From Massilia soli (GTDB taxonomy: Bacteria > Pseudomonadota > Gammaproteobacteria > Burkholderiales > Burkholderiaceae_D): a stretch of DNA of 64,000 nucleotides. Positions 1 to 64,000 of the stretch are shown here, in pieces. Every line of letters begins with the position of its first letter. Within the stretch, counting starts at the first letter, position 1. The notes under the pieces are model-generated. The model did not search any database. It saw only the letters and a list, made by a program, of their open reading frames with translations, and was not told the origin of the DNA. Location: positions 682,001-746,000 of the forward strand of contig NZ_JAFBIL020000001.1 of assembly GCF_016809835.1 (NCBI RefSeq). The letters are read 5' to 3'. The position numbers were made by a program, and so were the translations under genes.

Positions 1-1
1 G

Positions 2-1135
2 GATATGCTGTTGACGGGATGGGACGCGCCGATTGTCGGAACCATGTACCTCGACAAGCCATTGAAGGAACACACGCTGTTGCAAGCGATTGCTCGGGTC
101 AACCGCACCATGGCGGGTAAGAATGCGGGCTATATCGTCGATTACCATGGGGTGGTGGAACACCTCGACCATGCGCTGAAAGTCTACGGTGGTGCAGTGC
201 AGCCAGCCCAAGTGTGGGAAGGCGTCGAGACCGAATTACCGAAGCTGCAAGCGACACTCGACCGTATTCTTAAACTTCTGCCGAAAACGCACGACCCGGC
301 CGGGCAGCGCGAGGATTACAAGGATGATGCTGAGCGCTTCCTTGACCCGTCAAGTAGGCTGGACGCGGTAGAAGACTTCCTGGAGTTGGTCAAGCAGTTT
401 AACCGCAGCATCGACATCATCTTGCCCGATGCGCGTGGCGTACCCTTCAAGCCGTACTTCACGCTGTTCGCGGAAATCCGCCTCATGCTGCGTGACAAGC
501 TGCCGGGCAACACCTACCGCGAGCGCATCACAAAGCTAGAGTCTGTACTTTTGCAGCAACTGCTGGATGAGTATATCGCCGCGAGCCCGGCCAAAAGTCT
601 GCTGGGCAAGGAGGTTTCGATTCTGGATGCCAGCGATATGGCCCGTCTTCGGAAACTGGCGAGCCCGGGTAGTCAGGCGCTGGTGATGAAAAACCAGTTG
701 AAGCATACCATTGTCACCGGCAGAGACAAAGACCCAGCCTTCTTCGACAAGCTGGCCGAGGAACTGGAAAAGCTGCTGGCGGAAGAAGCCGCCGGCCGCA
801 TCAGTCAGGCCCAGTTTCTGGAGCAGCTCGACCTGTTTGGTCAACGTATCAAAGACAAGGACAATACCGGCTTCTCTCATCCGGCGCATTCAGCCGTGTA
901 TCACTACTTGGCCGCCTTATTGGCGGATGAAACAGCCAGGGTGGCAACTACCAAGCTGTTCCAAGATGTCCGCCTAAGTAGCGCAATTGCTGCGGCCAAC
1001 TGGAAACTGATGCATGACCTCCACCCGGAAGTCCGCGACTTGCTGCGCAAGTTGTTGATGCCCTTGGGCGGTTGGGAGCGCTCGGTCGCGCGCGACCACG
1101 CAAGCCGCATCCTGGATATTCTGCTCAAGAACTGA
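2..1135 (+). CDS. hsdR: Type I restriction enzyme R subunit, C-terminal part (cut by window start)
   Basis: This is the 3' portion of a type I restriction-modification motor/endonuclease subunit; the open frame runs in from before base 1. The visible protein opens with [10 protein letters not shown] and then has the SF2 motif VI stretch QAIARVNR, the usual end of the HsdR helicase core. The remaining 300-plus residues are the helical C-terminal domain that docks on the methyltransferase. HsdR translocates DNA with ATP and cleaves unmodified DNA. The nuclease domain, hsdM and hsdS would lie upstream and are not visible. The stop at 1133-1135 is two bases before the next gene, so they are probably co-transcribed. 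Confidence 0.9.
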
Positions 1136-1137
1136 CC

Positions 1138-1848
1138 ATGCCCGTTTTGCAATACGGCCAGACCATCATCGAATGGCGCTTTCAACCCGATACCAAGCTG
1201 AAGCGCCATTACGTCACCGTGGAGCGGGGGCAGTCCGTGTTGTTGCGTGGGCCGATAGTGGACGAGGCACTACAAGAGACCCTAGTGCGCCGTCGTGCCC
1301 GTTGGATACGGGAAAAGCTGGCATTGGTAAACATGCCACAGAGCGCCGAGGCCATCACCACGGGAAGCCGGCTACGCTACTGCGGCCGGACATACTTCAC
1401 CGAGGTGCGACATTGTCCGGACCTGTCCAAACCCCGCCTAACCTTTACCGCATCGCGTTTCGTAGTCGAGAATCCAAATGGCATCAGTATTCAGCCCGAT
1501 GCACTGATGCCCGTACTGGAGAGTTTCTATCGTGACCGCGCACATGACAAGCTGCCGTCGCGGGTTCGTCATTGGGAGCGCCAGACTGACTTGAAGGCGC
1601 AAGGTGTTCGTGTGCGCTATTTCCAGAGCCGATGGGCCAGCTGCAATGCGCAGGATGTGCTGGAGTTTCATCCAAGGGTAATGGAGCTTTCCTCGAGCGT
1701 TCAAGACTATGTGATTCTTCACGAGCTCTGCCACACCGTGGAAAAGAACCACACAAGGGCGTTCTGGGCCTTGCTCGCTCGACACATGCCCGATTGGCAG
1801 CGGCAACATGAGGCGTTGGAACACACACTTTATGGAGATGCGATTTGA
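1138..1848 (+). CDS. YgjP/M48-type zinc metallopeptidase linked to hsdR
   Basis: The product is 236 aa. The ATG at 1138 was chosen because it directly follows the hsdR stop; an in-frame upstream start at 1072 would overlap hsdR. The C-terminal half carries the zinc motif H195-E196-L-C-H199 with a further H205 (KNHTRAFW), preceded by the WASC segment typical of YgjP-like (DUF45) metallopeptidases. Small proteases of this type are often found directly behind hsdR, but their role in restriction is not established. It could process or control the restriction complex (inference). It is the last gene before the transposon-like region. Confidence 0.85.
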   Translation: MPVLQYGQTIIEWRFQPDTKLKRHYVTVERGQSVLLRGPIVDEALQETLVRRRARWIREKLALVNMPQSAEAITTGSRLRYCGRTYFTEVRHCPDLSKPRLTFTASRFVVENPNGISIQPDALMPVLESFYRDRAHDKLPSRVRHWERQTDLKAQGVRVRYFQSRWASCNAQDVLEFHPRVMELSSSVQDYVILHELCHTVEKNHTRAFWALLARHMPDWQRQHEALEHTLYGDAI

Positions 1849-1943
1849 CATCAAAAGGGATGGTTGAAAAGCATTGGAATGCGACTGGCCGCTGGCTTGG
1901 TCGGTCCAACACGCCGAGTGTTTGCGCGCTAATCCGGCGAGAC

Positions 1944-1968
1944 CGCGTTATCCAGCAGTTCTCTGCCG
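1944..1968 (+). repeat. Candidate TnsB-binding repeat 1
   Basis: CGCGTTAT at 1944-1951 is followed after 10 bases by TCTGCCG at 1962-1968. The same two blocks recur 59 bases further on. Spacing and position, just outside the tnsA gene, fit a Tn7-type end. The role is inferred from position. Confidence 0.5.
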
Positions 1969-2002
1969 AGCCCCAGCGCCCGTGACAACGCGCAACCGCT
2001 TT

Positions 2003-2026
2003 CGCGTTATACCGAATTATCTGCCG
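2003..2026 (+). repeat. Candidate TnsB-binding repeat 2
   Basis: CGCGTTAT at 2003-2010 is followed after 9 bases by TCTGCCG at 2020-2026. Compared with repeat 1 there is a one-base length difference between the conserved blocks. It partly overlaps an inverted repeat, TTATACCG (2007-2014) and CGGTATAA (2028-2035). Confidence 0.5.
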
Positions 2027-2375
2027 CCGGTATAATTCTCCTAGGCAAGAAAAGGCAGCTTGTGCATCACTGCTGTGTTGGCTATCCGGCTAAGCGTTGA
2101 GAGCGGAATTACATCGCATAATGAAGCTCGACGGGTCTGCGGACATGGCAAATGTACCGCTCTGCAACGATTTGCTAGCGGCAGTTCCCTGTGTTACGAT
2201 TTAGCTGGGAATAGGAGTAGGTCCCCTGCCGCAGCAAAGGCCCAACGGCTTATGGCAAAAACGACCTGATGTTGAGTTCCCATTTAAAATTTAACAGCTG
2301 ATTGAGGCTGGCGGCCATTCGGCCGCGAATCGCGCACCGGCAACTGCTGTCCCGGAGCGCTCTGCGGAGGAGCTA

Positions 2376-2432
2376 ATGCTTCTTCAGGAGTGCTCATGGC
2401 TTGCCATCGCAAATTTCCTTTCTTCTCGTTAG
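2376..2432 (+). CDS. Possible 18-codon leader/mini-ORF with strong ribosome site
   Basis: An ATG at 2376 is preceded by a near-perfect Shine-Dalgarno (GGAGG at 2366-2370) and opens an 18-codon frame ending in TAG at 2430-2432. The 15 bases GCGGAGGAGCTAATG (2364-2378) recur exactly at 9614-9628, where they start a real gene. This may be a duplicated remnant of that junction or a leader peptide for the tns operon. Coding status is uncertain. Confidence 0.25.
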   Translation: MLLQECSWLAIANFLSSR

Positions 2433-2595
2433 CCTTCCTCCCGCGATACCTTGGGGTATCGGTGCGCTTTCACGTTTCCCACGTAGCCCCTCCACAACCC
2501 CGCATTGCCGACCGCAATCGTGCTGGACAGTGTTCCCTTGTGCGCTGGGTCAGGCTAACGTCCACCCGGCCGCGCCCTAGTTTTCTTGAGGTGCA

Positions 2596-3432
2596 ATGAT
2601 GGCGCGGAGGAGATACGTGTTCGATGAACAACGCGTCCAGAAGTTCATTGCGCAAGGTCGCGGCCAAGGTCAAGGACCGACATACAAACCATGGTTGCAG
2701 ATTCAAGACGTACCGTCGCTTGGCCGGTCTCATCGTCCTTACGGAATCAAGACCCGCCGTGTCCACCACTTCCTCTCTGATGGAGAATGGAAGTCGTTTC
2801 TGAAATTCGAAGCCGACCCTAGTGTGGTCGATATTCGTGAACAATTTCCGATGGACCGTTTGCAAACACTGCGGGCGGCCATGAAGCTCGGGTACAAACA
2901 TCCCATCACCCTGGATGGGACGCCGTATGTGATGACCGTCGATTTCCTTATCACTCGACGAGTTGAAGGAAAATATTTGATTGAACCGTACACGTTCAAG
3001 TATGCCCCGGCAACGCTCAGCAAAAGAGATAGCGAGCTCATTCAAATCGCCGAGGCGTTTTGGAAGGACAACGGCTTCCAACTCCGCGTCATTGACGAGA
3101 ATTTCTTCGATGAAGCACTCGTGCTGAACTACGACTCGGTCCGAACCTACTTCGAAATCTCAAACCTCGCGTTTTTCCGACATACGAACGTGCTGTTAGT
3201 AGCGCAAGCAATCAGGGACAGAATCGTACAACGGCGTCCCGAAGACCTCGTAAGCGCATGCGCCCATATCGCGCTGTCGCATGCGAGCGACCCGCAAATC
3301 GTATTTTCGATTGCTATGCATCTGATTGCTCGCGGCGGCATCCTTGTCGACTACAGTCGGACTCTTGGCTTGGAGCGAAGGCTTCTTTCTGACTTCGAAC
3401 TGGCTCAGAATTCCGAGGAGCCGCTCCAATGA
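2596..3432 (+). CDS. tnsA: Tn7-like transposase subunit TnsA (5'-strand endonuclease)
   Basis: The product is 278 aa, close to Tn7 TnsA (273 aa). TnsA has a restriction-enzyme fold and cuts the 5' strands at the transposon ends, so that with TnsB the element is fully excised. The catalytic set is visible: E64 in the DGEWKSFLKFE helix, D116 in MTVDF and K135 in the Y-T-F-K strand. These match E63, D114 and K132 of Tn7 TnsA in place and spacing. A GAGG ribosome site precedes the ATG; a second ATG follows directly at 2599. Its stop overlaps the tnsB start by 4 bases (ATGA), as expected in an operon of interacting subunits. Confidence 0.93.
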   Translation: MMARRRYVFDEQRVQKFIAQGRGQGQGPTYKPWLQIQDVPSLGRSHRPYGIKTRRVHHFLSDGEWKSFLKFEADPSVVDIREQFPMDRLQTLRAAMKLGYKHPITLDGTPYVMTVDFLITRRVEGKYLIEPYTFKYAPATLSKRDSELIQIAEAFWKDNGFQLRVIDENFFDEALVLNYDSVRTYFEISNLAFFRHTNVLLVAQAIRDRIVQRRPEDLVSACAHIALSHASDPQIVFSIAMHLIARGGILVDYSRTLGLERRLLSDFELAQNSEEPLQ

Positions 3433-5609
3433 TTCTCGTCAAGAACACGCTATTTGAAGACCGGTTGACGGGCGCAGTCATCCGTCTTTTAGCTGAGCTC
3501 ACATCGGGTAAACCCAACGACAACGAGTCGACCCATGCGGTCGTCATAGATATCAACGACGCACGTGCCATGCCGAAGGTAGTGGGAAAAACGAAGCTGT
3601 TGGAACGGATAGCTAACTTCGAGCTGAAATCTATTCATGAGCAGAGCGACTCTATAAACCTCGCCGCCCTCACCCCCAGCGAACATGCGATTGTAGAAAG
3701 ACGATGGTCGCTCATACAGAGCCTCACCGTCCATGGCGACCTTTTGTTCGATGAGTCGTTCAGAGGGCAGGAAGCAAAGCGACTTGTCATCGCTAAAGTA
3801 GCCTCTAAGCCGTTTTTCTATAAAACCCTGAGACTGTATTGGCAACGCGGCGGGGGAAAGGGGAGCTTGGTTTCGAACTTCCCTAACTGCGGGCGCCCTG
3901 GCGAACGTCGTGTCGCATCGAACAGCTCACCGAAGCCTGGCCGACCGCGGACGGTGCAACCAGGCGTCGGTGTGGCTGCCACTGAATTTCATAGAGCTAA
4001 CATGCGCATTGCTTGGTCGCGCTCGCCCGTAGGAACGACAGGCAAGGGGCTTGAAGGCGCGTATTCGTGGATGCTAATCACTCGTTATCCCGAGCATGTA
4101 TCTATCGAAACAGGTAAAAAAAAGCAGAAGGTCGTGCTGAGCAATTACGATTCCGTTCCGACGTTCGAACAGTTTCAATATCATTGGAAAGCTGAGCACT
4201 CCTACGAACTGCGCCAGTTGAACCGTATGCAGCAACGCAGGTTTGACCTCGCATTCAAGCCGTTGTTGACCGGTACCATGAAAGAGGTACGGGGCCCCGG
4301 CACGCGCTACTACATCGACGCGACCGTTCTCGACGTCTATTGCGTTTCGCGCCTGAATCGCAATCGGATTGTGGGACGACCGACGCTATATGTCGTAGTA
4401 GACCAATTCTCAAGGATGATTGTCGGCATGTACGTTGGTTTAGAGCCCCCATGCTGGACAGGCGCAATGCTCGCCCTTTGGAACTGTTCAATCGACAAAG
4501 TGGCGTTTTGCGCTAAATACAACGTAGATATCTCAGCCGAGAGTTGGCCAACTGCTCACATGCCCGTGCACCTCATGGGCGACCGGGGAGAGCTCACTTC
4601 CTCTCAGGCAGATGCGCTTTCGGAGGGATTCTCAATCGACGTGGAAAATTCCCGTCCCTACGCCGGTGATGCAAAGGGTGTGGCCGAGCGCGTTTTCGGA
4701 ACTTTGCAGACGAAATTTGGTCCCTACCTGCCAGGGTATGTCGACAAGGAGTTTCTCGGTCGAGGAGCCGAGCCTCCTGCACTACGCAGCGCTATGGATG
4801 TGTTCGAGATTACCCGGGCAATGGTCCTAGCAGTGCTCCACACGAACTTGCGCGTAGTCCGTGATTACGAGGGGTGGCCCGAGGTAGTTGCAGCGGGAGT
4901 TCCGTTTGTTCCAGTAGAGCTTTGGAATTGGGGAGCGAAAAATCTACGATGTGACGCCCGTCAGTACGATGAGGCTCACTTGGTGCGTTACCTCTGGCCC
5001 CGAGGAAAAACAAGGCTTAACCGCAAGGCACTTCATCTCACGAGAGGTCTGTTCTACATGGGCGTCGACCTCGTTTCGCAACCCTGGTTTGCAAAATCCT
5101 TTATTGAGCGGCGGGAGTTGGAGGTTGCATACCACCCATCGGAGATGACCACAGCGGTAGTTATACGCGACGAAGACCGTGTAGCTACTTATCACGTTGA
5201 ACTCACGCAGCGGTGCAATCGCTTTAAAGGATATTCATTAAGTGAAGTAATGGCTCTTCAAGGACACGCCGACAGGACCAATGCCGCTGCTAAGTGGGAA
5301 AACCAGCCCACCCAGGCATCCCTGGAAAAACAAATACATGACACAGTAAAAGAGGCGCGGCGTCGCTCAGCAGAGCAGGTCGACAAATCACTGTCGAAGG
5401 CAGAGAGACTGAGAGCGGTCCGCGATAATCGTGCCGACGAAATCGGTGCGTTGACCGAGGAGGTGATTTCCACCCTGACTGGCGGAGAAATTTTCGGCGC
5501 AGCGGTCCGTGCGGAAATGCTCGTTCCGTCTGTGGAAGAGGACCAAACCCTAATCGCTGTTCGGCAACTCATTGAGAGCCGGACGCTTCGCAGGAAGGCA
5601 AACACATGA
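3429..5609 (+). CDS. tnsB: Tn7-like DDE transposase TnsB
   Basis: The product is 726 aa, near Tn7 TnsB (702 aa). TnsB is a retroviral-integrase-type recombinase that binds the transposon ends, cuts the 3' strands and joins them to the target. The catalytic triad reads D297 (YYIDAT), D385 (MGDRGE) and E420 (GVAERVFG); the second D and the E are 35 residues apart, a D35E spacing identical to Tn7 TnsB. The N-terminal part carries the DNA-binding helices, and the lysine/arginine-rich tail after residue 600 would contact TnsC. It overlaps tnsA and tnsC by 4 bases on either side. Confidence 0.95.
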   Translation: MILVKNTLFEDRLTGAVIRLLAELTSGKPNDNESTHAVVIDINDARAMPKVVGKTKLLERIANFELKSIHEQSDSINLAALTPSEHAIVERRWSLIQSLTVHGDLLFDESFRGQEAKRLVIAKVASKPFFYKTLRLYWQRGGGKGSLVSNFPNCGRPGERRVASNSSPKPGRPRTVQPGVGVAATEFHRANMRIAWSRSPVGTTGKGLEGAYSWMLITRYPEHVSIETGKKKQKVVLSNYDSVPTFEQFQYHWKAEHSYELRQLNRMQQRRFDLAFKPLLTGTMKEVRGPGTRYYIDATVLDVYCVSRLNRNRIVGRPTLYVVVDQFSRMIVGMYVGLEPPCWTGAMLALWNCSIDKVAFCAKYNVDISAESWPTAHMPVHLMGDRGELTSSQADALSEGFSIDVENSRPYAGDAKGVAERVFGTLQTKFGPYLPGYVDKEFLGRGAEPPALRSAMDVFEITRAMVLAVLHTNLRVVRDYEGWPEVVAAGVPFVPVELWNWGAKNLRCDARQYDEAHLVRYLWPRGKTRLNRKALHLTRGLFYMGVDLVSQPWFAKSFIERRELEVAYHPSEMTTAVVIRDEDRVATYHVELTQRCNRFKGYSLSEVMALQGHADRTNAAAKWENQPTQASLEKQIHDTVKEARRRSAEQVDKSLSKAERLRAVRDNRADEIGALTEEVISTLTGGEIFGAAVRAEMLVPSVEEDQTLIAVRQLIESRTLRRKANT

Positions 5610-7108
5610 GTTCCCTCCCCCCCAAAAAAACCGCTGCACCCGAAGCCCTTATTGGCTCGCCATACAGTTTCGGGGTGGTGCCCATTCACGCCGTGTACCT
5701 GGCGGCGACACTACCTTCAGAACTCGGCAATCCACTCATTGAGGCACTTCCAGCAATCAAAGACGACACGGGGTGGCTTGAGCAATTGCTGTCCTTGCCG
5801 ACATTCGATGAAGGTCATCTGGAATTGGAGGCGTACTTGCGTTCATATTGTGTTGCTGAGTTAAAGAACGCGTTCATTCCGAGCGCAAGGCATTTATCCG
5901 TTGCGCGAAGGATTGACCAGCTGATTCGATGGGGGTATCGAAAGCGGAACCCATTGTTGCCCGAAAGAGCGTCAGCTCTGCAGAAATCATATGAGCGAGC
6001 GCAAGCCTCCAGGGGGCACCAAAGGATAGTTTTTGCGGAGAATCAACCCATCTGTAGCTACTCGCTGGTCGGTGCTTCTGGCTTGGGTAAGAGCACAACG
6101 ATGGAGTCTATTCTCAATGCCTATCCGCAGTACATCCTGCATCCGTCTCACAATTTGTTCCAGATAGTCTGGTTAAAAGTTGAATGTCCGAAGGATGGCA
6201 GCGTTAAGGAACTTGCTCTCAGCATCCTAAGAGGATTTGACCGTGTGCTGGGAACTCGTCATGCACCCGATAAATCTAGCAACATTACCACCAGTTTCCT
6301 CACCAACAAGGTCAATCATCTCGCTTTAACTTACAGCTTGGGTCTCCTGGTGCTCGACGAACTTCAGAACCTCAGCATTAAGAAAAGTGGCGGTCGTGAG
6401 GAGATGCTGAACTGGTTTCAAGAGCTTGTTAATGAGTTGCGACTCCCTGTTGTAATGATGGGCACGTTCAAGGCGCGGTCCGTTTTGCAGCTGGATGTCC
6501 GTCACTCACGGCGCAATGCCATCACGGGGAGTGCGACCTGGCGGCCGATGGAAATGGGACCTGAATTCTTACAGCTCCTTCAAAACATATGGGAATACCA
6601 GTGGTTGCGAAATCCGGGAGAGCTTACTTCCGAAATGGCACAGGTGATATTCGACGAGACCCAGGGTGTCAATGCCTTCGTGGTTGACATGTTCTTGATT
6701 GCGCAGCTTTATGCGCTGAGGAACAACGTTGAGTCACTCAACTCAAAGCTGTTCAAGACTGTTGCCAGAACTGAGTTTGAACCTCTCCAATCGTTTTTGA
6801 ACGCGTTGCGCTCGAAGGACCCTAACCGTTTGAAAAAGTTCGAAGATGCTCTTGGTTACGATATTGAGGAGTTGATTGAGAAAGAGCAGCGGCTTATCAC
6901 CCATGGGCAGCCGGAAAAAAATCCGACTGCGGAGGCCTCGTCGTTGACCGCGCGGGCTACGGCTAATGTCCGTTCCACCCTTGGATTGACCGAACCAGAC
7001 GCGCGAAAGCTCGTTGTGCACGTGCTCGACGGTTCGCAACAGACCGTCCAGGCCATTACGAAAGCTGCGCTCTCTGCGTACTTCAGAATGTCGGAGGAAT
7101 CTTCTTAA
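5606..7108 (+). CDS. tnsC: Tn7-like AAA+ regulator TnsC
   Basis: The product is 500 aa. TnsC is the ATP-dependent adaptor that forms filaments on target DNA and links target selectors (TnsD or TnsE) to the TnsAB transposase. Walker A is G156-A-S-G-L-G-K162-S-T and Walker B is LLVLD251-E252, followed by the LQNL segment typical of TniB/TnsC ATPases. Length is similar to Tn7 TnsC (555 aa). Its start overlaps the tnsB stop (ATGA), and its stop shares one base with the tnsD start (TAATG), so all four tns genes are translationally coupled. Confidence 0.93.
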   Translation: MSSLPPKKTAAPEALIGSPYSFGVVPIHAVYLAATLPSELGNPLIEALPAIKDDTGWLEQLLSLPTFDEGHLELEAYLRSYCVAELKNAFIPSARHLSVARRIDQLIRWGYRKRNPLLPERASALQKSYERAQASRGHQRIVFAENQPICSYSLVGASGLGKSTTMESILNAYPQYILHPSHNLFQIVWLKVECPKDGSVKELALSILRGFDRVLGTRHAPDKSSNITTSFLTNKVNHLALTYSLGLLVLDELQNLSIKKSGGREEMLNWFQELVNELRLPVVMMGTFKARSVLQLDVRHSRRNAITGSATWRPMEMGPEFLQLLQNIWEYQWLRNPGELTSEMAQVIFDETQGVNAFVVDMFLIAQLYALRNNVESLNSKLFKTVARTEFEPLQSFLNALRSKDPNRLKKFEDALGYDIEELIEKEQRLITHGQPEKNPTAEASSLTARATANVRSTLGLTEPDARKLVVHVLDGSQQTVQAITKAALSAYFRMSEESS

Positions 7109-8796
7109 TGAGTGCTATCGAAAGCCGCACAGCTGTACGCAATCGGGCGATTGTGGGCCTACCGCAGCCACTTCCCGACGAGCTCTTATACAGCGCCATC
7201 GCTCGCTCGGCTAAGTATCTAGGACAGTGGGGTCCAAAGTCCTTGTCTAGGGAGATTTACGGCCACCAAGGCATCCTTGCGTGCCCGGACTTACCAGGTT
7301 CGCTGGGGTTACTTGAAGAAGTCTCAAATGGCGTTTGGGGCATAACCACAACGCAGCTGGCGCTCCGTCACACCCTTGTCGGCTACTACACACATTTTCG
7401 CTCGGTAGAGCAGCGGCGGCAGGTACTCATCAAAATGCAAGTTTCATCAAGCAACCTGCACTTAAGTCTGGGAATCTGTGCGAGCAACGTTATCGCGCCT
7501 TCCAAATTTCACCTCTGCGCTGCATGTACAGCTGACGACATGTCAGTTTATGGTGAGACCTATTGGCGGCGGTCCCATCACCTGCCGGGAGTACTGGTAT
7601 GCGCTAGACACGGGCTTCCGTTGAGCGTTTGTCAGTTTCCCTTTAGACCGAAGGGACGACATGAACATATAGCAGCACATCCTCGCATGCTGGATAACGT
7701 CATAGACTACATGTCACCTCCAGAATATGGAGCCGAATGGCAGTTGGCGAAGGCATCTGTCGCGCTTTTAGATTCGCCCGTGGCGGACCAAGTTTATGAC
7801 TATCGCCCTGCGCTCAAGCTTTTAGGTTACGTGGGGCGGCACGAAGGAACGGCCGGGTTGAAAGCGGATTTCGAGCGATTTTACGGCGAAGGTCTTCTGA
7901 AGTATTTTTTTAAGCCGCGACTTGATGGGAATCGCGTCGGCTGGATTGACGAGATTGTGCGCAAGCCGCGCCGCGCTCTGCATCCTCTGAAGCACCTAAC
8001 GATTTCGCTTTTTATCGAACGCCACCCGCGTAGGCTTCTGGAGTCCGCTGTTCCACAGAAGGAAAAGACATGGGGCATATACCGTGTAGAGCACCGTCGT
8101 GCGGAAGCGCGAGAGCTCGCCGACCGTGGATTCTCGACGAACGCTGTCGCGGCAAAGCTAGGTGTGGACTGGAAGACGGCCGAGCGAATGCTTTCTTCAC
8201 TCCCCGTATCGGAGCCGCGGCGCGGCGTCCAACAAGATGAGCGGGACCAGGGCGCATGGTTGGGCTTAAGGAGGGAAAATCCAAACGCATCCCGAACGGA
8301 GCTAAGACGGTTGGACCCGTCGCTCTACGCTCGCCTTTATCGAGCGGACCGGCAGTGGCTGATGACTCATGGGCCGTTACGGTTGGCGGCAAACAACGGT
8401 AGGAACAGCGCTCGCGTTTGTTGGGCCACTCGAGACCATAAGCTGAGCGAAACCGTTCTGGCCGAGGTAGCTTCATTGAGAAGTCGCTGCCCTCCTCTTA
8501 GAGCGTCGAAAAATCGCGTGCTCGCCAATTTGGAACTTCGCGCACTTGTTCACCATTATGGCGACAAGCTTCCAAGGACAGTTGCGACCCTTAACGCCAT
8601 GTGCGAGGGCGTCCCCGATTTTCATCTACGGAGACTTACAGCTGAGGTTTCGAAACAGCGGACAAGTGGAAGGCCACTATCACCATCGGCAGCGCTACGT
8701 CGAGCCGGCATTAATGCTGCAAGATTCGCCGACGGTGGCGCGGCATTACTTGCCGCCGCCGTTTCGGCTAGCATTTTTTCGCAAGATAAAAACTAA
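7108..8796 (+). CDS. tnsD: Tn7-like target selector TnsD (TniQ family)
   Basis: The product is 562 aa, slightly longer than Tn7 TnsD (508 aa). TnsD-type proteins bind a specific chromosomal attachment sequence and recruit TnsC. The N-terminal TniQ domain shows the zinc ligands C137-x2-C140-x24-C165-x2-H168. The middle has a helix-turn-helix-like stretch (GFSTNAVAAKLGVDWKTAERML) suited to sequence-specific binding, as in the long TnsD branch rather than the short TniQ proteins of CRISPR-associated elements. The attachment site it recognises is unknown; the peptidase/hsdR side of the island is the obvious place to look. Confidence 0.9.
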   Translation: MSAIESRTAVRNRAIVGLPQPLPDELLYSAIARSAKYLGQWGPKSLSREIYGHQGILACPDLPGSLGLLEEVSNGVWGITTTQLALRHTLVGYYTHFRSVEQRRQVLIKMQVSSSNLHLSLGICASNVIAPSKFHLCAACTADDMSVYGETYWRRSHHLPGVLVCARHGLPLSVCQFPFRPKGRHEHIAAHPRMLDNVIDYMSPPEYGAEWQLAKASVALLDSPVADQVYDYRPALKLLGYVGRHEGTAGLKADFERFYGEGLLKYFFKPRLDGNRVGWIDEIVRKPRRALHPLKHLTISLFIERHPRRLLESAVPQKEKTWGIYRVEHRRAEARELADRGFSTNAVAAKLGVDWKTAERMLSSLPVSEPRRGVQQDERDQGAWLGLRRENPNASRTELRRLDPSLYARLYRADRQWLMTHGPLRLAANNGRNSARVCWATRDHKLSETVLAEVASLRSRCPPLRASKNRVLANLELRALVHHYGDKLPRTVATLNAMCEGVPDFHLRRLTAEVSKQRTSGRPLSPSAALRRAGINAARFADGGAALLAAAVSASIFSQDKN

Positions 8797-8805
8797 GGGA
8801 TGCAA

Positions 8806-9633
8806 ATGAGCATGGCCACAAGTTCAAGTGTTGGATGGGTTGTTGGGTGGGCGCGTGCGCGAAGCGGTATGGAGTTGCGTGCACTTGTTCCGGAAGGGCT
8901 ACGCTGGGCGGAGGTACCAGTCCTACGTGATTTTTTGCTGACATCGCGGAGCTTCGAACCATCCCTGAGTCCCTTCAAGCGTTTAGTTGGGAGTAACCTT
9001 AAATTTGATATAGGGGATATGTCCAATCTGTCAGCACTCATCGAGCCAGGAAGGTTCATAGGACACATTCTTCCCGCCGCGCGACGTTCTGAACACGCGG
9101 TCTATATCGTCGATACAGAGCAAGGTCCTATCTACGTTCCTGCGATGCTGCTTATTCGGGCACTTTGGTACTGGTCAAAGCGGGCCGGCTCAATTTTGAT
9201 GACTCCGAACGGTTTGGATATTCATGTCAGCGCGGCCAAGGACAGGGGCGATTTCATAGAATGCTCGGCAAGTCGGAAGCTCGCATCTTCCCAGCCAAGC
9301 GACCTGCTCCTTCGGCGCCTGGCGTGGCTTTCTCTTTGCGATGACGCACGGCGCTCTTGGACGAGCGTACTCCGCCACGCTCATCAGGGCCGTCTTGGAC
9401 TGACGCTGCCAAAGGCAAGCATACAAGGCTGGGCATGGGGCGTGGAAATGCACGGGGGTTTGCTGGCAGCGGAGTTGATGTCGGTTGATATTCGGTTCGA
9501 GCTTCCTACTACGCCCATGATGCTTCGTATCGGGACGGCGATTTACGACGTTCCTACTTGGATGCCTCAAGTTGCCAGCGACGTTCACCATGCGGCATCA
9601 CAACTGCAATTTCGCGGAGGAGCTAATGGTTGA
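8806..9633 (+). CDS. Short TnsE-like protein (N-terminal half only)
   Basis: The product is 275 aa from the ATG at 8806, which has AAGGG six bases upstream; an ATG at 8800 is an alternative. It occupies the position of tnsE in the order A-B-C-D-E. Compared by eye with Tn7 TnsE recalled from memory, the layout agrees in three places: a VPAMLLIRALWYW segment (residues 111-123) where TnsE has its sliding-clamp-binding stretch, a LLLRRLAWLSLCDDARRSW helix (167-185) and an IQGW motif (206-209). The DNA-binding C-terminal half of TnsE (538 aa in Tn7) is absent. If related, it may steer insertion to replicating DNA. Homology is an inference, and an unrelated element-specific protein is possible. Confidence 0.5.
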   Translation: MSMATSSSVGWVVGWARARSGMELRALVPEGLRWAEVPVLRDFLLTSRSFEPSLSPFKRLVGSNLKFDIGDMSNLSALIEPGRFIGHILPAARRSEHAVYIVDTEQGPIYVPAMLLIRALWYWSKRAGSILMTPNGLDIHVSAAKDRGDFIECSASRKLASSQPSDLLLRRLAWLSLCDDARRSWTSVLRHAHQGRLGLTLPKASIQGWAWGVEMHGGLLAAELMSVDIRFELPTTPMMLRIGTAIYDVPTWMPQVASDVHHAASQLQFRGGANG

Positions 9634-10039
9634 CAAAGTGAATTCGTCTATTTCGGATGAGGAAGCATACGCACAGGTTCCTTCAAACTTCCCACGCCCT
9701 GTTCGCCTTGGCGCGCTACCAGGGGCACAGCCAAAATTGTTGGCTTCGCATTACAACGGGCGGTTCTACGCGCCTGGCAGTAGTCCGCCCGAAGTATTCG
9801 AGCGATGGACCGTATGTGAAGACTTGGCACAACAGCTTGCTACGAAGTCACTCGAATCGAAAGCGGGCAAGCGTTCGCATTTGACCGAGGCGGAAATATT
9901 AGACCAGTACCTGCCGCGCCTCATCGCCACCCACTGGACTTCAGAAGCGGAGGCCAAGTGGGTCATTCGGCGGACTGCTGAGCTTTTAAACTGGCCTGCG
10001 CCGTCGTCTGTTGCATCCGCTCAAGAAGATTTAAAGTGA
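9626..10039 (+). CDS. Transposon-associated protein of unknown function
   Basis: The product is 137 aa from the ATG at 9626, which has an excellent GCGGAGG ribosome site; an in-frame upstream ATG at 9572 lies inside the previous gene. It overlaps the TnsE-like gene by 8 bases (ATGGTTGA), so the two are probably translated together. No catalytic motif is visible. The central part reads as mixed strand and helix (GALPGAQPKLLA, then an ERWTVCEDLAQQL helix) and the C-terminal third is helical with tryptophans. It may replace the missing TnsE C-terminal domain or act as a partner; this is speculation from gene order. Confidence 0.7.
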   Translation: MVDKVNSSISDEEAYAQVPSNFPRPVRLGALPGAQPKLLASHYNGRFYAPGSSPPEVFERWTVCEDLAQQLATKSLESKAGKRSHLTEAEILDQYLPRLIATHWTSEAEAKWVIRRTAELLNWPAPSSVASAQEDLK

Positions 10040-10114
10040 CGCTTTCGACGAGACAGAGGGGAACTCCTCAACTTAGGCAAGTTAAACGTTGGTAACCCTG
10101 TGGAAGGGGGCGCT

Positions 10115-10642
10115 ATGCAGCAAGGATGTGAATCAAAGACACCGCGAGGCGGTGGTGGGCTAAAGGTTTGCTACCTCGACTTTGATGGTGTCTTGCATGA
10201 CGATTCAGTTTACTGGAACTCAAAGATTGGCATCCACATCCGGCAGCCTGGTCGCACGTTGTTCGAGTGGATGCCGGTCCTCGAAAAACTCCTCCTCCCC
10301 TACCCTGATGTGAGGATTGTCCTATCGACGTCGTGGGTACGAGTCAAGAGTTTCGAGTTCGCCAAGCGTGAATTATCGCCAGCGCTGCAGGCGCGCGTTG
10401 TAGGTGCCACGTACCACAACCGTGAAATTCAAAAATTCGATTTTGATAATATGTCTCGGGGCGCGCAGGTCCTCGCCGACGTTCATCGTCGTGACCCGGC
10501 GAGTTGGTTTGCCATTGACAACGATGGCCTTGGCTGGCCCGATGCGCACAAAGATAAGTTAGTGTTGACTGATGACCGAACCGGCATAAGTGACCGAACT
10601 GTGCAGGAGAATATCAGAAAAATGTTGGAGAGATTCCGATGA
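10115..10642 (+). CDS. HAD-fold phosphatase-like protein (HAD_SAK_2 type)
   Basis: The product is 175 aa from the ATG at 10115, preceded by GGAAGGGGG; a GTG at 10100 is an alternative. HAD motif I is L21-D22-F-D24-G, motif II is L70-S71-T-S-W, and the late acidic motif is D135-N-D137-G. The compact form without a cap domain resembles the HAD domain named after multi-domain RNA-repair proteins. Such stand-alone proteins are common cargo in mobile and defence islands; substrate and role are unknown. It follows the tns operon after about 75 bases and may have its own promoter. Confidence 0.75.
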   Translation: MQQGCESKTPRGGGGLKVCYLDFDGVLHDDSVYWNSKIGIHIRQPGRTLFEWMPVLEKLLLPYPDVRIVLSTSWVRVKSFEFAKRELSPALQARVVGATYHNREIQKFDFDNMSRGAQVLADVHRRDPASWFAIDNDGLGWPDAHKDKLVLTDDRTGISDRTVQENIRKMLERFR

Positions 10643-10955
10643 CGAATCAGTCTTCTTGTCAGGTGCCCCGGAACGATGGCAATGGTACTTGAACGGCAAA
10701 TCGGCGAAGCTGAAGCTCGTGCTGATGCGAAACGAAAGTTGACGCAAAATTAAAGTTGACACTGAAGCTCGTCGTATAGCGGAGGCGCGCACGAAGTCAG
10801 GGAAGACGTGGTTCCGGCGACCGCATGTCGGGACAACGTCCACAAGGATGCAGTCATTCTGGAATGTGCGGAGAGTGAGTCGGTCAGCTCAAGGAGCTGA
10901 CCGGTCCAGATTGTCGACCGAATAAAATCCCGAGGGACGTCGAAGCTGAGTTCCA
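10643..10955. other. Gene-free stretch between convergent genes, with coding relics
   Basis: This interval separates the HAD gene from the end of hamB. One frame around 10687-10760 reads ERQIGEAEARADAKRKLT, as if a fragment of a helical protein survived. The words CTGAAGCTCGT and AAAGTTGAC each occur twice here within about 70 bases. It looks like a degraded or rearranged piece of DNA rather than a gene. Confidence 0.4.
10881..10903. terminator. Perfect 10-bp hairpin between convergent genes
   Basis: CGGTCAGCTC (10881-10890) and GAGCTGACCG (10894-10903) form a perfect stem with a 3-base loop. No T-run follows on either strand, so it is not a classical intrinsic terminator. Its position between two converging genes still suggests a bidirectional stop or RNA-stabilising element. 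Confidence 0.4.
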
Positions 10956-13900
10956 TTAACGCGCAACAAACGTTCGCTCCACGGTTACCTCTGCGTCTTT
11001 TATACGTAATACAAAGTCGCTACTTTTCGAGGTTTTCAAGAATTTGTCGTCATCGCTCGACTCCGCAAGTTTATACCCAGCTGCGTCAATCCAATCTATG
11101 CTGCTACCTCGCCGTAGCGGCACGACATCGTACCTAAATTTGGCGCCATTTGTACCGGACAGCTTAGCGGGCCAGGAGGTAACACCGCTGACGTTCGACG
11201 TTGGAAGTTCAAGGCTTTGTTGCCATGCCAAAAAGAGTTGAGGGTCTATAAAATCGTCGGCTTGTGGGGATGGGATTTGACCTACAAGCCATTTTTTGAA
11301 TTGCGGCAGCATTTCTTCTGCGGCAGTCCGGGTCTTTGCCAGCGCTTGGGTCATGGCAAAAGCTACGAATGGCTCAAGGGTGCCCCAACGGAGAAGTTCC
11401 TTCGCCCAGAAACCAATCCATGGCAGTCCGGTTGCTTCCTTCCATTCCGCCAGAGACGGGACTTTAAGCGGGTCATCAATTCCCTTCGCCCAAGCCTGTG
11501 ATGCGACGGCGCCAAGAGCTACCCCAAGCCTGAATTCAAGATTTTCTGAAACAAAGCGTTGCCAGCTTCGGAGGTCATCCGGCGTGGGTTTATGCGCGGA
11601 CGGAACATTCATCCACCACCCAAGCACTGTGGGCCATGTAGACATCAAAACTCGCCCAGACACGGAATTTTGTGTCTTGAAGCCGAAGCCTCTGTCACTA
11701 ACGAGTGGCATGGCCAGGTCCTTAAAAAGCTGAAGTCGCTGCTCGGGAGCCTCGATACCATAATTTGTCGCGTCGGCGACCAATGAGTGCAAGATTGTGG
11801 CTGTCTTCTCGAAGCGCCTACCGACAATAGGGGTGAACCCATATTGATACAGCCGCTTTCGTTCGTCTGCATCTGGATATAGCGTTGTTACGACCGCCAC
11901 GCCACGCTTAATGAATGCCGCCTCAAGCCATTCTTCGCTCCGTCTCACAACAGCAGTGAACGTCGTCTTCCATACCTCAGCAAGTAAACTTTCTACCTGG
12001 CTTGGAAGCAGCTCATCCGCAGAGGCTTTTAACTCTTCGATTGAATTCAGTAGAATTGAGTCAAGCTCGTCGAGAGTGTCCGCTAATCGCGCAGGTGCTG
12101 AACTTGCCCCGCTTCCCGCCTCATCAGAAATTTGAAGCGGAGCCGTCACTTCGAGCCATCGCAAAAAATCACCTGGTGCGCGTAAATTCAATACGCTTTC
12201 AACTTTGTCCTTTAGTGTGGCTATCAACAATCCAAGAGGGCTTACAACCTCATGTGCAGCGCGCTCTTCCGCAAGTAGCCGTCCAAGCAAGTTTGAATAA
12301 TTCTGGTTTAGCTCGGCAATTTGCCTGCCTTGCGATGCGCGCTGGGATTTTGCGGTTGTGCTAGGCGTCTGCGGCAGCGCGACCAATATCATTCCTTCCA
12401 TCCCATCCGCTGACCCAGGGCGCCCAGCGCGGCCCGCCAAGTTCCGAAACTCTGCGGTTGGCATTTCGTTTACGATACGAACCGCATTTGCTTCATCGAA
12501 AGAGCTTCGTTGAAGTGACGTTAGGAAAATCAGGTCAAATGGCAGGTTCACTCCTTCGGTCAAGGTAGCAGTAGCGACAGCAATCGCACATACTTTTCGC
12601 TCAATTAGACTTACCATCAAGCGCCGCAACCGCTGCGGCATCTGGCCATGGCTCGTTACGATTCCCCGGTCTAGGAGGGCGAGCTCATGCGAGTCGACAC
12701 CACAATAGTCAATGCATGTCTCCCGAGCCTCCTGGAATAATGCAGAAAGCGTTGCGTTTCCATGGACTGCGGGATTTCCCAAGCCTTCCCACCCCTTCAT
12801 ATTTAACGCTTCGGCATACCACTTCATTGTCCTCTCCGGCGACTGCATGACGGAAATGAGGATACGCCGCCGTCCTTCAACAAGTTGAAGTCCTGTCCAT
12901 AGAACCTGTAATTGATTAAAATGATTTAGGCTATTTCTAATCGTCGCTCCAGGCTTTGGCATTTGTTGGAACCGCAAACCGATGAAAACTGGTTCCTGGC
13001 GGTTTCTGACGAAAAGCGGCTGGCCGTTGAGATGGTCCAACACTATACGACCAGGCCCAGTAGGAGAAACTTCCAGAGCACCGACGAGTTGCCTTGTACT
13101 CCGATAATTGGCACCTACCGGAACCGCGTTCGTCGAACCTTCAATCCAATCTGCAACCGGTTGAGCGGCACCGCCGGCAACAGCTGTCAGTGCTATTCGT
13201 ACGATGTTGGGCTTTCTAGCCAAAAGCCTGGAAACAAAGCTTTCAAGCCGAATTGACCGATTGTTATGCTCCGCAAAGGAATCCTCTCCGCGTTTGGTGT
13301 CATCTGCGACAACTTGGTGAGCCTCGTCTACTATCAGCAGGCGTAGTCGCGAAAGGAGAAGGGGCCCTGCGTAGCGCATTAACGCATCGGCTTTTTCCAC
13401 GGTCGCAATCAGTACACTTGGCTTATTGGAGTTTATCCAGTAGTCGGTGATACCCCAGTCTGCGCCGCCGTACAAGCCCGTGATTATTAGGTCGCGTCCC
13501 AGTTCGCTGGACAGTTTGCTTTCTACTTCTCCGGCCAGTGCCCTGGACGGGACGAGATACAGTGCTAAAGGAGCTGGCCCTTCTACCACAGGAACTAACA
13601 GTTCTTTGAGTAATGCGAAGTTTGCTACTAGAGTTTTCCCAGAACCAGTGGGTGTGCAGAGTGCGAACGAACTGCTCTCAAGCAGTCTGCTAAGGCCACG
13701 TTGTTGTGATGGCCAGAGTGTGCCCCTTGCGCGGCTGAACTGTTCCCTGGCGAATAGCTGGAGTCGACCAGCAAAATCATTGTTCAGCGATGCAAGGGCG
13801 TTCGCAGGAGCATATATGCTATTTACGACATACCCCTCAGCTGAGTCATTTATCAGATTCAGGAGCGCAGACATAGCCTCGCTGCAGGTACGAGCGGCAT

Positions 13901-14576
13901 AGTTCGCCAAGGCTTTTAGTTTAGACAGGGCTTGGTTAAGTCTAATGTCATTACCCCGACGGAGTGCGTCGGAGAAGAGCCCAACGCCGCGGACCAACTC
14001 AACAGTAATATGCCACTCGAAGCGGTCCTCAGCTTGTTCATCAAGTAAACCTCTAGCCCCCTCCACCGATGTAAGGGAAGGGTGTTGCACCCAAAATTCA
14101 GTTGCGTGGCTGACAACCGAATCGAAATCGCCTCCTAAAAACGCAGCGATTAATGCTGCGCCCGGCTCGCTATCGTCAACTTGGCGTAACAGCCCTGTAG
14201 CCATTGCAGGAAGCCCGCCAAGTTGGTATGCTCCGGCCGCCAAAAGCTCGATTGGCGCTTCCGCCGCGACGTTCCCTTCCCCCGACCGCACGAGCCATTC
14301 AAGCAATTCTCCAGCCCGGCGGTAACAATCCAAGGCATGGGGCGAATTTCTCCCTTGCGTTTGACGAAAGATTCCCGCCACATGCAACAGACGCTTTGCA
14401 TCTCTGAATTGGTCGTTCGATTCGCGTTCGCCCCAACGATTCAACGGGACGTCCCAAGACAACTGTAAGCACCGAACGAAAAGCCTTGCTTGCGACGCCG
14501 TTAATATGTTCTCTTTGCCCAAGACTGCATGCACTTGATTCGCGATTTCCAGCCGCTGCTCGTTGAGGTCAGCCAT
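10956..14576 (-). CDS. hamB: Hachiman anti-phage helicase HamB
   Basis: The product is a 1206-aa superfamily 2 helicase. Walker A is CTPTGSGK314T, Walker B is VD417EAH420, motif V reads ATLTEGVNLPFD and motif VI is N712-L-A-G-R-A-G-R719, a Ski2-like arrangement. About 300 residues precede the motor and about 480 follow it. In the Hachiman system, HamB scans DNA and releases the nuclease HamA when it meets abnormal DNA. Its start overlaps the stop of the upstream hamA gene by 8 bases. The call depends mainly on pairing with the DUF1837-like protein; a lone repair helicase is less likely. The AT-richer base use than the core genome fits acquired cargo. Confidence 0.82.
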   Translation of the reverse strand: MADLNEQRLEIANQVHAVLGKENILTASQARLFVRCLQLSWDVPLNRWGERESNDQFRDAKRLLHVAGIFRQTQGRNSPHALDCYRRAGELLEWLVRSGEGNVAAEAPIELLAAGAYQLGGLPAMATGLLRQVDDSEPGAALIAAFLGGDFDSVVSHATEFWVQHPSLTSVEGARGLLDEQAEDRFEWHITVELVRGVGLFSDALRRGNDIRLNQALSKLKALANYAARTCSEAMSALLNLINDSAEGYVVNSIYAPANALASLNNDFAGRLQLFAREQFSRARGTLWPSQQRGLSRLLESSSFALCTPTGSGKTLVANFALLKELLVPVVEGPAPLALYLVPSRALAGEVESKLSSELGRDLIITGLYGGADWGITDYWINSNKPSVLIATVEKADALMRYAGPLLLSRLRLLIVDEAHQVVADDTKRGEDSFAEHNNRSIRLESFVSRLLARKPNIVRIALTAVAGGAAQPVADWIEGSTNAVPVGANYRSTRQLVGALEVSPTGPGRIVLDHLNGQPLFVRNRQEPVFIGLRFQQMPKPGATIRNSLNHFNQLQVLWTGLQLVEGRRRILISVMQSPERTMKWYAEALNMKGWEGLGNPAVHGNATLSALFQEARETCIDYCGVDSHELALLDRGIVTSHGQMPQRLRRLMVSLIERKVCAIAVATATLTEGVNLPFDLIFLTSLQRSSFDEANAVRIVNEMPTAEFRNLAGRAGRPGSADGMEGMILVALPQTPSTTAKSQRASQGRQIAELNQNYSNLLGRLLAEERAAHEVVSPLGLLIATLKDKVESVLNLRAPGDFLRWLEVTAPLQISDEAGSGASSAPARLADTLDELDSILLNSIEELKASADELLPSQVESLLAEVWKTTFTAVVRRSEEWLEAAFIKRGVAVVTTLYPDADERKRLYQYGFTPIVGRRFEKTATILHSLVADATNYGIEAPEQRLQLFKDLAMPLVSDRGFGFKTQNSVSGRVLMSTWPTVLGWWMNVPSAHKPTPDDLRSWQRFVSENLEFRLGVALGAVASQAWAKGIDDPLKVPSLAEWKEATGLPWIGFWAKELLRWGTLEPFVAFAMTQALAKTRTAAEEMLPQFKKWLVGQIPSPQADDFIDPQLFLAWQQSLELPTSNVSGVTSWPAKLSGTNGAKFRYDVVPLRRGSSIDWIDAAGYKLAESSDDDKFLKTSKSSDFVLRIKDAEVTVERTFVAR

Positions 14577-15531
14577 TTGTCACTCCAGACCACAAGGTGT
14601 CGTAGACTTGTTTTATTAAATCCCCTCCCTTTTCCAAGAACGCCTCCACTACGTACAATTCCCTGCCTGCCTGATATTCGCTCGGTAGTGTATCGGAGCG
14701 GACAAAAGTCTCGCCCGGTTTTCTCTTGCTAGGGCTCCCGCCGGAAAAGACAACCAAATCCGTTCGGGGTACAGTATGCGATGGGTTGATTGCAAGAATT
14801 TTGTCCAACGAAAGAATTGCATTTGCATACTTTATCGGTTCCCGTTCAATCAGAATGGCTTGTAACTGGAGCAGTCCCTCTGGAACCGTAGGTGCTTCCT
14901 CGAAAGCGCGCCAAATACCGTCTTTTCCACGAAGCGGCATCCCGCCAGTTTTCGCCGTCTCTCGACTTCCAAGCAGAAGGTCCTCAACACTAAGTTTGGA
15001 AAGGGAACCTCTATATTTTGACTCACCAACGATAATCCTCTCGATGTTCTTGTCTGAGTCAAACCCAACTCCGATAAAATCATCGCCGAGTCGCCCCCAT
15101 AGCTGACGAGTACGACTTGGGTCTCTCGCCAAAAAAAAGAGGTACTTGCCGGCGTCATCGTGATGGCGAAATAGGAAAACCGGTACTGACCACGAGTGCT
15201 TTTCGTGTTGTGCCTGGTAGGCTTCAACCACTAAACCTGCGAATACTTCACCAAAAATTCCGTGCCGGGCCTTCTGGGGGAGGCTAGTTGGATATTGACA
15301 TGTGGAGCTGCTACCTAGCGAATCCGGATGAAGGTCGATTTTCGCGTACTCATGAAAAAAACGCCTGGCATCTGTGTGCGCCGACTCAAAATACGGACGC
15401 AGTTGCGCAGCTAGGTCTGCAGGTGCCGTCGCGCTCGACTCCAAAAGTAGATGCGTATATCCCGGTACCGTCGTTGCCGATTCTTTGAGCCAAGCTTTTA
15501 ATGTAGAGACAGGTACGGGACAAGTATGCAT
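14569..15531 (-). CDS. hamA: Hachiman effector HamA (DUF1837, PD-(D/E)XK nuclease fold)
   Basis: The product is 320 aa. DUF1837 proteins are the nuclease partners of HamB-type helicases (Hachiman; also AbpA of AbpAB). Visible nuclease residues are E95 in the helix GEVFAGLVVEA, an aspartate in GDDFIGVGFD (D151 or D158) and E170-S-K172 in the strand IIVGESKY, giving the E...D...ExK pattern. After the nuclease core there is a helical C-terminal part. It is the first gene of a two-gene minus-strand operon with hamB (8-base overlap). When released by HamB, HamA degrades DNA and blocks phage growth (family knowledge). No strong ribosome site precedes the start. Confidence 0.82.
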   Translation of the reverse strand: MHTCPVPVSTLKAWLKESATTVPGYTHLLLESSATAPADLAAQLRPYFESAHTDARRFFHEYAKIDLHPDSLGSSSTCQYPTSLPQKARHGIFGEVFAGLVVEAYQAQHEKHSWSVPVFLFRHHDDAGKYLFFLARDPSRTRQLWGRLGDDFIGVGFDSDKNIERIIVGESKYRGSLSKLSVEDLLLGSRETAKTGGMPLRGKDGIWRAFEEAPTVPEGLLQLQAILIEREPIKYANAILSLDKILAINPSHTVPRTDLVVFSGGSPSKRKPGETFVRSDTLPSEYQAGRELYVVEAFLEKGGDLIKQVYDTLWSGVTNG

Positions 15532-16091
15532 AGTTCATTAGTAGTTGATAAATTGCCCAAACGGGAGAAACGTACGCTGCTCGATGGTCCAACGCTTTAA
15601 AAGGCCAAGACGCGTAGGTCAGCGCACATTAAAGATAGCGGCGCGTACCACCTAAATCACCGATTGGGTTTAAGCAGGCCTTGAACAAGCGTATTGCATG
15701 TTCGACAACAAAGAACTAGAGTCAGTTTGGTGGTGAAGTTATAATTTAACAAGTGACAAGTCTACGCGATTTAACATGGCTACATGCAATAGATTGACCT
15801 TGAGCGATTCTGAGCGGGTTTGCTGTAGGCCTTTGCGGCCCGGACTCATTTCGTGGAAATTTCGCAGTAGCAGAAACGGGACGTTGTAGAGGGCGTTTCT
15901 GGATGTAGGTCAGCACCTTCTGCGTCGTGCAAAAATGCAGCGAATGTCGGCGGCGGTGGGTAGTGTTATGTGCCGGGCATGAGTAAAAGCCGCTTATAAC
16001 GCAGGCATGTTACTGCAATTTTGGCCACCGATTGGTAGCTGACGTTGGCGGCCAACTTGGACCGAGTCGTAATTAAAGGAACATTTTCACG
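15532..16091. other. Intergenic region before hamA and the nuclease-like gene
   Basis: These 560 bases separate the divergent hamA and 16092 genes and must hold their promoters. No protein gene was recognised. TATAACGC at 15995-16002, read on the minus strand, repeats GCGTTATA of candidate transposase site 2 and is followed by a GCCCGG-like block, but the match is weak. Confidence 0.35.
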
Positions 16092-16553
16092 ATGCCACAT
16101 AGCGAAGAATACGTCCGCAAGGCGGTGGAGAGTGCGATATTAGAGCTCATTAGTGCGGACTCTCTTCTGCTTGACGCCAATTGTAGCGAACGTAGCATTA
16201 CCCATCAATTGGCGACGCATTTATCTAAGCATTTTACTGGCTATCACGTGGATTGCGAATACAATCGGGACGGTTTCGAAGTCAAAAAACTTCAGTTGGA
16301 TGAACGGACAGTTCGCGCCGACCGGCTTGACGCTATAACAGTTTTTCCCGATATTATTGTTCACGTTCGAGGCACTTCAGACGCAAATCTGCTTGTCGTC
16401 GAGGTGAAGAAGGCGTCCTCATCAGTCAACAATTCATATGATATTGCTAAGCTCCAAGCGTTCAAGACGCAACTACTCTACGACTTTGCAGTGCACGTCG
16501 TAATTGGATACAAACGCGACGGCAGTTTTGTTAACCGGCAATCCTGGCAGTGA
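16092..16553 (+). CDS. Solitary PD-(D/E)XK-like nuclease domain protein
   Basis: The product is 153 aa with no other domain. A helix SERSITHQLATHL (E33) is followed by a strand with P86-D87 and, 17 residues later, VVE104-V-K106-K. This E...PD...ExK order is the restriction-endonuclease-like core. The spacing matches small hypothetical proteins often found in defence islands. It may be a nuclease or a degraded/regulatory relative; no partner gene is attached. Codon use and A/T content resemble the transposon cargo rather than the later chromosomal genes. Confidence 0.6.
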   Translation: MPHSEEYVRKAVESAILELISADSLLLDANCSERSITHQLATHLSKHFTGYHVDCEYNRDGFEVKKLQLDERTVRADRLDAITVFPDIIVHVRGTSDANLLVVEVKKASSSVNNSYDIAKLQAFKTQLLYDFAVHVVIGYKRDGSFVNRQSWQ

Positions 16554-16890
16554 ATTAAGGCGCGACGAATGGGTCAAATCCGGGAGGATGTGCAGGATTT
16601 TCGGTTGCTGCATTGACACGTGGATGTTTTATACCGCCCGGTAATCGACAATATTTCTCTACCCCGGCGAAAGCTCTGCTCAGACCTTCAGTGTCGCCTT
16701 CATGAGTAAGCGACTCTAGTGGGGATTGTCGACATTCAGTCCTTGCACCGTAAGGTTTTTCGCGTCGCCCTGTAAGCAACATAATTTTGTGCGCACAGTG
16801 ATCCGCTTTGGAAAAGCGAGTGTCTAGCAAACTCGTGGCGATTCAGGGCCGCTTTGGCCATCGACAGTCAGGGTCTGGATACTCGTCGAC
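16554..16890. other. Gene-free stretch near the island edge
   Basis: No credible gene, repeat family or tRNA was seen in these 337 bases. A minus-strand frame at 16555-16830 lacks a ribosome site and any recognisable pattern. The base composition is still mixed. The far end of the transposon may lie here or shortly after. Confidence 0.3.
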
Positions 16891-17256
16891 ATGAAAAATA
16901 TTCTTCGAAAACCTGGTCTCCTCGGGCTTGCACTCATCTTATCGATCACGCTGGCACTCATGTCAGCGTACATCGAGCGTGTGGGCCCGGAAAAGGCGTC
17001 ATATGGGAATCTGTGTGGGCCAACCGGCTCCGATCAGTGCTATAAGCCCGTGTTGAAAGGCGGGTTCCCATTTCCGTTCTTGTTCGATACGCCAGGCGTC
17101 TCGGTAGAGCGTCAGCTTTCCTTTGGCGAAGATAAGCTGCGCGTAGATGCTCTGGTCGCCAATATTGCCGTATATTGCGGCCTCTTGATACTGATGGTGT
17201 GGCTGCTTCGCAATGCAGCTGGACGATTTGCACAAGCCGTTGCGTCGGACGAGTGA
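16891..17256 (+). CDS. Small protein with two membrane segments, unknown function
   Basis: The product is 121 aa. A hydrophobic segment near residues 10-27 (LLGLALILSITLALM) and another at about 90-105 (VANIAVYCGLLILMVWLL) bracket a loop of roughly 60 residues with two cysteines (NLCGPTGSDQCY), which could form a disulfide outside the cytoplasm. No family was recognised and the ribosome site is weak. It sits between the defence cargo and the ArsR-controlled genes, so it may be either chromosomal or the last cargo gene. Confidence 0.55.
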   Translation: MKNILRKPGLLGLALILSITLALMSAYIERVGPEKASYGNLCGPTGSDQCYKPVLKGGFPFPFLFDTPGVSVERQLSFGEDKLRVDALVANIAVYCGLLILMVWLLRNAAGRFAQAVASDE

Positions 17257-17373
17257 ATTAGCAGTCGATAGTGGACTGGATACGGGCGCAACGAGTGGGC
17301 TCCGACGTTCATCCGCAACACTTCCATATATATCGAAATGTCTTGACCGCGACGTGCTGCCGTTGTATTCTTC

Positions 17374-17391
17374 ATTCGTCGAATAACGAAT
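17374..17391 (+). promoter_or_regulatory. ArsR-type operator, site A
   Basis: ATTCGT-CGAATA-ACGAAT is a 6-6-6 inverted repeat about 140 bases before the flavoprotein start. It matches site C before the regulator gene at 15 of 18 positions. A second copy (site B) lies 99 bases downstream. ArsR/SmtB repressors bind palindromes of this form. Confidence 0.65.
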
Positions 17392-17472
17392 TAGGCGCCG
17401 GCCGAGAAGTTTGCGACCTCGCTGACACCGGAGGCCAATCTGCGTTCGTTGTTTTTCGACCCAATGTTCGCT

Positions 17473-17490
17473 ATTTCACGAACAACGAAT
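17473..17490 (+). promoter_or_regulatory. ArsR-type operator, site B
   Basis: ATTTCACGAACAACGAAT matches site A at 14 of 18 positions. It ends 43 bases before the flavoprotein ATG, where binding would block transcription or early elongation. It overlaps a second short inverted repeat, GTTCG (17466-17470) and CGAAC (17479-17483). Confidence 0.6.
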
Positions 17491-17533
17491 AGCAGATCTA
17501 ATCAGCTGAAGCAATCCATTCCAGGAGCTCACC

Positions 17534-18901
17534 ATGAAAAATGAAAACGTACAAAATTTGCCAGTCGCAGTCCTCGGTGCCGGACCAGTCGGGCTTGCCG
17601 CTGCTGCCCATCTGATAGAGCAGGGCTTGACGCCGTTGATCTTCGAGGCCGGCGCCGCCATCGGCGCCAACCTGGCGACCTATCGTCACGTTCGCCTGTT
17701 TTCGCCTTGGCAGTACAACATCGACATGGCGGCCCGCCGCCTCCTGCTGGCCTCCGGCTGGAACGAGCCCGCAGGCGACGATCTGCCTACCGCAGGCGAA
17801 TTGCTCGACCAATATCTTGCCCCGCTCGCTGCGATCCCTACCCTCGGCACGAATCTGCTGCTGCGCTCGCGCGTTACTGCGATCACGCGGAGCGGATTCG
17901 ACAAGGTGAAAACGAAAGGACGTGAGCGCGCACCGTTCCTGATCCGCGCGGATACACCCGACGGGCCGCGCCAATTCCTGGCCAGCGCAGTCATCGACGC
18001 TACAGGCACCTGGTCCCATCAAAATCCGCTCGGCGCTGACGGCATCCCAGCCGTTGGCGAGCAGGCCCTCGCCCACCGCATCAGCTATGGCATGCCCGAT
18101 GTGCTCGGCGCGGAGCGCGAAACCTATGCCGGGAAAAAGATCCTGGTGGTAGGCGCCGGACATTCGGCGGCAGGTGCCTTGCTCGCCCTCGCGCAGCTTG
18201 CCCAGCACCATCCAGGTACCCAGCTTGTCTGGGCCACACGTGGTGACCAGCTGGCGCGGGTGTTCGGCGGCGGAGACGCGGACGGCCTCAAGGCGCGTGG
18301 CGAGCTTGGCATGCGCTTGAAAGCCTTGCGCGACGCGGGTGGCCTTGAAATGCGGCAGAACTTCCGCATCCTGTCGCTGACCGACACGGCCGGCAAGATT
18401 GTCGTGACGGGCGAGCCGCTGGATGGACCTGCTCCGGTTATCGACGGCATCGACAGGATCATCTGCGCTGCCGGCGCTCGGCCCGATCTGGCGCTCACGC
18501 GCGAACTGCGGGTGCGCCATGATCCCTGGCTTGAGAGCACGGATGCCCTTGCACCGTTGATCGATCCAAACGAACATAGCTGCGGCAGCGTGCGCCCGCA
18601 CGGGCACCGGGAACTGGCACATCCCGAACCTGGCTACTATGCGGTCGGCGCCAAAAGCTATGGCCGGGCCCCCAACTTCCTGTTGGCGACTGGGTACGAG
18701 CAAGTGCGCTCGGTGGTCGCCGCCTTGGCAGGAGACCTGGCCGCGGCGGATGATGTCCAGCTGAACTTGCCGGAAACGGGCGTGTGCAACACCCGCCAGG
18801 CCTACGTGGCGCAGCAGGTCGCACCTGCCTCCTGTGGCGTTGCGTCGCCGTCCAATGACGGCGGCTGCCGCACGCGGACTGAAGTGCGCTGCTGCGTTTG
18901 A
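17534..18901 (+). CDS. FAD/NAD(P)-dependent flavoprotein with cysteine-rich tail (ArsO-like)
   Basis: The product is 455 aa. The FAD-binding motif is G15-A-G-P-V-G20 at the N-terminus, and a second dinucleotide motif, G207-A-G-H-S, lies mid-protein, as in Pyr_redox_3 monooxygenases. The last 40 residues hold isolated cysteines ending in RCCV, which suggests metalloid or thiol contact. The ATG at 17534 follows AGGAG. Flavoproteins of this type often sit with ArsR regulators and MFS pumps in arsenic/antimony loci. Two operators precede it, and the MFS gene overlaps its stop. The true substrate cannot be read from sequence. Confidence 0.75.
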   Translation: MKNENVQNLPVAVLGAGPVGLAAAAHLIEQGLTPLIFEAGAAIGANLATYRHVRLFSPWQYNIDMAARRLLLASGWNEPAGDDLPTAGELLDQYLAPLAAIPTLGTNLLLRSRVTAITRSGFDKVKTKGRERAPFLIRADTPDGPRQFLASAVIDATGTWSHQNPLGADGIPAVGEQALAHRISYGMPDVLGAERETYAGKKILVVGAGHSAAGALLALAQLAQHHPGTQLVWATRGDQLARVFGGGDADGLKARGELGMRLKALRDAGGLEMRQNFRILSLTDTAGKIVVTGEPLDGPAPVIDGIDRIICAAGARPDLALTRELRVRHDPWLESTDALAPLIDPNEHSCGSVRPHGHRELAHPEPGYYAVGAKSYGRAPNFLLATGYEQVRSVVAALAGDLAAADDVQLNLPETGVCNTRQAYVAQQVAPASCGVASPSNDGGCRTRTEVRCCV

Positions 18902-20118
18902 TCTGGCTGAGCGCGCAATCGGTGTCCCGGCCGTTGAAAACCATCGGCATCCTGGCGGTGACGCAAATCGTCTCCTGGGGAACGCTTTACTACGCGTTCA
19001 CCGTCCTGGCGGCGGGCATGCAGCGTGACCTCGGTCTTGCGCCAGAGCTCGTGTTCGGCGCATTCTCCTGGGGTTTGCTGACTGCTGGCCTGGCGGCGGC
19101 ACCCGCTGGCATCCTGCTTGACCGCTACGGCGGACGCCACGTGATGGCGTCGGGTTCATTGGCCTGCGCGATCGGTCTGGCCGTGCTGAGCCAGGCGGGC
19201 GGTGCCGTGTCGCTTTACATCGCATGGACGCTGATCGGCGCCGCAATGGCCCTGACCCTGTACGAAGCCGCATTCGCAACAATCAACCGAAAGGTCGAGA
19301 CCGGTTCCAGGCAAGCGATGTCCACCTTGACGCTGTTTGGCGGCTTTGCCAGTACGCTGTTCTGGCCGCTCACCGCCAGCATGGAGTCGGCGCTGGGCTG
19401 GCGTGACACGTATCTGTGCTTCGCCTTGATGCAGGTATTACTCTGCATGCCCTTGCACCTCTGGCTCGATGCTGACCCGGTGCCGAAGGTGCGGCTTGAC
19501 CGCCGTAAAGAGGGCTCGGGGCATCGCTTGAAACAGGCATTACGCCATCCCGCGTTCTGGACCCTGGCACTGGCGTTTTCGGCGAGCACATTCGTGTTTT
19601 CAGCAATGTCGGCGCACCTGCTCCCACTGCTCGAACGCCTCGGGCTGTCGCTATCCACCGCGGTCTTGCTGGCATCGCTGATCGGGCCCATGCAGGTGGC
19701 CGGACGGGTCGGGGAAATGACGCTCGGACGTCATGCGCAAGCGCAAACGATCGGAATGCTGGCGTTCGCCATGCTGCCCGCTGCGCTGCTCGTGCTTGGC
19801 TTGTTCGGATCGAAGGCCTGGATGGCGGCCCTGTTCTGCATCCTGTATGGAATGAGCAACGGCATCATGACGATTCTGCGCGGCGCCATTCCGCAAGCCT
19901 TGTTTGGCCGCGAGGACTATGGGGCGATCGCTGGCGCCATGGCAGGTCCATCGTTAATCGCCAAGGCGGCAGGGCCGTTCGCGGCTGCATTGCTGCTTCG
20001 CCCCGAGGGTGGGACTACGCCGCTGCTCGCAGTGCTTTTGGCTGTTTCGATCGCCTCGCTTGTCTTCTACCTGCGTGCCGTGCAGATGGCGCGCGCTGTC
20101 GATCGCGAAAGCCTTTGA
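18898..20118 (+). CDS. MFS transporter in ArsR-controlled operon
   Basis: The product is about 406 aa from a TTG at 18898 that overlaps the flavoprotein stop (TTGA); a GTG a few codons later is possible. It shows the 12 hydrophobic segments of the major facilitator superfamily and a LLDRYGGRHV loop after the second or third segment, a form of MFS motif A. Coupling with the flavoprotein suggests export of its product or of a toxic (metalloid or organic) compound. The last hydrophobic stretch ends just before the terminal basic tail. No family name is assigned. Confidence 0.75.
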   Translation: MIWLSAQSVSRPLKTIGILAVTQIVSWGTLYYAFTVLAAGMQRDLGLAPELVFGAFSWGLLTAGLAAAPAGILLDRYGGRHVMASGSLACAIGLAVLSQAGGAVSLYIAWTLIGAAMALTLYEAAFATINRKVETGSRQAMSTLTLFGGFASTLFWPLTASMESALGWRDTYLCFALMQVLLCMPLHLWLDADPVPKVRLDRRKEGSGHRLKQALRHPAFWTLALAFSASTFVFSAMSAHLLPLLERLGLSLSTAVLLASLIGPMQVAGRVGEMTLGRHAQAQTIGMLAFAMLPAALLVLGLFGSKAWMAALFCILYGMSNGIMTILRGAIPQALFGREDYGAIAGAMAGPSLIAKAAGPFAAALLLRPEGGTTPLLAVLLAVSIASLVFYLRAVQMARAVDRESL

Positions 20119-20146
20119 CAAGCACCCCGCCTGACTACTAAGCTTA

Positions 20147-20164
20147 GTTCGCCAAATAACGAAT
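20147..20164 (+). promoter_or_regulatory. ArsR-type operator, site C
   Basis: GTTCGCCAAATAACGAAT lies 10 bases before the regulator start and matches site A at 15 of 18 positions. This indicates that the regulator represses its own gene as well as the flavoprotein-MFS operon. Confidence 0.65.
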
Positions 20165-20174
20165 AGCCACTGCC

Positions 20175-20492
20175 ATGTCAAAGTCTTGCAGCTCTCCCGT
20201 CACCCTCCGCACTGCGAGTCCCGACATCGATGTAGAGGATCTTGCGCGTATGTGCAAGGCGTTGTCGCACCCCGCACGCGTTCAGCTGTTCCGGCACCTG
20301 CTCGATTATGGCGAGTGCTATTTTGGGAGCCTGGCCGATGTCCTTCCCCTGGCGCCCTCCACTATCTCCAAGCATATCTCGATCTTGAAGGATGCCGGCC
20401 TGATCGAAGGATCGTCCGATGTGCAGCGGGTTTGCTATTGCGTCAACCAAGAGCGGCTTCAGCAGTTCAAGCGCGTGACCGCAGGGCTGTAG
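20175..20492 (+). CDS. ArsR/SmtB-family repressor
   Basis: The product is a 105-aa winged-helix protein. The recognition part reads LAPSTISKHISILKDAGLI (about 59-77), typical of ArsR proteins, after the conserved KALSHPARVQLF helix. Cysteines at 5, 27, 48, 87 and 89 could sense a metalloid; the classical ELCVC box of ArsR is absent, while C87-Y-C89 sits in the wing region. It is transcribed apart from the MFS gene, with operator C directly upstream. The inducer is unknown; the gene context suggests arsenic or antimony. Confidence 0.85.
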   Translation: MSKSCSSPVTLRTASPDIDVEDLARMCKALSHPARVQLFRHLLDYGECYFGSLADVLPLAPSTISKHISILKDAGLIEGSSDVQRVCYCVNQERLQQFKRVTAGL

Positions 20493-20545
20493 CACCAGCG
20501 CTCCAGCCCCGCAATCACCCACCCCTGCACAGTCGGCATGCCGGA

Positions 20546-21838
20546 TCAGGGAACCCGCACCACACGCCACACCGTATTCGCCAAGTCATCGGCGACAATC
20601 AGTGCCCCGCGCGGGTCGACAGTCACGCCAACCGGACGCCCGCGCGTCTTGCCTGCGGCATCGCGGAAACCGGTGACGAAGTCAACTGGCTCGCCCGAAG
20701 GACGCCCATTGACGAACGGCACAAAGATCACTTTGTAGCCGACCGGCTTAGCACGGTTCCAACTGCCGTGTTCGCCGATGAAAACGCCATTGGTAAAGTT
20801 TTCGCCCATCGATGGCTTGGAGAAATCCAGGCCAAGGGCAGCGACGTGCGAGCCCAGGCTGTAGTCGGGCTTGATGGCGGCCGCGACCTTGTTCGGATCC
20901 TGTGGCTTGACCCGGGTGTCCACGTTCTGTCCCCAATAGCTGTAAGGCCAGCCGTAGAATCCGCCTTCGCGCACCGAGGTCAGGTAGTCCGGCACCAGGT
21001 CCGGTCCCAGTTCGTCACGCTCGTTGACCACCGTCCACAATTGGCCGGTTTCCGGTTGAATCGCCATCGCCGTTGGATTGCGCAGGCCCGTCGCGTACGG
21101 CTTGTAGGCGCCGGTCTTGCTGTCGATTTGCCATACCATCGCACGGTCGACTTCCGCCTCCATGCCGCGCTCGGTGATATTGCTGTTCGATCCGATGCCG
21201 ACGTACAGGAAGCGCCCGTCGGGGCTAATGGTCATGGCCTTGGTCCAGTGGTGATTGATCTGGGAAGGCAGCTTCGCGATACTGGTCGGCGCGCCGCTGG
21301 CCCGGGTCTGGTTGTCCTGGTAGTCAAAACTGACCAGCTCGTCCTGGTTCGCGACATACAACTTGTTATTGGCATACGCCAGGCCGTACGGTGCATTCAG
21401 GTTTTCCGCGAAGACGGTATTTAATTCATACACACCGTCGCCATTGGCATCGCGCAGCAAAGTCAGGCGGTTGCCGCCTTTGACTTTCGTATTGCCCTGC
21501 GCCTTGATATAACCAGCGATGACGTCTTTGGGTTTGAGTTTCGCCGCGTTGCCGCCACGGCCTTCCGCCACCAGGATATCGCCATTTGGCAGCACCAGCG
21601 TTTGCCGGGGAATCTTCAGGCCTGTCGCAATCGCCGTGACGGTGAAGCCCTTTGGCACGGCCGGCTTCTGGTCGCCCCATGCCGTAGGTTCAGCGATCTC
21701 CATGCTCGGCAAGACACCGCGCTGGGGCGCTGGCAACTTGGGATCCGGCCCATAAGCCGAGGTGTCGCTGCCATTCTCGGAACATGCCGCCAGCATCAGG
21801 GTCGTGCTTATTAGCGCTAGTGTGTGCAGTGGTTTCAT
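20546..21838 (-). CDS. PQQ-type sugar dehydrogenase-like lipoprotein (sorbosone dehydrogenase family)
   Basis: The product is 430 aa from the ATG at 21838; a longer frame to 21874 would spoil the signal sequence. The N-terminus is a lipoprotein signal with the lipobox LAAC before SENGSD. The body is a beta-propeller with repeats such as HWTKAMTISPDGRFLYVGIGS, RNPTAMAIQPETGQLWTVVNERDELG and GEHGSWNRAKP, characteristic of PQQ-dependent glucose/sorbosone dehydrogenases. It would oxidise an aldose in the periplasm. It follows the DUF2231 gene with a 4-base overlap, so the membrane partner may pass on electrons. Confidence 0.85.
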   Translation of the reverse strand: MKPLHTLALISTTLMLAACSENGSDTSAYGPDPKLPAPQRGVLPSMEIAEPTAWGDQKPAVPKGFTVTAIATGLKIPRQTLVLPNGDILVAEGRGGNAAKLKPKDVIAGYIKAQGNTKVKGGNRLTLLRDANGDGVYELNTVFAENLNAPYGLAYANNKLYVANQDELVSFDYQDNQTRASGAPTSIAKLPSQINHHWTKAMTISPDGRFLYVGIGSNSNITERGMEAEVDRAMVWQIDSKTGAYKPYATGLRNPTAMAIQPETGQLWTVVNERDELGPDLVPDYLTSVREGGFYGWPYSYWGQNVDTRVKPQDPNKVAAAIKPDYSLGSHVAALGLDFSKPSMGENFTNGVFIGEHGSWNRAKPVGYKVIFVPFVNGRPSGEPVDFVTGFRDAAGKTRGRPVGVTVDPRGALIVADDLANTVWRVVRVP

Positions 21839-22266
21839 TGTCCGCCTCCCGTACGCAGTTTCAGTCCAACCCATACTGCCGCGCAGGCCAGCACTGCAAC
21901 GATGATCGACAGCACCAAACCGGCCGGCATTGCCGCCCAGGCGTCCTTTGCATGCTGGAAGGCGTTGAACAGCCCAAGCACCCAGGTTGCCAGCAGCAAA
22001 AGGACGTACACCAGCGGCTGACCTTTTTTATGATTGGCCCGGATGAGGTTTACCAAGGCAAATAGCAGCGCGAGTCCGCAAAACAGCAAGCCGCCGGCAA
22101 TCAGCCACGATGCGAAATTGGCCCACTGGATTTGATAGCTCTTGAAGTAGGCGATGTCACTCAGCAGTGCGCCGAGGAATAATGGGACTGTCCCCGCGAG
22201 TAAGGTCGTATGTAGCAGGCCAGGAGGAGATTGATAGGCCGGGATGGCCGTGGCGTGGGGCGACAT
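21835..22266 (-). CDS. DUF2231-type four-helix membrane protein
   Basis: The product is 143 aa with four hydrophobic segments (about 20-40, 52-75, 87-103 and 115-135). Proteins of the DUF2231 group often sit beside sorbosone-dehydrogenase-like lipoproteins, as here (ATGA overlap). The first segment contains a histidine (GLLHTTLLAG), which might ligate heme. A role as membrane electron acceptor of the dehydrogenase is inferred from pairing. Confidence 0.7.
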   Translation of the reverse strand: MSPHATAIPAYQSPPGLLHTTLLAGTVPLFLGALLSDIAYFKSYQIQWANFASWLIAGGLLFCGLALLFALVNLIRANHKKGQPLVYVLLLLATWVLGLFNAFQHAKDAWAAMPAGLVLSIIVAVLACAAVWVGLKLRTGGGQ

Positions 22267-22601
22267 GGGATTGTCCTTTTGAGGATTTTAATTATCTAAA
22301 TCATATCGACTATAGGCAGCCCCTGTCGCATGGTTGACGCCGGCGCATCAAAAACGCCATGTCATTGTTGAGTGCGGAATCCAATAAGCCCTTACTGTGC
22401 AAGGCTTGGCGGCGCAGCGATAACCGATGCTAAAGCCGGGCAGCGGACTTGAATTACGCGGCCGCGGCATCCTCAAGATGGGCGCCTGCCGGCGCGGGCA
22501 CGACGTTGTTGTGGCAAGCGCGCTTCGCACACTCCACGGTGACACACGCAAAAAAAAAGCTGCGTGCTTTCGCCCGCAGCTGTTTCTGGCATGTTCTTCG
22601 C
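22267..22601. other. Intergenic stretch with a minus-strand terminator
   Basis: No gene was seen. The left part must hold the promoter of the minus-strand DUF2231 operon, and the right part ends in the terminator of the KfrA-like gene. Confidence 0.5.
22550..22581 (-). terminator. Intrinsic terminator of the KfrA-like gene
   Basis: Read on the minus strand, AGCTGCG (22581-22575) pairs with CGCAGCT (22564-22558), with a GC-gaaa-GC inner part, and is followed by nine T residues. It lies about 20 bases after the KfrA-like stop. Confidence 0.85.
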
Positions 22602-23336
22602 TTAAGCGGGTTTGGCGCGCCGAACCTGTTCGCGCAAGGCAGTGCGCTCGGCCTTCGCTGCATCGAACTGCGAACGCAGCGTGGTGATTTCCGCTGCGAA
22701 GTTATCGCGCGCAGTGACGGCGCCGACCAGTTCCATCTCGGCAGCCAGCCGCGCATCGGACTCCGCCGCCAGAGCGGCGACGTTGCGCTCGACTTGTTCG
22801 CGCAAGATCGCCAGTTGCGCATCCTTGCCGTCGATCGCCAGCTGGTCTTTTGCCTTTCCTACAAGCGCATCGGTAGCAAGCCTGCGCGCATCGCGCAGTT
22901 CAATGGTCAGCCGCTCAATTTCGTCGCTGCGTTCGCTTGCCATCGCCATCGACTGGTCGCGTTCCGACGTCAGCGTGTCCACCTCGGCGGCCAGTTCTTC
23001 GCGTTCGGCTTCCAGCGCCTCGCCGGACTTGCGCAGCACTTCAATATCGCTGTCGGCCGCTGCCAGCGCGTCGCGCGTCGCGGCGCCTGCGTCCTCGGCG
23101 AATTGCTGTGCCCACTGGCCCAGCGCCGCGGCCAGCGCCTCGGGTATGTCGGCCTTGATCGGCGCGGCCGGCTTGGCCTGGCTCTCGCGCCAGCTTGCCA
23201 GGTGCTTGTGGATTGCGTGCGGTGAACCCGAGCCCAGACGCTCGCGAACCGTGTCGATGGTGACCTGCTCGCCGTCGTCCTGTAAGCCGATGGCCGCCGC
23301 CGATACCTCGTCGAATGTGACTTCCTGGCGTGCCAT
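22602..23336 (-). CDS. KfrA-like DNA-binding coiled-coil protein
   Basis: The product is 244 aa from the ATG at 23336, which has GGAGAAGG upstream. The N-terminal 70 residues (MARQEVTFDEVSAAA through GSGSPHAIHKHL) match the KfrA N-terminal DNA-binding domain. The rest, from about residue 80 to 240, is an alanine/glutamate/arginine-rich heptad pattern that predicts a long coiled coil. KfrA proteins are plasmid or chromosome-organising regulators that often repress themselves. Chromosomal copies are frequent in Burkholderiales. Confidence 0.8.
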   Translation of the reverse strand: MARQEVTFDEVSAAAIGLQDDGEQVTIDTVRERLGSGSPHAIHKHLASWRESQAKPAAPIKADIPEALAAALGQWAQQFAEDAGAATRDALAAADSDIEVLRKSGEALEAEREELAAEVDTLTSERDQSMAMASERSDEIERLTIELRDARRLATDALVGKAKDQLAIDGKDAQLAILREQVERNVAALAAESDARLAAEMELVGAVTARDNFAAEITTLRSQFDAAKAERTALREQVRRAKPA

Positions 23337-23504
23337 TTGCCTTCTCCATTCCATAAATTAATTGCGGTATCGAATCATACGCTACGCAACGGCAACATTG
23401 GCGCGAGCGGACAGGCACTGTCGCGCCACGCATACAAAGCCGGTTTCGGGAATGCGCAAGGCAGGTGAAGGCGCGGCCCGAAGCGCGGCCAGGCAAGTGA
23501 AACG

Positions 23505-23981
23505 TCAGGCAGAATTGCTTTTCGCCTTGAAATGCAGCTGCACCGCCGACGTGCCGCCCTCCGCGACCCGCTTGCGTTCCTCCTTGACCGCCATCTGCTC
23601 GAGCGTGACTGCATCGAGCACGTCCAGGAATGCCGCCGTCGCCTTCGCCAGCTCGCCTTTCAGCGAACATGCCGCCGAATAGATGCAGCCGCTTGACGCC
23701 TGGTCGAAACATGAGGCCATGTAAAAGTCGGTTTCTGTATTGCGAACCACTTCGCCGATGATAATTTCGCACGGCTCGCGCCCCAGCCGCAGGCCGCCGT
23801 TGCGGCCCCGCACAGTGACAATGTACCCAAGCAGCCCAAGATGGTGGACCACCTTGGTCAGGTGGTTCTTGGCGATTCCATGGGCATCGGCAATATGCCG
23901 GACGGTGACAAGCTGCTCGCGGTTCAAGGCAAGAAAGATCAGCGTGCGCAGCGAGTAATCGGTGTAAGCGGTCAGCCTCAT
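23505..23981 (-). CDS. nsrR: Rrf2-family iron-sulfur regulator, NsrR type
   Basis: The product is 158 aa from the ATG at 23981; the longer frame upstream is not protein-like. The start MRLTAYTDYSLRTLIFLA and the winged-helix segment are typical of NsrR. Three cysteines, C91, C99 and C105 (SCFDQASSGCIYSAAC), correspond to the [Fe-S] ligands C91, C96 and C102 of E. coli NsrR, with slightly wider spacing. NsrR represses nitric-oxide detoxification genes and lets go when NO damages the cluster. No NO-related target gene lies next to it, so it acts elsewhere. Confidence 0.85.
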   Translation of the reverse strand: MRLTAYTDYSLRTLIFLALNREQLVTVRHIADAHGIAKNHLTKVVHHLGLLGYIVTVRGRNGGLRLGREPCEIIIGEVVRNTETDFYMASCFDQASSGCIYSAACSLKGELAKATAAFLDVLDAVTLEQMAVKEERKRVAEGGTSAVQLHFKAKSNSA

Positions 23982-24171
23982 GTTCCATGGTCCTGTTGGT
24001 GGCGCAGCTGGAACCATTTTACCCTCGCAGGGCCGAACCAGTGGGGCGCCGGGGTTTTTCTGGCAATGCTTTCTTGCCGGCGAACCGCGCGCCTGCGAAT
24101 GCGCGCCGTCAACATGACGCGCATGGGAAAGACTACGCTTGAGCGTCGACATCGCCAATGGTTCCAAGCAC

Positions 24172-24768
24172 ATGCGCCTGGTTTCGCTCACCCTCGTCTT
24201 CTTGCTGCTCAGTTCGCCTGCCCATGCGGCGATGGGGGACCAGCTGGTCACTGCCGCCAGGAAGCAAATCGGCGTCACGCTGCTCTACGATGGGCGCTAC
24301 CAGCGCTTGGCCTATCCGGGCGGGGACGTGCCGATCAATGTGGGCGTGTGCACCGATGTCGTGATTCGCGCCTACCGCCATCTCGGCATCGATCTTCAGC
24401 AGAAGGTGCACCAGGACATGCGCAAGGCATGGCAGTCCTATCCGCATCCACCGGCGTGGGGCTTGAAGAGGCCCGATACCAACATCGACCACCGCCGGGT
24501 GCTGAACCTGGCGGCATTTTTCAAGCGCCATGGCCGCGCGCTGGTGCCCACGCAAGCCAAGCACGATTACCGTCCTGGCGATGTCGTCGCCTGGCTGCTA
24601 CCGGGCGCCCTTCCGCATATTGGCATCGTGTCCGACCGCCGCTCCAACGCCGGAACCCCACTCATCATTCACAACATCGGCGCGGGAACCGAGGAGAGCG
24701 ATATCCTGTTTGCCTACAAGCTGACAGGCCATTACCGTTACCCGGGCGAACCCGGTGCGCATCAGTGA
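24172..24768 (+). CDS. DUF1287 secreted protein (YijF type)
   Basis: The product is 198 aa from the ATG at 24172; a TTG at 24139 is possible. A signal peptide (RLVSLTLVFLLLSSPAHA) precedes the domain. The conserved segments of DUF1287 are all present: GVTLLYDGRYQRLAYPGGD, NVGVCTDVVIRAYR with a cysteine, NIDHRRVLNL and HIGIVSDRR. The C...H...N/D arrangement resembles NlpC/P60-like peptidase folds, so cell-wall hydrolysis is plausible but unproven for the family. Confidence 0.8.
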   Translation: MRLVSLTLVFLLLSSPAHAAMGDQLVTAARKQIGVTLLYDGRYQRLAYPGGDVPINVGVCTDVVIRAYRHLGIDLQQKVHQDMRKAWQSYPHPPAWGLKRPDTNIDHRRVLNLAAFFKRHGRALVPTQAKHDYRPGDVVAWLLPGALPHIGIVSDRRSNAGTPLIIHNIGAGTEESDILFAYKLTGHYRYPGEPGAHQ

Positions 24769-24835
24769 CAAAATATCCACCTTGCATTCCCTGGCTGGGA
24801 TATAGTTAAAAATCAACTTTCACCCTCGGCCAGTC

Positions 24836-25885
24836 ATGCGCGCTTTTGTCAGTCTCTGTCTCGTTCCATTGCTTCTGCAGCCGATCGCGGCAAGCGCCGC
24901 ACCCCCCGTGGCCGCGACCCATGAGTGCGTCCGAAACGGCGGCAACATCGCCGAGGAACGCTTTGTCCGGATCGGCGGCATTGAGCAATGGATGACGATC
25001 CGGGGCGCCAGCTGCGCCAATCCGGTGGTGCTGATCGTCCACGGCGGCCCTGGCAATCCCATGACCCCGTATGCGGAGCGGCTCTATGGCGCCTGGGAAA
25101 AGGATTTCACGCTGGTGCAGTGGGACCAGCGCGGCGCCGGGCGCACCTTCGGCCGCAACAAGGGCAGTGCGGACGCGATCCTGTCGGTTGAGCGGATGGC
25201 CAAGGACGGTATCGAAGTGGCCGAATATGTGCGCGGCCGCCTGGGCAAGCAGAAACTGATCCTCAAGGGCGGATCGTGGGGTTCGGTACTGGGCGTGCAT
25301 ATGGCCAAGATGCGGCCGGACCTGTTTGCGGCCTATGTCGGCACCAGCCAGCTGGTCAGCCATCCCGCGAACATCGCCGCCAGCTATGACAGGGTGCTCG
25401 AACGCGCACGCGCGGCGGGCGATAGCAAGACCGTCGCATCGATTGAAGCCCTCGGACCGCCGCCATGGAAGAACCCGCGCAACTTCGGCGTTCTGCGCCG
25501 CGCCACCCGTGTCTACGAAGGCAAGGCAACCGATCCGGCGCCGAAGGCCTGGTGGACAAAAGCCCCGGGATACGCCACTGCCGAAGCCGAGGCCGAGTAC
25601 GAGGCCGGCGAGGATTACGCCTTCCTGCAGTTCGTTGGCATGGACAACAACGGCATGCTCAGCACAATCGACCTGCCAAAGCTCGGCACGCGCTTCGACA
25701 TCCCCGTCTACCTGATCCAGGGCACCGAGGACCTTGTGACGACGAAAGAAGTGACGAAAGTGTATTTCGATAGCATCACGGCGCCGCATAAAGACCTGAT
25801 CCTGCTCGAACGGGTCGGCCATGATCCGAACGCGGCGATGCTGGACGCGCAGTACAAGGTGCTTCAAAGCCTGCGCGCGCGCTGA
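24836..25885 (+). CDS. Secreted alpha/beta hydrolase (proline iminopeptidase-like, S33)
   Basis: The product is 349 aa with a signal peptide ending at about AASAA (residue 22). The oxyanion region HGGPGNP, the nucleophile elbow G-G-S147-W-G, the acid D299 (GTED) and H329 (VGHD) complete the catalytic triad. The HGGPG plus GGSWGS pair is typical of prolyl aminopeptidases of family S33. Export to the periplasm sets it apart from cytoplasmic Pip; substrate could be small peptides or esters. It converges on the small minus-strand gene, whose stop begins at the next base. Confidence 0.8.
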   Translation: MRAFVSLCLVPLLLQPIAASAAPPVAATHECVRNGGNIAEERFVRIGGIEQWMTIRGASCANPVVLIVHGGPGNPMTPYAERLYGAWEKDFTLVQWDQRGAGRTFGRNKGSADAILSVERMAKDGIEVAEYVRGRLGKQKLILKGGSWGSVLGVHMAKMRPDLFAAYVGTSQLVSHPANIAASYDRVLERARAAGDSKTVASIEALGPPPWKNPRNFGVLRRATRVYEGKATDPAPKAWWTKAPGYATAEAEAEYEAGEDYAFLQFVGMDNNGMLSTIDLPKLGTRFDIPVYLIQGTEDLVTTKEVTKVYFDSITAPHKDLILLERVGHDPNAAMLDAQYKVLQSLRAR

Positions 25886-26107
25886 TCAGGCCATTCGCGG
25901 GCCGCCTTTGCCGCGGCGGTCGAACAGGACGCTGCGCCTGAGCCGGACGCCGCTCGAGCGAATGCCGCTGACCACGCCCCATGCGGCTGCCCAGCGCTTG
26001 GCACGCTCTTGTTCCTGCGAAGATTCGGAACTCATTGCGCGCCCAATTGCTGCGGCCATGCGCTGCATCGCGTATGCTTTTCGTTCATCTTTCGGACGGC
26101 GATTCAT
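25886..26107 (-). CDS. Small basic protein of unknown function
   Basis: The product is 73 aa, rich in arginine and lysine (RRPKDERKAYAMQRM at the start, LRRSVLFDRRGKGGPRMA at the end) with a helical alanine-rich middle. No known domain was identified. Its stop codon abuts the stop of the convergent hydrolase gene. No clear ribosome site is seen upstream, so coding status is moderate. Confidence 0.45.
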   Translation of the reverse strand: MNRRPKDERKAYAMQRMAAAIGRAMSSESSQEQERAKRWAAAWGVVSGIRSSGVRLRRSVLFDRRGKGGPRMA

Positions 26108-26296
26108 AAAAAATAACCCGCTACAGAAGCTGTTGGAATCACACTATCGTTCCCAACAGCGCCAAGACTGTGCGTTAACGAACCGTTCCGGGCGTCCAAA
26201 CGGGTTTTTCGCGCCTTACGTGCGGTCGCGCAATTTATTTGAATACGGCTGGAAATTTTTCGTCGCGTACGCGCCATCTATCGATGGCGCAGTTAC

Positions 26297-26740
26297 TCAT
26301 CCGGCGCTCAAGGTTTTCCCCATGCATACCGCGCTTGCCGGACACAACCTGGCGAACTGTGCGCTCTCGCGCAATGCCTCCGGCGCGGCATCGCGCGGCA
26401 GTTCCTGGTAGCCGTGATCTTCAAAGAATCCGGATGCGCTGGTGGTCAGCAGGAACAGGTGGGCGATACCGGTATTGCGCGCGTGCGCCTCGATCGCCTC
26501 CACCAGGTGGCGGCCTTGCCCGGTTCCCTGCCGGGAAGCATCAACCGCAAGCGAACGCAACAGCGCATCGCTACCGTAGCGCTCGATTCCGACACAACCG
26601 ACGATCGCACCGTCTTTTTCAACCACCAGAAAGTCCGGCAACAGGGAGGTGCCGATGTCGGAAAACGGCAGCCCGGCATTCTCGAGGATTTCGCCGATCG
26701 TGGGCAGATCTGCGCTTGTTGCTTGTCGTATTGTTGCCAT
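26297..26740 (-). CDS. arsN2: GNAT acetyltransferase, ArsN2 type
   Basis: The product is a 147-aa GNAT-fold protein. The acetyl-CoA-binding signature reads RSLAVDASRQGTGQGRHLV (Q/R-x-x-G-x-G/A). The C-terminal end FARLCPASAVCMGK with two cysteines is characteristic of ArsN2 proteins annotated in arsenic operons. ArsN-type enzymes acetylate amino groups of organoarsenicals in some relatives; the ArsN2 substrate is not settled. It lies 6 kb from the ArsR-controlled genes with no shared operator visible. Confidence 0.75.
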   Translation of the reverse strand: MATIRQATSADLPTIGEILENAGLPFSDIGTSLLPDFLVVEKDGAIVGCVGIERYGSDALLRSLAVDASRQGTGQGRHLVEAIEAHARNTGIAHLFLLTTSASGFFEDHGYQELPRDAAPEALRESAQFARLCPASAVCMGKTLSAG

Positions 26741-26824
26741 GAAATCTCCTCGTGCTTCGTCAGTCGTGCTTCAGTCATTATTAAGTAAGTTTGGCGCGCC
26801 ATCTTGCGTCCCCGGCGCGGCGTG

Positions 26825-26920
26825 TCAGGCCGGTTTAGCTACCATCAAATAAAGTACTGCAAGGAAGGCGAAAAATGCCGCGACGCCAACAACGACGCGC
26901 CACGCCGCTTCATTCATCAT
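26825..26920 (-). CDS. Possible 31-aa single-pass membrane peptide
   Basis: A short minus-strand frame begins with two methionines (26920) and ends in TGA at 26825. It reads MMNEAAWR, then about 18 hydrophobic residues (VVVGVAAFFAFLAVLYLM), then VAKPA. This looks like a real small membrane protein: polar start, one transmembrane helix, and a short tail with one lysine. There is no strong ribosome site, so confidence is limited. Confidence 0.45.
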   Translation of the reverse strand: MMNEAAWRVVVGVAAFFAFLAVLYLMVAKPA

Positions 26921-27026
26921 CCATCGCGCGTGACAATTCATTCGCGCGAGGACGTTATGGATTAGTGGAAACTGCACTGCACCGCAATGCGGCTAGTGTA
27001 AGCCAGCCATGGAAGCGGCGCGCACG

Positions 27027-27072
27027 AAAAAAAACAGGGGGATCGGCGCCGCGGCGCCCATCCCCCTGTTTT
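27027..27072 (-). terminator. Intrinsic terminator of the TonB receptor gene
   Basis: On the minus strand, CAGGGGGAT (27068-27060) pairs with ATCCCCCTG (27043-27035) around a GC-rich inner stem, followed by eight T residues (27034-27027). It follows the receptor stop directly. Confidence 0.9.
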
Positions 27073-27085
27073 CGCTTGGCTTGAT

Positions 27086-29572
27086 TTAGAAGCTGTACGA
27101 CGCGCGCGCGTAGATGAAGCGGCCCGAGCGGCCATATGGCGCGTAGTTCGCGAACGCCGCGTTGCCGGTCGTGTTCAGCAATGGTGGCAGCGCCTCAGGA
27201 TACTCGTCGAACACGTTGTCGGCGCCGATCGCCAGGTTCAGCTGCGGCGTGACGGCGTAGCGTGCCTCGAGGTCGACCACGGTCTGCGCGCCCATGTTGA
27301 AGTCCAGCGCCGCCGTGGTGCCAGGCGACAGCACCTTGCCGTAGCGGGTGGCGCGGAAGGTCGCGCCCAGCTTGCCCAGCTTCCAGTTCACGTTGGCGTT
27401 GAGCTTGTTCGCGGGCTGGCCTTTTTCAAGCGACAGCACGTTGACGCGGTCAAACAGCGACGGGGCCGGGGTCAGTGCTGCGAGCTGGGCGGTGACCGGC
27501 ACCTTGGTGACCTCGGTGTCGGTGAAATTGCCTGCCACAGTGAAGTCGAACTTGCCGGCTTCGCCCATGTTCATCGGCCAGCTGACCACCACGTCGACGC
27601 CGCGGGTGGTGGTATCGACGCCGTTGATGAAGAAGCGGCCGCCGCCCACGCCGATGAAGCCCTGGCTCTGGATGAAGTTGCGCACGTTCACTGCCGTCAG
27701 GTTTTCCGACAGAATGATGCGGTCTTCGATATCGATGCGGTAGGCATCCACCGTCACGTTCACGGCGCCAAGGCGCATCACCGCGCCGAGCGACGCGTTC
27801 AGCGACTTTTCGGCATCCAGCGGCTTCGCGCCCAGCGCCACCGCCACCGGATCGTTCGGCTTGAAGGTGGTGATCTCGAACGGCACGCCGTTGATGAAGT
27901 TGGTCGAGGTGGTGGTGAAGTTCTGCTGCTGCGGCGACGGTGCGCGGAAGCCGTTTTGCAGCGAGCCGCGCAGCGCGAACGATTTGCTGAAGTCGTAGCG
28001 CAGCGCAAGCTTGCCGGCCAGGCTCTCGCCGAAGTCGGAATAATGCTCGCCGCGGATCGCCACCGATGCCAGCAATTCCTGCGTCAGGTTCGCTTCCAGG
28101 TCGACGAAGGCGCCGATCGCGGTGCGGTGGGTATCGCTTTCGTTGGCCGGGCGGAAGCCAGGAAACACCTGGGCGCCCGGAGGCGCCGGCGTGCCGTTGG
28201 CCAGGGTCTGGCCGCCGTGGCGGTAGGAATCGGGCTCGCCGGCAAACAGCTTGTAGCCTTCGCGGCGCGCCTCGGCGCCGACCGCGACGTTCAGCGGCGA
28301 GGCCAGGTTGGCCATCGGCACCGAGCGCACGCCGGTCAGGTTGGCCACCAGCTGGTCGTACGAGAAGCCGCCGGCGTAGAACTCGGTCTTGCTGCTCGGC
28401 CCGATCGAACGGTTGAGCGTGTTTTCGATGGTGAAGGCCATCTTGTTCTTGCCGTAGCCGAGCGACGCGTCCATGTCCCAGTCGCCCATCGTCCACGACG
28501 CGCCGCCGGTGGCGCTGAGGTCATCCACCTCCGGTGCGATGATCGGCAGGTAGCCGTTCGGGTAGATCGAGATGATGTTCTGGTCCTGCAGCGCGCGCCG
28601 GTAGAAGCCGGCCGAACGCGCATCGCGCTTCTGGTAGCTGGCCCAGCCGTACAGCTTGACGTTGTTGCCCAGGTTATAGCCGGCATTGGCGAACAGGGTG
28701 GCCTGCTCCATTTCCGGCTCGCCGTACCAGGCGTTGAAGCGGTCGATCGTGGCTTCGCGCGGGTCGAACGCGCCATTTACCAGCGGATATTGCTGGCGGT
28801 AATCCCAGCCGCCCCGTTCGGTGCGCTTCTGGTCCTTGATTTCGGCGGCCAGGGTCAGGTGGCCGTCTTCGCCCAGGCTCAGGCCCTTCCACATGCTGAC
28901 CGTCACGGTCTCGCCGTCGGAGCGCTTGCGCGAGGCTGGCGCCGACCAGGTCGCGCCGGCAGGCGTCGGGCTGGCGACGATGTCGTATTCGGAGTCGCGG
29001 GTGCCGTAGGACACGGTGGCTTCGCCGCCTTTGGTGTCGGTGCGCAGGCGGATGTTGACCACGCCCGAGATCGCATCCGAGCCGTACTGGGCGGCGGCGC
29101 CGTCACGCAGCACTTCGATGGTGCGGACCATCGCGGTGGGAATCGTGTTCATGTCGACCGCCGCCGAGCCGCGGCCGATGGTGCCGTTGACGTTCACCAG
29201 CGCCGACGCGTGGCGGCGCTTCGAGTTCACCAGCACCAGGGTCTGGTCCGGCGCCATGCCGCGCAGGGTGGCGGGACGGATCGTGTCGGTGCCGTCGGCC
29301 AGGCCAGGGCGCGGGAAGTTCAGCGACGGCAGGGCCACCGACAGCGCCTGGTTCATCTCGGTGCTGCCGCTGGCTTTCAGGGTCTCTGCGGAAATGATAT
29401 CGATCGGGGCGACGGTATCGAGGGCGGTTCGGTTCGCCACCCGGGTGCCGGTGACGACGACGGTGGTTGGCGTGTCGTCGCTGATGGTCTGCGCGACCGT
29501 CGGGGCGGAGGCGAACAGGGAGGCGATGGTTAAGGCGAGAACTTGTTTTTTTGGTACAAACGATCTTTGCAT
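27086..29572 (-). CDS. TonB-dependent outer-membrane receptor
   Basis: The product is 828 aa from the ATG at 29572 (GAGG upstream). After a signal peptide (KQVLALTIASLFASAPTVA) the plug domain begins with TTVVVTGTRVANRTALD, and has LRGMAPDQTLVLVNSKRRH and the plug end QYGSDAISGVVNI. The remaining residues form the 22-strand barrel, ending in an aromatic residue (RASYSF). Such receptors import siderophores, cobalamin or sugars with energy from TonB. No ligand-specific neighbour exists, so the substrate is unknown. A strong terminator follows. Confidence 0.9.
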   Translation of the reverse strand: MQRSFVPKKQVLALTIASLFASAPTVAQTISDDTPTTVVVTGTRVANRTALDTVAPIDIISAETLKASGSTEMNQALSVALPSLNFPRPGLADGTDTIRPATLRGMAPDQTLVLVNSKRRHASALVNVNGTIGRGSAAVDMNTIPTAMVRTIEVLRDGAAAQYGSDAISGVVNIRLRTDTKGGEATVSYGTRDSEYDIVASPTPAGATWSAPASRKRSDGETVTVSMWKGLSLGEDGHLTLAAEIKDQKRTERGGWDYRQQYPLVNGAFDPREATIDRFNAWYGEPEMEQATLFANAGYNLGNNVKLYGWASYQKRDARSAGFYRRALQDQNIISIYPNGYLPIIAPEVDDLSATGGASWTMGDWDMDASLGYGKNKMAFTIENTLNRSIGPSSKTEFYAGGFSYDQLVANLTGVRSVPMANLASPLNVAVGAEARREGYKLFAGEPDSYRHGGQTLANGTPAPPGAQVFPGFRPANESDTHRTAIGAFVDLEANLTQELLASVAIRGEHYSDFGESLAGKLALRYDFSKSFALRGSLQNGFRAPSPQQQNFTTTSTNFINGVPFEITTFKPNDPVAVALGAKPLDAEKSLNASLGAVMRLGAVNVTVDAYRIDIEDRIILSENLTAVNVRNFIQSQGFIGVGGGRFFINGVDTTTRGVDVVVSWPMNMGEAGKFDFTVAGNFTDTEVTKVPVTAQLAALTPAPSLFDRVNVLSLEKGQPANKLNANVNWKLGKLGATFRATRYGKVLSPGTTAALDFNMGAQTVVDLEARYAVTPQLNLAIGADNVFDEYPEALPPLLNTTGNAAFANYAPYGRSGRFIYARASYSF

Positions 29573-29787
29573 TGTTTTTTTCCTCGTGATGAAAGTACGG
29601 ATAACAAAAGCGGCGAACCTCTTTTGATACTCGTACGTACAAGCAACGAAGTCAATTCTGCAACACGGTTCACGGCGCAGATAACAACACAATAAGAAAT
29701 GGGTGTCAGTTTCGCGTAAGCAGCACTCAGCGGAAACACGCAGCGGAGCGGTGCTGCGCTGTTCCGCCCTGCGCCGAGCGGCCGTCT

Positions 29788-30726
29788 TTAGTGCGCCACG
29801 ACCTTGTCTTTCTTGAACATCTTCTGGACCATGGTCACGACAAACAGCACCACGCCCCCGGCAATCAGTCCAGCGACCAGGTCGACCAACGTTGGCGTCA
29901 GGAACTTGAGCACGCCGCCGATCACCGGCACGGTTGCGCTCGCCGCCGCCCAGCCTTCGACGATCACGGCCAGCGCATGCACGCCGTGCAGCAAAATGCT
30001 GCCACCGACCATGAACATCGCAGCGGTGCCGACCACCGACAGGGTCTTCATCAGCTTTGGCGCCATCCACAGCAAAAAGTCGCCGAACCGGCGCGCCGCG
30101 CCGTTGGCGCGCTTGCTCAGGTACAGTCCGGCGTCGTCCAGCTTGACGATGCCTGCCACCAGTCCGTACACGCCGACCGTCATCACCAGCGCGATGGTGG
30201 TCAGCACCAGCACCCGCTCGCTGAACGTGGCGGCGGCAACGGTGCCGAGTGAGATGACGATAATTTCCGCCGATAAAATAAAGTCGGTGCGGATCGCGCC
30301 TTTGATCTTGTCTTTTTCCAGCGCCACCATGTCGACCGAGCCATCGGCCAGCGCGGCGGCCAGCTCGGCTTCGTGGGCAGCGGCTTCATCGCTGTGCAGG
30401 TATTTGTGAGACAGTTTCTCGAAGCCTTCGTAGCACAGGAAGGCGCCGCCGAGCATCAGCAGCGGCGTCACCGCCCACGGCGCGAATGCGCTGATCGCCA
30501 GCGCGGCCGGCACCAGGATCGCCTTGTTGACGAACGATCCCTTCGCGACCGCCCAGACCACTGGCAGTTCGCGGTCCGGTTTCACGCCCGAAACTTGCTG
30601 CGCATTCAGTGCCAGGTCGTCGCCCAGCACGCCGGCGGTCTTTTTGGCGGCCACCTTGCTCATGACGGCTACGTCGTCAAGGATGGTGGCGATATCGTCG
30701 AGTAAAGCCAGCAAGCTGCTTGCCAT
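29788..30726 (-). CDS. DUF808 (YedI-type) inner-membrane protein
   Basis: The product is 312 aa from the ATG at 30726; a GTG two codons earlier is possible. The opening ASSLLALLDDIATILDDVA and the blocks AGVLGDDLALNA, VPAALAISAFAPW and GGAFLCYEGFEKL are hallmarks of DUF808. About six to eight hydrophobic segments follow, with a cytoplasmic loop rich in acidic residues near 140. The physiological role of the family is not established. It is transcribed as a single gene. Confidence 0.85.
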   Translation of the reverse strand: MASSLLALLDDIATILDDVAVMSKVAAKKTAGVLGDDLALNAQQVSGVKPDRELPVVWAVAKGSFVNKAILVPAALAISAFAPWAVTPLLMLGGAFLCYEGFEKLSHKYLHSDEAAAHEAELAAALADGSVDMVALEKDKIKGAIRTDFILSAEIIVISLGTVAAATFSERVLVLTTIALVMTVGVYGLVAGIVKLDDAGLYLSKRANGAARRFGDFLLWMAPKLMKTLSVVGTAAMFMVGGSILLHGVHALAVIVEGWAAASATVPVIGGVLKFLTPTLVDLVAGLIAGGVVLFVVTMVQKMFKKDKVVAH

Positions 30727-30919
30727 GGACACTGCTCCGAGTAAATGTCAAAACAGCATATTACCTGACGGGGCCGCCAACATGCGTACGCACACAAGCC
30801 CCGATTTTTGCAGTTCAGCCCGCAAAATCAGCATCTCGTCGCTTTGCGCGTGTTTTCGCGCCGCCTCTCCGTATAGTCGATTCCATCAACAGGCTGCCGA
30901 TTTTTCCGCGAGGTACATC

Positions 30920-31138
30920 ATGAAGACCGAATACGATTTCTCCACCACCGCCGCGCGTACTGCCGCACGCCCGGTCAAGCGCAAGACCCGCATCACCATT
31001 TACCTCGACGACGAGGTGCTGGAAGAGTTCCGCTCGCTGTCCGAGCGCTGCGGTACCGGCTATCAGACCCTGATCAATGCTGCGCTGCGCACACGGCTGG
31101 CCCCGGCCGCCCAGGGCGAGACCGCGCTGGCCGACTAG
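30920..31138 (+). CDS. Orphan BrnA-like antitoxin/regulator
   Basis: The product is 72 aa with a GAGG-type ribosome site. The core RITIYLDDEVLEEFRSLSERCGTGYQTLINAALRTRL matches the ribbon-helix-helix BrnA family, normally the antitoxin of the BrnT RNase toxin. A disordered N-terminal 20 residues precedes it. No BrnT frame is found upstream, where the nearest gene is the divergent DUF808 gene. It may be a solitary transcription regulator or a relic of a toxin-antitoxin pair. Confidence 0.75.
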   Translation: MKTEYDFSTTAARTAARPVKRKTRITIYLDDEVLEEFRSLSERCGTGYQTLINAALRTRLAPAAQGETALAD

Positions 31139-31291
31139 GCGACGAGGGGGCGCCGGCGCCCCCGCCGCGATGCACCAAATCCGTCGCAAGCCAGTCACAG
31201 CGGGGCTTACTTTTGCATCGCCGTTTCAGAATTTATTACACAAAGCAATATTTATGCTAATCTTCCCGCTCTTTTAACCCCGGAGGATAGT

Positions 31292-31576
31292 ATGAAAAAA
31301 GGCGAACTGATTGCAGAATTTGCGAAGCGTACGGAAATGTCCGGCGCAGCCGCGAACGGTGCCGTCAACACGATCATCGACATCATCACCGAGCGCCTGA
31401 AAAAGGGCGACACGGTAGGCATCACCGGTTTCGGCACTTTCTCGGTCGCCAAGCGCGCTGCACGCAAGGGCCGCAATCCATCGACCGGCGAAGCAATCAA
31501 GATCGCTGCTTCGAAGACGCCTAAGTTCTCGGCTGGCGCGACCCTGAAGTCGGCTGTCAACCCAAAGAAGAAGTAA
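31292..31576 (+). CDS. HU-family nucleoid DNA-binding protein
   Basis: The product is 94 aa with a strong GGAGG ribosome site. HU folds as a dimer with beta-arms that bend DNA. The typical blocks are present: MKKGELIAEFAKRTEMS, the glycine turn TGFGTFSVAKRAARKGRNPSTGEAIKI including the R-N-P intercalating tip, and the C-terminal FSAGATLKSAVN. It is likely one of several HU/IHF paralogues. Confidence 0.92.
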   Translation: MKKGELIAEFAKRTEMSGAAANGAVNTIIDIITERLKKGDTVGITGFGTFSVAKRAARKGRNPSTGEAIKIAASKTPKFSAGATLKSAVNPKKK

Positions 31577-31619
31577 GCACCACCTGCGCGTGCGCGCAGC
31601 GGCAACCCCCGGCTTTCCG

Positions 31620-31638
31620 GGCGCCGCTGCGCGGCGCC
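31620..31638. terminator. GC-rich hairpin after the HU gene
   Basis: GGCGCCGC (31620-31627) and GCGGCGCC (31631-31638) form a perfect 8-bp stem with a 3-base loop. It is not followed by a T-run, so it would be a weak or factor-assisted terminator between HU and the LysE gene. Confidence 0.45.
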
Positions 31639-31666
31639 GCATCCCCTCCCTCGCAGAATTCCCCCC

Positions 31667-32314
31667 ATGAGCTTCGCCACCTGGATTGCCTTCGTCTTCG
31701 CCGCATCGATCATTGCCGTGTCGCCTGGATCGGGCGCCGTGCTGGCGATGTCGAGCGGTCTGTCGCATGGCGTCAGGAAGGCTGGCGCCACCGTGTTCGG
31801 CCTCCAGCTTGGCTTACTGCTGGTGCTGGCCATCGCCGGCGCCGGCGTCGGCTCGCTGCTGCTGGCCTCCGAGCTGGCGTTTAACATCGTCAAGACCGTC
31901 GGCGCCCTCTACCTGATCTACCTTGGCCTTGCGCAGTGGCGCTCGAAGGTCGAGATCATGCCAGGCAACGACATGGCGCCCGTCCGGACACTGGTGCCCA
32001 GCGTCGGCAAGCGCGTGCTGACCGGTTTCCTGACCAATGCGACCAATCCGAAGGGCATCATCTTCATGGTCGCCGTGCTGCCCCAGTTCATTGCCAAGGA
32101 TGCCCCGCTGCTGCCCCAGCTCGGCATCCTGGCCGTCACCATGGTCTGCATCGATTCGATCGTCATGAACGGCTACGCCTTCCTGGCCTCGTCGATGCAG
32201 CGCTTCTTCCGCGACGCGCGCGCCGTCAAAAAGCAGAACCGCTTCTTTGGCGGCGTGCTGATGGCCGTCGGCGCCGCCCTGTTCTTCGTCAAGCGCGGCG
32301 CCTCCGCCGCCTGA
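31667..32314 (+). CDS. LysE/RhtB-family amino-acid exporter
   Basis: The product is 215 aa with about six hydrophobic segments. The N-terminal pattern IIAVSPGSGAVLAMSSGLSHGVRKAG is the LysE family signature, with the conserved LTGFLTNATNPKGIIFMVAVLPQF block near residue 120. These proteins export basic or neutral amino acids or homoserine lactones by proton antiport. There is no adjacent LysG-type regulator, so the substrate remains open. Confidence 0.88.
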   Translation: MSFATWIAFVFAASIIAVSPGSGAVLAMSSGLSHGVRKAGATVFGLQLGLLLVLAIAGAGVGSLLLASELAFNIVKTVGALYLIYLGLAQWRSKVEIMPGNDMAPVRTLVPSVGKRVLTGFLTNATNPKGIIFMVAVLPQFIAKDAPLLPQLGILAVTMVCIDSIVMNGYAFLASSMQRFFRDARAVKKQNRFFGGVLMAVGAALFFVKRGASAA

Positions 32315-32432
32315 GCCGCCCGGCTGTTGCTGCCCGCAACCCGTATTGCAACCGATTGTAACGGCTGTGATCCGCAGCGCGCCCTGGTGCGTTCTATACT
32401 TGGCAGATGCCCTAACTCCTTTGGAGAACCCC

Positions 32433-34292
32433 ATGCGTAGTCCTTTTCTGAAAGCTGCGGCCGTGCTGGCGCTGATGGCTTGCTCCGTCGTTGCCCAGGC
32501 CCAAACGGAAGCGCCGGCGCGCGTTGGCCGGGTGTCCCTGGTACAAGGTCCGGTCATCATCAGCACCGAAGACAGCGAGCGCGCCGAAGACGCCATGGTC
32601 AACTGGCCGGTCACCAGCGATAACCGCATCACCACCGAGCGCAATGGCCGCACCGAGATCCGGATCGGCTCGACCGCCGTGCGCCTCGACGGCAACTCGT
32701 CGCTGGAAGTGCTGGAACTCGACGACGAGCGCCTGCAATTGATGCTCCACTACGGCAGCGCGAATATCCGCGTGCGTAACGCCGAGGTGCTCGACGGCTT
32801 CTCGATCGACACGCCGCAGGGCCGCGTGCGCATGCGCGAGGCGGGCCGCATCCGCGTCGACGCCAGCGCCGACGCCAGCCTGGTCGACGTATTCGACGGC
32901 GTCGCGCTGGTCGAGGCCGACGGCTCGACCTTTTCGCTGCGCGCCGGGCGCCGCGTCGAGATGCGCCAGGGCGACCTGCTGACCGCGCTGGCGGTGCGCA
33001 CCAGCTTCGACGACTGGGCGCGCCTGCGCGACCAGCAGGACGACCGCGTGGTCTCGGACCGCTACGTCACCACCGAGATGACCGGCTACGAAGAGCTGGA
33101 CCGCCATGGCAGCTGGAGCGACAACACCGAATACGGCCCGGTATGGCTGCCGCGCCACGTCTCGTCCGGCTGGGCGCCGTACCGCGACGGCCGCTGGACC
33201 TGGGTGTCGCCGTGGGGCTGGACCTGGATCGACAACGCGCCGTGGGGCTATGCGCCATCGCACTACGGCCGCTGGGTGATGATCAATCAGCGCTGGGGCT
33301 GGGCGCCAGGACGCCATATCACCCGTCCGGTGTGGGCGCCTGCGCTGGTGGGCTGGGTTGGCGGCAGCGGCTGGAGCCTCGCGTTCAACAGCGGATCGCT
33401 GCACCGTTCGGCGCCGGCGCAAGGCTGGTACCCGCTTGGCTTCGGCGACAACTACGTCCCGGGCTACCGGATGAAGCATGACCACCTGCGCTACATAAAC
33501 CGCCACGTGCGTCCGCATGACGGCCGCCGCGGCCGCGACGACCATCGCCGCCACGGGCTGACCGTGGTCCCGCATGACCAGTTCCAGCGCCGCGCACCGA
33601 TCGTGGTGCCGTCGACGCCGCGCGCGGTGGTCACGCCGCTGGCGCTGCAGAACGCGCCGGTGCTGACGCCCCAGGCCCCGCAGCCAGGCCGCAACGAGCG
33701 CTATCGCCGTCCCCGCGATGGTGCGGTAGAAGCCGATGGCGTGTCGTACCGGGTACGCCGGCCGGTGCCGTTGGCGCCGGCGCAGCAGGTGCAGGCAGAA
33801 GTCCAGGCGCCGTCGGTCGGCATGCCGGCGCAGGTGCAGGCGCCGCGCCGTGATGGCCGCGGCGCCGGCGACGAGCGCGGCGCAAACGATCAGCGTGCCG
33901 ACTGGCGCGCCGAGCGCCGTGGCCAAATGGAAGAAGCGCGCCGCGAACAGATGGAAGCGGCCCGCCGCGCCCAGCTTGACCAGCTGCGCCAGTCGCAGAT
34001 GGAAGAAGCGCGCCGTGGACAGGGCGACCAGCTGCGCCGCATGCAGATGGACGAAATGCGGCGCGCACGCCAGGCGCAGATGCAGGCAATGCAGCCAGCG
34101 GCGGTTCCGCAGCAGCCGCAGATCCAGCAAATGCCGCAGGCGCAGCCGGAACCGCGCCGGGTCGCGCCGCAGCCTCAGCCGCAAATGGCGGCGCCGGCAC
34201 CCCAGGCCGCCAGCCCCGCGGTCCCGCAGCAGCGCAGCAGCCGCGAAAACGCGCAGCGCCGCAGCGACCGCGCCGGCCACGACCAGCACTGA
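32433..34292 (+). CDS. FecR/DUF6600 periplasmic protein with Met/Arg/Gln-rich tail
   Basis: The product is 619 aa from the ATG at 32433 (TTGGAGAA upstream), with a signal peptide ending at VVAQA. Residues of about 30-200 form a FecR-like beta domain (VGRVSLVQGPV, GRTEIRIGSTAVRLDGNSSLEV). Residues of about 230-350 are the tryptophan-rich DUF6600 repeats (GWAPYRDGRWTWVSPWGW, YGRWVMINQRWGWAPG). After residue 480 comes a low-complexity tail with the repeated unit Q-M-E-E-A-R-R/D-Q-L-R-R, then glutamine/proline-rich sequence, probably helical and then disordered. Function is unknown; cell-surface or matrix binding is possible. Confidence 0.75.
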   Translation: MRSPFLKAAAVLALMACSVVAQAQTEAPARVGRVSLVQGPVIISTEDSERAEDAMVNWPVTSDNRITTERNGRTEIRIGSTAVRLDGNSSLEVLELDDERLQLMLHYGSANIRVRNAEVLDGFSIDTPQGRVRMREAGRIRVDASADASLVDVFDGVALVEADGSTFSLRAGRRVEMRQGDLLTALAVRTSFDDWARLRDQQDDRVVSDRYVTTEMTGYEELDRHGSWSDNTEYGPVWLPRHVSSGWAPYRDGRWTWVSPWGWTWIDNAPWGYAPSHYGRWVMINQRWGWAPGRHITRPVWAPALVGWVGGSGWSLAFNSGSLHRSAPAQGWYPLGFGDNYVPGYRMKHDHLRYINRHVRPHDGRRGRDDHRRHGLTVVPHDQFQRRAPIVVPSTPRAVVTPLALQNAPVLTPQAPQPGRNERYRRPRDGAVEADGVSYRVRRPVPLAPAQQVQAEVQAPSVGMPAQVQAPRRDGRGAGDERGANDQRADWRAERRGQMEEARREQMEAARRAQLDQLRQSQMEEARRGQGDQLRRMQMDEMRRARQAQMQAMQPAAVPQQPQIQQMPQAQPEPRRVAPQPQPQMAAPAPQAASPAVPQQRSSRENAQRRSDRAGHDQH

Positions 34293-34480
34293 TGCCCTGG
34301 CGCGGTGCAGTTCGTTCCGCCTTTTTTGCAGGGCAGGCGGCAAAACGCACCGTTCATCGCATTCGCGCTGCATGAAGACGGGTGGATGGGTAGAGTGGCA
34401 TTTGTCGGTAGCGCATTGATTTCCCCCGCTACCGGCTTTTGTCCCTCCGCTATTTTCCCCCCACGATGGGAATAGTTTCT

Positions 34481-34508
34481 GGCCAGCCTAGCGCTGGCCG
34501 TTTTTTTT
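34481..34508 (+). terminator. Intrinsic terminator downstream of the FecR/DUF6600 gene
   Basis: GGCCAGC (34481-34487), a 5-base loop and GCTGGCC (34493-34499) are followed by G and eight T residues. It lies about 190 bases after the stop and 70 before the DUF493 gene, so it isolates the lipoate operon. Another unlabelled hairpin (CGGTAGCG/CGCTACCG) sits near 34405-34435. Confidence 0.85.
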
Positions 34509-34576
34509 GCGGCGGCTGGTCAAACGCCGAACATTGGCTACAATGTGTCTTTGAACGCGTTTGAACTGGAATGTGT

Positions 34577-34846
34577 ATGACCACGACCCAAGAATCCCTC
34601 ATCGAATACCCGAGCGACTTCCCGATCAAGGTGATGGGCGCGACGCATATCGACTTCGCCGCCACCATCGTCGATGTGGTCCTCGAATTCGACCCGACAT
34701 TCCACATCGGCCGCCTCGAAGAGCGTCCTTCGGCCCAGGGCAACTACACCGGCCTGACCGTCACCGTGCGCGCCACCAGCCGCGCCCAGCTCGATGACCT
34801 GTACCGCGCCCTGTCGGCGCACCCGATGGTCAAGATTGTCATGTAA
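34577..34846 (+). CDS. DUF493 (YbeD-type) small protein
   Basis: The product is 89 aa from the ATG at 34577; an ATG two codons earlier is in frame. DUF493 proteins have a ferredoxin-like (ACT-like) fold and are usually encoded directly before lipB. The recognisable segments are LIEYPSDFPIKVMG at the start and ALSAHPMVKIVM at the end. Its suspected role is regulatory, in lipoate metabolism or amino-acid sensing. lipB begins 76 bases later. Confidence 0.88.
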   Translation: MTTTQESLIEYPSDFPIKVMGATHIDFAATIVDVVLEFDPTFHIGRLEERPSAQGNYTGLTVTVRATSRAQLDDLYRALSAHPMVKIVM

Positions 34847-34922
34847 GCCACACCAGGGCCGGCGCCAGCAGCAAACCGGCGCTGGCTTATAATGGCGGGT
34901 GCCGCAACCACACCGCCTTCCC

Positions 34923-35636
34923 ATGCCCTCCACCGCCAACGCGCCGGCGATCATCCGAGATCTCGGCCGCGCCGACTACGAACCCGTGTTCGCCGCCATG
35001 CGCGCCTTCACCGACGCGCGCGGCACCGCCACGCCGGACGAGCTGTGGATCGTCGAGCATCCGCCCGTGTTCACGCTGGGGCTGGGCGCCGACCGCGGCC
35101 ACTTGCTGGCCGGTCCCGGCGTGCCAAAGCACGACGTCCCGGTGGTGCAGACCGACCGCGGCGGCGAAGTCACCTTCCACGGACCCGGCCAGGTGGTCAT
35201 CTACCTGCTGATCGACCTGCGCCGGAACAAACCGGGCGGCAAGCTGTATGCGCGCCAGTTTGTGACAAAAATCGAACAGGCGATCATCAATGTGCTGCAG
35301 GCGTATAATCTCGACGGTGAACGCGTCGCAGGCGCGCCGGGCATCTACATCGCCGCCGGCCCGCGAAAAGGCGCCAAGATCGCCGCGCTCGGCCTCAAGG
35401 TGCGCGGCAACGGATGCACTTACCACGGCGTGTCGCTCAATGTCGCGATGGACCTGTCGCCGTTTTCATGGATTAACCCGTGCGGCTATTCCGGCCTTGC
35501 CACCGTCGACATGCGCACCATGGGCGTGCAGGCGGCCCTTGGCGACGTACAGCAGCAACTGGCGGCAGAACTGATACGCCAGCTGGCCGAACCGAACAAC
35601 ATCAACCAGGCCCCTGAAGGCCAAGCAGCCATATGA
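34923..35636 (+). CDS. lipB: Octanoyl-[acyl-carrier-protein] transferase LipB
   Basis: The product is 237 aa from the ATG at 34923; a GTG at 34899 is an alternative. LipB moves octanoate from acyl carrier protein to lipoyl domains, the first step of lipoate synthesis. The catalytic pair is K152 (GAKIAALG) and C187 (WINPCGYSG), with the substrate loop [12 protein letters not shown] near residue 79. TATAAT at 34888-34893 could be the -10 of a promoter. It overlaps lipA by 4 bases (ATGA). Confidence 0.95.
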
Positions 35637-36619
35637 CCACCGACACCGAAACCGGCACTGTCCCCGCTTACAACCCGAGCGAAAAGCAAAAAGGCGCAAG
35701 CAAGACCTCGCGCATTCCGATCAAGATCGTCCCGATCGAGCAGATCGAGCGCCTCAAGAAGCCTGACTGGATTCGCGTCAAGGCGGCCACCGCCTCGAGC
35801 CGCTTCTACGAAATCAAGGACATCCTGCGCGCCAACAACCTGGTGACGGTGTGCGAGGAAGCCAGCTGCCCGAACATCGGCGAATGCTTCGGCAAGGGCA
35901 CCGCGACCTTCATGATCATGGGCGACAAGTGCACCCGCCGCTGCCCGTTCTGCGACGTCGGCCACGGCCGTCCTGACCCGCTCGACACCAGCGAACCGGG
36001 CAAGCTCGCCAAGACCATCGCCGACCTGCGCCTGACCTATGTCGTGATCACTTCGGTCGACCGCGACGACCTGCGCGACGGCGGCGCCGGCCACTTCGTC
36101 GACTGCATCCAGCAGACCCGCGCGCTGACGCCTGCGACCAAGATCGAAGTGCTGGTGCCGGACTTCCGCGGCCGCCTGCAAAAGGCGCTCGACATCTTCA
36201 AGGACGGCCTGCCGGACGTCATGAACCACAACCTGGAGACCGTGCCGCGCCTGTACAAGGAAGCCCGTCCCGGCGCCGACTACGCCCACTCGCTGCAGCT
36301 GCTGCGCGACTTCAAGGCGATGTATCCGAGCGCGGTCACCAAGTCGGGCCTGATGGTGGGCCTGGGCGAGACGGACGAAGAGATTCTCGAAGTAATGCGC
36401 GACATGCGCGCCCATAACATCGACATGCTGACCATCGGCCAGTACCTGGCGCCGTCGAACTCGCACCTGCCAGTGCGCCGCTATGTGCACCCGGACGTCT
36501 TCAAGATGTTCGAAGAGAAGGCCTATGAAATGGGCTTCGTGCACGCGGCGGTTGGCGCGATGGTGCGCAGCTCGTACCACGCCGACGTGCAGGCGCATAA
36601 CGCGGGCGTGGCTGCCTAG
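35633..36619 (+). CDS. lipA: Lipoyl synthase LipA
   Basis: The product is a 328-aa radical S-adenosylmethionine enzyme that inserts two sulfurs into protein-bound octanoate. The auxiliary cluster ligands are C74, C79 and C85 ([12 protein letters not shown]), and the radical-SAM cluster ligands are C100, C104 and C107 (CTRRCPFC). The C-terminal end [13 protein letters not shown] provides the serine ligand region of the auxiliary cluster. It is translationally coupled to lipB. A palindromic element begins on the last base of its stop codon. Confidence 0.97.
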
Positions 36620-36680
36620 GCCGCATCCGCCGGTTTGCATGCGGTTCGGCGGATGCGGCCTTCGGCCTTATCCGCCCTAC
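36619..36680. repeat. REP-like palindromic element, copy 1
   Basis: GGCCGCATCCGCC (36619-36631) and GGCGGATGCGGCC (36648-36660) form a perfect 13-bp stem, followed by CTTATCCGCCCTAC (36667-36680). The blocks GGCGGATGCG and CTTATCCGCCCTAC recur in the same order in copy 2 at 45705-45800. It sits between two converging genes (lipA and GH16) and can serve as transcription stop. Confidence 0.75.
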
Positions 36681-36683
36681 GAC

Positions 36684-37481
36684 TTACGGTGCGCGTTTAT
36701 ACACGCGCACGTAATCGACCAGCATCCGCTGCGGCAGCACCGTCGTCGCATCCGGATAGCCCGGCCAGTAGCCTCCCACCGCCAGGTTCAGCAGCACAAA
36801 GAACGGGTGCTCGAACACCCAGTCGCCCTTCACCAGCGCCGGACGCGCCGTGTGATACAGCTGCCCGTCCCGGTACCAGCGAATCTCACTGGGTTCCCAC
36901 TCCACCGCGAACACATGAAAATCATCGGCATACTTCGCCCCCGCCAGCACTGACGGCTTGCCATACGCGTGCTCGCCCGAATACCCCGGGCCATGCAAGG
37001 TGCCATGCACCGTGGACGGCTCCTTGCCGATGTTTTCCATGATGTCGATCTCGCCGCTGCGCGGCCACCCGGTGCTGCCGATATCGCTGCCCAGCATCCA
37101 GAACGCCGGCCAGATGCCTTGCCCCTTGGGTAACTTGAGGCGCGCCTCATAGCGACCGTAGGTACGCTCCTTCAGCCCCGCGGTCTTAATCCGCGCCGAC
37201 GTGTACTCGCGGTTTTCATACTTCTCCCTGCGCGCCTCGATCACCAGGAAGCCATCGCTGACGCGCACATTCTCCGGCCGCGCCGTATAGTACTGAAGCT
37301 CGTTGTTGCCGAAGCCATGGCCGCCGGTTTCGGCAACCCAGGTGCGCGCATCGAGCGCCGCGCCGTCGAACTCGTCGCTCCAGTCCAGCACCCATCCCGG
37401 CCCAGGCGCAGGATGCGCCGCAGCCGGGTAGGGCTGCAGCAGCAAGGCACCAGCGAGCACGCATAGCGCACGCATCGTCAT
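36684..37481 (-). CDS. Secreted GH16 beta-glucanase (laminarinase type)
   Basis: The product is 265 aa with a signal peptide ending at about YPAAA. The GH16 active site is E144-I-D146-I-M-E149 (GEIDIMENIG) on a jelly-roll fold, with the substrate-binding tryptophans of GIWPAFWMLG just before. The E-x-D-x-x-E form with the extra methionine (beta-bulge) is typical of endo-1,3-beta-glucanases (laminarinases) and 1,3-1,4-glucanases. GAGGA stands before the ATG. An operator GGAAACGTTTCC lies 19 bases upstream, which places it in the glucan regulon. Confidence 0.9.
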   Translation of the reverse strand: MTMRALCVLAGALLLQPYPAAAHPAPGPGWVLDWSDEFDGAALDARTWVAETGGHGFGNNELQYYTARPENVRVSDGFLVIEARREKYENREYTSARIKTAGLKERTYGRYEARLKLPKGQGIWPAFWMLGSDIGSTGWPRSGEIDIMENIGKEPSTVHGTLHGPGYSGEHAYGKPSVLAGAKYADDFHVFAVEWEPSEIRWYRDGQLYHTARPALVKGDWVFEHPFFVLLNLAVGGYWPGYPDATTVLPQRMLVDYVRVYKRAP

Positions 37482-37499
37482 GTGGATTCCTCAAAAGTT

Positions 37500-37511
37500 G
37501 GAAACGTTTCC
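37500..37511. promoter_or_regulatory. LacI-type operator before GH16
   Basis: GGAAACGTTTCC is a perfect 12-base palindrome with central CG, the form bound by LacI-family proteins. It lies 19 bases before the GH16 ATG on the minus strand. Confidence 0.85.
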
Positions 37512-37676
37512 CAATTCACTATACATTCACGTTTTTGTCATGTCAATTTTCCTCGCGCGCTGCCGTTCGCCCTGATTCTGTTGCGTCGCTGGCCTGTCGC
37601 GGCCCGCCGGTACTCATACGCAAAATATTTCGTTGACAATTTTTTTCCCTGACCCTAATATTCAGTCAGCAGATAT

Positions 37677-37688
37677 GGAAACGTTTCC
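37677..37688. promoter_or_regulatory. LacI-type operator before TonB receptor
   Basis: This is a second perfect copy of GGAAACGTTTCC, 169 bases before the receptor ATG and on the receptor side of the divergent gap. Sequence is identical to the GH16 operator. Confidence 0.85.
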
Positions 37689-37857
37689 ATAAATCGCTGG
37701 AAAAGATAGCAGCATCCTCGCATCCGACTTCACCTGACTGAGCAGGCGAGCTGGGTGCTGCACCCGTTTCACGGGTGCAGGGATCGAAGCAAACAGGCAG
37801 GCGCGGTGACCGGTAGCACTAGAACAAATCTATAAAAATAGAGATTGAGGAGAACAC

Positions 37858-40830
37858 ATGCACTATCCAAAGGCGAATCAGACATTAATGAGCCTGGCAG
37901 TTGCCGCTGCCTGCGCCGCGCTCGCGCCGGCCTACGCTCAAGAGGTGGCCAGCGCGGCCACCACCGGCGCCGCATCCGATACTCCCGTGCAAACGGTGGT
38001 CGTGACCGGCATGCGCAACAGCATGGTTTCGTCCATGAACCTGAAGCGTAATTCGGACGGCATCGTCGACGGCATCGTCGCCGAAGACATCGGCAAATTC
38101 CCTGACACCAACCTGGCCGAATCGCTGCAGCGCATCAGCGGCGTATCGATCGACCGCTCGATCGGCGAAGGCTCCAAGATCACGGTACGCGGCGTCGGTC
38201 CCGACTTCAACATGGTGCTGCTGAACGGCCGCCAGATGCCGACCTCGAACCTTGGCGACCTGAGCGGCCGCGCTTTCGATTTCGCCAACCTGGCGTCGGA
38301 AGCGATCTCGCAGATCCACGTCTACAAATCGAGCCGCGCAGAGACCCCGACCGGCGGTATCGGCGCCACCCTGAACGTCATGACCGCGCGTCCACTCGAC
38401 CGCCCGGGCCAGCAGGCCAGCCTGGGTATCAAGGCGGTGCACGACACCTCCGCATCGAACCTGCCGGGCGACGTCAAGCGCGGTAACAGCGTGACGCCGG
38501 AGGTGTCCGGCATCTACAGCAACACCTCCGCCGACGGCCGCTTCGGCATCGCCATCACCGGCAGCTACCAGGAGCGCAATCTGGGCTTCAACCAGGCTGC
38601 CGTGTCCAATGGCTGGAAGGGCCCGTTCCGCGGCGACGAGAACAACTGGGGCACCATTCCCCAGCCTGGCACCCCGGGTTCCGAGAACATCACCAACCGT
38701 CCTGCGCCTGGCGACAAATACTCGGTTCCGCAGAACCTGAACTACAGCATGAACGGCGTGCAGCGCCAGCGCACCAACGGCCAGCTGACCTTGCAGTTCG
38801 CACCGACCAAGGACTGGACCAACACGCTCGACTTCACCTATTCCGAAAACAAGATCCAGACCCGCCGCAACGACCTGTCGGCCTGGTTCAATTTCGGTCC
38901 GTCGAGCAGCAGCTGGACCCCCGGACCGGTGTCCAGCCCCCTGATCTACACCGAGATCATCAATCCTGCGGTGAGCGACATCGCGATGGGCGCGGGCCTG
39001 TTTGCGACCAAGACCCAGAACGAGTCGATTGGCTTCAACTCGGCCTGGCGCGTCAACAGTTCGCTCAAGCTGGAACTCGACGCGCACAAGTCGACCGCCG
39101 AATCGATGGCCGACAGCCCGTTCGGCTCGAACAGCACGATCGGCACCGCGAGCTTCAGCCGCGGCACCACCACCGCCGACTTCAGCCAGGACTTCCCTGT
39201 GCTGTCGATCCAGGGCGCCGATTTCCAGCGCGCTCGCCAGCAGGTCACCGGCTCGACCTTCCAGAACGGCTACATGAAGGGCGACATCGAACAGCTGCAG
39301 CTCAAAGGGCGCCTGCGCCTGCTGGAATCGTCCAACCTGAACTTCGGCGCCGCCGCCACCACGGTGGAAAACCGCTCCGCGTTCTCGAACCAGCAGCGTG
39401 ACACTTGGGGCGGCGCCACCTCGCCGGCCGACTACCCGAGCAGCGTCTGGCATCCGGAGACCGTGCGCCAGTACTTCGACAGCATCGACGGCAGCGACAA
39501 CCCGAACCTGTTCAACCAGTTCTACACCTTTAACTTCGAAGAAGTGCGCGAGCTCGCCGCGAAAGCGTCCGGACTGCCGCAGCTGTACCTGCCGAAGAAC
39601 ACCTTCGACACCGACCGCCGCACCAAGGAAAAATCGAAGAGCGCCTACCTCCAGATCAATACCGACTGGGATACCACGCTGCCGATCCACACCGCCATCG
39701 GCGTGCGCTATGAAGAGACAGATGTCGTCTCGACCGCGCTGGTGCCAAGCGCCACCAGCATCTCGTGGGTGGCGCAGAACGAGTTCCCGATCACCTTTGG
39801 CCCGCCTACCTTTACTACCCTCGAGGGCAAGTATCGCCACGTGCTGCCAAGCTTCGACTCGGACATTGAGCTGAACAAGGACATGAAGCTGCGCTTCAGC
39901 TACGGCCATACGATCGGCCGCCCGCGCTACGACCAGATCCAGGGCGGCACGGTGCTTGACCAGCTGGCCCGTATCAACGGCGGTGTCGGCACCCAGGGCA
40001 ACCCGGGACTGAAGCCGGTCAAGTCGAAGAACCTCGACCTGTCGTACGAGTGGTACTACTCGCCGCAGAACTTCTTCTCGGTCGGTTACTTCCGCAAGGA
40101 CCTCGAGAACTATGCCGGCCAATCGCAGCTGAACGCGACCCCGTTCAACCTGCGCACACCAGTCGGCGGCGCGTTGTGGAACCAGGCCATCGCCAGCGGC
40201 TGTACCGGCGGCGACACCACCTGCATCCGCAACTACATCTTCCGCAACCATGCCAACGCGCCGGGTGTGACGGTCGGGCCTAACGATGCGGCGGGCAATG
40301 CCACCGGCACGATCGTCGGCCAGCCAGGCGATCCGATCGCCAACTTCGTCATCACCACGTTCGCCAACCAGAAGCAGGCGGACCTGGATGGTGTCGAGGT
40401 CAACGTGCAGCATATGTTCGGCAACAGCGGTTTCGGTCTGTCTGCCAACTACACTTACGTGAATTCGGGACTGGAGTACGACAATGCCAGCGTCGGCGAT
40501 CAGTTCGCGCTGGTAGGTCTGAGCAATTCCGCCAACCTGGTGGCCATCTACGAGAACGCCAAGTGGAGCGCACGCGCCGCCTATAACTGGCGCGACAAGT
40601 TCCTGTCGTCGACCCAGGATGGCTCGGGTCCTAACCCGAACTACACGGAAGCGTACGGGCAGCTCGACATCAGCGTCGGCTACAACGTCAATGACAACCT
40701 GAGCGTGCAGTTCGAGGCGATCAATGTCACCGACGAGATCCAGCGCACGCACGGGCGCACCAAGAACCAGGCGCTGTTCGTGACGCAGTCCGGCCCGCGT
40801 TATATGTTAGGTGCCCGCTACAAGTTCTAA
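37858..40830 (+). CDS. TonB-dependent receptor for glucan oligosaccharides (Xanth-Caul type)
   Basis: The product is 990 aa with GAGGAG before the ATG and a signal peptide ending at APAYA. The plug signature QTVVVTGMRNSMVSS, with the stretch RNSDGIVDGIVAEDIGKFPD and NLAESLQRISGVSIDR, marks the Xanthomonas/Caulobacter-type receptor subfamily, which is often used for sugars. The barrel ends in GARYKF. The glucan-regulon operator upstream and the divergent GH16 gene suggest uptake of beta-1,3-glucan fragments. A strong terminator follows, separating it partly from the halogenase genes. Confidence 0.92.
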   Translation: MHYPKANQTLMSLAVAAACAALAPAYAQEVASAATTGAASDTPVQTVVVTGMRNSMVSSMNLKRNSDGIVDGIVAEDIGKFPDTNLAESLQRISGVSIDRSIGEGSKITVRGVGPDFNMVLLNGRQMPTSNLGDLSGRAFDFANLASEAISQIHVYKSSRAETPTGGIGATLNVMTARPLDRPGQQASLGIKAVHDTSASNLPGDVKRGNSVTPEVSGIYSNTSADGRFGIAITGSYQERNLGFNQAAVSNGWKGPFRGDENNWGTIPQPGTPGSENITNRPAPGDKYSVPQNLNYSMNGVQRQRTNGQLTLQFAPTKDWTNTLDFTYSENKIQTRRNDLSAWFNFGPSSSSWTPGPVSSPLIYTEIINPAVSDIAMGAGLFATKTQNESIGFNSAWRVNSSLKLELDAHKSTAESMADSPFGSNSTIGTASFSRGTTTADFSQDFPVLSIQGADFQRARQQVTGSTFQNGYMKGDIEQLQLKGRLRLLESSNLNFGAAATTVENRSAFSNQQRDTWGGATSPADYPSSVWHPETVRQYFDSIDGSDNPNLFNQFYTFNFEEVRELAAKASGLPQLYLPKNTFDTDRRTKEKSKSAYLQINTDWDTTLPIHTAIGVRYEETDVVSTALVPSATSISWVAQNEFPITFGPPTFTTLEGKYRHVLPSFDSDIELNKDMKLRFSYGHTIGRPRYDQIQGGTVLDQLARINGGVGTQGNPGLKPVKSKNLDLSYEWYYSPQNFFSVGYFRKDLENYAGQSQLNATPFNLRTPVGGALWNQAIASGCTGGDTTCIRNYIFRNHANAPGVTVGPNDAAGNATGTIVGQPGDPIANFVITTFANQKQADLDGVEVNVQHMFGNSGFGLSANYTYVNSGLEYDNASVGDQFALVGLSNSANLVAIYENAKWSARAAYNWRDKFLSSTQDGSGPNPNYTEAYGQLDISVGYNVNDNLSVQFEAINVTDEIQRTHGRTKNQALFVTQSGPRYMLGARYKF

Positions 40831-40853
40831 TCGACAATAATAGTGACTTGGGA

Positions 40854-40880
40854 AAGGCCGCAGCCTGCTGCGGCCTTTTT
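40854..40880 (+). terminator. Intrinsic terminator after the TonB receptor
   Basis: AAGGCCGCAG (40854-40863), loop CCTG, and CTGCGGCCTT (40868-40877) are followed by T residues. Only 37 bases separate it from the halogenase start, so that operon depends on read-through or on a promoter inside the gap. Confidence 0.9.
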
Positions 40881-40916
40881 GGGTTAATGTCGAGGACTTA
40901 GGTCAAAGGGCATTGC

Positions 40917-42467
40917 ATGACGAGTACAGCCATCAGGCACATCGTTATCCTGGGAGGCGGATCGGCCGGCTGGCTGACCGCTGGCGTGATCGCGGCCGAA
41001 CACCGGGCCAATTCGGTCACCGGCATCAAGGTGACGGTGATCGAGTCGCCCGACGTAGCGCCAATTGGCGTGGGCGAAGGGACCTGGCCAACCATGCGCG
41101 ACACGCTGCGCAAGATCGGCGTGTCGGAGGCCAGCTTCCTGCGCGAATGCGACGCGTCGTTCAAACAGGGCTCGCGCTTCAACCGCTGGGTCACCGGCGG
41201 CGATGCCGACTACTACTTCCACCCGTTCGTGCTGCCCCAGGGGTATGGCGATGCCGATCTCGCGGCACGCTGGCAGGCACGCCACCGTGGCGTGCCGTTC
41301 GCCGACCTGGTCAGCTTCCAGCCACACCTGTGCGTGAACGGCCGCGCGCCGAAGCAGGCATCGACCCCCGAATACGCGGCAGTGGCCAATTACGGCTACC
41401 ACCTCGACGCCGGCAAGTTCGGCGTCTTCTTGCGCCGCCACTGCGTCGAGCAGCTGGGCGTGACATACATCGCCGACCATGTCGACGCCATCGCATCGCA
41501 CGACAATGGCGACATCGCCGCGCTGCAAACGCGCGCGCACGGCGCCGTCAGCGGCGACCTGTTCATCGACTGCAGCGGCATGCGCTCGATGCTGCTAGGC
41601 CAGCATTATGGCGTGCCGCTGCTGCCGCAAAAGCATGTGCTGTTCAACGACAGCGCGCTCGCGGTGCAGATCCCGTACGCGAACGACAACGATCCGATCG
41701 CCTCGCAAACCACGTCGACCGCCCAGAGCAGCGGCTGGATCTGGGACATCGGATTGCCGACCCGGCGCGGCATCGGCCACGTGTACTCCGGCGCCCACAT
41801 CAGCGACGACGACGCCGAACGCGAACTGCGCGCCTATATCCGCGCCAATGGCGGCCCGGAGGACATCGCGACGCCGCGCAAGCTAACCTTCGAGCCGGGC
41901 TACCGCAGCCACTTCTGGCACCGCAACTGCGTGGCGATCGGGCTGTCGGCCGGATTCATCGAGCCGCTGGAAGCGTCGGCGCTTGCACTGGTCGAACTGT
42001 CCGTCGCGATGATCAGCGAAGACATGCCGGCCACCCGCGCGGCGATGGATATTTCCGCGCGCCGCTTCAACGACGCCTTTACCTATCGCTGGGAGCGGGT
42101 CATCGACTTCCTCAAGCTGCACTACGTGTTGAGCCAGCGCCGTGACAGCGACTACTGGCGCGACAACTGCAGCAGAGTGCCCGAACGACTGGCCGAGCTG
42201 CTCACGCTATGGCGCCACCGCGCCCCATCGCGCCACGATTTCTACCGTATCGAAGAAGTATTCCCGTCGGCGAGCTACCAGTACATCCTGTACGGGATGG
42301 GCGCCGGCATGGAGCCTGAGCAGGCGCTGCGCCAGGCCGAGTACGCAGGCAGCGCGGACGGCTGCTTTCGCGAAGCGGCCGACCTGACCCGCAAGATGCT
42401 GGCGGCCCTGCCCGACAACCGCACGCTGCTCGCGCACATCGCGCATCATGGGCTGCCCAGGATTTAA
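40917..42467 (+). CDS. Flavin-dependent halogenase-like protein 1 (PrnA family)
   Basis: The product is 516 aa. The FAD motif is GGGSAGW near residue 13, followed by the GVGEGTWPT loop. A lysine at K83 (ASFKQGS) corresponds to the catalytic K79 of PrnA. The halogenase motif WxWxIP appears as W274-I-W276-D-I-G-L-P281, with two extra residues before the proline, a variant seen in halogenase-like proteins of TonB-receptor loci. These enzymes use reduced FAD from a separate reductase, not encoded nearby. The substrate is unknown; indole-like compounds are brominated by some relatives. Confidence 0.85.
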   Translation: MTSTAIRHIVILGGGSAGWLTAGVIAAEHRANSVTGIKVTVIESPDVAPIGVGEGTWPTMRDTLRKIGVSEASFLRECDASFKQGSRFNRWVTGGDADYYFHPFVLPQGYGDADLAARWQARHRGVPFADLVSFQPHLCVNGRAPKQASTPEYAAVANYGYHLDAGKFGVFLRRHCVEQLGVTYIADHVDAIASHDNGDIAALQTRAHGAVSGDLFIDCSGMRSMLLGQHYGVPLLPQKHVLFNDSALAVQIPYANDNDPIASQTTSTAQSSGWIWDIGLPTRRGIGHVYSGAHISDDDAERELRAYIRANGGPEDIATPRKLTFEPGYRSHFWHRNCVAIGLSAGFIEPLEASALALVELSVAMISEDMPATRAAMDISARRFNDAFTYRWERVIDFLKLHYVLSQRRDSDYWRDNCSRVPERLAELLTLWRHRAPSRHDFYRIEEVFPSASYQYILYGMGAGMEPEQALRQAEYAGSADGCFREAADLTRKMLAALPDNRTLLAHIAHHGLPRI

Positions 42468-42499
42468 GCAAACCACACAACGACAAAGAGCGAAGAGAC

Positions 42500-43195
42500 A
42501 TGGCCAATCCCGTATTGCTTAACAACGTAGACCACAAGGACCTGCGCGTGATCACCCGGCGCGGCGACGCATGGGGCGACAACCTGATGCTGGCGGTGAC
42601 CTTCCCCGCCGAATTCCGCACCCTGCAGGGCCACTATCCGATCGTATTTCGCAAGTCAAACGAAGGCGCCTTCGAGCCGGTGGCGCTGTTTGGCTTCCAG
42701 GAAGGCGAAAACCTGTTCCTGCGCGACGGCCGCTGGGACGCCACCGACCTGCCGCTGTCCGTGGAACGCCTGCCGTTCATGATCGGCGTCAGTGGCCAGG
42801 AACTGATTATGCACGTCGACCTCGACAATCCGCGCGTGAGCAGCAGCGAGGGCGAGCCGGTGTTCCTGCCGCATGGCGGCAATACCGAATTCCTGGAGCG
42901 GATGAATTCCACCCTGCTGGCGCTGCACCAGGGTTTGCAGGATATCGCCGGCTTCACCGAGGCGCTGCTGCAGAACGAACTGCTTGAGTCGTTCGTGTTC
43001 GACATCGAGCTCAATGACGGATCGCAAAACCGGCTGGCCGGCTTCTACACGATCAACGAGGACCGCCTTGCCGCCCTCGATGGCGCGGTGCTGGAGCGGA
43101 TGAACCGCGCCGGCTACCTGGCCGCGGTCTATTTCGCGCTGGCGTCGCTGTCGAATTTCCGCGCGCTGATCGAACGGAAGAACGGCCATGCCTAG
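42500..43195 (+). CDS. SapC-family protein
   Basis: The product is 231 aa. SapC proteins (named from the Campylobacter S-layer region) are recognised by the opening LLNNVDHKDLRV, HYPIVFRKSNEG and FALASLSNFRALIERKN. In Xanthomonadales, Caulobacterales and Burkholderiales they sit with TonB receptors and halogenase-like proteins. No catalytic motif or signal peptide is seen. The stop overlaps the cupin gene by 8 bases. It may help process or sense the transported ligand, but its function is unproven. Confidence 0.85.
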   Translation: MANPVLLNNVDHKDLRVITRRGDAWGDNLMLAVTFPAEFRTLQGHYPIVFRKSNEGAFEPVALFGFQEGENLFLRDGRWDATDLPLSVERLPFMIGVSGQELIMHVDLDNPRVSSSEGEPVFLPHGGNTEFLERMNSTLLALHQGLQDIAGFTEALLQNELLESFVFDIELNDGSQNRLAGFYTINEDRLAALDGAVLERMNRAGYLAAVYFALASLSNFRALIERKNGHA

Positions 43196-44189
43196 TCCAA
43201 TGCGCGAAATCGACGGCGCCGGTTTGGTGCCGGACGACGCGCTGCTTCGTTCGACCGAGCCGGTAATCCTGCGCGGACTGGTGTCGCACTGGCCGCTGGT
43301 GCGCGCCGGGCTGGAATCGGCGCAGGCCGCCGATGCGTACCTACGCCGCTTCTACCGCGATGCGACAGTGGTCGCGATGCTCGGCGCGCCCGACATCGAA
43401 GGGCGCTTCTTCTACAACGAGAACCTGAGCGGGTTTAACTTCCGGCCGGTGCACGTCAAGCTGGACACCGTGCTGGGCGAGCTGGAAGCGCGCCGCCAGG
43501 ACGCCCGGCCGCCATCCATTTACGTCGGCTCGACCACGGTCGACACCTGCCTGCCCGGGCTGCGTACCGAGAACGACATCGACCTGGGCAAGCGCGATGC
43601 GCTCATGAGCGTCTGGATCGGCAACCGCACCCGGATCGCCGCCCATTACGACCTGCCCGACAACCTGGCCTGCGTCGCCGCCGGCCACCGCCGCTTCACG
43701 CTGTTCCCGCCTGACCAGCTGGAGAACCTGTACATCGGGCCACTCGATTTCACGCCCGCCGGCCAGGCCATCAGCCTGGTCGACTTCGCCAAGCCCGATG
43801 TCGAGCGCTTCCCTAAGTTCGCCACCGCGCTGGAGCACGCGCAGGTCGCCGAGTTGGGGCCTGGCGACGCGATCTTCATCCCCAGCATGTGGTGGCACCA
43901 CGTCGAAGCGCTCGACAGCTTCAATGTGCTGGCCAATTACTGGTGGCGCCAGTCGCCCGATTACATGGACACGCCGACCAACGCCCTGATGCACGCGATC
44001 ATGAGCGTGCGCGACCTGCCGCCGGCGCAGCGCAAGGCATGGCAGGAACTGTTCCGCCACTACGTATTCGAGGCCGGCGACGCAAGCTCCGGGCATATCG
44101 CCCCGGACGCGCGCCGCATCCTGGCGCCGCTCGACGCCGACGCCACCCGCGCGCTGCGCGCACAACTATTAAAACGCATGAACCGCTGA
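43188..44189 (+). CDS. Cupin_8/JmjC-type Fe(II)/2-oxoglutarate oxygenase
   Basis: The product is 333 aa. The metal triad is H153-Y-D155 (AAHYDLPDN), with a distal histidine at H237 or H238 (MWWHHVEA). The conserved GHRRFTLFPPDQ and NVLANYWW segments place it in the JmjC/FIH-like Cupin_8 group. Such enzymes hydroxylate proteins or small molecules with 2-oxoglutarate. It is translated with SapC through an overlapping start. A shared substrate with the two halogenases is inferred from the operon. Confidence 0.85.
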   Translation: MPSPMREIDGAGLVPDDALLRSTEPVILRGLVSHWPLVRAGLESAQAADAYLRRFYRDATVVAMLGAPDIEGRFFYNENLSGFNFRPVHVKLDTVLGELEARRQDARPPSIYVGSTTVDTCLPGLRTENDIDLGKRDALMSVWIGNRTRIAAHYDLPDNLACVAAGHRRFTLFPPDQLENLYIGPLDFTPAGQAISLVDFAKPDVERFPKFATALEHAQVAELGPGDAIFIPSMWWHHVEALDSFNVLANYWWRQSPDYMDTPTNALMHAIMSVRDLPPAQRKAWQELFRHYVFEAGDASSGHIAPDARRILAPLDADATRALRAQLLKRMNR

Positions 44190-44199
44190 GGAGACAGGC

Positions 44200-45702
44200 A
44201 TGGGACAAGATAATCGGGACAAGAAAGTGCGCCGCGTCGTGATCGCCGGCGGTGGCACCGCCGGCTGGATGGTCGCGGCGGGCCTGTCCAAAACCCTCGG
44301 CAAGCTGCTCGACATCAAGCTGATCGAGTCGGACGAAATCGGCACCGTCGGCGTCGGCGAGGCTACCATCCCGACGCTGATGAACTTCCATCACCTCCTC
44401 GACATCAACGAGCAGGAATTCATGGCCGCCACCCAGGCAACCTTCAAGCTTGGAATCAGCTTCGAGAACTGGCGCGACCTCAAACAGGACTACATTCACT
44501 CGTTCGGCCTGACCGGCACCGACCACTGGACGGCGGGCTTCCAGCACTTCTGGATGAAGGGCCGCGAGCGCGGACTGGCGGGCGACTACGGCGACTACTG
44601 CCTCGAATTGAAGGCCGCGCAAGCCAACAAGTTCGCCCACTTGCCGCGCAACGGCATGAACTACGCGTATCACCTCGACGCCAGCGCCTACGCGCGCTAC
44701 CTGCGCAAGTTCAGCGAGGGTTACGGCGTGCAGCGCATCGAAGGCAAGATCGTCGAAGTCAAGCAGCACGCCGATGGCGGCGACATCCGCTCGATCCGGC
44801 TCGACTCGGGCACTGAAATCGAGGGCGACCTGTTCATCGACTGCACCGGCTTCCGCGGCATGCTGATCGGCCAGACCATGGGCGTGGAGTATGACGACTG
44901 GTCGCACTGGCTGTACTGCGACAGCGCGGTGGCGGTGCAGACCGCGTCGACCGGGCCGGCCGTGCCGCTGACCCGTTCCATCGCCCGCGAATCGGGCTGG
45001 CAGTGGCGTATTCCGCTGCAGTCGCGGGTCGGCAACGGCCTGGTGTTCTCGAGCCGCTACATGGATGACGAGCAGGCGATTGCCTGCCTGACGGCCAACA
45101 TAGAGGGGGAGCCTTTGATGAAGCCGCGCGTGATCAAGTTCAAGCCGGGCCAGCGCCGCCAGGTATGGAAGGGAAACTGCGTCGCCATCGGGCTGGCCAG
45201 CGGCTTCCTGGAGCCGATCGAATCGACCAGCATTCACCTGATCCAGCGCGGGATCATCCGGCTGATGCAGATGTTCCCATCGGACGGCATCTGCCAGTCC
45301 GACGTCGACGAGTACAACAAGCAGGCCAACACCGAAATCGAGCATATCCGCGACTTCATCATCCTGCACTACCACGTCACCAACCGCCAGGACACGCCGT
45401 TCTGGCGCGATTGCCGCAGCATGGCGATTCCGGCCTCGCTGCAGCACCGGATCGACCTGTTCCGCGAAACCGGTCGGGTGTTCCGCGTGCCGAACGAACT
45501 ATTTGCCGAGAACTCGTGGATCCAGGTGATGCTGGGCCAGGGAATCATGCCGAAGCGTCACCACCAGACTGCGGATTTGATGGGAGATGAAGAGCTGGCC
45601 CACTTCCTGGGAAGTATCAGCGCCAGGATCGAAAAGACCGTGATGCAGCTGCCGCAGCACCAGGAGTATGTTGAGAGGTTCTGCCGCGCACCGAGCCAAT
45701 AA
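44200..45702 (+). CDS. Flavin-dependent halogenase 2 (tryptophan halogenase family)
   Basis: The product is 500 aa. It shows GGGTAGW in the FAD motif, GVGEATIPT, a lysine at K83 (TFKLGISFENW) matching the catalytic PrnA residue, and an intact W267-Q-W269-R-I-P272 motif. All classic features of an active flavin halogenase are therefore present, unlike the variant paralogue at the operon start, to which it shares only moderate similarity. The start lies 10 bases after the cupin gene with GAGGAGACAG before it. The flavin reductase partner is elsewhere. Confidence 0.88.
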   Translation: MGQDNRDKKVRRVVIAGGGTAGWMVAAGLSKTLGKLLDIKLIESDEIGTVGVGEATIPTLMNFHHLLDINEQEFMAATQATFKLGISFENWRDLKQDYIHSFGLTGTDHWTAGFQHFWMKGRERGLAGDYGDYCLELKAAQANKFAHLPRNGMNYAYHLDASAYARYLRKFSEGYGVQRIEGKIVEVKQHADGGDIRSIRLDSGTEIEGDLFIDCTGFRGMLIGQTMGVEYDDWSHWLYCDSAVAVQTASTGPAVPLTRSIARESGWQWRIPLQSRVGNGLVFSSRYMDDEQAIACLTANIEGEPLMKPRVIKFKPGQRRQVWKGNCVAIGLASGFLEPIESTSIHLIQRGIIRLMQMFPSDGICQSDVDEYNKQANTEIEHIRDFIILHYHVTNRQDTPFWRDCRSMAIPASLQHRIDLFRETGRVFRVPNELFAENSWIQVMLGQGIMPKRHHQTADLMGDEELAHFLGSISARIEKTVMQLPQHQEYVERFCRAPSQ

Positions 45703-45704
45703 AC

Positions 45705-45800
45705 GTAGGGCGGATAAGCGCAGCGCATCCGCCGAATGCGAGCGCCATCGATAACGTGGCGCGAACCTTGGGCGGATGCGCTTTCGCTTATCCGCCCTAC
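45705..45800. repeat. REP-like palindromic element, copy 2
   Basis: GTAGGGCGGATAAGCG (45705-45720) pairs perfectly with CGCTTATCCGCCCTAC (45785-45800), and GCGCATCCGCC (45723-45733) with GGCGGATGCGC (45771-45781). The long imperfect hairpin fills the gap between converging genes. Its right half repeats the arrangement of copy 1 at 36648-36680. Confidence 0.8.
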
Positions 45801-45802
45801 TT

Positions 45803-47077
45803 TTATACCTTGTGCAGGTTGGCGTACTTGATGCCGTAGAAGAGAATGAAGCCGTAGCACGCAGCCGGCACGATGAACGACAGCTGCAGCCCGATGGTAT
45901 CGGCCAGCGCGCCCTGCACGAACGGCACCAGCGCGCCGCCCACAATCGCGGTACACAGCACGCCGGACGCCTGTCCGGTGAACTTGCCCAGCCCGTGCAG
46001 CGCCATGCTGAAGATCGTCGGGAACATGATCGAATTGCACAGGCCGACCGCCAGGATGGCCCACATCGCGACCTGTCCTTCGCCCACGATCGCCGTGACG
46101 ATCAGCGCGATCGCACCCAGCGCGTTGAACGCCAGCGTCTTGCCCGGGCTGACATAGCGCATCACGGCAAAGCCGATAAACCGGCCCACCAGCGCACCGC
46201 CCCAGTACAGGCTGACGTAGTTGGCCGCAGCCGCGTGGCTCATGCCGGCGATATTGCTCTCGCCGAGGAAGTTGATCAGGAAGCTGCCGATGCTGACCTC
46301 GCCGCCCACGTACACGAAGATCGCAATCGCGCCCAGCACCAGGTGGCGGTGCGAGGTGACCGAGCCCTTTTCGTTGGCCTCCGCCGTGTAGGTGATCTTC
46401 GGCAGCCGCGCAATCGCGAACAGCATCGCCAGCAGGGCCAGCGCTCCGGCCAGCACCAGGTAAGGCCCCTGCACGGTAGCCGCTTCGGCGGCGCGATAGC
46501 TGGCCTGCTCGGCGGCTGACATTCTCGCCAGTTCGTCGGCGCCAAGCGCGGCGGCCGACAGGATCAACATACCGCCCAGGAAAGGCGCCACAGTGGTGCC
46601 GAGCGAATTGAAGGCCTGCGTCAGCGTCAGGCGGCTAGAGGCGGTACGCGGCGAACCAAGCACCGTCACGTACGGATTGGCCGCCACCTGCAGGATCGTG
46701 ATGCCGCTCGCGAGCACGAAGAAGGCGAACAGGAACAGCCCGTACCCGCCCTTGGAGGCCGGGTAGAACAGCGCGCATCCCGCGGCGGCGATCAGCAGGC
46801 CGGTCACCGCGCCGTTTTGATAGCCGATTTTCTTGATCAGCATCCCGGCCGGCAGCGACACGATGAAGTACGCGCCGAAGAAGCAGAACTGCACCAGCAT
46901 CGCCTGCAGGTAGGTCAGCGTATAGATCGACTTCAGGTGCGGGATCAGGACGTCGTTCAGGGAGGTCAGCAAACCCCACATGAAGAACAGGATGGTGACG
47001 ATCACCAGCGGCATGGTGTTCGATGCGCCGCTGGCGTCCGGCGCCAAAGCCGTGGTGTTGTTTGCTGAGGTTTCCAT
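45803..47077 (-). CDS. Sugar MFS transporter, FucP/GluP family
   Basis: The product is a 424-aa protein with 12 hydrophobic segments. The early segment [23 protein letters not shown], with the W-G-...-N-D pattern, is the signature of FucP/GluP (glucose/galactose) proton symporters, followed by [18 protein letters not shown]. It is the last gene of the operon GH1-bglX-glk-MFS and would import free glucose released by periplasmic glucosidase, feeding the adjacent glucokinase. Confidence 0.9.
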
Positions 47078-47092
47078 GGTGTCTCCTAAATG

Positions 47093-48040
47093 TTAGTGTG
47101 CACGCGACAGCATCGCCGCCACGCCGCGCAGTGCCGGATACTGCTCGGTGATCAAATATGTCGGGATGCGGGCCAGGTATCCGCCCAGCCGTCCCTTGTC
47201 CTCGAACCGCTGGCGGAACGCCGACTGCGCGAACAGCGCTCCGAAGCGCGGCACGATCCCCCCGCCAATATACATCCCGCCGGTGGCGCCAAGGGTCAGC
47301 GCCACGTTGCCGGCAACGCTGCCCAGAATCGCGCAGAAGGAGTCTACCGTGCGGCGCGCGTCAGCGCAGCTTCCATCGAGCGCCGCCGAGGTGATGTCAG
47401 CGGCGCCAGCCTGCTTGCCTGACAGCGCGCGGTGAATCAGCTCCAGTCCCCTGCCGGAGAGCAGGCGCTCGGCCGAAACGTGGCCGTACTCGTTCCACAG
47501 CATGTCGAGGATCGCGTATTCCTCGCGGTTGGCTGGCGCGAAGCTGACGTGGCCGCCCTCGCCGGCCAGCGCTATCCATTCGGTCCCGGCAGGTATCACG
47601 CCCGAGACGCCCAGCCCGGTTCCCGGTCCAATCAGTCCCATCGGGCGCGCTGCCAGTTCGACGCCGCCGCCGATGCGGGTGCGCTGCGACGGCGCCAGGT
47701 AGGGAAGCGACATCGCCAGCGCGGCGAAGTCGTTCACGACCAGCAGCGTGTCGAGCGCGCGCTCCGTTCGCAGCTTGGAAATCGAAAAGCTCCAGTGGTG
47801 ATTGGTCATGCTGACCAGGTCGTCCTCCACAGGATTGGCGATCGCGATCCCTGCACGGCGCACCGACTGTACTTCCGCACCGCGCCGGGCTGCGCCTTCC
47901 AGGTAAGCGGTCATGGCGTCGCCAAGCGTGGCATGGGCGGCGCAGGATAACACCTCGATGTGCTCGAGCTGCCCGTCATCGGACTGCAGCGCGAAGCGCG
48001 CGTTGGTGCCGCCGATATCGGCCAGCATGCGCAGGCTCAT
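47093..48040 (-). CDS. glk: Glucokinase
   Basis: The product is 315 aa from the ATG at 48040, which overlaps the bglX stop (ATGA). Phosphate-1 motif LADIGGTNARFAL, the sugar-binding VNDFAALAMSLPYL, the phosphate-2 region GLIGPGTGLGVSG and the adenosine-binding GGMYIGGGIVPRF follow the E. coli Glk order. It phosphorylates glucose from beta-glucan degradation at the expense of ATP. Confidence 0.93.
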   Translation of the reverse strand: MSLRMLADIGGTNARFALQSDDGQLEHIEVLSCAAHATLGDAMTAYLEGAARRGAEVQSVRRAGIAIANPVEDDLVSMTNHHWSFSISKLRTERALDTLLVVNDFAALAMSLPYLAPSQRTRIGGGVELAARPMGLIGPGTGLGVSGVIPAGTEWIALAGEGGHVSFAPANREEYAILDMLWNEYGHVSAERLLSGRGLELIHRALSGKQAGAADITSAALDGSCADARRTVDSFCAILGSVAGNVALTLGATGGMYIGGGIVPRFGALFAQSAFRQRFEDKGRLGGYLARIPTYLITEQYPALRGVAAMLSRAH

Positions 48041-50538
48041 GGCAGGTCCTCGCAGCGCACGGCGTCGGCGTCGGCGGCGGCGCCACCGAGAATCTCGATA
48101 TTGGCGAAGGAGGCCGCGAAAGCGGCGTCGCTGGCGACGCCAAACGGCGCAACGACACGCGCCAGCTCGACGCCTTTCGCGACGAAGCAGGACAGCGGAA
48201 TCTTGACGCTTTGCTTGCCCTTGCCGGCCAGGCGCTTGAACAGCGCGGTCGCGTCCAGCGGCGTGCCGCATGCCGGTGCGCACTGCATCGCGATGGTGAC
48301 TTTGCCGGCTGGCGCTGCGCTAACGATGGTGTCGAAGCGCAGCACGCCGCCTGCCAACGCTTGCGCCGGCGGGGATATCGCACGCTCGCCGCGCGCTTCC
48401 AGCGTGGCCGGGCCGGTCCAGGTCAGCAGCTTGGCGTCCTGCTGGGTGTTGATCTGCGCGGTCTGCGCGGTCACGCCAGGCAGCGCGATGGTGGCATTGA
48501 GGTCGTCGCCAAGCGGCTTGACGGCTTCGCCGCTGCGGATGGCGAGCGGGAAGCTGGCGCGGTCAGGCTGGCCGAAGACCGGATAACTGTTGGTGACGCC
48601 GCAGCCGCCCGGCGCGTACGACGCATCCAGCTTGTCCAGCCGCGAGCGGGTCGCGTTCTTCAGGCCGTAGCCATAAGTGAACAGCGGCGCGTAGCCGGCG
48701 TCGCCAACGTTAAGGCTGGTCTGGCACGCCGACTTCGGCCACGAGAACGACAGCTTGCCGGTGAAATCGTATTTTTTCGCGCCAGCCACCAGCAAGTCGG
48801 ACACGCCCTTGCCTTCGGTGCCGGGCAGCCATGCCGCGATGAACACGTCCGACAGATTGAGCAGGTCGTTGACGAACAGCGGGCGGCCGGACACCATCAC
48901 GGTGATTACCGGCTTGCCCTTGCCCGCTACCGCTTCCAGCACGGCCAGGTCTTCGGGATGGCGGCTGCTGTGGCGCAGCGTGCCGGATGGTCCAATGTCG
49001 CCATCTCCTTCCGCATACGGGCGTTCTCCAATCACGGCGATCACCGCGTCGAAGCGCGACACGTCGGCATCGCGACCATCGGCGCTGTACGTGACGTTGT
49101 CAGCGCCAGCGGCTTCACGGATGCCCGACAGGATGGTGTCGGCGTTCGGGAAGTCGGCATTGGTATTGTCGGTACCCTGCCAGGTCAGCGACCAGCCGCC
49201 GGCCTGGTTGGACATGTTGTCGGCGTTTTTGCCGACCACGAGGATCTTCTTGCCTTTTGCGAGCGGCAGCGCAGGACCTTCGTTCTTGAGCAGCACCAGC
49301 GACGAACGCACGGCGCGGCGCGCCAGTGCGCGGGCTTCCAGCGCCTCGGCCTTGCCGGCGTGGGCATTCTGCGACGGACGCTTGCCGAACAGGCCGGCGC
49401 GCAGCTTGACGCGCAGGATGCGGGTTACCGCGTCGTCGATGCGCGACATCGGGATTTCCCCGGCATTCACCTGCCTGGTCGTATTGGCGATGAAGGCTTT
49501 CCAGTCGTCCGGCACCATGAACATGTCGATGCCGGCATTGACCGCCTGCGCGCAGCTGTCGTTGGTGCAGCCCGGTACTTCGGCGATGCCGTTCCAGTCG
49601 CTGACGATGAAGCCGTCGAAGCCCAGCTTGGCCTTGAGGATATCGTTCATCACCGCGCGGCTGCCGTGCATTTTTCCGTAGAGGACGCCGGCGTCGACAT
49701 CGTGCCAGCTGTTGAACGAGGCCATGACGGTCTGGGCCCCGGCCTTCAGCGCAGGATAATAGCCCTGGCCATGAATGTTCATCATCTGTGCCGCGCTGGC
49801 CTTGGTGACGCCGCGGTCCTTGCCGTGTTCGGTGCCGCCGTCGCCGATGAAATGCTTGGCGCTGGCCACCACGTTGGCGTCGCTCTTGAAGCTGCCCTGC
49901 AGGCCGCGCACGTACGGCCCGGCGTAGCTGTTGACCAGCATCGGGTCTTCCGAGAAGCTCTCATAGGTGCGCCCCCAGCGGTCGTCGCGTACCACGGCCA
50001 GGGTCGGCCCGAACACCCAGGCGATGCCTGTCGCGCGCACCGCCTTGGCGGTGGCCGCGCCGATCTCGCGCACCAGGCCCGGGTCGCGCGCCGCGCCGAG
50101 GCCGATATTGTGCGGGAAGATGGTCGCGCCAAACACATTGTTATTGCCGTGTACGGCGTCGATGCCCCAGATGACCGGCACCTTGACCGCCATGTCGGTC
50201 GCCATCGACGCGTCGTGGTACTTGTCAGCCAGCGCCACCCAGTCGGCGGCAGTGGCGCGCTTGTTCAGGTTTGGCCAGCTGCCGCCGCCATTGAGTACCG
50301 AGCCAAGATAGTATGTGGTGACATCGGCCGGCGTGGCGCTCTTGATTTCGGGCTGGGTCATCTGGCCGATCTTCTGCGCCAGGGTCATCTTGGCGACGAT
50401 GGCGGCCACCCGCGCTTCAAGCGCGGCATCCTTGCGGATCTCGCTTTGCACCTTCGGCCAGTCGGCCAGCGGCGCGGCGAAGGCCGGGGCCATGGCGGCG
50501 GCGACGGCAAATCCCATCAAACGTAGCTTGGTGTTCAT
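48037..50538 (-). CDS. bglX: Periplasmic GH3 exo-beta-glucosidase/exoglucanase
   Basis: The product is 833 aa with a signal peptide (MGFAVAAAMAPAFA). The GH3 N-terminal barrel holds the nucleophile D314 (FIVSDWNG) and the K-H pair in ASAKHFIGDGGTEHGKDRG. The second sandwich domain follows, then a third C-terminal domain of about 200 residues, as in ExoP-like marine exoglucanases rather than the shorter BglX of E. coli. It would remove glucose from the ends of beta-1,3/1,4-glucan oligomers in the periplasm. The GH1 gene lies 16 bases upstream. Confidence 0.9.
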   Translation of the reverse strand: MNTKLRLMGFAVAAAMAPAFAAPLADWPKVQSEIRKDAALEARVAAIVAKMTLAQKIGQMTQPEIKSATPADVTTYYLGSVLNGGGSWPNLNKRATAADWVALADKYHDASMATDMAVKVPVIWGIDAVHGNNNVFGATIFPHNIGLGAARDPGLVREIGAATAKAVRATGIAWVFGPTLAVVRDDRWGRTYESFSEDPMLVNSYAGPYVRGLQGSFKSDANVVASAKHFIGDGGTEHGKDRGVTKASAAQMMNIHGQGYYPALKAGAQTVMASFNSWHDVDAGVLYGKMHGSRAVMNDILKAKLGFDGFIVSDWNGIAEVPGCTNDSCAQAVNAGIDMFMVPDDWKAFIANTTRQVNAGEIPMSRIDDAVTRILRVKLRAGLFGKRPSQNAHAGKAEALEARALARRAVRSSLVLLKNEGPALPLAKGKKILVVGKNADNMSNQAGGWSLTWQGTDNTNADFPNADTILSGIREAAGADNVTYSADGRDADVSRFDAVIAVIGERPYAEGDGDIGPSGTLRHSSRHPEDLAVLEAVAGKGKPVITVMVSGRPLFVNDLLNLSDVFIAAWLPGTEGKGVSDLLVAGAKKYDFTGKLSFSWPKSACQTSLNVGDAGYAPLFTYGYGLKNATRSRLDKLDASYAPGGCGVTNSYPVFGQPDRASFPLAIRSGEAVKPLGDDLNATIALPGVTAQTAQINTQQDAKLLTWTGPATLEARGERAISPPAQALAGGVLRFDTIVSAAPAGKVTIAMQCAPACGTPLDATALFKRLAGKGKQSVKIPLSCFVAKGVELARVVAPFGVASDAAFAASFANIEILGGAAADADAVRCEDLP

Positions 50539-50554
50539 TTCGGTGTCCCTGTCG

Positions 50555-51922
50555 TTATTGTTTGTTGTTGAGGAAGGCGCTGTACCACTTGCCGCTCGCC
50601 TTGAGGCGCCGCTGCTGCGTGGCGTAGTCGATGTGGACCAGCCCGAAGCGGCGCAGGTAGCCCTCCGCCCATTCGAAGTTGTCGATCAGGCTCCAGGCAA
50701 AGTAGCCCTTCACCTTGACGCCTGCCGCAATCGCATCCTTCATCGCCGCCAGGTGGCGCTGCAGGTAGCTGCGGCGGCCGGCGTCGTCGATCTCGCCATC
50801 GGCCCCGACTTCATCGTCGTAGCAGGAGCCGTTCTCGGTGATGTACATGTCGCCCGGCTGGTAGTCGCTGGCGATGCGGGCCAGCAGTTCCGTCATGCCT
50901 TGCGGTGCGACTTCCCAGCCCAGCGCGGTCGTTTCCACGCCGGCCGGGGGCAGTACCTGCGCGGACAGCGGCGCGTGGCCTGGAGCGTCGGCGATCGTCT
51001 CCGGGAAGTAGTAGTTCACGCCAAGGAAGTCGGTCGGCACGGCGATCGCCTCCATGTCGCCCGCCAGCACGGCCGGTGCCGCGGCGCCAATGTCGGCCAT
51101 CGTCGAGGCCGGATAACCGCGGCCATACAGCGGGTCGAGGAACCAGCGGTAGCGCAAGCCGTCGTGGCGAAGCGTGGCCGCCTGGTCGGCGGCGCTGTCG
51201 CTGGCCGCCCGCACCGGATGGAGGCTGAGCGAAATGCCGACCTTCGCGTCCGGCACATTGGCGCGGATCAGCGGCACCGCCTTGCCGTGCGAGAGCAGCA
51301 CGTGGTGGCACACCTGCAGCGCGGTCTTGAAGTCGGTCAGCCCGGGCGCATGCAGGCCCTCGAAGTTGCCGATCATGGACGTGCACCATGGCTCGTTGTG
51401 GGTGATCCAGTGCTGCACGCGGTCACCCAGGCGGCGCGTCATCGCGTCGACGAATTCGAGATAGGCATCGACGGTTGCGCGCTCGTTCCAGCCGCCCAGG
51501 TCCTGCAAGTACTGCGGCAGGTCCCAGTGGTACAGCGTGGCCCAGGGCTGGATGCCGCGTTCCAGCATGCCGTCGACCAGGCGCGAGTAGAAGTCCAGGC
51601 CGCGCTGGTTCGGCTTGCCGCCGACTTCGGAAAAAATGCGCGGCCAGGCGATCGAAAAACGGTAGGCCTGCAGGCCCATGCCGCGCGCGATGTCGAGGTC
51701 TTCCGGCCAGCGGTGGTAGTGGTCGCAGGCGACCGAACCGTTCGAGCCGTCGCGCACCTTGCCCGGCGTGGCGGCGAAACGGTCCCAGATCGATTCGACC
51801 CGGCCGTCTTCGGCCCCCGCACCCTCGATCTGGTACGACGACGTCGCGCAGCCCCACAGGAAGTCGTGGGCGAAGTCGGCGCGGGACAAGGATGTTGGCG
51901 CGTTGCTGGTAGGTGTCGTCAT
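50555..51922 (-). CDS. GH1 beta-glucosidase (cytoplasmic)
   Basis: The product is 455 aa from the ATG at 51922; an ATG at 51946 would add 8 residues. There is no signal peptide. The acid/base is E177 (THNEPW) and the nucleophile E363 (YITENGS), on the FLWGCATSSYQIEG barrel typical of GH1. It hydrolyses imported cellobiose, laminaribiose or gentiobiose to glucose. First gene of the operon with bglX, glk and the sugar MFS; operator GGAAAGCTTTCC lies 38 bases upstream. Confidence 0.93.
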   Translation of the reverse strand: MTTPTSNAPTSLSRADFAHDFLWGCATSSYQIEGAGAEDGRVESIWDRFAATPGKVRDGSNGSVACDHYHRWPEDLDIARGMGLQAYRFSIAWPRIFSEVGGKPNQRGLDFYSRLVDGMLERGIQPWATLYHWDLPQYLQDLGGWNERATVDAYLEFVDAMTRRLGDRVQHWITHNEPWCTSMIGNFEGLHAPGLTDFKTALQVCHHVLLSHGKAVPLIRANVPDAKVGISLSLHPVRAASDSAADQAATLRHDGLRYRWFLDPLYGRGYPASTMADIGAAAPAVLAGDMEAIAVPTDFLGVNYYFPETIADAPGHAPLSAQVLPPAGVETTALGWEVAPQGMTELLARIASDYQPGDMYITENGSCYDDEVGADGEIDDAGRRSYLQRHLAAMKDAIAAGVKVKGYFAWSLIDNFEWAEGYLRRFGLVHIDYATQQRRLKASGKWYSAFLNNKQ

Positions 51923-51959
51923 GTCAGTGGTTCGGTTAACGTGCATTCGGTCAGAAAAT

Positions 51960-51971
51960 GGAAAGCTTTCC
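51960..51971. promoter_or_regulatory. LacI-type operator before GH1 operon
   Basis: GGAAAGCTTTCC is a perfect 12-base palindrome that differs from the other operators only by central GC instead of CG. It lies between the GH1 start and the LacI gene end. Confidence 0.75.
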
Positions 51972-52014
51972 AGTTACAGCTTAAAAAAAAGCCCGCCAAC
52001 CGGCGGAGCGGAAT

Positions 52015-53046
52015 TCATTTAACTTTTCGCTTCGCCGCTGCGCCGGCCTTGGCGAGCGAGGCACGCAGGGTCACCGTGGTCGGATAGCTGCGTTCGACCG
52101 GACGATCCAGGCCATAGCAGCGGTTAAGCAGCGCGTTCAGGCCATTGAGCGTCATCTCGCGCCATGGCATATGCACCGACGTCAGGCGCGGCGCCGAAAA
52201 CGCTGCGCTTGGGGTGTCGTCGTAGCCGATCACCGACAGGTCGTGCGGCACGCGGATGCCGGCCTCCTGGAAGTACGACAGCGCGCCTACCGCCATTTCA
52301 TCGTTGGCGCAGAACAGGGCGGTGCAGTTGCGGCCCGATTCAACCAGCTCCCTGGCCGCATTCCAGCCGCCGGCCGGCGAGAAGTCGCTTTCGGCGACCC
52401 ACATCTTCTTGGTGTCGATGCCGTTTGCGTCCAGTTCGTCCATGAAGCCGGCGATACGCTCGATGTTATCCTCGAGGACGGACGGGCCGGCGAATACGGC
52501 GATGTCGCGGTGCTTGTGGTCGAGCAGCGCGCGCGCCGCCAGCTTGCCGCCCAGCCGATGGTCTACCAGGAAGCACTGCTCCGGCATGCTGGTGAAATTA
52601 TGGTTCAACGCGACCATGCGGTCGCGCTTGACGCCGAGCGCGGTCACATCTTCTTCCAGCAGTGCGCTGGTCATCACGATCAGGCCGTCGCAGCCGCGCT
52701 CCATCAGGAATTCGACGCCTTCAATGGCCTGGCGGCGCTCGTTGCCGAGGCCGACGCCGAAGGCGACCACCATGTGCAGGCCGACGGCGCGCAGCTCGGT
52801 GTCGATGATCTGCAGGATCGGCGTGTAGAAGGTACCGCTAAGGACGGGGATGTACACACCGATCATCTTGCTCGATCCGGACAGCAGCGCGCGGGCGGCG
52901 TGCGAGGGACGGAACCCCAGCTCGTCGATCGCCTTCTTGACGCGCGCCAGCGTGGCGGGCGATACCGAGCCCTTGCCGCTCACGACGCGCGAGGCGGTTC
53001 CGAGGCCGACTCCGGCCAGGCGCGCTACATCTTTGATAGTGGCCAC
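52015..53046 (-). CDS. LacI-family regulator of the beta-glucan regulon
   Basis: The product is 343 aa. The GTG at 53046 gives the standard start MATIKDVARLAGVGLGTASRVVSG, with AAGGA upstream; a TTG two codons earlier is possible. The helix-turn-helix is followed by the hinge helix HAARALL and a sugar-binding periplasmic-protein-like domain. It lies 76 bases after the ABC ATPase gene, possibly in the same transcript, and next to the GH1 operon. The four GGAAACGTTTCC-type sites in this window are its likely targets. The inducer is presumably a beta-glucoside or glucose. Confidence 0.88.
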   Translation of the reverse strand: MATIKDVARLAGVGLGTASRVVSGKGSVSPATLARVKKAIDELGFRPSHAARALLSGSSKMIGVYIPVLSGTFYTPILQIIDTELRAVGLHMVVAFGVGLGNERRQAIEGVEFLMERGCDGLIVMTSALLEEDVTALGVKRDRMVALNHNFTSMPEQCFLVDHRLGGKLAARALLDHKHRDIAVFAGPSVLEDNIERIAGFMDELDANGIDTKKMWVAESDFSPAGGWNAARELVESGRNCTALFCANDEMAVGALSYFQEAGIRVPHDLSVIGYDDTPSAAFSAPRLTSVHMPWREMTLNGLNALLNRCYGLDRPVERSYPTTVTLRASLAKAGAAAKRKVK

Positions 53047-53122
53047 AAACAATCCTTAAGCTGATCGGCACAATGAAAACAGGTGAAGCATACTTCATGC
53101 GTGGCGCCGCCGCACGCGGAGA

Positions 53123-54169
53123 TCACCGGCGCTTCCCGGTGTGCGGATCGAACAGCGACACCCGCGCCGCATCGACCGTGAAGCTTACTGCCTGGCCCGG
53201 TGCGAAGTGCTGCTGGTCCGGCGCGATCGACGACAGCAAGTGTCCGCCGCAGTCGATCCAGACCACCTGGTGGTTCCCCATCGGCTCGACCAGCGCGACC
53301 GATCCGGCCAGCGCGCCGTGCGCATCGATAGCGACGTGTTCCGGACGCACGCCCAGCACCGCTGCGCCGGCTTCCGCCTGCTCGCCCAGCGCCAGCGACA
53401 TCGCTCCGGCGCCGAAGCGGCCGTTTGGGTCGATGTCGCCATCGATGAAGTTCATCGCCGGCGAACCGAGGAAGCCAGCCACAAAGCGGTTGGCCGGGCG
53501 CTGGTAGACCTCGGCCGGGGTGCCCGTCTGCTGGACCTCGCCGCCCTGCATCACCACGATGCGGGTGGCCAGCGTCATCGCCTCGACCTGGTCGTGGGTC
53601 ACGTAGATCATGGTCGAACGCAGGCGTTGGTGCAGCAGCTTGAGTTCGCGGCGCAGTTCGGCGCGCAGCTTGGCGTCGAGGTTCGACAGCGGCTCGTCGA
53701 ACAGGAACACGCTCGCTTCGCGCACCAGCGCGCGCCCGATCGCCACGCGCTGGCGCTGGCCGCCCGAAAGCTGGGCCGGCTTCTTGCCCAGCACGGCCTC
53801 CAGCTGCAGCATCTCGGCGGCGCGGCCGACGCGGCGCGCGATCTCGGCCTTCGGCGTGCCGGCGATCTTCAGGCCGAACGACATGTTGTCCTTGACGGTC
53901 ATGGTCGGATACAGCGCGTACGACTGGAACACCATGCCGATGCCGCGCTCGCTCGGATCGGTGAAGCGCATGTCGCGCCCGCCGATCTCGATGGCGCCGC
54001 TGCCGGCGTCGATCAAGCCCGCGATACTGTGCAGCAGGGTCGACTTGCCGCAGCCCGAAGGCCCCAGCAGCACCAGGAACTCGCCCTGGTCGACCTGCAG
54101 GTCGAGGTCCTTGATGATGCTTGCACCACCCAGGTTGATCGACCAGTTACGTAAATGAACACTCGACAT
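53123..54169 (-). CDS. ABC sugar importer ATPase (UgpC/MalK type)
   Basis: The product is 348 aa. Walker A is G36-P-S-G-C-G-K42-S-T, the signature LSGGQRQRVAIGRAL and Walker B FLFDEPLSNLD follow, and a C-terminal TOBE/regulatory domain begins at about residue 240. It powers the adjacent permeases. It lies 3 bases after the permease gene. Such ATPases often serve several sugar importers. Confidence 0.92.
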   Translation of the reverse strand: MSSVHLRNWSINLGGASIIKDLDLQVDQGEFLVLLGPSGCGKSTLLHSIAGLIDAGSGAIEIGGRDMRFTDPSERGIGMVFQSYALYPTMTVKDNMSFGLKIAGTPKAEIARRVGRAAEMLQLEAVLGKKPAQLSGGQRQRVAIGRALVREASVFLFDEPLSNLDAKLRAELRRELKLLHQRLRSTMIYVTHDQVEAMTLATRIVVMQGGEVQQTGTPAEVYQRPANRFVAGFLGSPAMNFIDGDIDPNGRFGAGAMSLALGEQAEAGAAVLGVRPEHVAIDAHGALAGSVALVEPMGNHQVVWIDCGGHLLSSIAPDQQHFAPGQAVSFTVDAARVSLFDPHTGKRR

Positions 54170-54172
54170 GCA

Positions 54173-55093
54173 TCAGCCTTTCACAGCGCCGGCGGCGATG
54201 CCGCGCACGAACCAGCGGCCGGAGAAAAAATAGAGCGCCAGCGGAACCAGCGCGGTGAGGATGGTCGCCGCCATGTTGACGTTGTACAGGCGCTCGCCGG
54301 TGGTGGTGTTGATCACGTTATTGAGCTGCACCGTCATGGGCAGGTTGTCGCGGCCCGCGAACACCAGCCCGAGGATGTAATCGTTCCACACGCCGGTGAC
54401 CTGCATGATCGCGGCGACGACAATGATAGGCACCGACATCGGCAGCATCACGTACAGGAAGATGCGCCAGAAGCCGCCGCCATCGATGCGCGCGGCCTGG
54501 AACAACTCGTGCGGCACCGAGGCGTAGTAATTCCGGAACAGCAGCGTCATGATCGGCATGCCGAACACCAGGTGCACCAGCACGATGGCCGGCAGCGATC
54601 CGAAGATGCCCATGCCGGCCAGCAGGCGCACCAGCGGGTAGATCATCACCTGCACCGGAATGAAGGCGCCGGCCAGCAGGATGCCGAACAGCAGGTTGGC
54701 GCCGCGCGGCTTCCAGAACGACAGCGCATAGCCGTTGATCGCGCCCAGCAGGATCGGCAGGATGGTGCTCGGCACCGTGATGGCGACGGAGTTCCAGAAG
54801 CCGGCGCGCACGCCTTCGCACGAGGCGCCGGTGCACACTTCGCTCCAGGCCTGGCGCCACGGCTCGAAGGTGAGGTTGGACGGCAGCGCGAAGATGCTGC
54901 CGAGCTGGATCTCGTCCATCGGCTTGAGCGAGGTGACCAGCATGACGTACAACGGCAGCAGGAAGAACAGCGCCGCGCTGAGGAGGAAAGCGTAGATGCC
55001 GATGCGCGCAGGAGTCAGCAGGCGCTTGCGCTGGCGGGCAGGCGCGCTCGCGCTGGCCGATACCAGGGGCTGGCCGGTGGCCGAATGGGTCAT
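54173..55093 (-). CDS. ABC sugar permease, MalG-like
   Basis: The product is 306 aa from the ATG at 55093, overlapping the preceding permease stop by 4 bases. Six hydrophobic segments and the EAA motif (ELFQAARIDGGGFWRIFLYVMLPM) mark it as the second membrane subunit of a CUT1 carbohydrate importer. A short insert with two cysteines (EVCTGASCEG) sits in the first large periplasmic loop. Confidence 0.9.
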   Translation of the reverse strand: MTHSATGQPLVSASASAPARQRKRLLTPARIGIYAFLLSAALFFLLPLYVMLVTSLKPMDEIQLGSIFALPSNLTFEPWRQAWSEVCTGASCEGVRAGFWNSVAITVPSTILPILLGAINGYALSFWKPRGANLLFGILLAGAFIPVQVMIYPLVRLLAGMGIFGSLPAIVLVHLVFGMPIMTLLFRNYYASVPHELFQAARIDGGGFWRIFLYVMLPMSVPIIVVAAIMQVTGVWNDYILGLVFAGRDNLPMTVQLNNVINTTTGERLYNVNMAATILTALVPLALYFFSGRWFVRGIAAGAVKG

Positions 55094-55965
55094 GCGCGCC
55101 TCCGGCGGCTGCGCGCGTAGGCGTATGGCGCCAGCAGCGCAAGCACAGGCACCAGCATCACGATCGCGCCGGCCGACGCCAGCCCGATGTTCGAGCGCAG
55201 GAACAAATGGTCCATGATGAACTTGGCCGGCACCTCGCTGGCCGTGCCCGGGCCGCCCTGGGTCATCGCCACTACCGCGTCGAACAGCTTGATGACGGCG
55301 GTCGACAGCAGCAGGAATACGGTGGCAATCGTCGGCCCCAGCATCGGCAGCACGATCGACAGGTAGACGCGCCAGGCAGGGATGCCATCGAGGCGCGCGG
55401 CTTTCCAGATTTCCGGGTCGATGCCGCGCAGGCCTGCCAGCATCAGCGCCATCACCAGCCCGGCGCCCTGCCACACGGTGGCGATGACGATGGTATAGAT
55501 GGCCATGTCCTGGTCGATGATCCAGTCGAACTGGAACTCGCTGAAGCCAAGCTGGCGCACCGCCTGCTCGATGCCATTGCCCGGCGTGAGCATCCACTGC
55601 CATACCAGGCCGGTGGCGACAAACGACATCGCGTACGGATACAGGAAGATGGTGCGCAGCGCCCCTTCGCCGGTGACGTTCTGGTCGATGAACACGGCCA
55701 GCAAGAAACCGACGACGATGCAGGCGGCCACGAACAGCACGCCGTACACGGCCAGGTTATTGAGCGACAGCAGCCAGCGCTCATTCTCGAACAGGCGCGT
55801 GTACTGCGCCATGCCGACGAAATTATCGGAAGCGAAGGTGCGCGAGCTGGTGAATGAGACCTTGAGCGTCCACAGCAAGGTGCCGAGGTAGGCGACGATC
55901 ACCGTCAGCGCCATCGGCAGCAGCGCGGCGTGCGGGGTCAGCCTGCCAAGTCTCAGCGCTTGCAT
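55090..55965 (-). CDS. ABC sugar permease, MalF/UgpA-like
   Basis: The product is 291 aa with six hydrophobic segments. The cytoplasmic EAA loop reads EIWKAARLDGIPAWRVYLSIVLPM. It starts 7 bases after the binding-protein gene. It forms the channel with the MalG-like partner. Confidence 0.9.
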   Translation of the reverse strand: MQALRLGRLTPHAALLPMALTVIVAYLGTLLWTLKVSFTSSRTFASDNFVGMAQYTRLFENERWLLSLNNLAVYGVLFVAACIVVGFLLAVFIDQNVTGEGALRTIFLYPYAMSFVATGLVWQWMLTPGNGIEQAVRQLGFSEFQFDWIIDQDMAIYTIVIATVWQGAGLVMALMLAGLRGIDPEIWKAARLDGIPAWRVYLSIVLPMLGPTIATVFLLLSTAVIKLFDAVVAMTQGGPGTASEVPAKFIMDHLFLRSNIGLASAGAIVMLVPVLALLAPYAYARSRRRRA

Positions 55966-55972
55966 CCGTGCC

Positions 55973-57208
55973 TCAGTTGCGCAGCGCGCTGGCGATGCGT
56001 TTCTGGGCCTGCTCGGGCGTCATGCGGGCCGAGTTCCAGTAGGCGGTCAGCACGTCCTGCAGCGCGCCGTTCTGGTCGGGCGTCAGGTAAACCTCGGAGA
56101 CCCCGACATGGCGGCTGCGGTCCTTCATGATCGCGATGCCCTTGCGGGCGCAGGCGTCGGCCTTGCTGGCATCGACGTCGCTGCGCACCGGGATCGAGCC
56201 CTTGTGCTGGCTGAAGCTCAGCTGGGTGGCTGGCGCCACCACCACGCTGGCCAGCAGCTTCTGGGCCTGCACCGCTTTCGGGTTGCTGGTTTTCGGGAAC
56301 ACGAACACGTCGCCCTGGATCAGGTAGGGCGAAGCCGGCCCGAAACCGGCGATGCAGCCGTAGTGCTGGTCCGGCAGCTGGCGCGCGGCGGTGAATTCGC
56401 CCTTGACCCAGTCGCCCATGACCTGCACGCCGGCCTTGCCGTTGATGAGCATCGCGGTGGCGTCGTTCCAGTTGCGTCCCGGCGCGCCGGCATCGACGTA
56501 GCCACGCATGCGCTTGAAGGCGGCCAGCACCTTCTGGAAAGGCGCCGAGCCGATCGCGCGCTGGTCGCGGTCGCGCAGCACCTTCAGGTACAAGTCCTTG
56601 CCGCCGATGTTCGAGAGCAGCGCCGAGAACAGGATGGTCTCCTGCCATGACTGGCCGCCGTGCGCGAGCGGCACGATGCCGGCCGCCTTGAGCTTGTCGA
56701 GCGCGGCGAACAGCTCGTCGACGGTGGCCGGCTCCTTGGCGATCCCGGCCTTTTTGAACGCCGCCTTCGAATACCAGATCCAGGCCTGCATGTGGATGTT
56801 GAGCGGAACGGCGTAGTAATGCCCGTCCACCTTGATCACCTTGATGATCGGCTCGGGCAGCAGCTTGTCCCAGTTCTCCTTGCGCGCCACGTCGTCGACG
56901 TTGTTGAGCATGTCCTGTTCGATCACGTCGAGGAACTGCTTGGAGGTGTTGAACTGGGCGGCGGTAGGCGGGTTGCCGCCGACGATGCGGTTGATGGTCA
57001 CGGCGCGCGACTGGTCGCCGCCGGCGATCGCGGTGTCGATCCAGACGCCGCCCGCGTTGCGGTAGGCTTGCGCGATCTGCCTGACGGCAGCCGATTCGCC
57101 GCCCGAGGTCCACCAGTGAATGACTTCCGCGGTAGGCTTGACTTGCGCCTGGGCCGCGGACGCAGCGAGGCAGGCGGCAGCCAGCGCCAGTTTATATGCT
57201 TGGTACAT
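55973..57208 (-). CDS. ABC sugar-binding protein (CUT1)
   Basis: The product is 411 aa from the ATG at 57208 (GGAGACAAG upstream); the frame could begin 5 codons earlier. The signal peptide ends at AASAAQA. The mature start VIHWWTSGGESAAVRQIAQAY and the later GVQVMGDWVKGEF are typical of periplasmic glucose/oligosaccharide-binding proteins. It delivers sugars to the two permeases. Operator GGAAACGTTACC lies 41 bases upstream. Confidence 0.92.
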   Translation of the reverse strand: MYQAYKLALAAACLAASAAQAQVKPTAEVIHWWTSGGESAAVRQIAQAYRNAGGVWIDTAIAGGDQSRAVTINRIVGGNPPTAAQFNTSKQFLDVIEQDMLNNVDDVARKENWDKLLPEPIIKVIKVDGHYYAVPLNIHMQAWIWYSKAAFKKAGIAKEPATVDELFAALDKLKAAGIVPLAHGGQSWQETILFSALLSNIGGKDLYLKVLRDRDQRAIGSAPFQKVLAAFKRMRGYVDAGAPGRNWNDATAMLINGKAGVQVMGDWVKGEFTAARQLPDQHYGCIAGFGPASPYLIQGDVFVFPKTSNPKAVQAQKLLASVVVAPATQLSFSQHKGSIPVRSDVDASKADACARKGIAIMKDRSRHVGVSEVYLTPDQNGALQDVLTAYWNSARMTPEQAQKRIASALRN

Positions 57209-57248
57209 CTTGTCTCCGATCAAATCGCGTCATTGACGGCACGCTTTT

Positions 57249-57260
57249 GGAAACGTTACC
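57249..57260. promoter_or_regulatory. LacI-type operator before the ABC importer operon
   Basis: GGAAACGTTACC matches the regulon palindrome at 11 of 12 positions. It stands directly before the binding-protein gene, so importer and glucosidases would be induced together. Confidence 0.8.
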
Positions 57261-57392
57261 ATTGACTTTTCCCGACTATAGCATCAGGTGAAATTGAGTG
57301 TCAAACTAATAGTGCGAGCCTGCCAGGCGCCCGCGTTTCAGGGCCTTCTACGCTATAGTGGCGGCTATGCCAACATCGCCTCGGAGCCCCGG

Positions 57393-59402
57393 ATGAAACC
57401 AGTATTGTCACCTACTTCGCCCGACATGCGTGAAGAAGGCGACGACGACGCGCTGGTCCGGGAACTTGGCCTCGAAGCGCGCGGCGCGCAGCTGATCAAG
57501 ATGGAAGGGCGCGTGTTCGTGCGCTTCTCCGGCGTCGTCGAGACGGCGGGCCTTACCGTACCATACCAGCTGGTGCCGGGCCAGGGCGTGCTGGCAAAGC
57601 CGAGCAAGTGGCGCAAGATGGACCGCGACGCGCGCGCCGCGGTGCTGACCGAACGCGTTACCGACGCCGCCGCGCAGGAGCTGCACCGCAGCGCGGTCGA
57701 TTTCGTCGAAGAGATTTACGAGGCGGCCGACGACGCCGGGCTCGACGCCCTCACCTTCCTGAATGTGCTCGACGAGCTGGAAACCTCGGAACCGGCGGAA
57801 TTCGTGTTCGAGCGGATCCGCCAGCGCCTGGCCCACGCGGTCGAGCGCGAGCAGGAAGAACGCCACGCCGCGCGCACCAAGGAAAGCATCAACCTGGCCG
57901 AGTATCCGGCCACGTTTGAGGTGGCCAGCCGCATGCGGCGCCGCTTCATCGCCCTGCTCGGGCCGACCAATTCGGGCAAGACCCACAAGGCGATGGAAGC
58001 GCTGGCCAAGGCCCGAAGCGGCGTGTACCTGGCGCCCCTGCGCCTGCTGGCGCTGGAAAACTACGAGCGCCTGCTGGGTGTCGAACAGGCGGGCGAAGAC
58101 CTCAAGGTCAGCCTGATCACCGGCGAGGAGCGGCGCGTGGTCGAAGGCGCGACCCACGTCGCCAGCACGGTCGAAATGCTCGATACCCGCAACGCGGTCG
58201 ATGTGGCGGTCATCGACGAGATCCAGATGCTGGCCGACCGCGACCGCGGCGCGGCCTGGACGGCGGCCGTGTGCGGAGCGCCTGCCAATGTGGTGTACCT
58301 GGTCGGCGCGCCGGAAGCGCGGCGCGCGATCGAAGCGCTGGCCGAGCGCCTCGAATGCGAGCTGGAAGTGCATGTCCTGAAGCGCAAGGCGCCGCTGTCG
58401 ATGGAGCCGGGCGCGGTGCGCAAGCTGCGCAACCTGCAGCGCGGCGACGCCGTGATCGCGTTCTCGCGCCGCGAAGTGCTGAAATGGCGCGACATGATCA
58501 CCGACATGGGCCTGTCGGTCGCCACCGTCTACGGCAACCTGTCGCCGGAGGTGCGGCGCGCGCAGGCCGAGCGCTTTCGCGATGGCAGCGCCGACGTGGT
58601 GGTCGGCACCGACGCGCTGGCGATGGGCCTGAACCTGCCGATCTCGCGCATCGTGATGACCACCACGGTCAAGTTCAACGGCGTCGACGAAGAAGAAATT
58701 CCGGCCGCGCTGGCGCGCCAGATCGCCGGCCGCGCCGGCCGCTACGGCGTGCACGAGGAAGGCTTCGTGGCCGGCTACGACGACGAGACCCACGAGGTGA
58801 TGCGCTCGCTGCTGAAGGAGAAGATCCCGCAGGTTGGCACCAGCGGTTTCGCGGTGGCGCCGTCGATCGAGCACCTGCACCGCATCGCTTCGGTCACCGG
58901 CGAGACCTCGCTGGTCAAGCTGCTCAAGCGCTTCGTGCACAACATCGACGTGCCGGACGGCTTCTTCTACCCGCGCATCACCGAGGAGCAGTCCGAGCGC
59001 GCGCTGTGGCTCGACACGCTGACCCTGTCGCTGGCCGAAAAATTCATGCTGTCGCTGGTGCCGGTCTCGACCAAGGTGCCGACGCTGCAAAGCGCATGGG
59101 AACACTGGTCGTATTCGCTGGCCAAGAAGAAGGTCTGCAAGCTGCAGCCGCATCCGAACGACCTGCTGGTCCAGAACCTGCAGGAGGTCGAGGACACCTG
59201 CCGCATGTATTCGGCATACGCGTGGCTCAGCTACCGGGTGCCCGAGTATTTCCCGAGTATCGCCCTGGCGCAGGACCTGGCGCGCGCGGCCTCGGAGCGG
59301 GTCGACTCGATCCTGCATGCGCAGAACGCGGCGGCGCGCAAGAAGCACAGCGGCGCCGTGAAACCGGGGGCGCACAAGCACGGTGGCGGCAAGCGGCGTT
59401 AA
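57393..59402 (+). CDS. Suv3-type DEAD/DEAH RNA helicase
   Basis: The product is 669 aa from the ATG at 57393; earlier in-frame starts give a non-conserved extension. Walker A is GPTNSGK196T, the DExH box is V-I-D275-E-I-Q278, and motifs V-VI read VVGTDALAMGLNLPI and QIAGRAGRYG. This matches Suv3, best known as the mitochondrial RNA-degradation helicase; bacterial copies occur in alpha- and beta-proteobacteria. A substrate RNA or partner exonuclease cannot be told from context. The tail is lysine/histidine-rich. Confidence 0.88.
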   Translation: MKPVLSPTSPDMREEGDDDALVRELGLEARGAQLIKMEGRVFVRFSGVVETAGLTVPYQLVPGQGVLAKPSKWRKMDRDARAAVLTERVTDAAAQELHRSAVDFVEEIYEAADDAGLDALTFLNVLDELETSEPAEFVFERIRQRLAHAVEREQEERHAARTKESINLAEYPATFEVASRMRRRFIALLGPTNSGKTHKAMEALAKARSGVYLAPLRLLALENYERLLGVEQAGEDLKVSLITGEERRVVEGATHVASTVEMLDTRNAVDVAVIDEIQMLADRDRGAAWTAAVCGAPANVVYLVGAPEARRAIEALAERLECELEVHVLKRKAPLSMEPGAVRKLRNLQRGDAVIAFSRREVLKWRDMITDMGLSVATVYGNLSPEVRRAQAERFRDGSADVVVGTDALAMGLNLPISRIVMTTTVKFNGVDEEEIPAALARQIAGRAGRYGVHEEGFVAGYDDETHEVMRSLLKEKIPQVGTSGFAVAPSIEHLHRIASVTGETSLVKLLKRFVHNIDVPDGFFYPRITEEQSERALWLDTLTLSLAEKFMLSLVPVSTKVPTLQSAWEHWSYSLAKKKVCKLQPHPNDLLVQNLQEVEDTCRMYSAYAWLSYRVPEYFPSIALAQDLARAASERVDSILHAQNAAARKKHSGAVKPGAHKHGGGKRR

Positions 59403-59434
59403 AATGCTGGCAATTCATCTACTCGGACCACGCC

Positions 59435-59857
59435 ATGACCGCATCAGCCTTCACCGTCGACTTCGCCAACAAATTCGGCGCCAAGCGCCTGCCTGGCTAC
59501 CTGGGCATCGAAATCACCCGCGTTGAAGGCGGCGAAGTCGGCGCCCGCATCGAGATCGGGCCGCATCACCTGGCGCCGAACGAGTTCCTGCACGCCGGCA
59601 CCGTGGTCACGCTGGCCGATACCGCCGCCGGCTACGCCTGCATGGCCAACCTGCCGGAAGGCGCCAACAGCTTCACCACCATCGAACTGAAATCGAACCA
59701 CCTGGGCACCGCGCGCGACGGCGCGATCGCGGCCCTGGCCAAGCCAGTGCACCTCGGCAGGACAACGCAGGTATGGGATGTGGTGGTGACGAATGAGGCG
59801 AACGGCAAGACGATCGCCTTGTTCCGTTGCACCCAGATGATTCTGTACCCGAAGTAA
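59435..59857 (+). CDS. PaaI-type hotdog-fold thioesterase
   Basis: The product is 140 aa. The hotdog fold helix and catalytic region NEFLHAGTVVTLADTAAGYA, with an acidic D after HAG, match PaaI/YdiI-like acyl-CoA thioesterases. The later block ELKSNHLGTARDG forms the second half of the site. It starts 32 bases after the helicase stop and may share its transcript. Substrate unknown. Confidence 0.88.
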   Translation: MTASAFTVDFANKFGAKRLPGYLGIEITRVEGGEVGARIEIGPHHLAPNEFLHAGTVVTLADTAAGYACMANLPEGANSFTTIELKSNHLGTARDGAIAALAKPVHLGRTTQVWDVVVTNEANGKTIALFRCTQMILYPK

Positions 59858-59872
59858 GCAACAAGCCGGCGC

Positions 59873-60388
59873 TTAGCCGGCCAGTTCTTTCTCCAGCAGC
59901 TTGTGGAGGTCGGCAAACTTCGGCTCGCCGACGTAGCGCTTGATGATCTTGCCGCTCTTGTCGATGACGAAGGTGGTCGGGGTCAGGGTGACGTCGCCGA
60001 ACGACTTGGCGATATCGCCGCCCGAATCGAGCGCCACCGTGAACGGCAGCTTGCGCGTCTCGGTGAAGTTGACGACGTAGTCGGCGCGGTCATACTGCAT
60101 CGCCACGGCCACGAATTCCAGCCCCTGTCCCTTGTACTTGTTGTACGTGTCGACCATCTGCGGCATTTCCTTGACGCAGGTGACGCAGGACGTCGCCCAG
60201 AAATTGACCATCACGACCTTGCCGCGCAGGCTTTCGGTGCTGACCTTCTGCCCCTTGAGGTCGATGAAGGTCACATCCGGCGCCGGCGTGGTCCGGGTCA
60301 TGGCGACATAGCCGGCGACGGCCAGCGCGCCGATCAGCGCGCCAATGATCGGTGCCTTGCTGAAGCGGCGGGAACTGGTGTTGGCCAT
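59873..60388 (-). CDS. TlpA/ResA-like membrane-anchored thioredoxin
   Basis: The product is 171 aa. A transmembrane anchor at about residues 13-30 is followed by a thioredoxin fold with the redox site C68-V-T-C71 (WATSCVTC) and the cis-proline region TLTPTTFVID. Such proteins reduce disulfides in the periplasm, often for cytochrome maturation or oxidative defence. It is the last gene of the dolP operon or a separate unit (10-base gap). Confidence 0.88.
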   Translation of the reverse strand: MANTSSRRFSKAPIIGALIGALAVAGYVAMTRTTPAPDVTFIDLKGQKVSTESLRGKVVMVNFWATSCVTCVKEMPQMVDTYNKYKGQGLEFVAVAMQYDRADYVVNFTETRKLPFTVALDSGGDIAKSFGDVTLTPTTFVIDKSGKIIKRYVGEPKFADLHKLLEKELAG

Positions 60389-60398
60389 TGGCGGTGCC

Positions 60399-61037
60399 TT
60401 AAGAGCCAGTCGCGTTGGTGACCGGCGGCAATGCGCGCAGGTCGACGTCGTTGATGTACTCGAACACCTTGACGACTTTCAGGACGCCCGACACGCCGCG
60501 TGCGACATCGGTGCCGATCTGCGCTTCGCGCGGGGTGACGATGCCCATCAGGTAGACATTGCCGCGCTCGGTGACAACCTTGAACGAGTTGGCCGAAATG
60601 GTTTGCATGTCGACCAGGCTGGCCTTGACCTTGGCGGTGATCAGCGCGTCATTCGAGCGGGTGGTGTACTTGGTTGGCGCAGCGATTTCCAGTTCGTTGA
60701 CCAGGCTGGTGACGCCGCCGACCGCGCGCACTTCGCGCTCGACCGCAGCCTTCATGCCTTCATCGCGCACTTCGCCCGACAGCAGTACCTTGCGGTTGAA
60801 GCTGCTGACGTTGACGTGGCCTTGTTCGCCGACGATGCTGCGGGCACGCGATTCGCCCTTCAGTGCGATCGCCTTGTCTTCGGTCTGCGCGCCGAGGGTA
60901 CGGCGGTCGTTGGCGGAGACCGCCGTCATGACGGCGCCGCCGGCCACCAGGCCGACGCAACCGCTCAGTGTGGACAACAGCGCGACGCAGGCAAGGGCTT
61001 TCGCCACCGGACGCATCAGGGAACCAGGCTTATTCAT
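60399..61037 (-). CDS. dolP: BON-domain outer-membrane lipoprotein DolP
   Basis: The product is 212 aa. The lipobox LSGC falls at about residue 27. Two BON domains follow ([26 protein letters not shown] and [26 protein letters not shown]), as in E. coli DolP (YraP), which protects the outer membrane and supports BAM. The neighbours diaA, yraN and lpoA repeat the E. coli order. Its start overlaps the diaA stop by 8 bases. Confidence 0.9.
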
Positions 61038-61626
61038 TTACATCTCCTCCAAACAGGGCGACATCGATACCGTCGCAAATACAGTGAATCGTGAGCAGGT
61101 GGACTTCCTGCACGCGACAGGTACGGGAGTGCGACACGTTGATGTGCACGTCCGCGTCGGTGAGCATCTTGGCCAGTGCGCCGCCGTCCTTGCCGGTCAT
61201 GGCAACGACACGCATTTCGCGCTCCAGCGCCGCTTCGACGGCGGCCAGCACGTTGGCCGAATTGCCCGAGGTCGAAATGGCCAGCAGCACGTCGCCGGCC
61301 TGGCCGAAGGCCTGCACCTGCTTGGAAAAGATTTCCTTGTAGCTGTAATCATTGCCGACGGCGGTCATGATCGAGGTGTCGGTGGTCAAGGCCAGTGCCG
61401 GCAGCGGGAAGCGTTCGCGCTCGAAACGGCCAACCAGTTCGGCCGCGAAGTGCTGGCAGTCGGCGGCCGAGCCGCCATTGCCGCAGGCGAGAATCTTGTT
61501 GCCGTTCGACAAAGCGCCGAACATCAGTTCGACGGCCTGCGAGATCGGTTGGGCGAGGGTGGTTGCCGATTGGAGCTTCAGGTCGGCGCTTTCCTGGAAG
61601 TGTGCAAGGATGCGTTGAGTATTCAT
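61030..61626 (-). CDS. diaA: SIS-domain protein DiaA/GmhA-like
   Basis: The product is 198 aa. The SIS (sugar isomerase) motif regions [23 protein letters not shown] and [14 protein letters not shown] are clear. In E. coli the same position is held by DiaA, a regulator of DnaA-dependent replication start; phosphoheptose isomerase GmhA has the same fold. Gene order favours DiaA, though the sequence alone cannot separate the two. Confidence 0.82.
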
Positions 61627-61682
61627 AAGTGCCGATTATAGTGCAGCTAGAAAAAAAACCGGGCAAGTGCGGTTAAAAATGC

Positions 61683-62042
61683 TTACACCTCTATGGCGTC
61701 AGGCAACCATTCCAGGACCTCGCCATCGATGGTCACAACATCGATGCGGCACGCGGGCATGCGCGCAAAGCGCGTTAAATACAGCTGGGCCGCGCGGATG
61801 ATGCGGCGTTTCTTGGCGGGCGTGATGCTTTCGGCGGCAGCGCCCGGCACCACGCCGCTGCGCTTGCGCACTTCGACGAACACCAGCGTGTCGCGCTCGC
61901 GCATGATCAGGTCGATTTCGCCAGCCTTGCAGCTGAAATTGGTATCGACCAGCGCCAGCCCCTGCTGCTGCAGGTAAGCGAGCGCTTGCTGTTCGCCCAC
62001 CCGGCCCTGCTGCTGCTTCGCGCTGAGCCGGGCGGAGCACAT
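61683..62042 (-). CDS. yraN: UPF0102 endonuclease-like protein YraN
   Basis: The product is 119 aa. The recognised pattern is GRVGEQQALAYLQQQG, then GEIDLIMRERDTLVFVEVRKRS, which gives the E...D...E-x-R/K nuclease-like core of UPF0102. Its cellular role remains unclear. It lies one base after lpoA and before diaA. Confidence 0.9.
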   Translation of the reverse strand: MCSARLSAKQQQGRVGEQQALAYLQQQGLALVDTNFSCKAGEIDLIMRERDTLVFVEVRKRSGVVPGAAAESITPAKKRRIIRAAQLYLTRFARMPACRIDVVTIDGEVLEWLPDAIEV

Positions 62043-62043
62043 G

Positions 62044-63291
62044 TTACTGGGTCAGGATGGCGCGGGTGGTGCCGGCCTGGAACACGGCGGCTGGGATGAC
62101 TCGGGTGAACTGGGTGCTGCCGTCGCCGAACCTGGCCTTGAGCCTGCCGGTGACGCCGTCCAGTTCAAACGCGGTGCGGCCCAGGGCAACTTCCTTGGCT
62201 ACACGGAAGGCATCGATGCCGAGGGCGTACAGGCGCTCCATGTCCAGTCCCAGCGGGGCGCCGGTCCAGCGCGGATACGCCATGACCGTGGCATTGTCGC
62301 TTTGCACGACCCATGGCAGGTCGAGCATGCGCATGCCGTCCAGTTCGGGCAGCGTATCGCCGGCCGCGACGCGCGAATTGACCGACGAGGCGCCGTAGAA
62401 CGGCACGTGATTGCCGATGACACCGCGCACCTGGCGGGTCTGGAACGGATCGAGCGCGGCAAAAATCAGGCTCGGCGACTCGTTCTGGACCTTTGCGTTG
62501 AGCTTGCCGACGGCCATTTCGGTGTCGTAGGCGCTGCCCGACGCAAGTTCCACCAGCTGCGATTCGTGCCCAAGCTTGGCCCACGCGTCGGCAAACGCGG
62601 TGGCGATGCGGCGCTGCCATGCCGAGGCGCCTGACACGATCAGGGCGTTGGCGCCGGGCTGCTCCCTGCTGACCCAGGCTGCGGCCTGGCGCGCTTCGTC
62701 TTCGATCGACAGGCCGATGACCAGCATGTTGGGCGGTACCGGCGTGCCGGCATCGGGGTGGTTCAGCGCAATGGTCGGCTTGCGCGCGGCGGCGCTGCCG
62801 GCCACCGCATTGACGGCCGGGCGCGACAGCGGTCCGACGATGATGTCGCTATCCTGCGCCGCGCGCAGGTAGTCGTCGAGCGCTTCCTGGGCCCCGCCGT
62901 CGCCGGTTTCGATCAGGTTGACGGCGAAGCCGGCGCCCTCGAGCGCATGGGCGGCCATGAAGCCGGCGCGCAGGATCTCGGCCGGCTGCGCCAGCGTTGC
63001 CGAGCGCAGCGGCAGCATCAATCCCAGCGTGACCTGCCTGCCGGACGGCAGCGCCGGCTGGAGCGGCTGCGCGGACTGGCTGTCGGGCGAATCGATCGGC
63101 ATGGTCTGCACGTCCGCTTCCTGGACTGCGGGCTGGACAGGTGGCGCAACGGCCGGCTGGGCCAGCGGCGCCCTTGTATTTGAATCAATTGGCGCGCACA
63201 ATCGCCCCGACACGTCGCAAGGCGTACTGCAGGCGCCCAGCAGCGTCACGGCCATGGCGGCCAGCACGCCTTTCAGACTTTTTATTAGCAT
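62044..63291 (-). CDS. lpoA: Outer-membrane lipoprotein LpoA/LppC family
   Basis: The product is 415 aa from the ATG at 63291. The signal ends in the lipobox LLGAC. A proline/glutamine-rich linker (about 40-85) leads to a periplasmic-binding-protein-like domain (VTLGLMLPLRSATLAQPAEILRAGF onward). In E. coli, LpoA activates PBP1a in peptidoglycan synthesis and has an extra N-terminal TPR domain (678 aa in all); here only the C-terminal module is present, as in other beta-proteobacteria. It is divergent from rsmI with a very short gap. Confidence 0.85.
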   Translation of the reverse strand: MLIKSLKGVLAAMAVTLLGACSTPCDVSGRLCAPIDSNTRAPLAQPAVAPPVQPAVQEADVQTMPIDSPDSQSAQPLQPALPSGRQVTLGLMLPLRSATLAQPAEILRAGFMAAHALEGAGFAVNLIETGDGGAQEALDDYLRAAQDSDIIVGPLSRPAVNAVAGSAAARKPTIALNHPDAGTPVPPNMLVIGLSIEDEARQAAAWVSREQPGANALIVSGASAWQRRIATAFADAWAKLGHESQLVELASGSAYDTEMAVGKLNAKVQNESPSLIFAALDPFQTRQVRGVIGNHVPFYGASSVNSRVAAGDTLPELDGMRMLDLPWVVQSDNATVMAYPRWTGAPLGLDMERLYALGIDAFRVAKEVALGRTAFELDGVTGRLKARFGDGSTQFTRVIPAAVFQAGTTRAILTQ

Positions 63292-63302
63292 TTCATCCCC
63301 AA

Positions 63303-64000
63303 ATGACAGAACCTCACGCAAGCAAGATTGCACAACTTCCAGTTTTCGCCGAAGCGGCTTTACAGTCCTATCCTACCGCAACCCTGTATGTCGTGGCGAC
63401 ACCGATTGGCAATGTCACCGACATAACGCTGCGCGCGCTGCACCTGCTGTCGATTGCCGACGTGATCGCCTGCGAAGATACCCGCAACAGTTCAAAACTG
63501 ATGAGCCGGTTCGGCTTGTCGGTGCCGATGATCGCCGCCCACCAGCACAACGAGCGCGAAGTGGCCGACAAGCTGATCGCGCGCCTGCTCAAGGGCGAGC
63601 GGGTGGCGCTGATCTCCGACGCCGGCACGCCGGCCGTGTCCGACCCGGGCGCGCGCATCGTCGACGCGGTGCTGGCGGCCGGCCTGCGCGTGCTGCCGCT
63701 GCCGGGCCCGTCGGCCGCGATCACCGCCTTGTCTGCCAGCGGCCTGGTCAATGACCGGTTCTCGTTCATCGGTTTCTTGCCAGCCAAGGCCAAGCAGCGC
63801 GAGAACATGCTGCGCGGCCTGCTGACCGAAAGCGCCACCATGGTGTTCTACGAGGCGCCGCACCGCATTCTCGACTGCGTCGGCGCGCTGGCGGAGGTGT
63901 TCGAGCCGACCCGGCAGGTGGTGTTCGCGCGCGAGCTGACCAAGCTGTTCGAAGAAATCCACCGCTGCCCGTTGTCGGACGCGATTGCCTGGGTGAAGGC
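63303..64000 (+). CDS. rsmI: 16S rRNA 2'-O-methyltransferase RsmI (cut by window end)
   Basis: The frame starts at the ATG at 63303 and runs past the window end; 232 residues are visible. RsmI methylates C1402 of 16S rRNA using S-adenosylmethionine. The N-terminal LYVVATPIGNVTDITLRAL, CEDTRNSSKL, ALISDAGTPAVSDPG and LPLPGPSAAITAL segments are diagnostic. The lpoA start is only 11 bases away on the other strand, so the promoters overlap. Confidence 0.95.
   Translation, partial: MTEPHASKIAQLPVFAEAALQSYPTATLYVVATPIGNVTDITLRALHLLSIADVIACEDTRNSSKLMSRFGLSVPMIAAHQHNEREVADKLIARLLKGERVALISDAGTPAVSDPGARIVDAVLAAGLRVLPLPGPSAAITALSASGLVNDRFSFIGFLPAKAKQRENMLRGLLTESATMVFYEAPHRILDCVGALAEVFEPTRQVVFARELTKLFEEIHRCPLSDAIAWVK

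Follow-up and report, generated by a model that had tools for sequence, protein, structure and literature searches.

A gene directly behind tnsD in a Tn7-like transposon of Massilia soli, here called mini-tnsE, encodes a 275-aa protein that is homologous to the N-terminal part of TnsE and stops short of any recognisable C-terminal DNA-binding half. The homology of this N-module, the absence of a recognisable C-half, the intact catalytic residues of the transposition proteins and the ends of the transposon are well supported. The interpretation that we favour, at a probability of a little under one half (roughly 0.48), is that of a truncated TnsE left by the gain of cargo, with a replication-fork/plasmid route that would be impaired or lost.

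TnsE proteins form two divergent branches and combine a dsDNA-binding domain with an SSB/PriB-like N-terminal part that holds two PriB-related SSB domains (PMC10293859, in the text available). TnsE homologs are described as almost universal in elements at glmS and comM, the recruitment of TnsC by TnsE as of unknown mechanism, and mechanistic information beyond the prototype Tn7 as missing (accessible part of PMC11406308). The tnsE gene is said to be weakly conserved and possibly under-detected (PMC8649781, in part), and Tn7-like elements with tnsE lost or tnsD truncated have been described (PMC7500258, in part). In the accessible portions of the literature on TnsE, truncation, Tn7 and glmS, no N-only TnsE was found.

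The window, that is, the whole stretch of 64,000 nucleotides analysed, carries the following features (one end of the element lies outside it):

Window coordinate -5485 (C11:676515), outside the window: likely right end of the transposon, TGT, 25 bp past the glmS stop
1..1848, + strand: cargo on the right-end side of tnsA: an hsdR-like gene (3' part) and a metallopeptidase-like gene, named by eye
2596..3432, + strand: tnsA (Pfam TnsA N-terminal domain, 40.2 bits)
3429..5609, + strand: tnsB, transposase (295 bits against Tn7 TnsB; Pfam match below the cut-off)
5606..7108, + strand: tnsC, AAA+ ATPase (TniB/AAA_22; Walker A and B kept)
7108..8796, + strand: tnsD, presumed glmS-site selector (TniQ and TnsD domains, 562 aa)
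8806..9633, + strand: mini-tnsE, 275-aa protein limited to the N-terminal module of TnsE (match over residues 89-225); residues 111-123 are the presumed clamp-binding segment, by alignment with TnsE
9626..10039, + strand: 137-aa gene, cargo, sharing 8 bp with the 3' end of mini-tnsE
10115..10642, + strand: HAD_SAK_2 domain protein, cargo, with a relative near a relative of the 137-aa gene in locus L005
10956-14576, - strand: HamB helicase of a Hachiman-like pair, cargo
14569-15531, - strand: HamA-like protein of the same pair, cargo (the pair spans 10956..15531)
16092..16553, + strand: PD-Lambda-3_A-like protein, cargo
16776..16797, + strand: likely left end of the transposon, ...TTTTGTGCGCACA
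16798..16802, no strand: GTGAT, likely target-site duplication; the same 5 bp precede the right end

The N-terminal module

The sequence-only reading had placed the gene directly after tnsD, and this is where it lies: tnsD ends at 8796 and mini-tnsE begins at 8806, 9 bp past the stop and in the position of tnsE in the tns operon (an alternative in-frame ATG at 8800 would give 277 aa). Its product has no match in Pfam, NCBIfam, PHROGs, PADLOC or the PDB sequences, and neither tblastn in plasmids nor single-protein pattern scans of genome contigs and viral contigs found anything with it; pattern scans of the viral contigs with the N-module alignments, and likewise with Tn7 TnsE, also found nothing.

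The relationship to TnsE that had been claimed for the protein is borne out by profile E-values and by a shuffle control. Two profiles, both built without mini-TnsE, were run with hmmsearch against 2310 stop-to-stop ORFs of at least 80 aa from loci of at least 10 kb. The classical one, made of 11 TnsE N-termini, gave mini-TnsE 15.7 bits (E 7e-4); only six proteins scored higher, three classical TnsEs that belong to the profile and three divergent TnsEs. The divergent one, made of two full-length TnsEs, gave it about 53.3 bits (E 2.9e-15), right behind three divergent TnsEs, of which two had gone into the profile, and ahead of the classical TnsEs. Among 1000 shuffles of mini-TnsE none exceeded 2.6 bits with the classical or 5.1 bits with the divergent profile. 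A profile of the DUF4096 hybrids described below gave mini-TnsE 56.9 bits. This likeness in sequence is beyond chance and confirms that mini-TnsE is homologous to the N-terminal part of TnsE. When a 3-sequence alignment was set against Tn7 TnsE by itself, hhalign gave a weak result (probability 4%, E 0.01), and an AlphaFold2 model of mini-TnsE, made from 3 sequences only, had a mean pLDDT of 31.4.

The matched stretch runs over residues 89-225 for the divergent branch and 97-196 for the classical one, and residues 1-95 and 220-275, searched alone, give no TnsE match. Of the three matching segments over residues 1-270 that had been proposed, only the middle part is therefore demonstrated.

In the alignment, mini-TnsE is collinear with 20 other N-modules, and P112, W174 and S187 are invariant across all 21. 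The putative clamp-binding region, which the sequence-only reading took to be included, does align as supposed: VPAMLLIRALW of mini-TnsE lies opposite IPQLELARSLF of Tn7 TnsE, P112 opposite P121, in what we take to be the clamp-binding segment of Tn7 TnsE, at about 121-131. Residues P112, L116, R118 and L120 of the segment are kept, and two TnsE-conserved positions are changed, E to L at 115 and F to W at 121. Mini-TnsE keeps 26 of the 73 positions that are invariant in the divergent branch. At 22 positions 80% or more of the full-length TnsEs agree; mini-TnsE retains 45% of these, as against 58-96% in full-length TnsEs scored leave-one-out and 36-59% in six DUF4096-type proteins, so that it looks no more decayed than the latter.

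With Tn7 TnsE (the plasmid R721 copy, L006:16637-18253) it has in common the position after tnsD, a collinear N-module, P112/P121 and the W174/S187 motif, at 16% identity in the alignment; it differs in being without the linker and the C-terminal domain (PF18623; PDB 5d16, 5d17, 9d5l). The closest full-length TnsEs are those of the divergent branch (L013/L025, L018/L066, L077; E 2.9e-15), to whose three N-terminal parts it is 20-27% identical and one of which, L025, also lies beside a glmS gene. These are proteins of 535-546 aa with a C-half (PF18623 is not reached in L013 and L018), whereas mini-TnsE has none.

The C-terminal half and the adjoining gene

The claim that the C-terminal DNA-binding half is absent stands, as far as profiles would recognise it, for the element, the nearby frames and the genome. 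Profiles of the TnsE C-half found nothing credible in the window and the overlapping 20 kb upstream (best 7.6 bits, E 0.47), and the full-length divergent-branch profile, run over the whole genome with E up to 10, returned the N-module only. The frames of 9401-10400 hold no remnant by the profiles of the N-module or of the divergent-branch C-half, which rules out a frameshift that hides the C-half. PF18623 found nothing in 145 genomes, our own included, in a search that was equally silent in 14 of 14 control genomes. Judging from the alignment, the mini-tnsE frame seems to end near the module boundary and not within the conserved core.

The next gene has its ribosome-binding-like GGAGGA within the last codons of mini-tnsE. 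Its family is present in 19 of 148 genomes, the own genome counted, with members at L005:10146-10514, L005:11912-12310, L020:10561-10887 and window 9626-10039, and the two copies in L005 are near a complete TnsE-N/DUF4096 gene. This spread, and the copies beside a complete hybrid, mark the gene as cargo and not as the lost TnsE half; together with the absence of any C-half profile match, the spread of the family rules the gene out as the C-half. The suggestion that TnsE is split here is thus not supported, the next gene belonging to a family of its own and no C-half being found elsewhere. The DNA upstream of the family members was compared for a cargo junction and none was seen, the sequences being too diverged. 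Members of the family turn up inside or next to Tn7-like elements as well as in other places, with a HAD-type gene nearby in the window and in L005.

Relatives of the module and the comEC hybrids

A TnsE-like match occurs in 3 of 148 genomes of relatives, 8 of 399 of the order, 3 of 369 of the class and 7 of 398 of the phylum (the own genome in each), and the survey gave 15 other genomes with a match in total. Six of these have open frames of 343-393 aa, eight of 525-609 aa and one of 191 aa; the last lacks the N-part, the opposite of mini-TnsE, and no other N-only TnsE was seen among the 15. The matches in four genomes (G967, G1029, G1194 and G1200) were judged by open-frame length only (525-609 aa). 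Loci L014 and L019 carry Pfam TnsE_C; L013 and L018 remain below it, yet align with TnsE over the full length. The profile search also places among the divergent full-length TnsEs a protein of an Azospirillum oryzae plasmid (L077:13814-15454), which is annotated as hypothetical and whose gene follows that of a TniQ.

Seven loci (L004, L005, L020-L024) have a TnsE-like protein whose C-terminus is a DUF4096 domain (examples of the genes at L004:9463-10494 and L005:8820-9848), which lies above the Pfam cut-off in six of them and at 24.8 against 34.3 bits in the seventh; the hybrid of L024 has lost its N-part. The DUF4096 domain of these hybrids is of the IS4/5 transposase type, and a short TniQ is found in most. 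Mini-TnsE itself has no Pfam match to DUF4096. Like it, the hybrids have the N-module, and most of their genes follow a TniQ gene; they differ in their DUF4096 C-terminus, their short TniQ and a separate TnsB clade. Since an N-module is joined here to an unrelated C-terminus, the classical C-half does not belong to every user of the module. Our literature search found no paper on TnsE joined with DUF4096.

In five of the seven hybrid loci an N-terminal fragment of comEC, recognised by eye from the sequence, lies on the tnsE side in the same orientation (L005:7694-8443, L020:6260-6967, L021:16355-16912, L103:15204-15842, L100:15861-16508), and these fragments break within a few codons past G(D/E)Q(R/K/S)xI. 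No such fragment was found in the 36 kb searched around the element of G056, and in G413 the contig ends soon past the hybrid gene. The C-terminal part of comEC is on the tnsA side in two (G144 and G385; L097 about 360-2249 and L024:1777-3579) and was not found in the stretches searched for the other five. The common break point and orientation suggest a Tn7-like family that targets comEC and would disable DNA uptake. Disruption of comEC by transposable elements is on record in the accessible part of PMC12955456, where Tn7 is named as a tool only, and no Tn7-like insertion in comEC was found reported in the accessible literature on comEC and Tn7-like elements. A small related ORF of ~100 aa stands just outside tnsA in four comEC-type elements (L024:3561-3863, L022:2144-2467, L058:15093-15395, G144:C3:688031-688222) and may be a conserved part of them.

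The trees give two views of the origin of mini-tnsE. The TnsB tree has 22 rows, the tnsB on the L005 contig being represented by L058. It groups the window element with TnsE-bearing elements, eight in all (95/92), on a long branch whose placement the program marks as unsure and with a best identity of 31%, and the DUF4096-type elements form one clade (99/100). In the N-module tree, mini-TnsE has the DUF4096 type as its neighbour (98/93), and its placement with the divergent TnsE branch is not rejected (p-AU 0.185). The two trees point in opposite ways, and mini-tnsE may or may not descend from the DUF4096 lineage.

The transposon and its site

Most probably the element is a Tn7-like transposon of 22.3 kb at glmS, with similar ends and a 5-bp duplication. 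In TnsA the positions aligned with Tn7 E63, D114 and K132 are kept and that of E149 is not; in TnsB the residues aligned with D273, D361 and E396 of Tn7 are kept. Upstream of the window we recognised by eye glmU, an Lrp-like gene and glmS, then hsdM-, hsdS-, hsdR- and metallopeptidase-like genes; the identity of glmS is also backed by a full-length match to a gene annotated as glmS in L076.

ACA followed by the exact GTGAT occurs once in the window, at 16797/16798, and these 8 bases are expected by chance about once per 64 kb, so that the case is built on this occurrence, on the match of the two ends at 12 of 15 terminal positions (TGTGCG..CAAAAT) and on the spacing from glmS, taken together. 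Similar sites lie further inside the ends, AAACATTGGCGGTTACCG and AAATATTGTCGATTACCG. Six end-to-end site pairs are alike at no fewer than 13 of 18 bases; since 50 shuffles gave a mean of 1.3 and a maximum of 9, the internal sites alone prove little. The right end is some 5.5 kb outside the window on its upstream side, which is why no transposon end was found close to tnsA. As to an empty site, the ~1.5 kb behind glmS in 16 same-genus genomes was unlike the sequence after the left end (the 3' end of glmS was matched in 17 of 17 same-genus genomes, own included), and the flank 1136-2600, searched in the genus, was found in the own genome only. The site is that of the TnsD route, so the insertion site says nothing about TnsE.

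With Tn7 and other glmS-site elements it has in common the tnsABCD order, an end 25 bp past the glmS stop, the 5-bp duplication and the TGT...ACA ends. Unlike them, it has restriction-type genes between the right end and tnsA, a truncated tnsE and a tnsB on a long branch, at best 31% identical to any other in the tree. The TnsF of Tn6022 is likewise, in the available account, an additional target selector beside TniQ in a Tn7-like element; by the same account it differs in being tyrosine-recombinase-like and in targeting comM (PMC10293859). Much of the recognisable cargo has the look of defence against phages: the Hachiman-like pair, the PD-Lambda-3_A-like protein and the restriction-type genes named by eye (window 10956-16553, L094:12900-19848). 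In the same family, locus L057 has a tnsABCD set (558-2384, 6536-12569) near a glmS 90% identical to that of the window, in which no tnsE was detectable. This set is reversed relative to glmS as compared with the window, and its tnsB is split over two ORFs; the set may thus be defunct and lends weak support to tnsE being dispensable.

Remnant or working module

If our preferred interpretation of a truncated TnsE is correct, tnsE would have lost its linker and C-terminal DNA-binding domain, and the N-module would have been left in an otherwise intact-looking transposon which, given its site, ends and intact genes, probably uses TnsABC and TnsD to enter the site behind glmS. A cargo pair, made up of the 137-aa gene and the HAD gene and with its start signal in the last codons of mini-tnsE, would have taken the place of the 3' part of tnsE; the C-half would have gone through this acquisition of cargo, and a protein without it could not alone select replication forks, leaving the fork/plasmid pathway impaired or lost. 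We arrive at a remnant because the case is single, cargo lies at the 3' end and conserved positions are kept at 45% as opposed to 58-96%. Against this stand a frame that is open for 275 codons and seems to stop near the module boundary, the retention of P112, W174 and S187 and of 26 of the 73 divergent-branch positions, and the DUF4096-type proteins, which keep no more of the TnsE-conserved positions (36-59%) and have the N-module with an unrelated C-terminus. No close relative of the element turned up from which to date the truncation, the best TnsB identity being 31%.

The main rival, a working minimal TnsE, is possible, if doubtful. The N-module would dock on the sliding clamp through residues 111-123 and recruit TnsC, the contact with DNA being made by the clamp. 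The best-conserved stretches are indeed partly kept (P112, L116, R118, L120; W174, S184, S187), the frame is open directly after tnsD, the transposase core is intact and, in the available part of PMC5371812, clamp loading is reported to restore in vitro the sites and orientation that TnsE selects; in the segment, however, two positions are changed, E115 and F121, TnsD explains the site of this copy, and the single case, the cargo at the gene end and the glmS site fit a truncated TnsE at least as well. It is rather unlikely, in our judgement, that the whole TnsE family is modular, with an N-part that would be a stand-alone adaptor for clamp and TnsC docking, varied DNA-targeting ends and the bare adaptor at work here. 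That the N-module is no selector at all but helps or regulates TnsC/TnsD in the glmS route we hold to be improbable: the gene has been kept in the tns operon right after tnsD, and the company of N-module and short TniQ in the comEC-site lineage makes a partnership with TniQ/TnsD conceivable, whereas Tn7 itself uses TnsABC+D at glmS (PMC2918618, in the text available). A split TnsE, whose C-terminal half would come from the 137-aa product or from another gene, could point to the 8-bp overlap and a possible co-translation; with the family in 19 of 148 genomes, its two copies near a complete hybrid in L005 and no match to a C-half profile in the window, in the 20 kb upstream or, with the divergent-branch profile, anywhere in the genome, it is very improbable. 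Hardly more credible is a chance resemblance of an unrelated protein at the tnsE position, in spite of the weak hhalign result, the low pLDDT and the outer residues that match nothing by themselves, for two profiles made without mini-TnsE place it above all non-TnsE ORFs, shuffles never come near the real scores and it is collinear with 20 other N-modules.

If TnsE is modular, it would exist in three arrangements: with the classical C-half; with DUF4096 and a short TniQ, at one point in comEC; and with no C-terminal part. The N-only TnsE and the hybrids are natural proteins with which docking on the clamp, recruitment of TnsC and binding of DNA could be told apart. Should the N-module work alone, it would be the smallest TnsE seen here; should it be inactive, it would be the record of a glmS transposon losing its plasmid route. 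Either outcome bears on the spread of such elements, of which the one in the window carries several defence genes.
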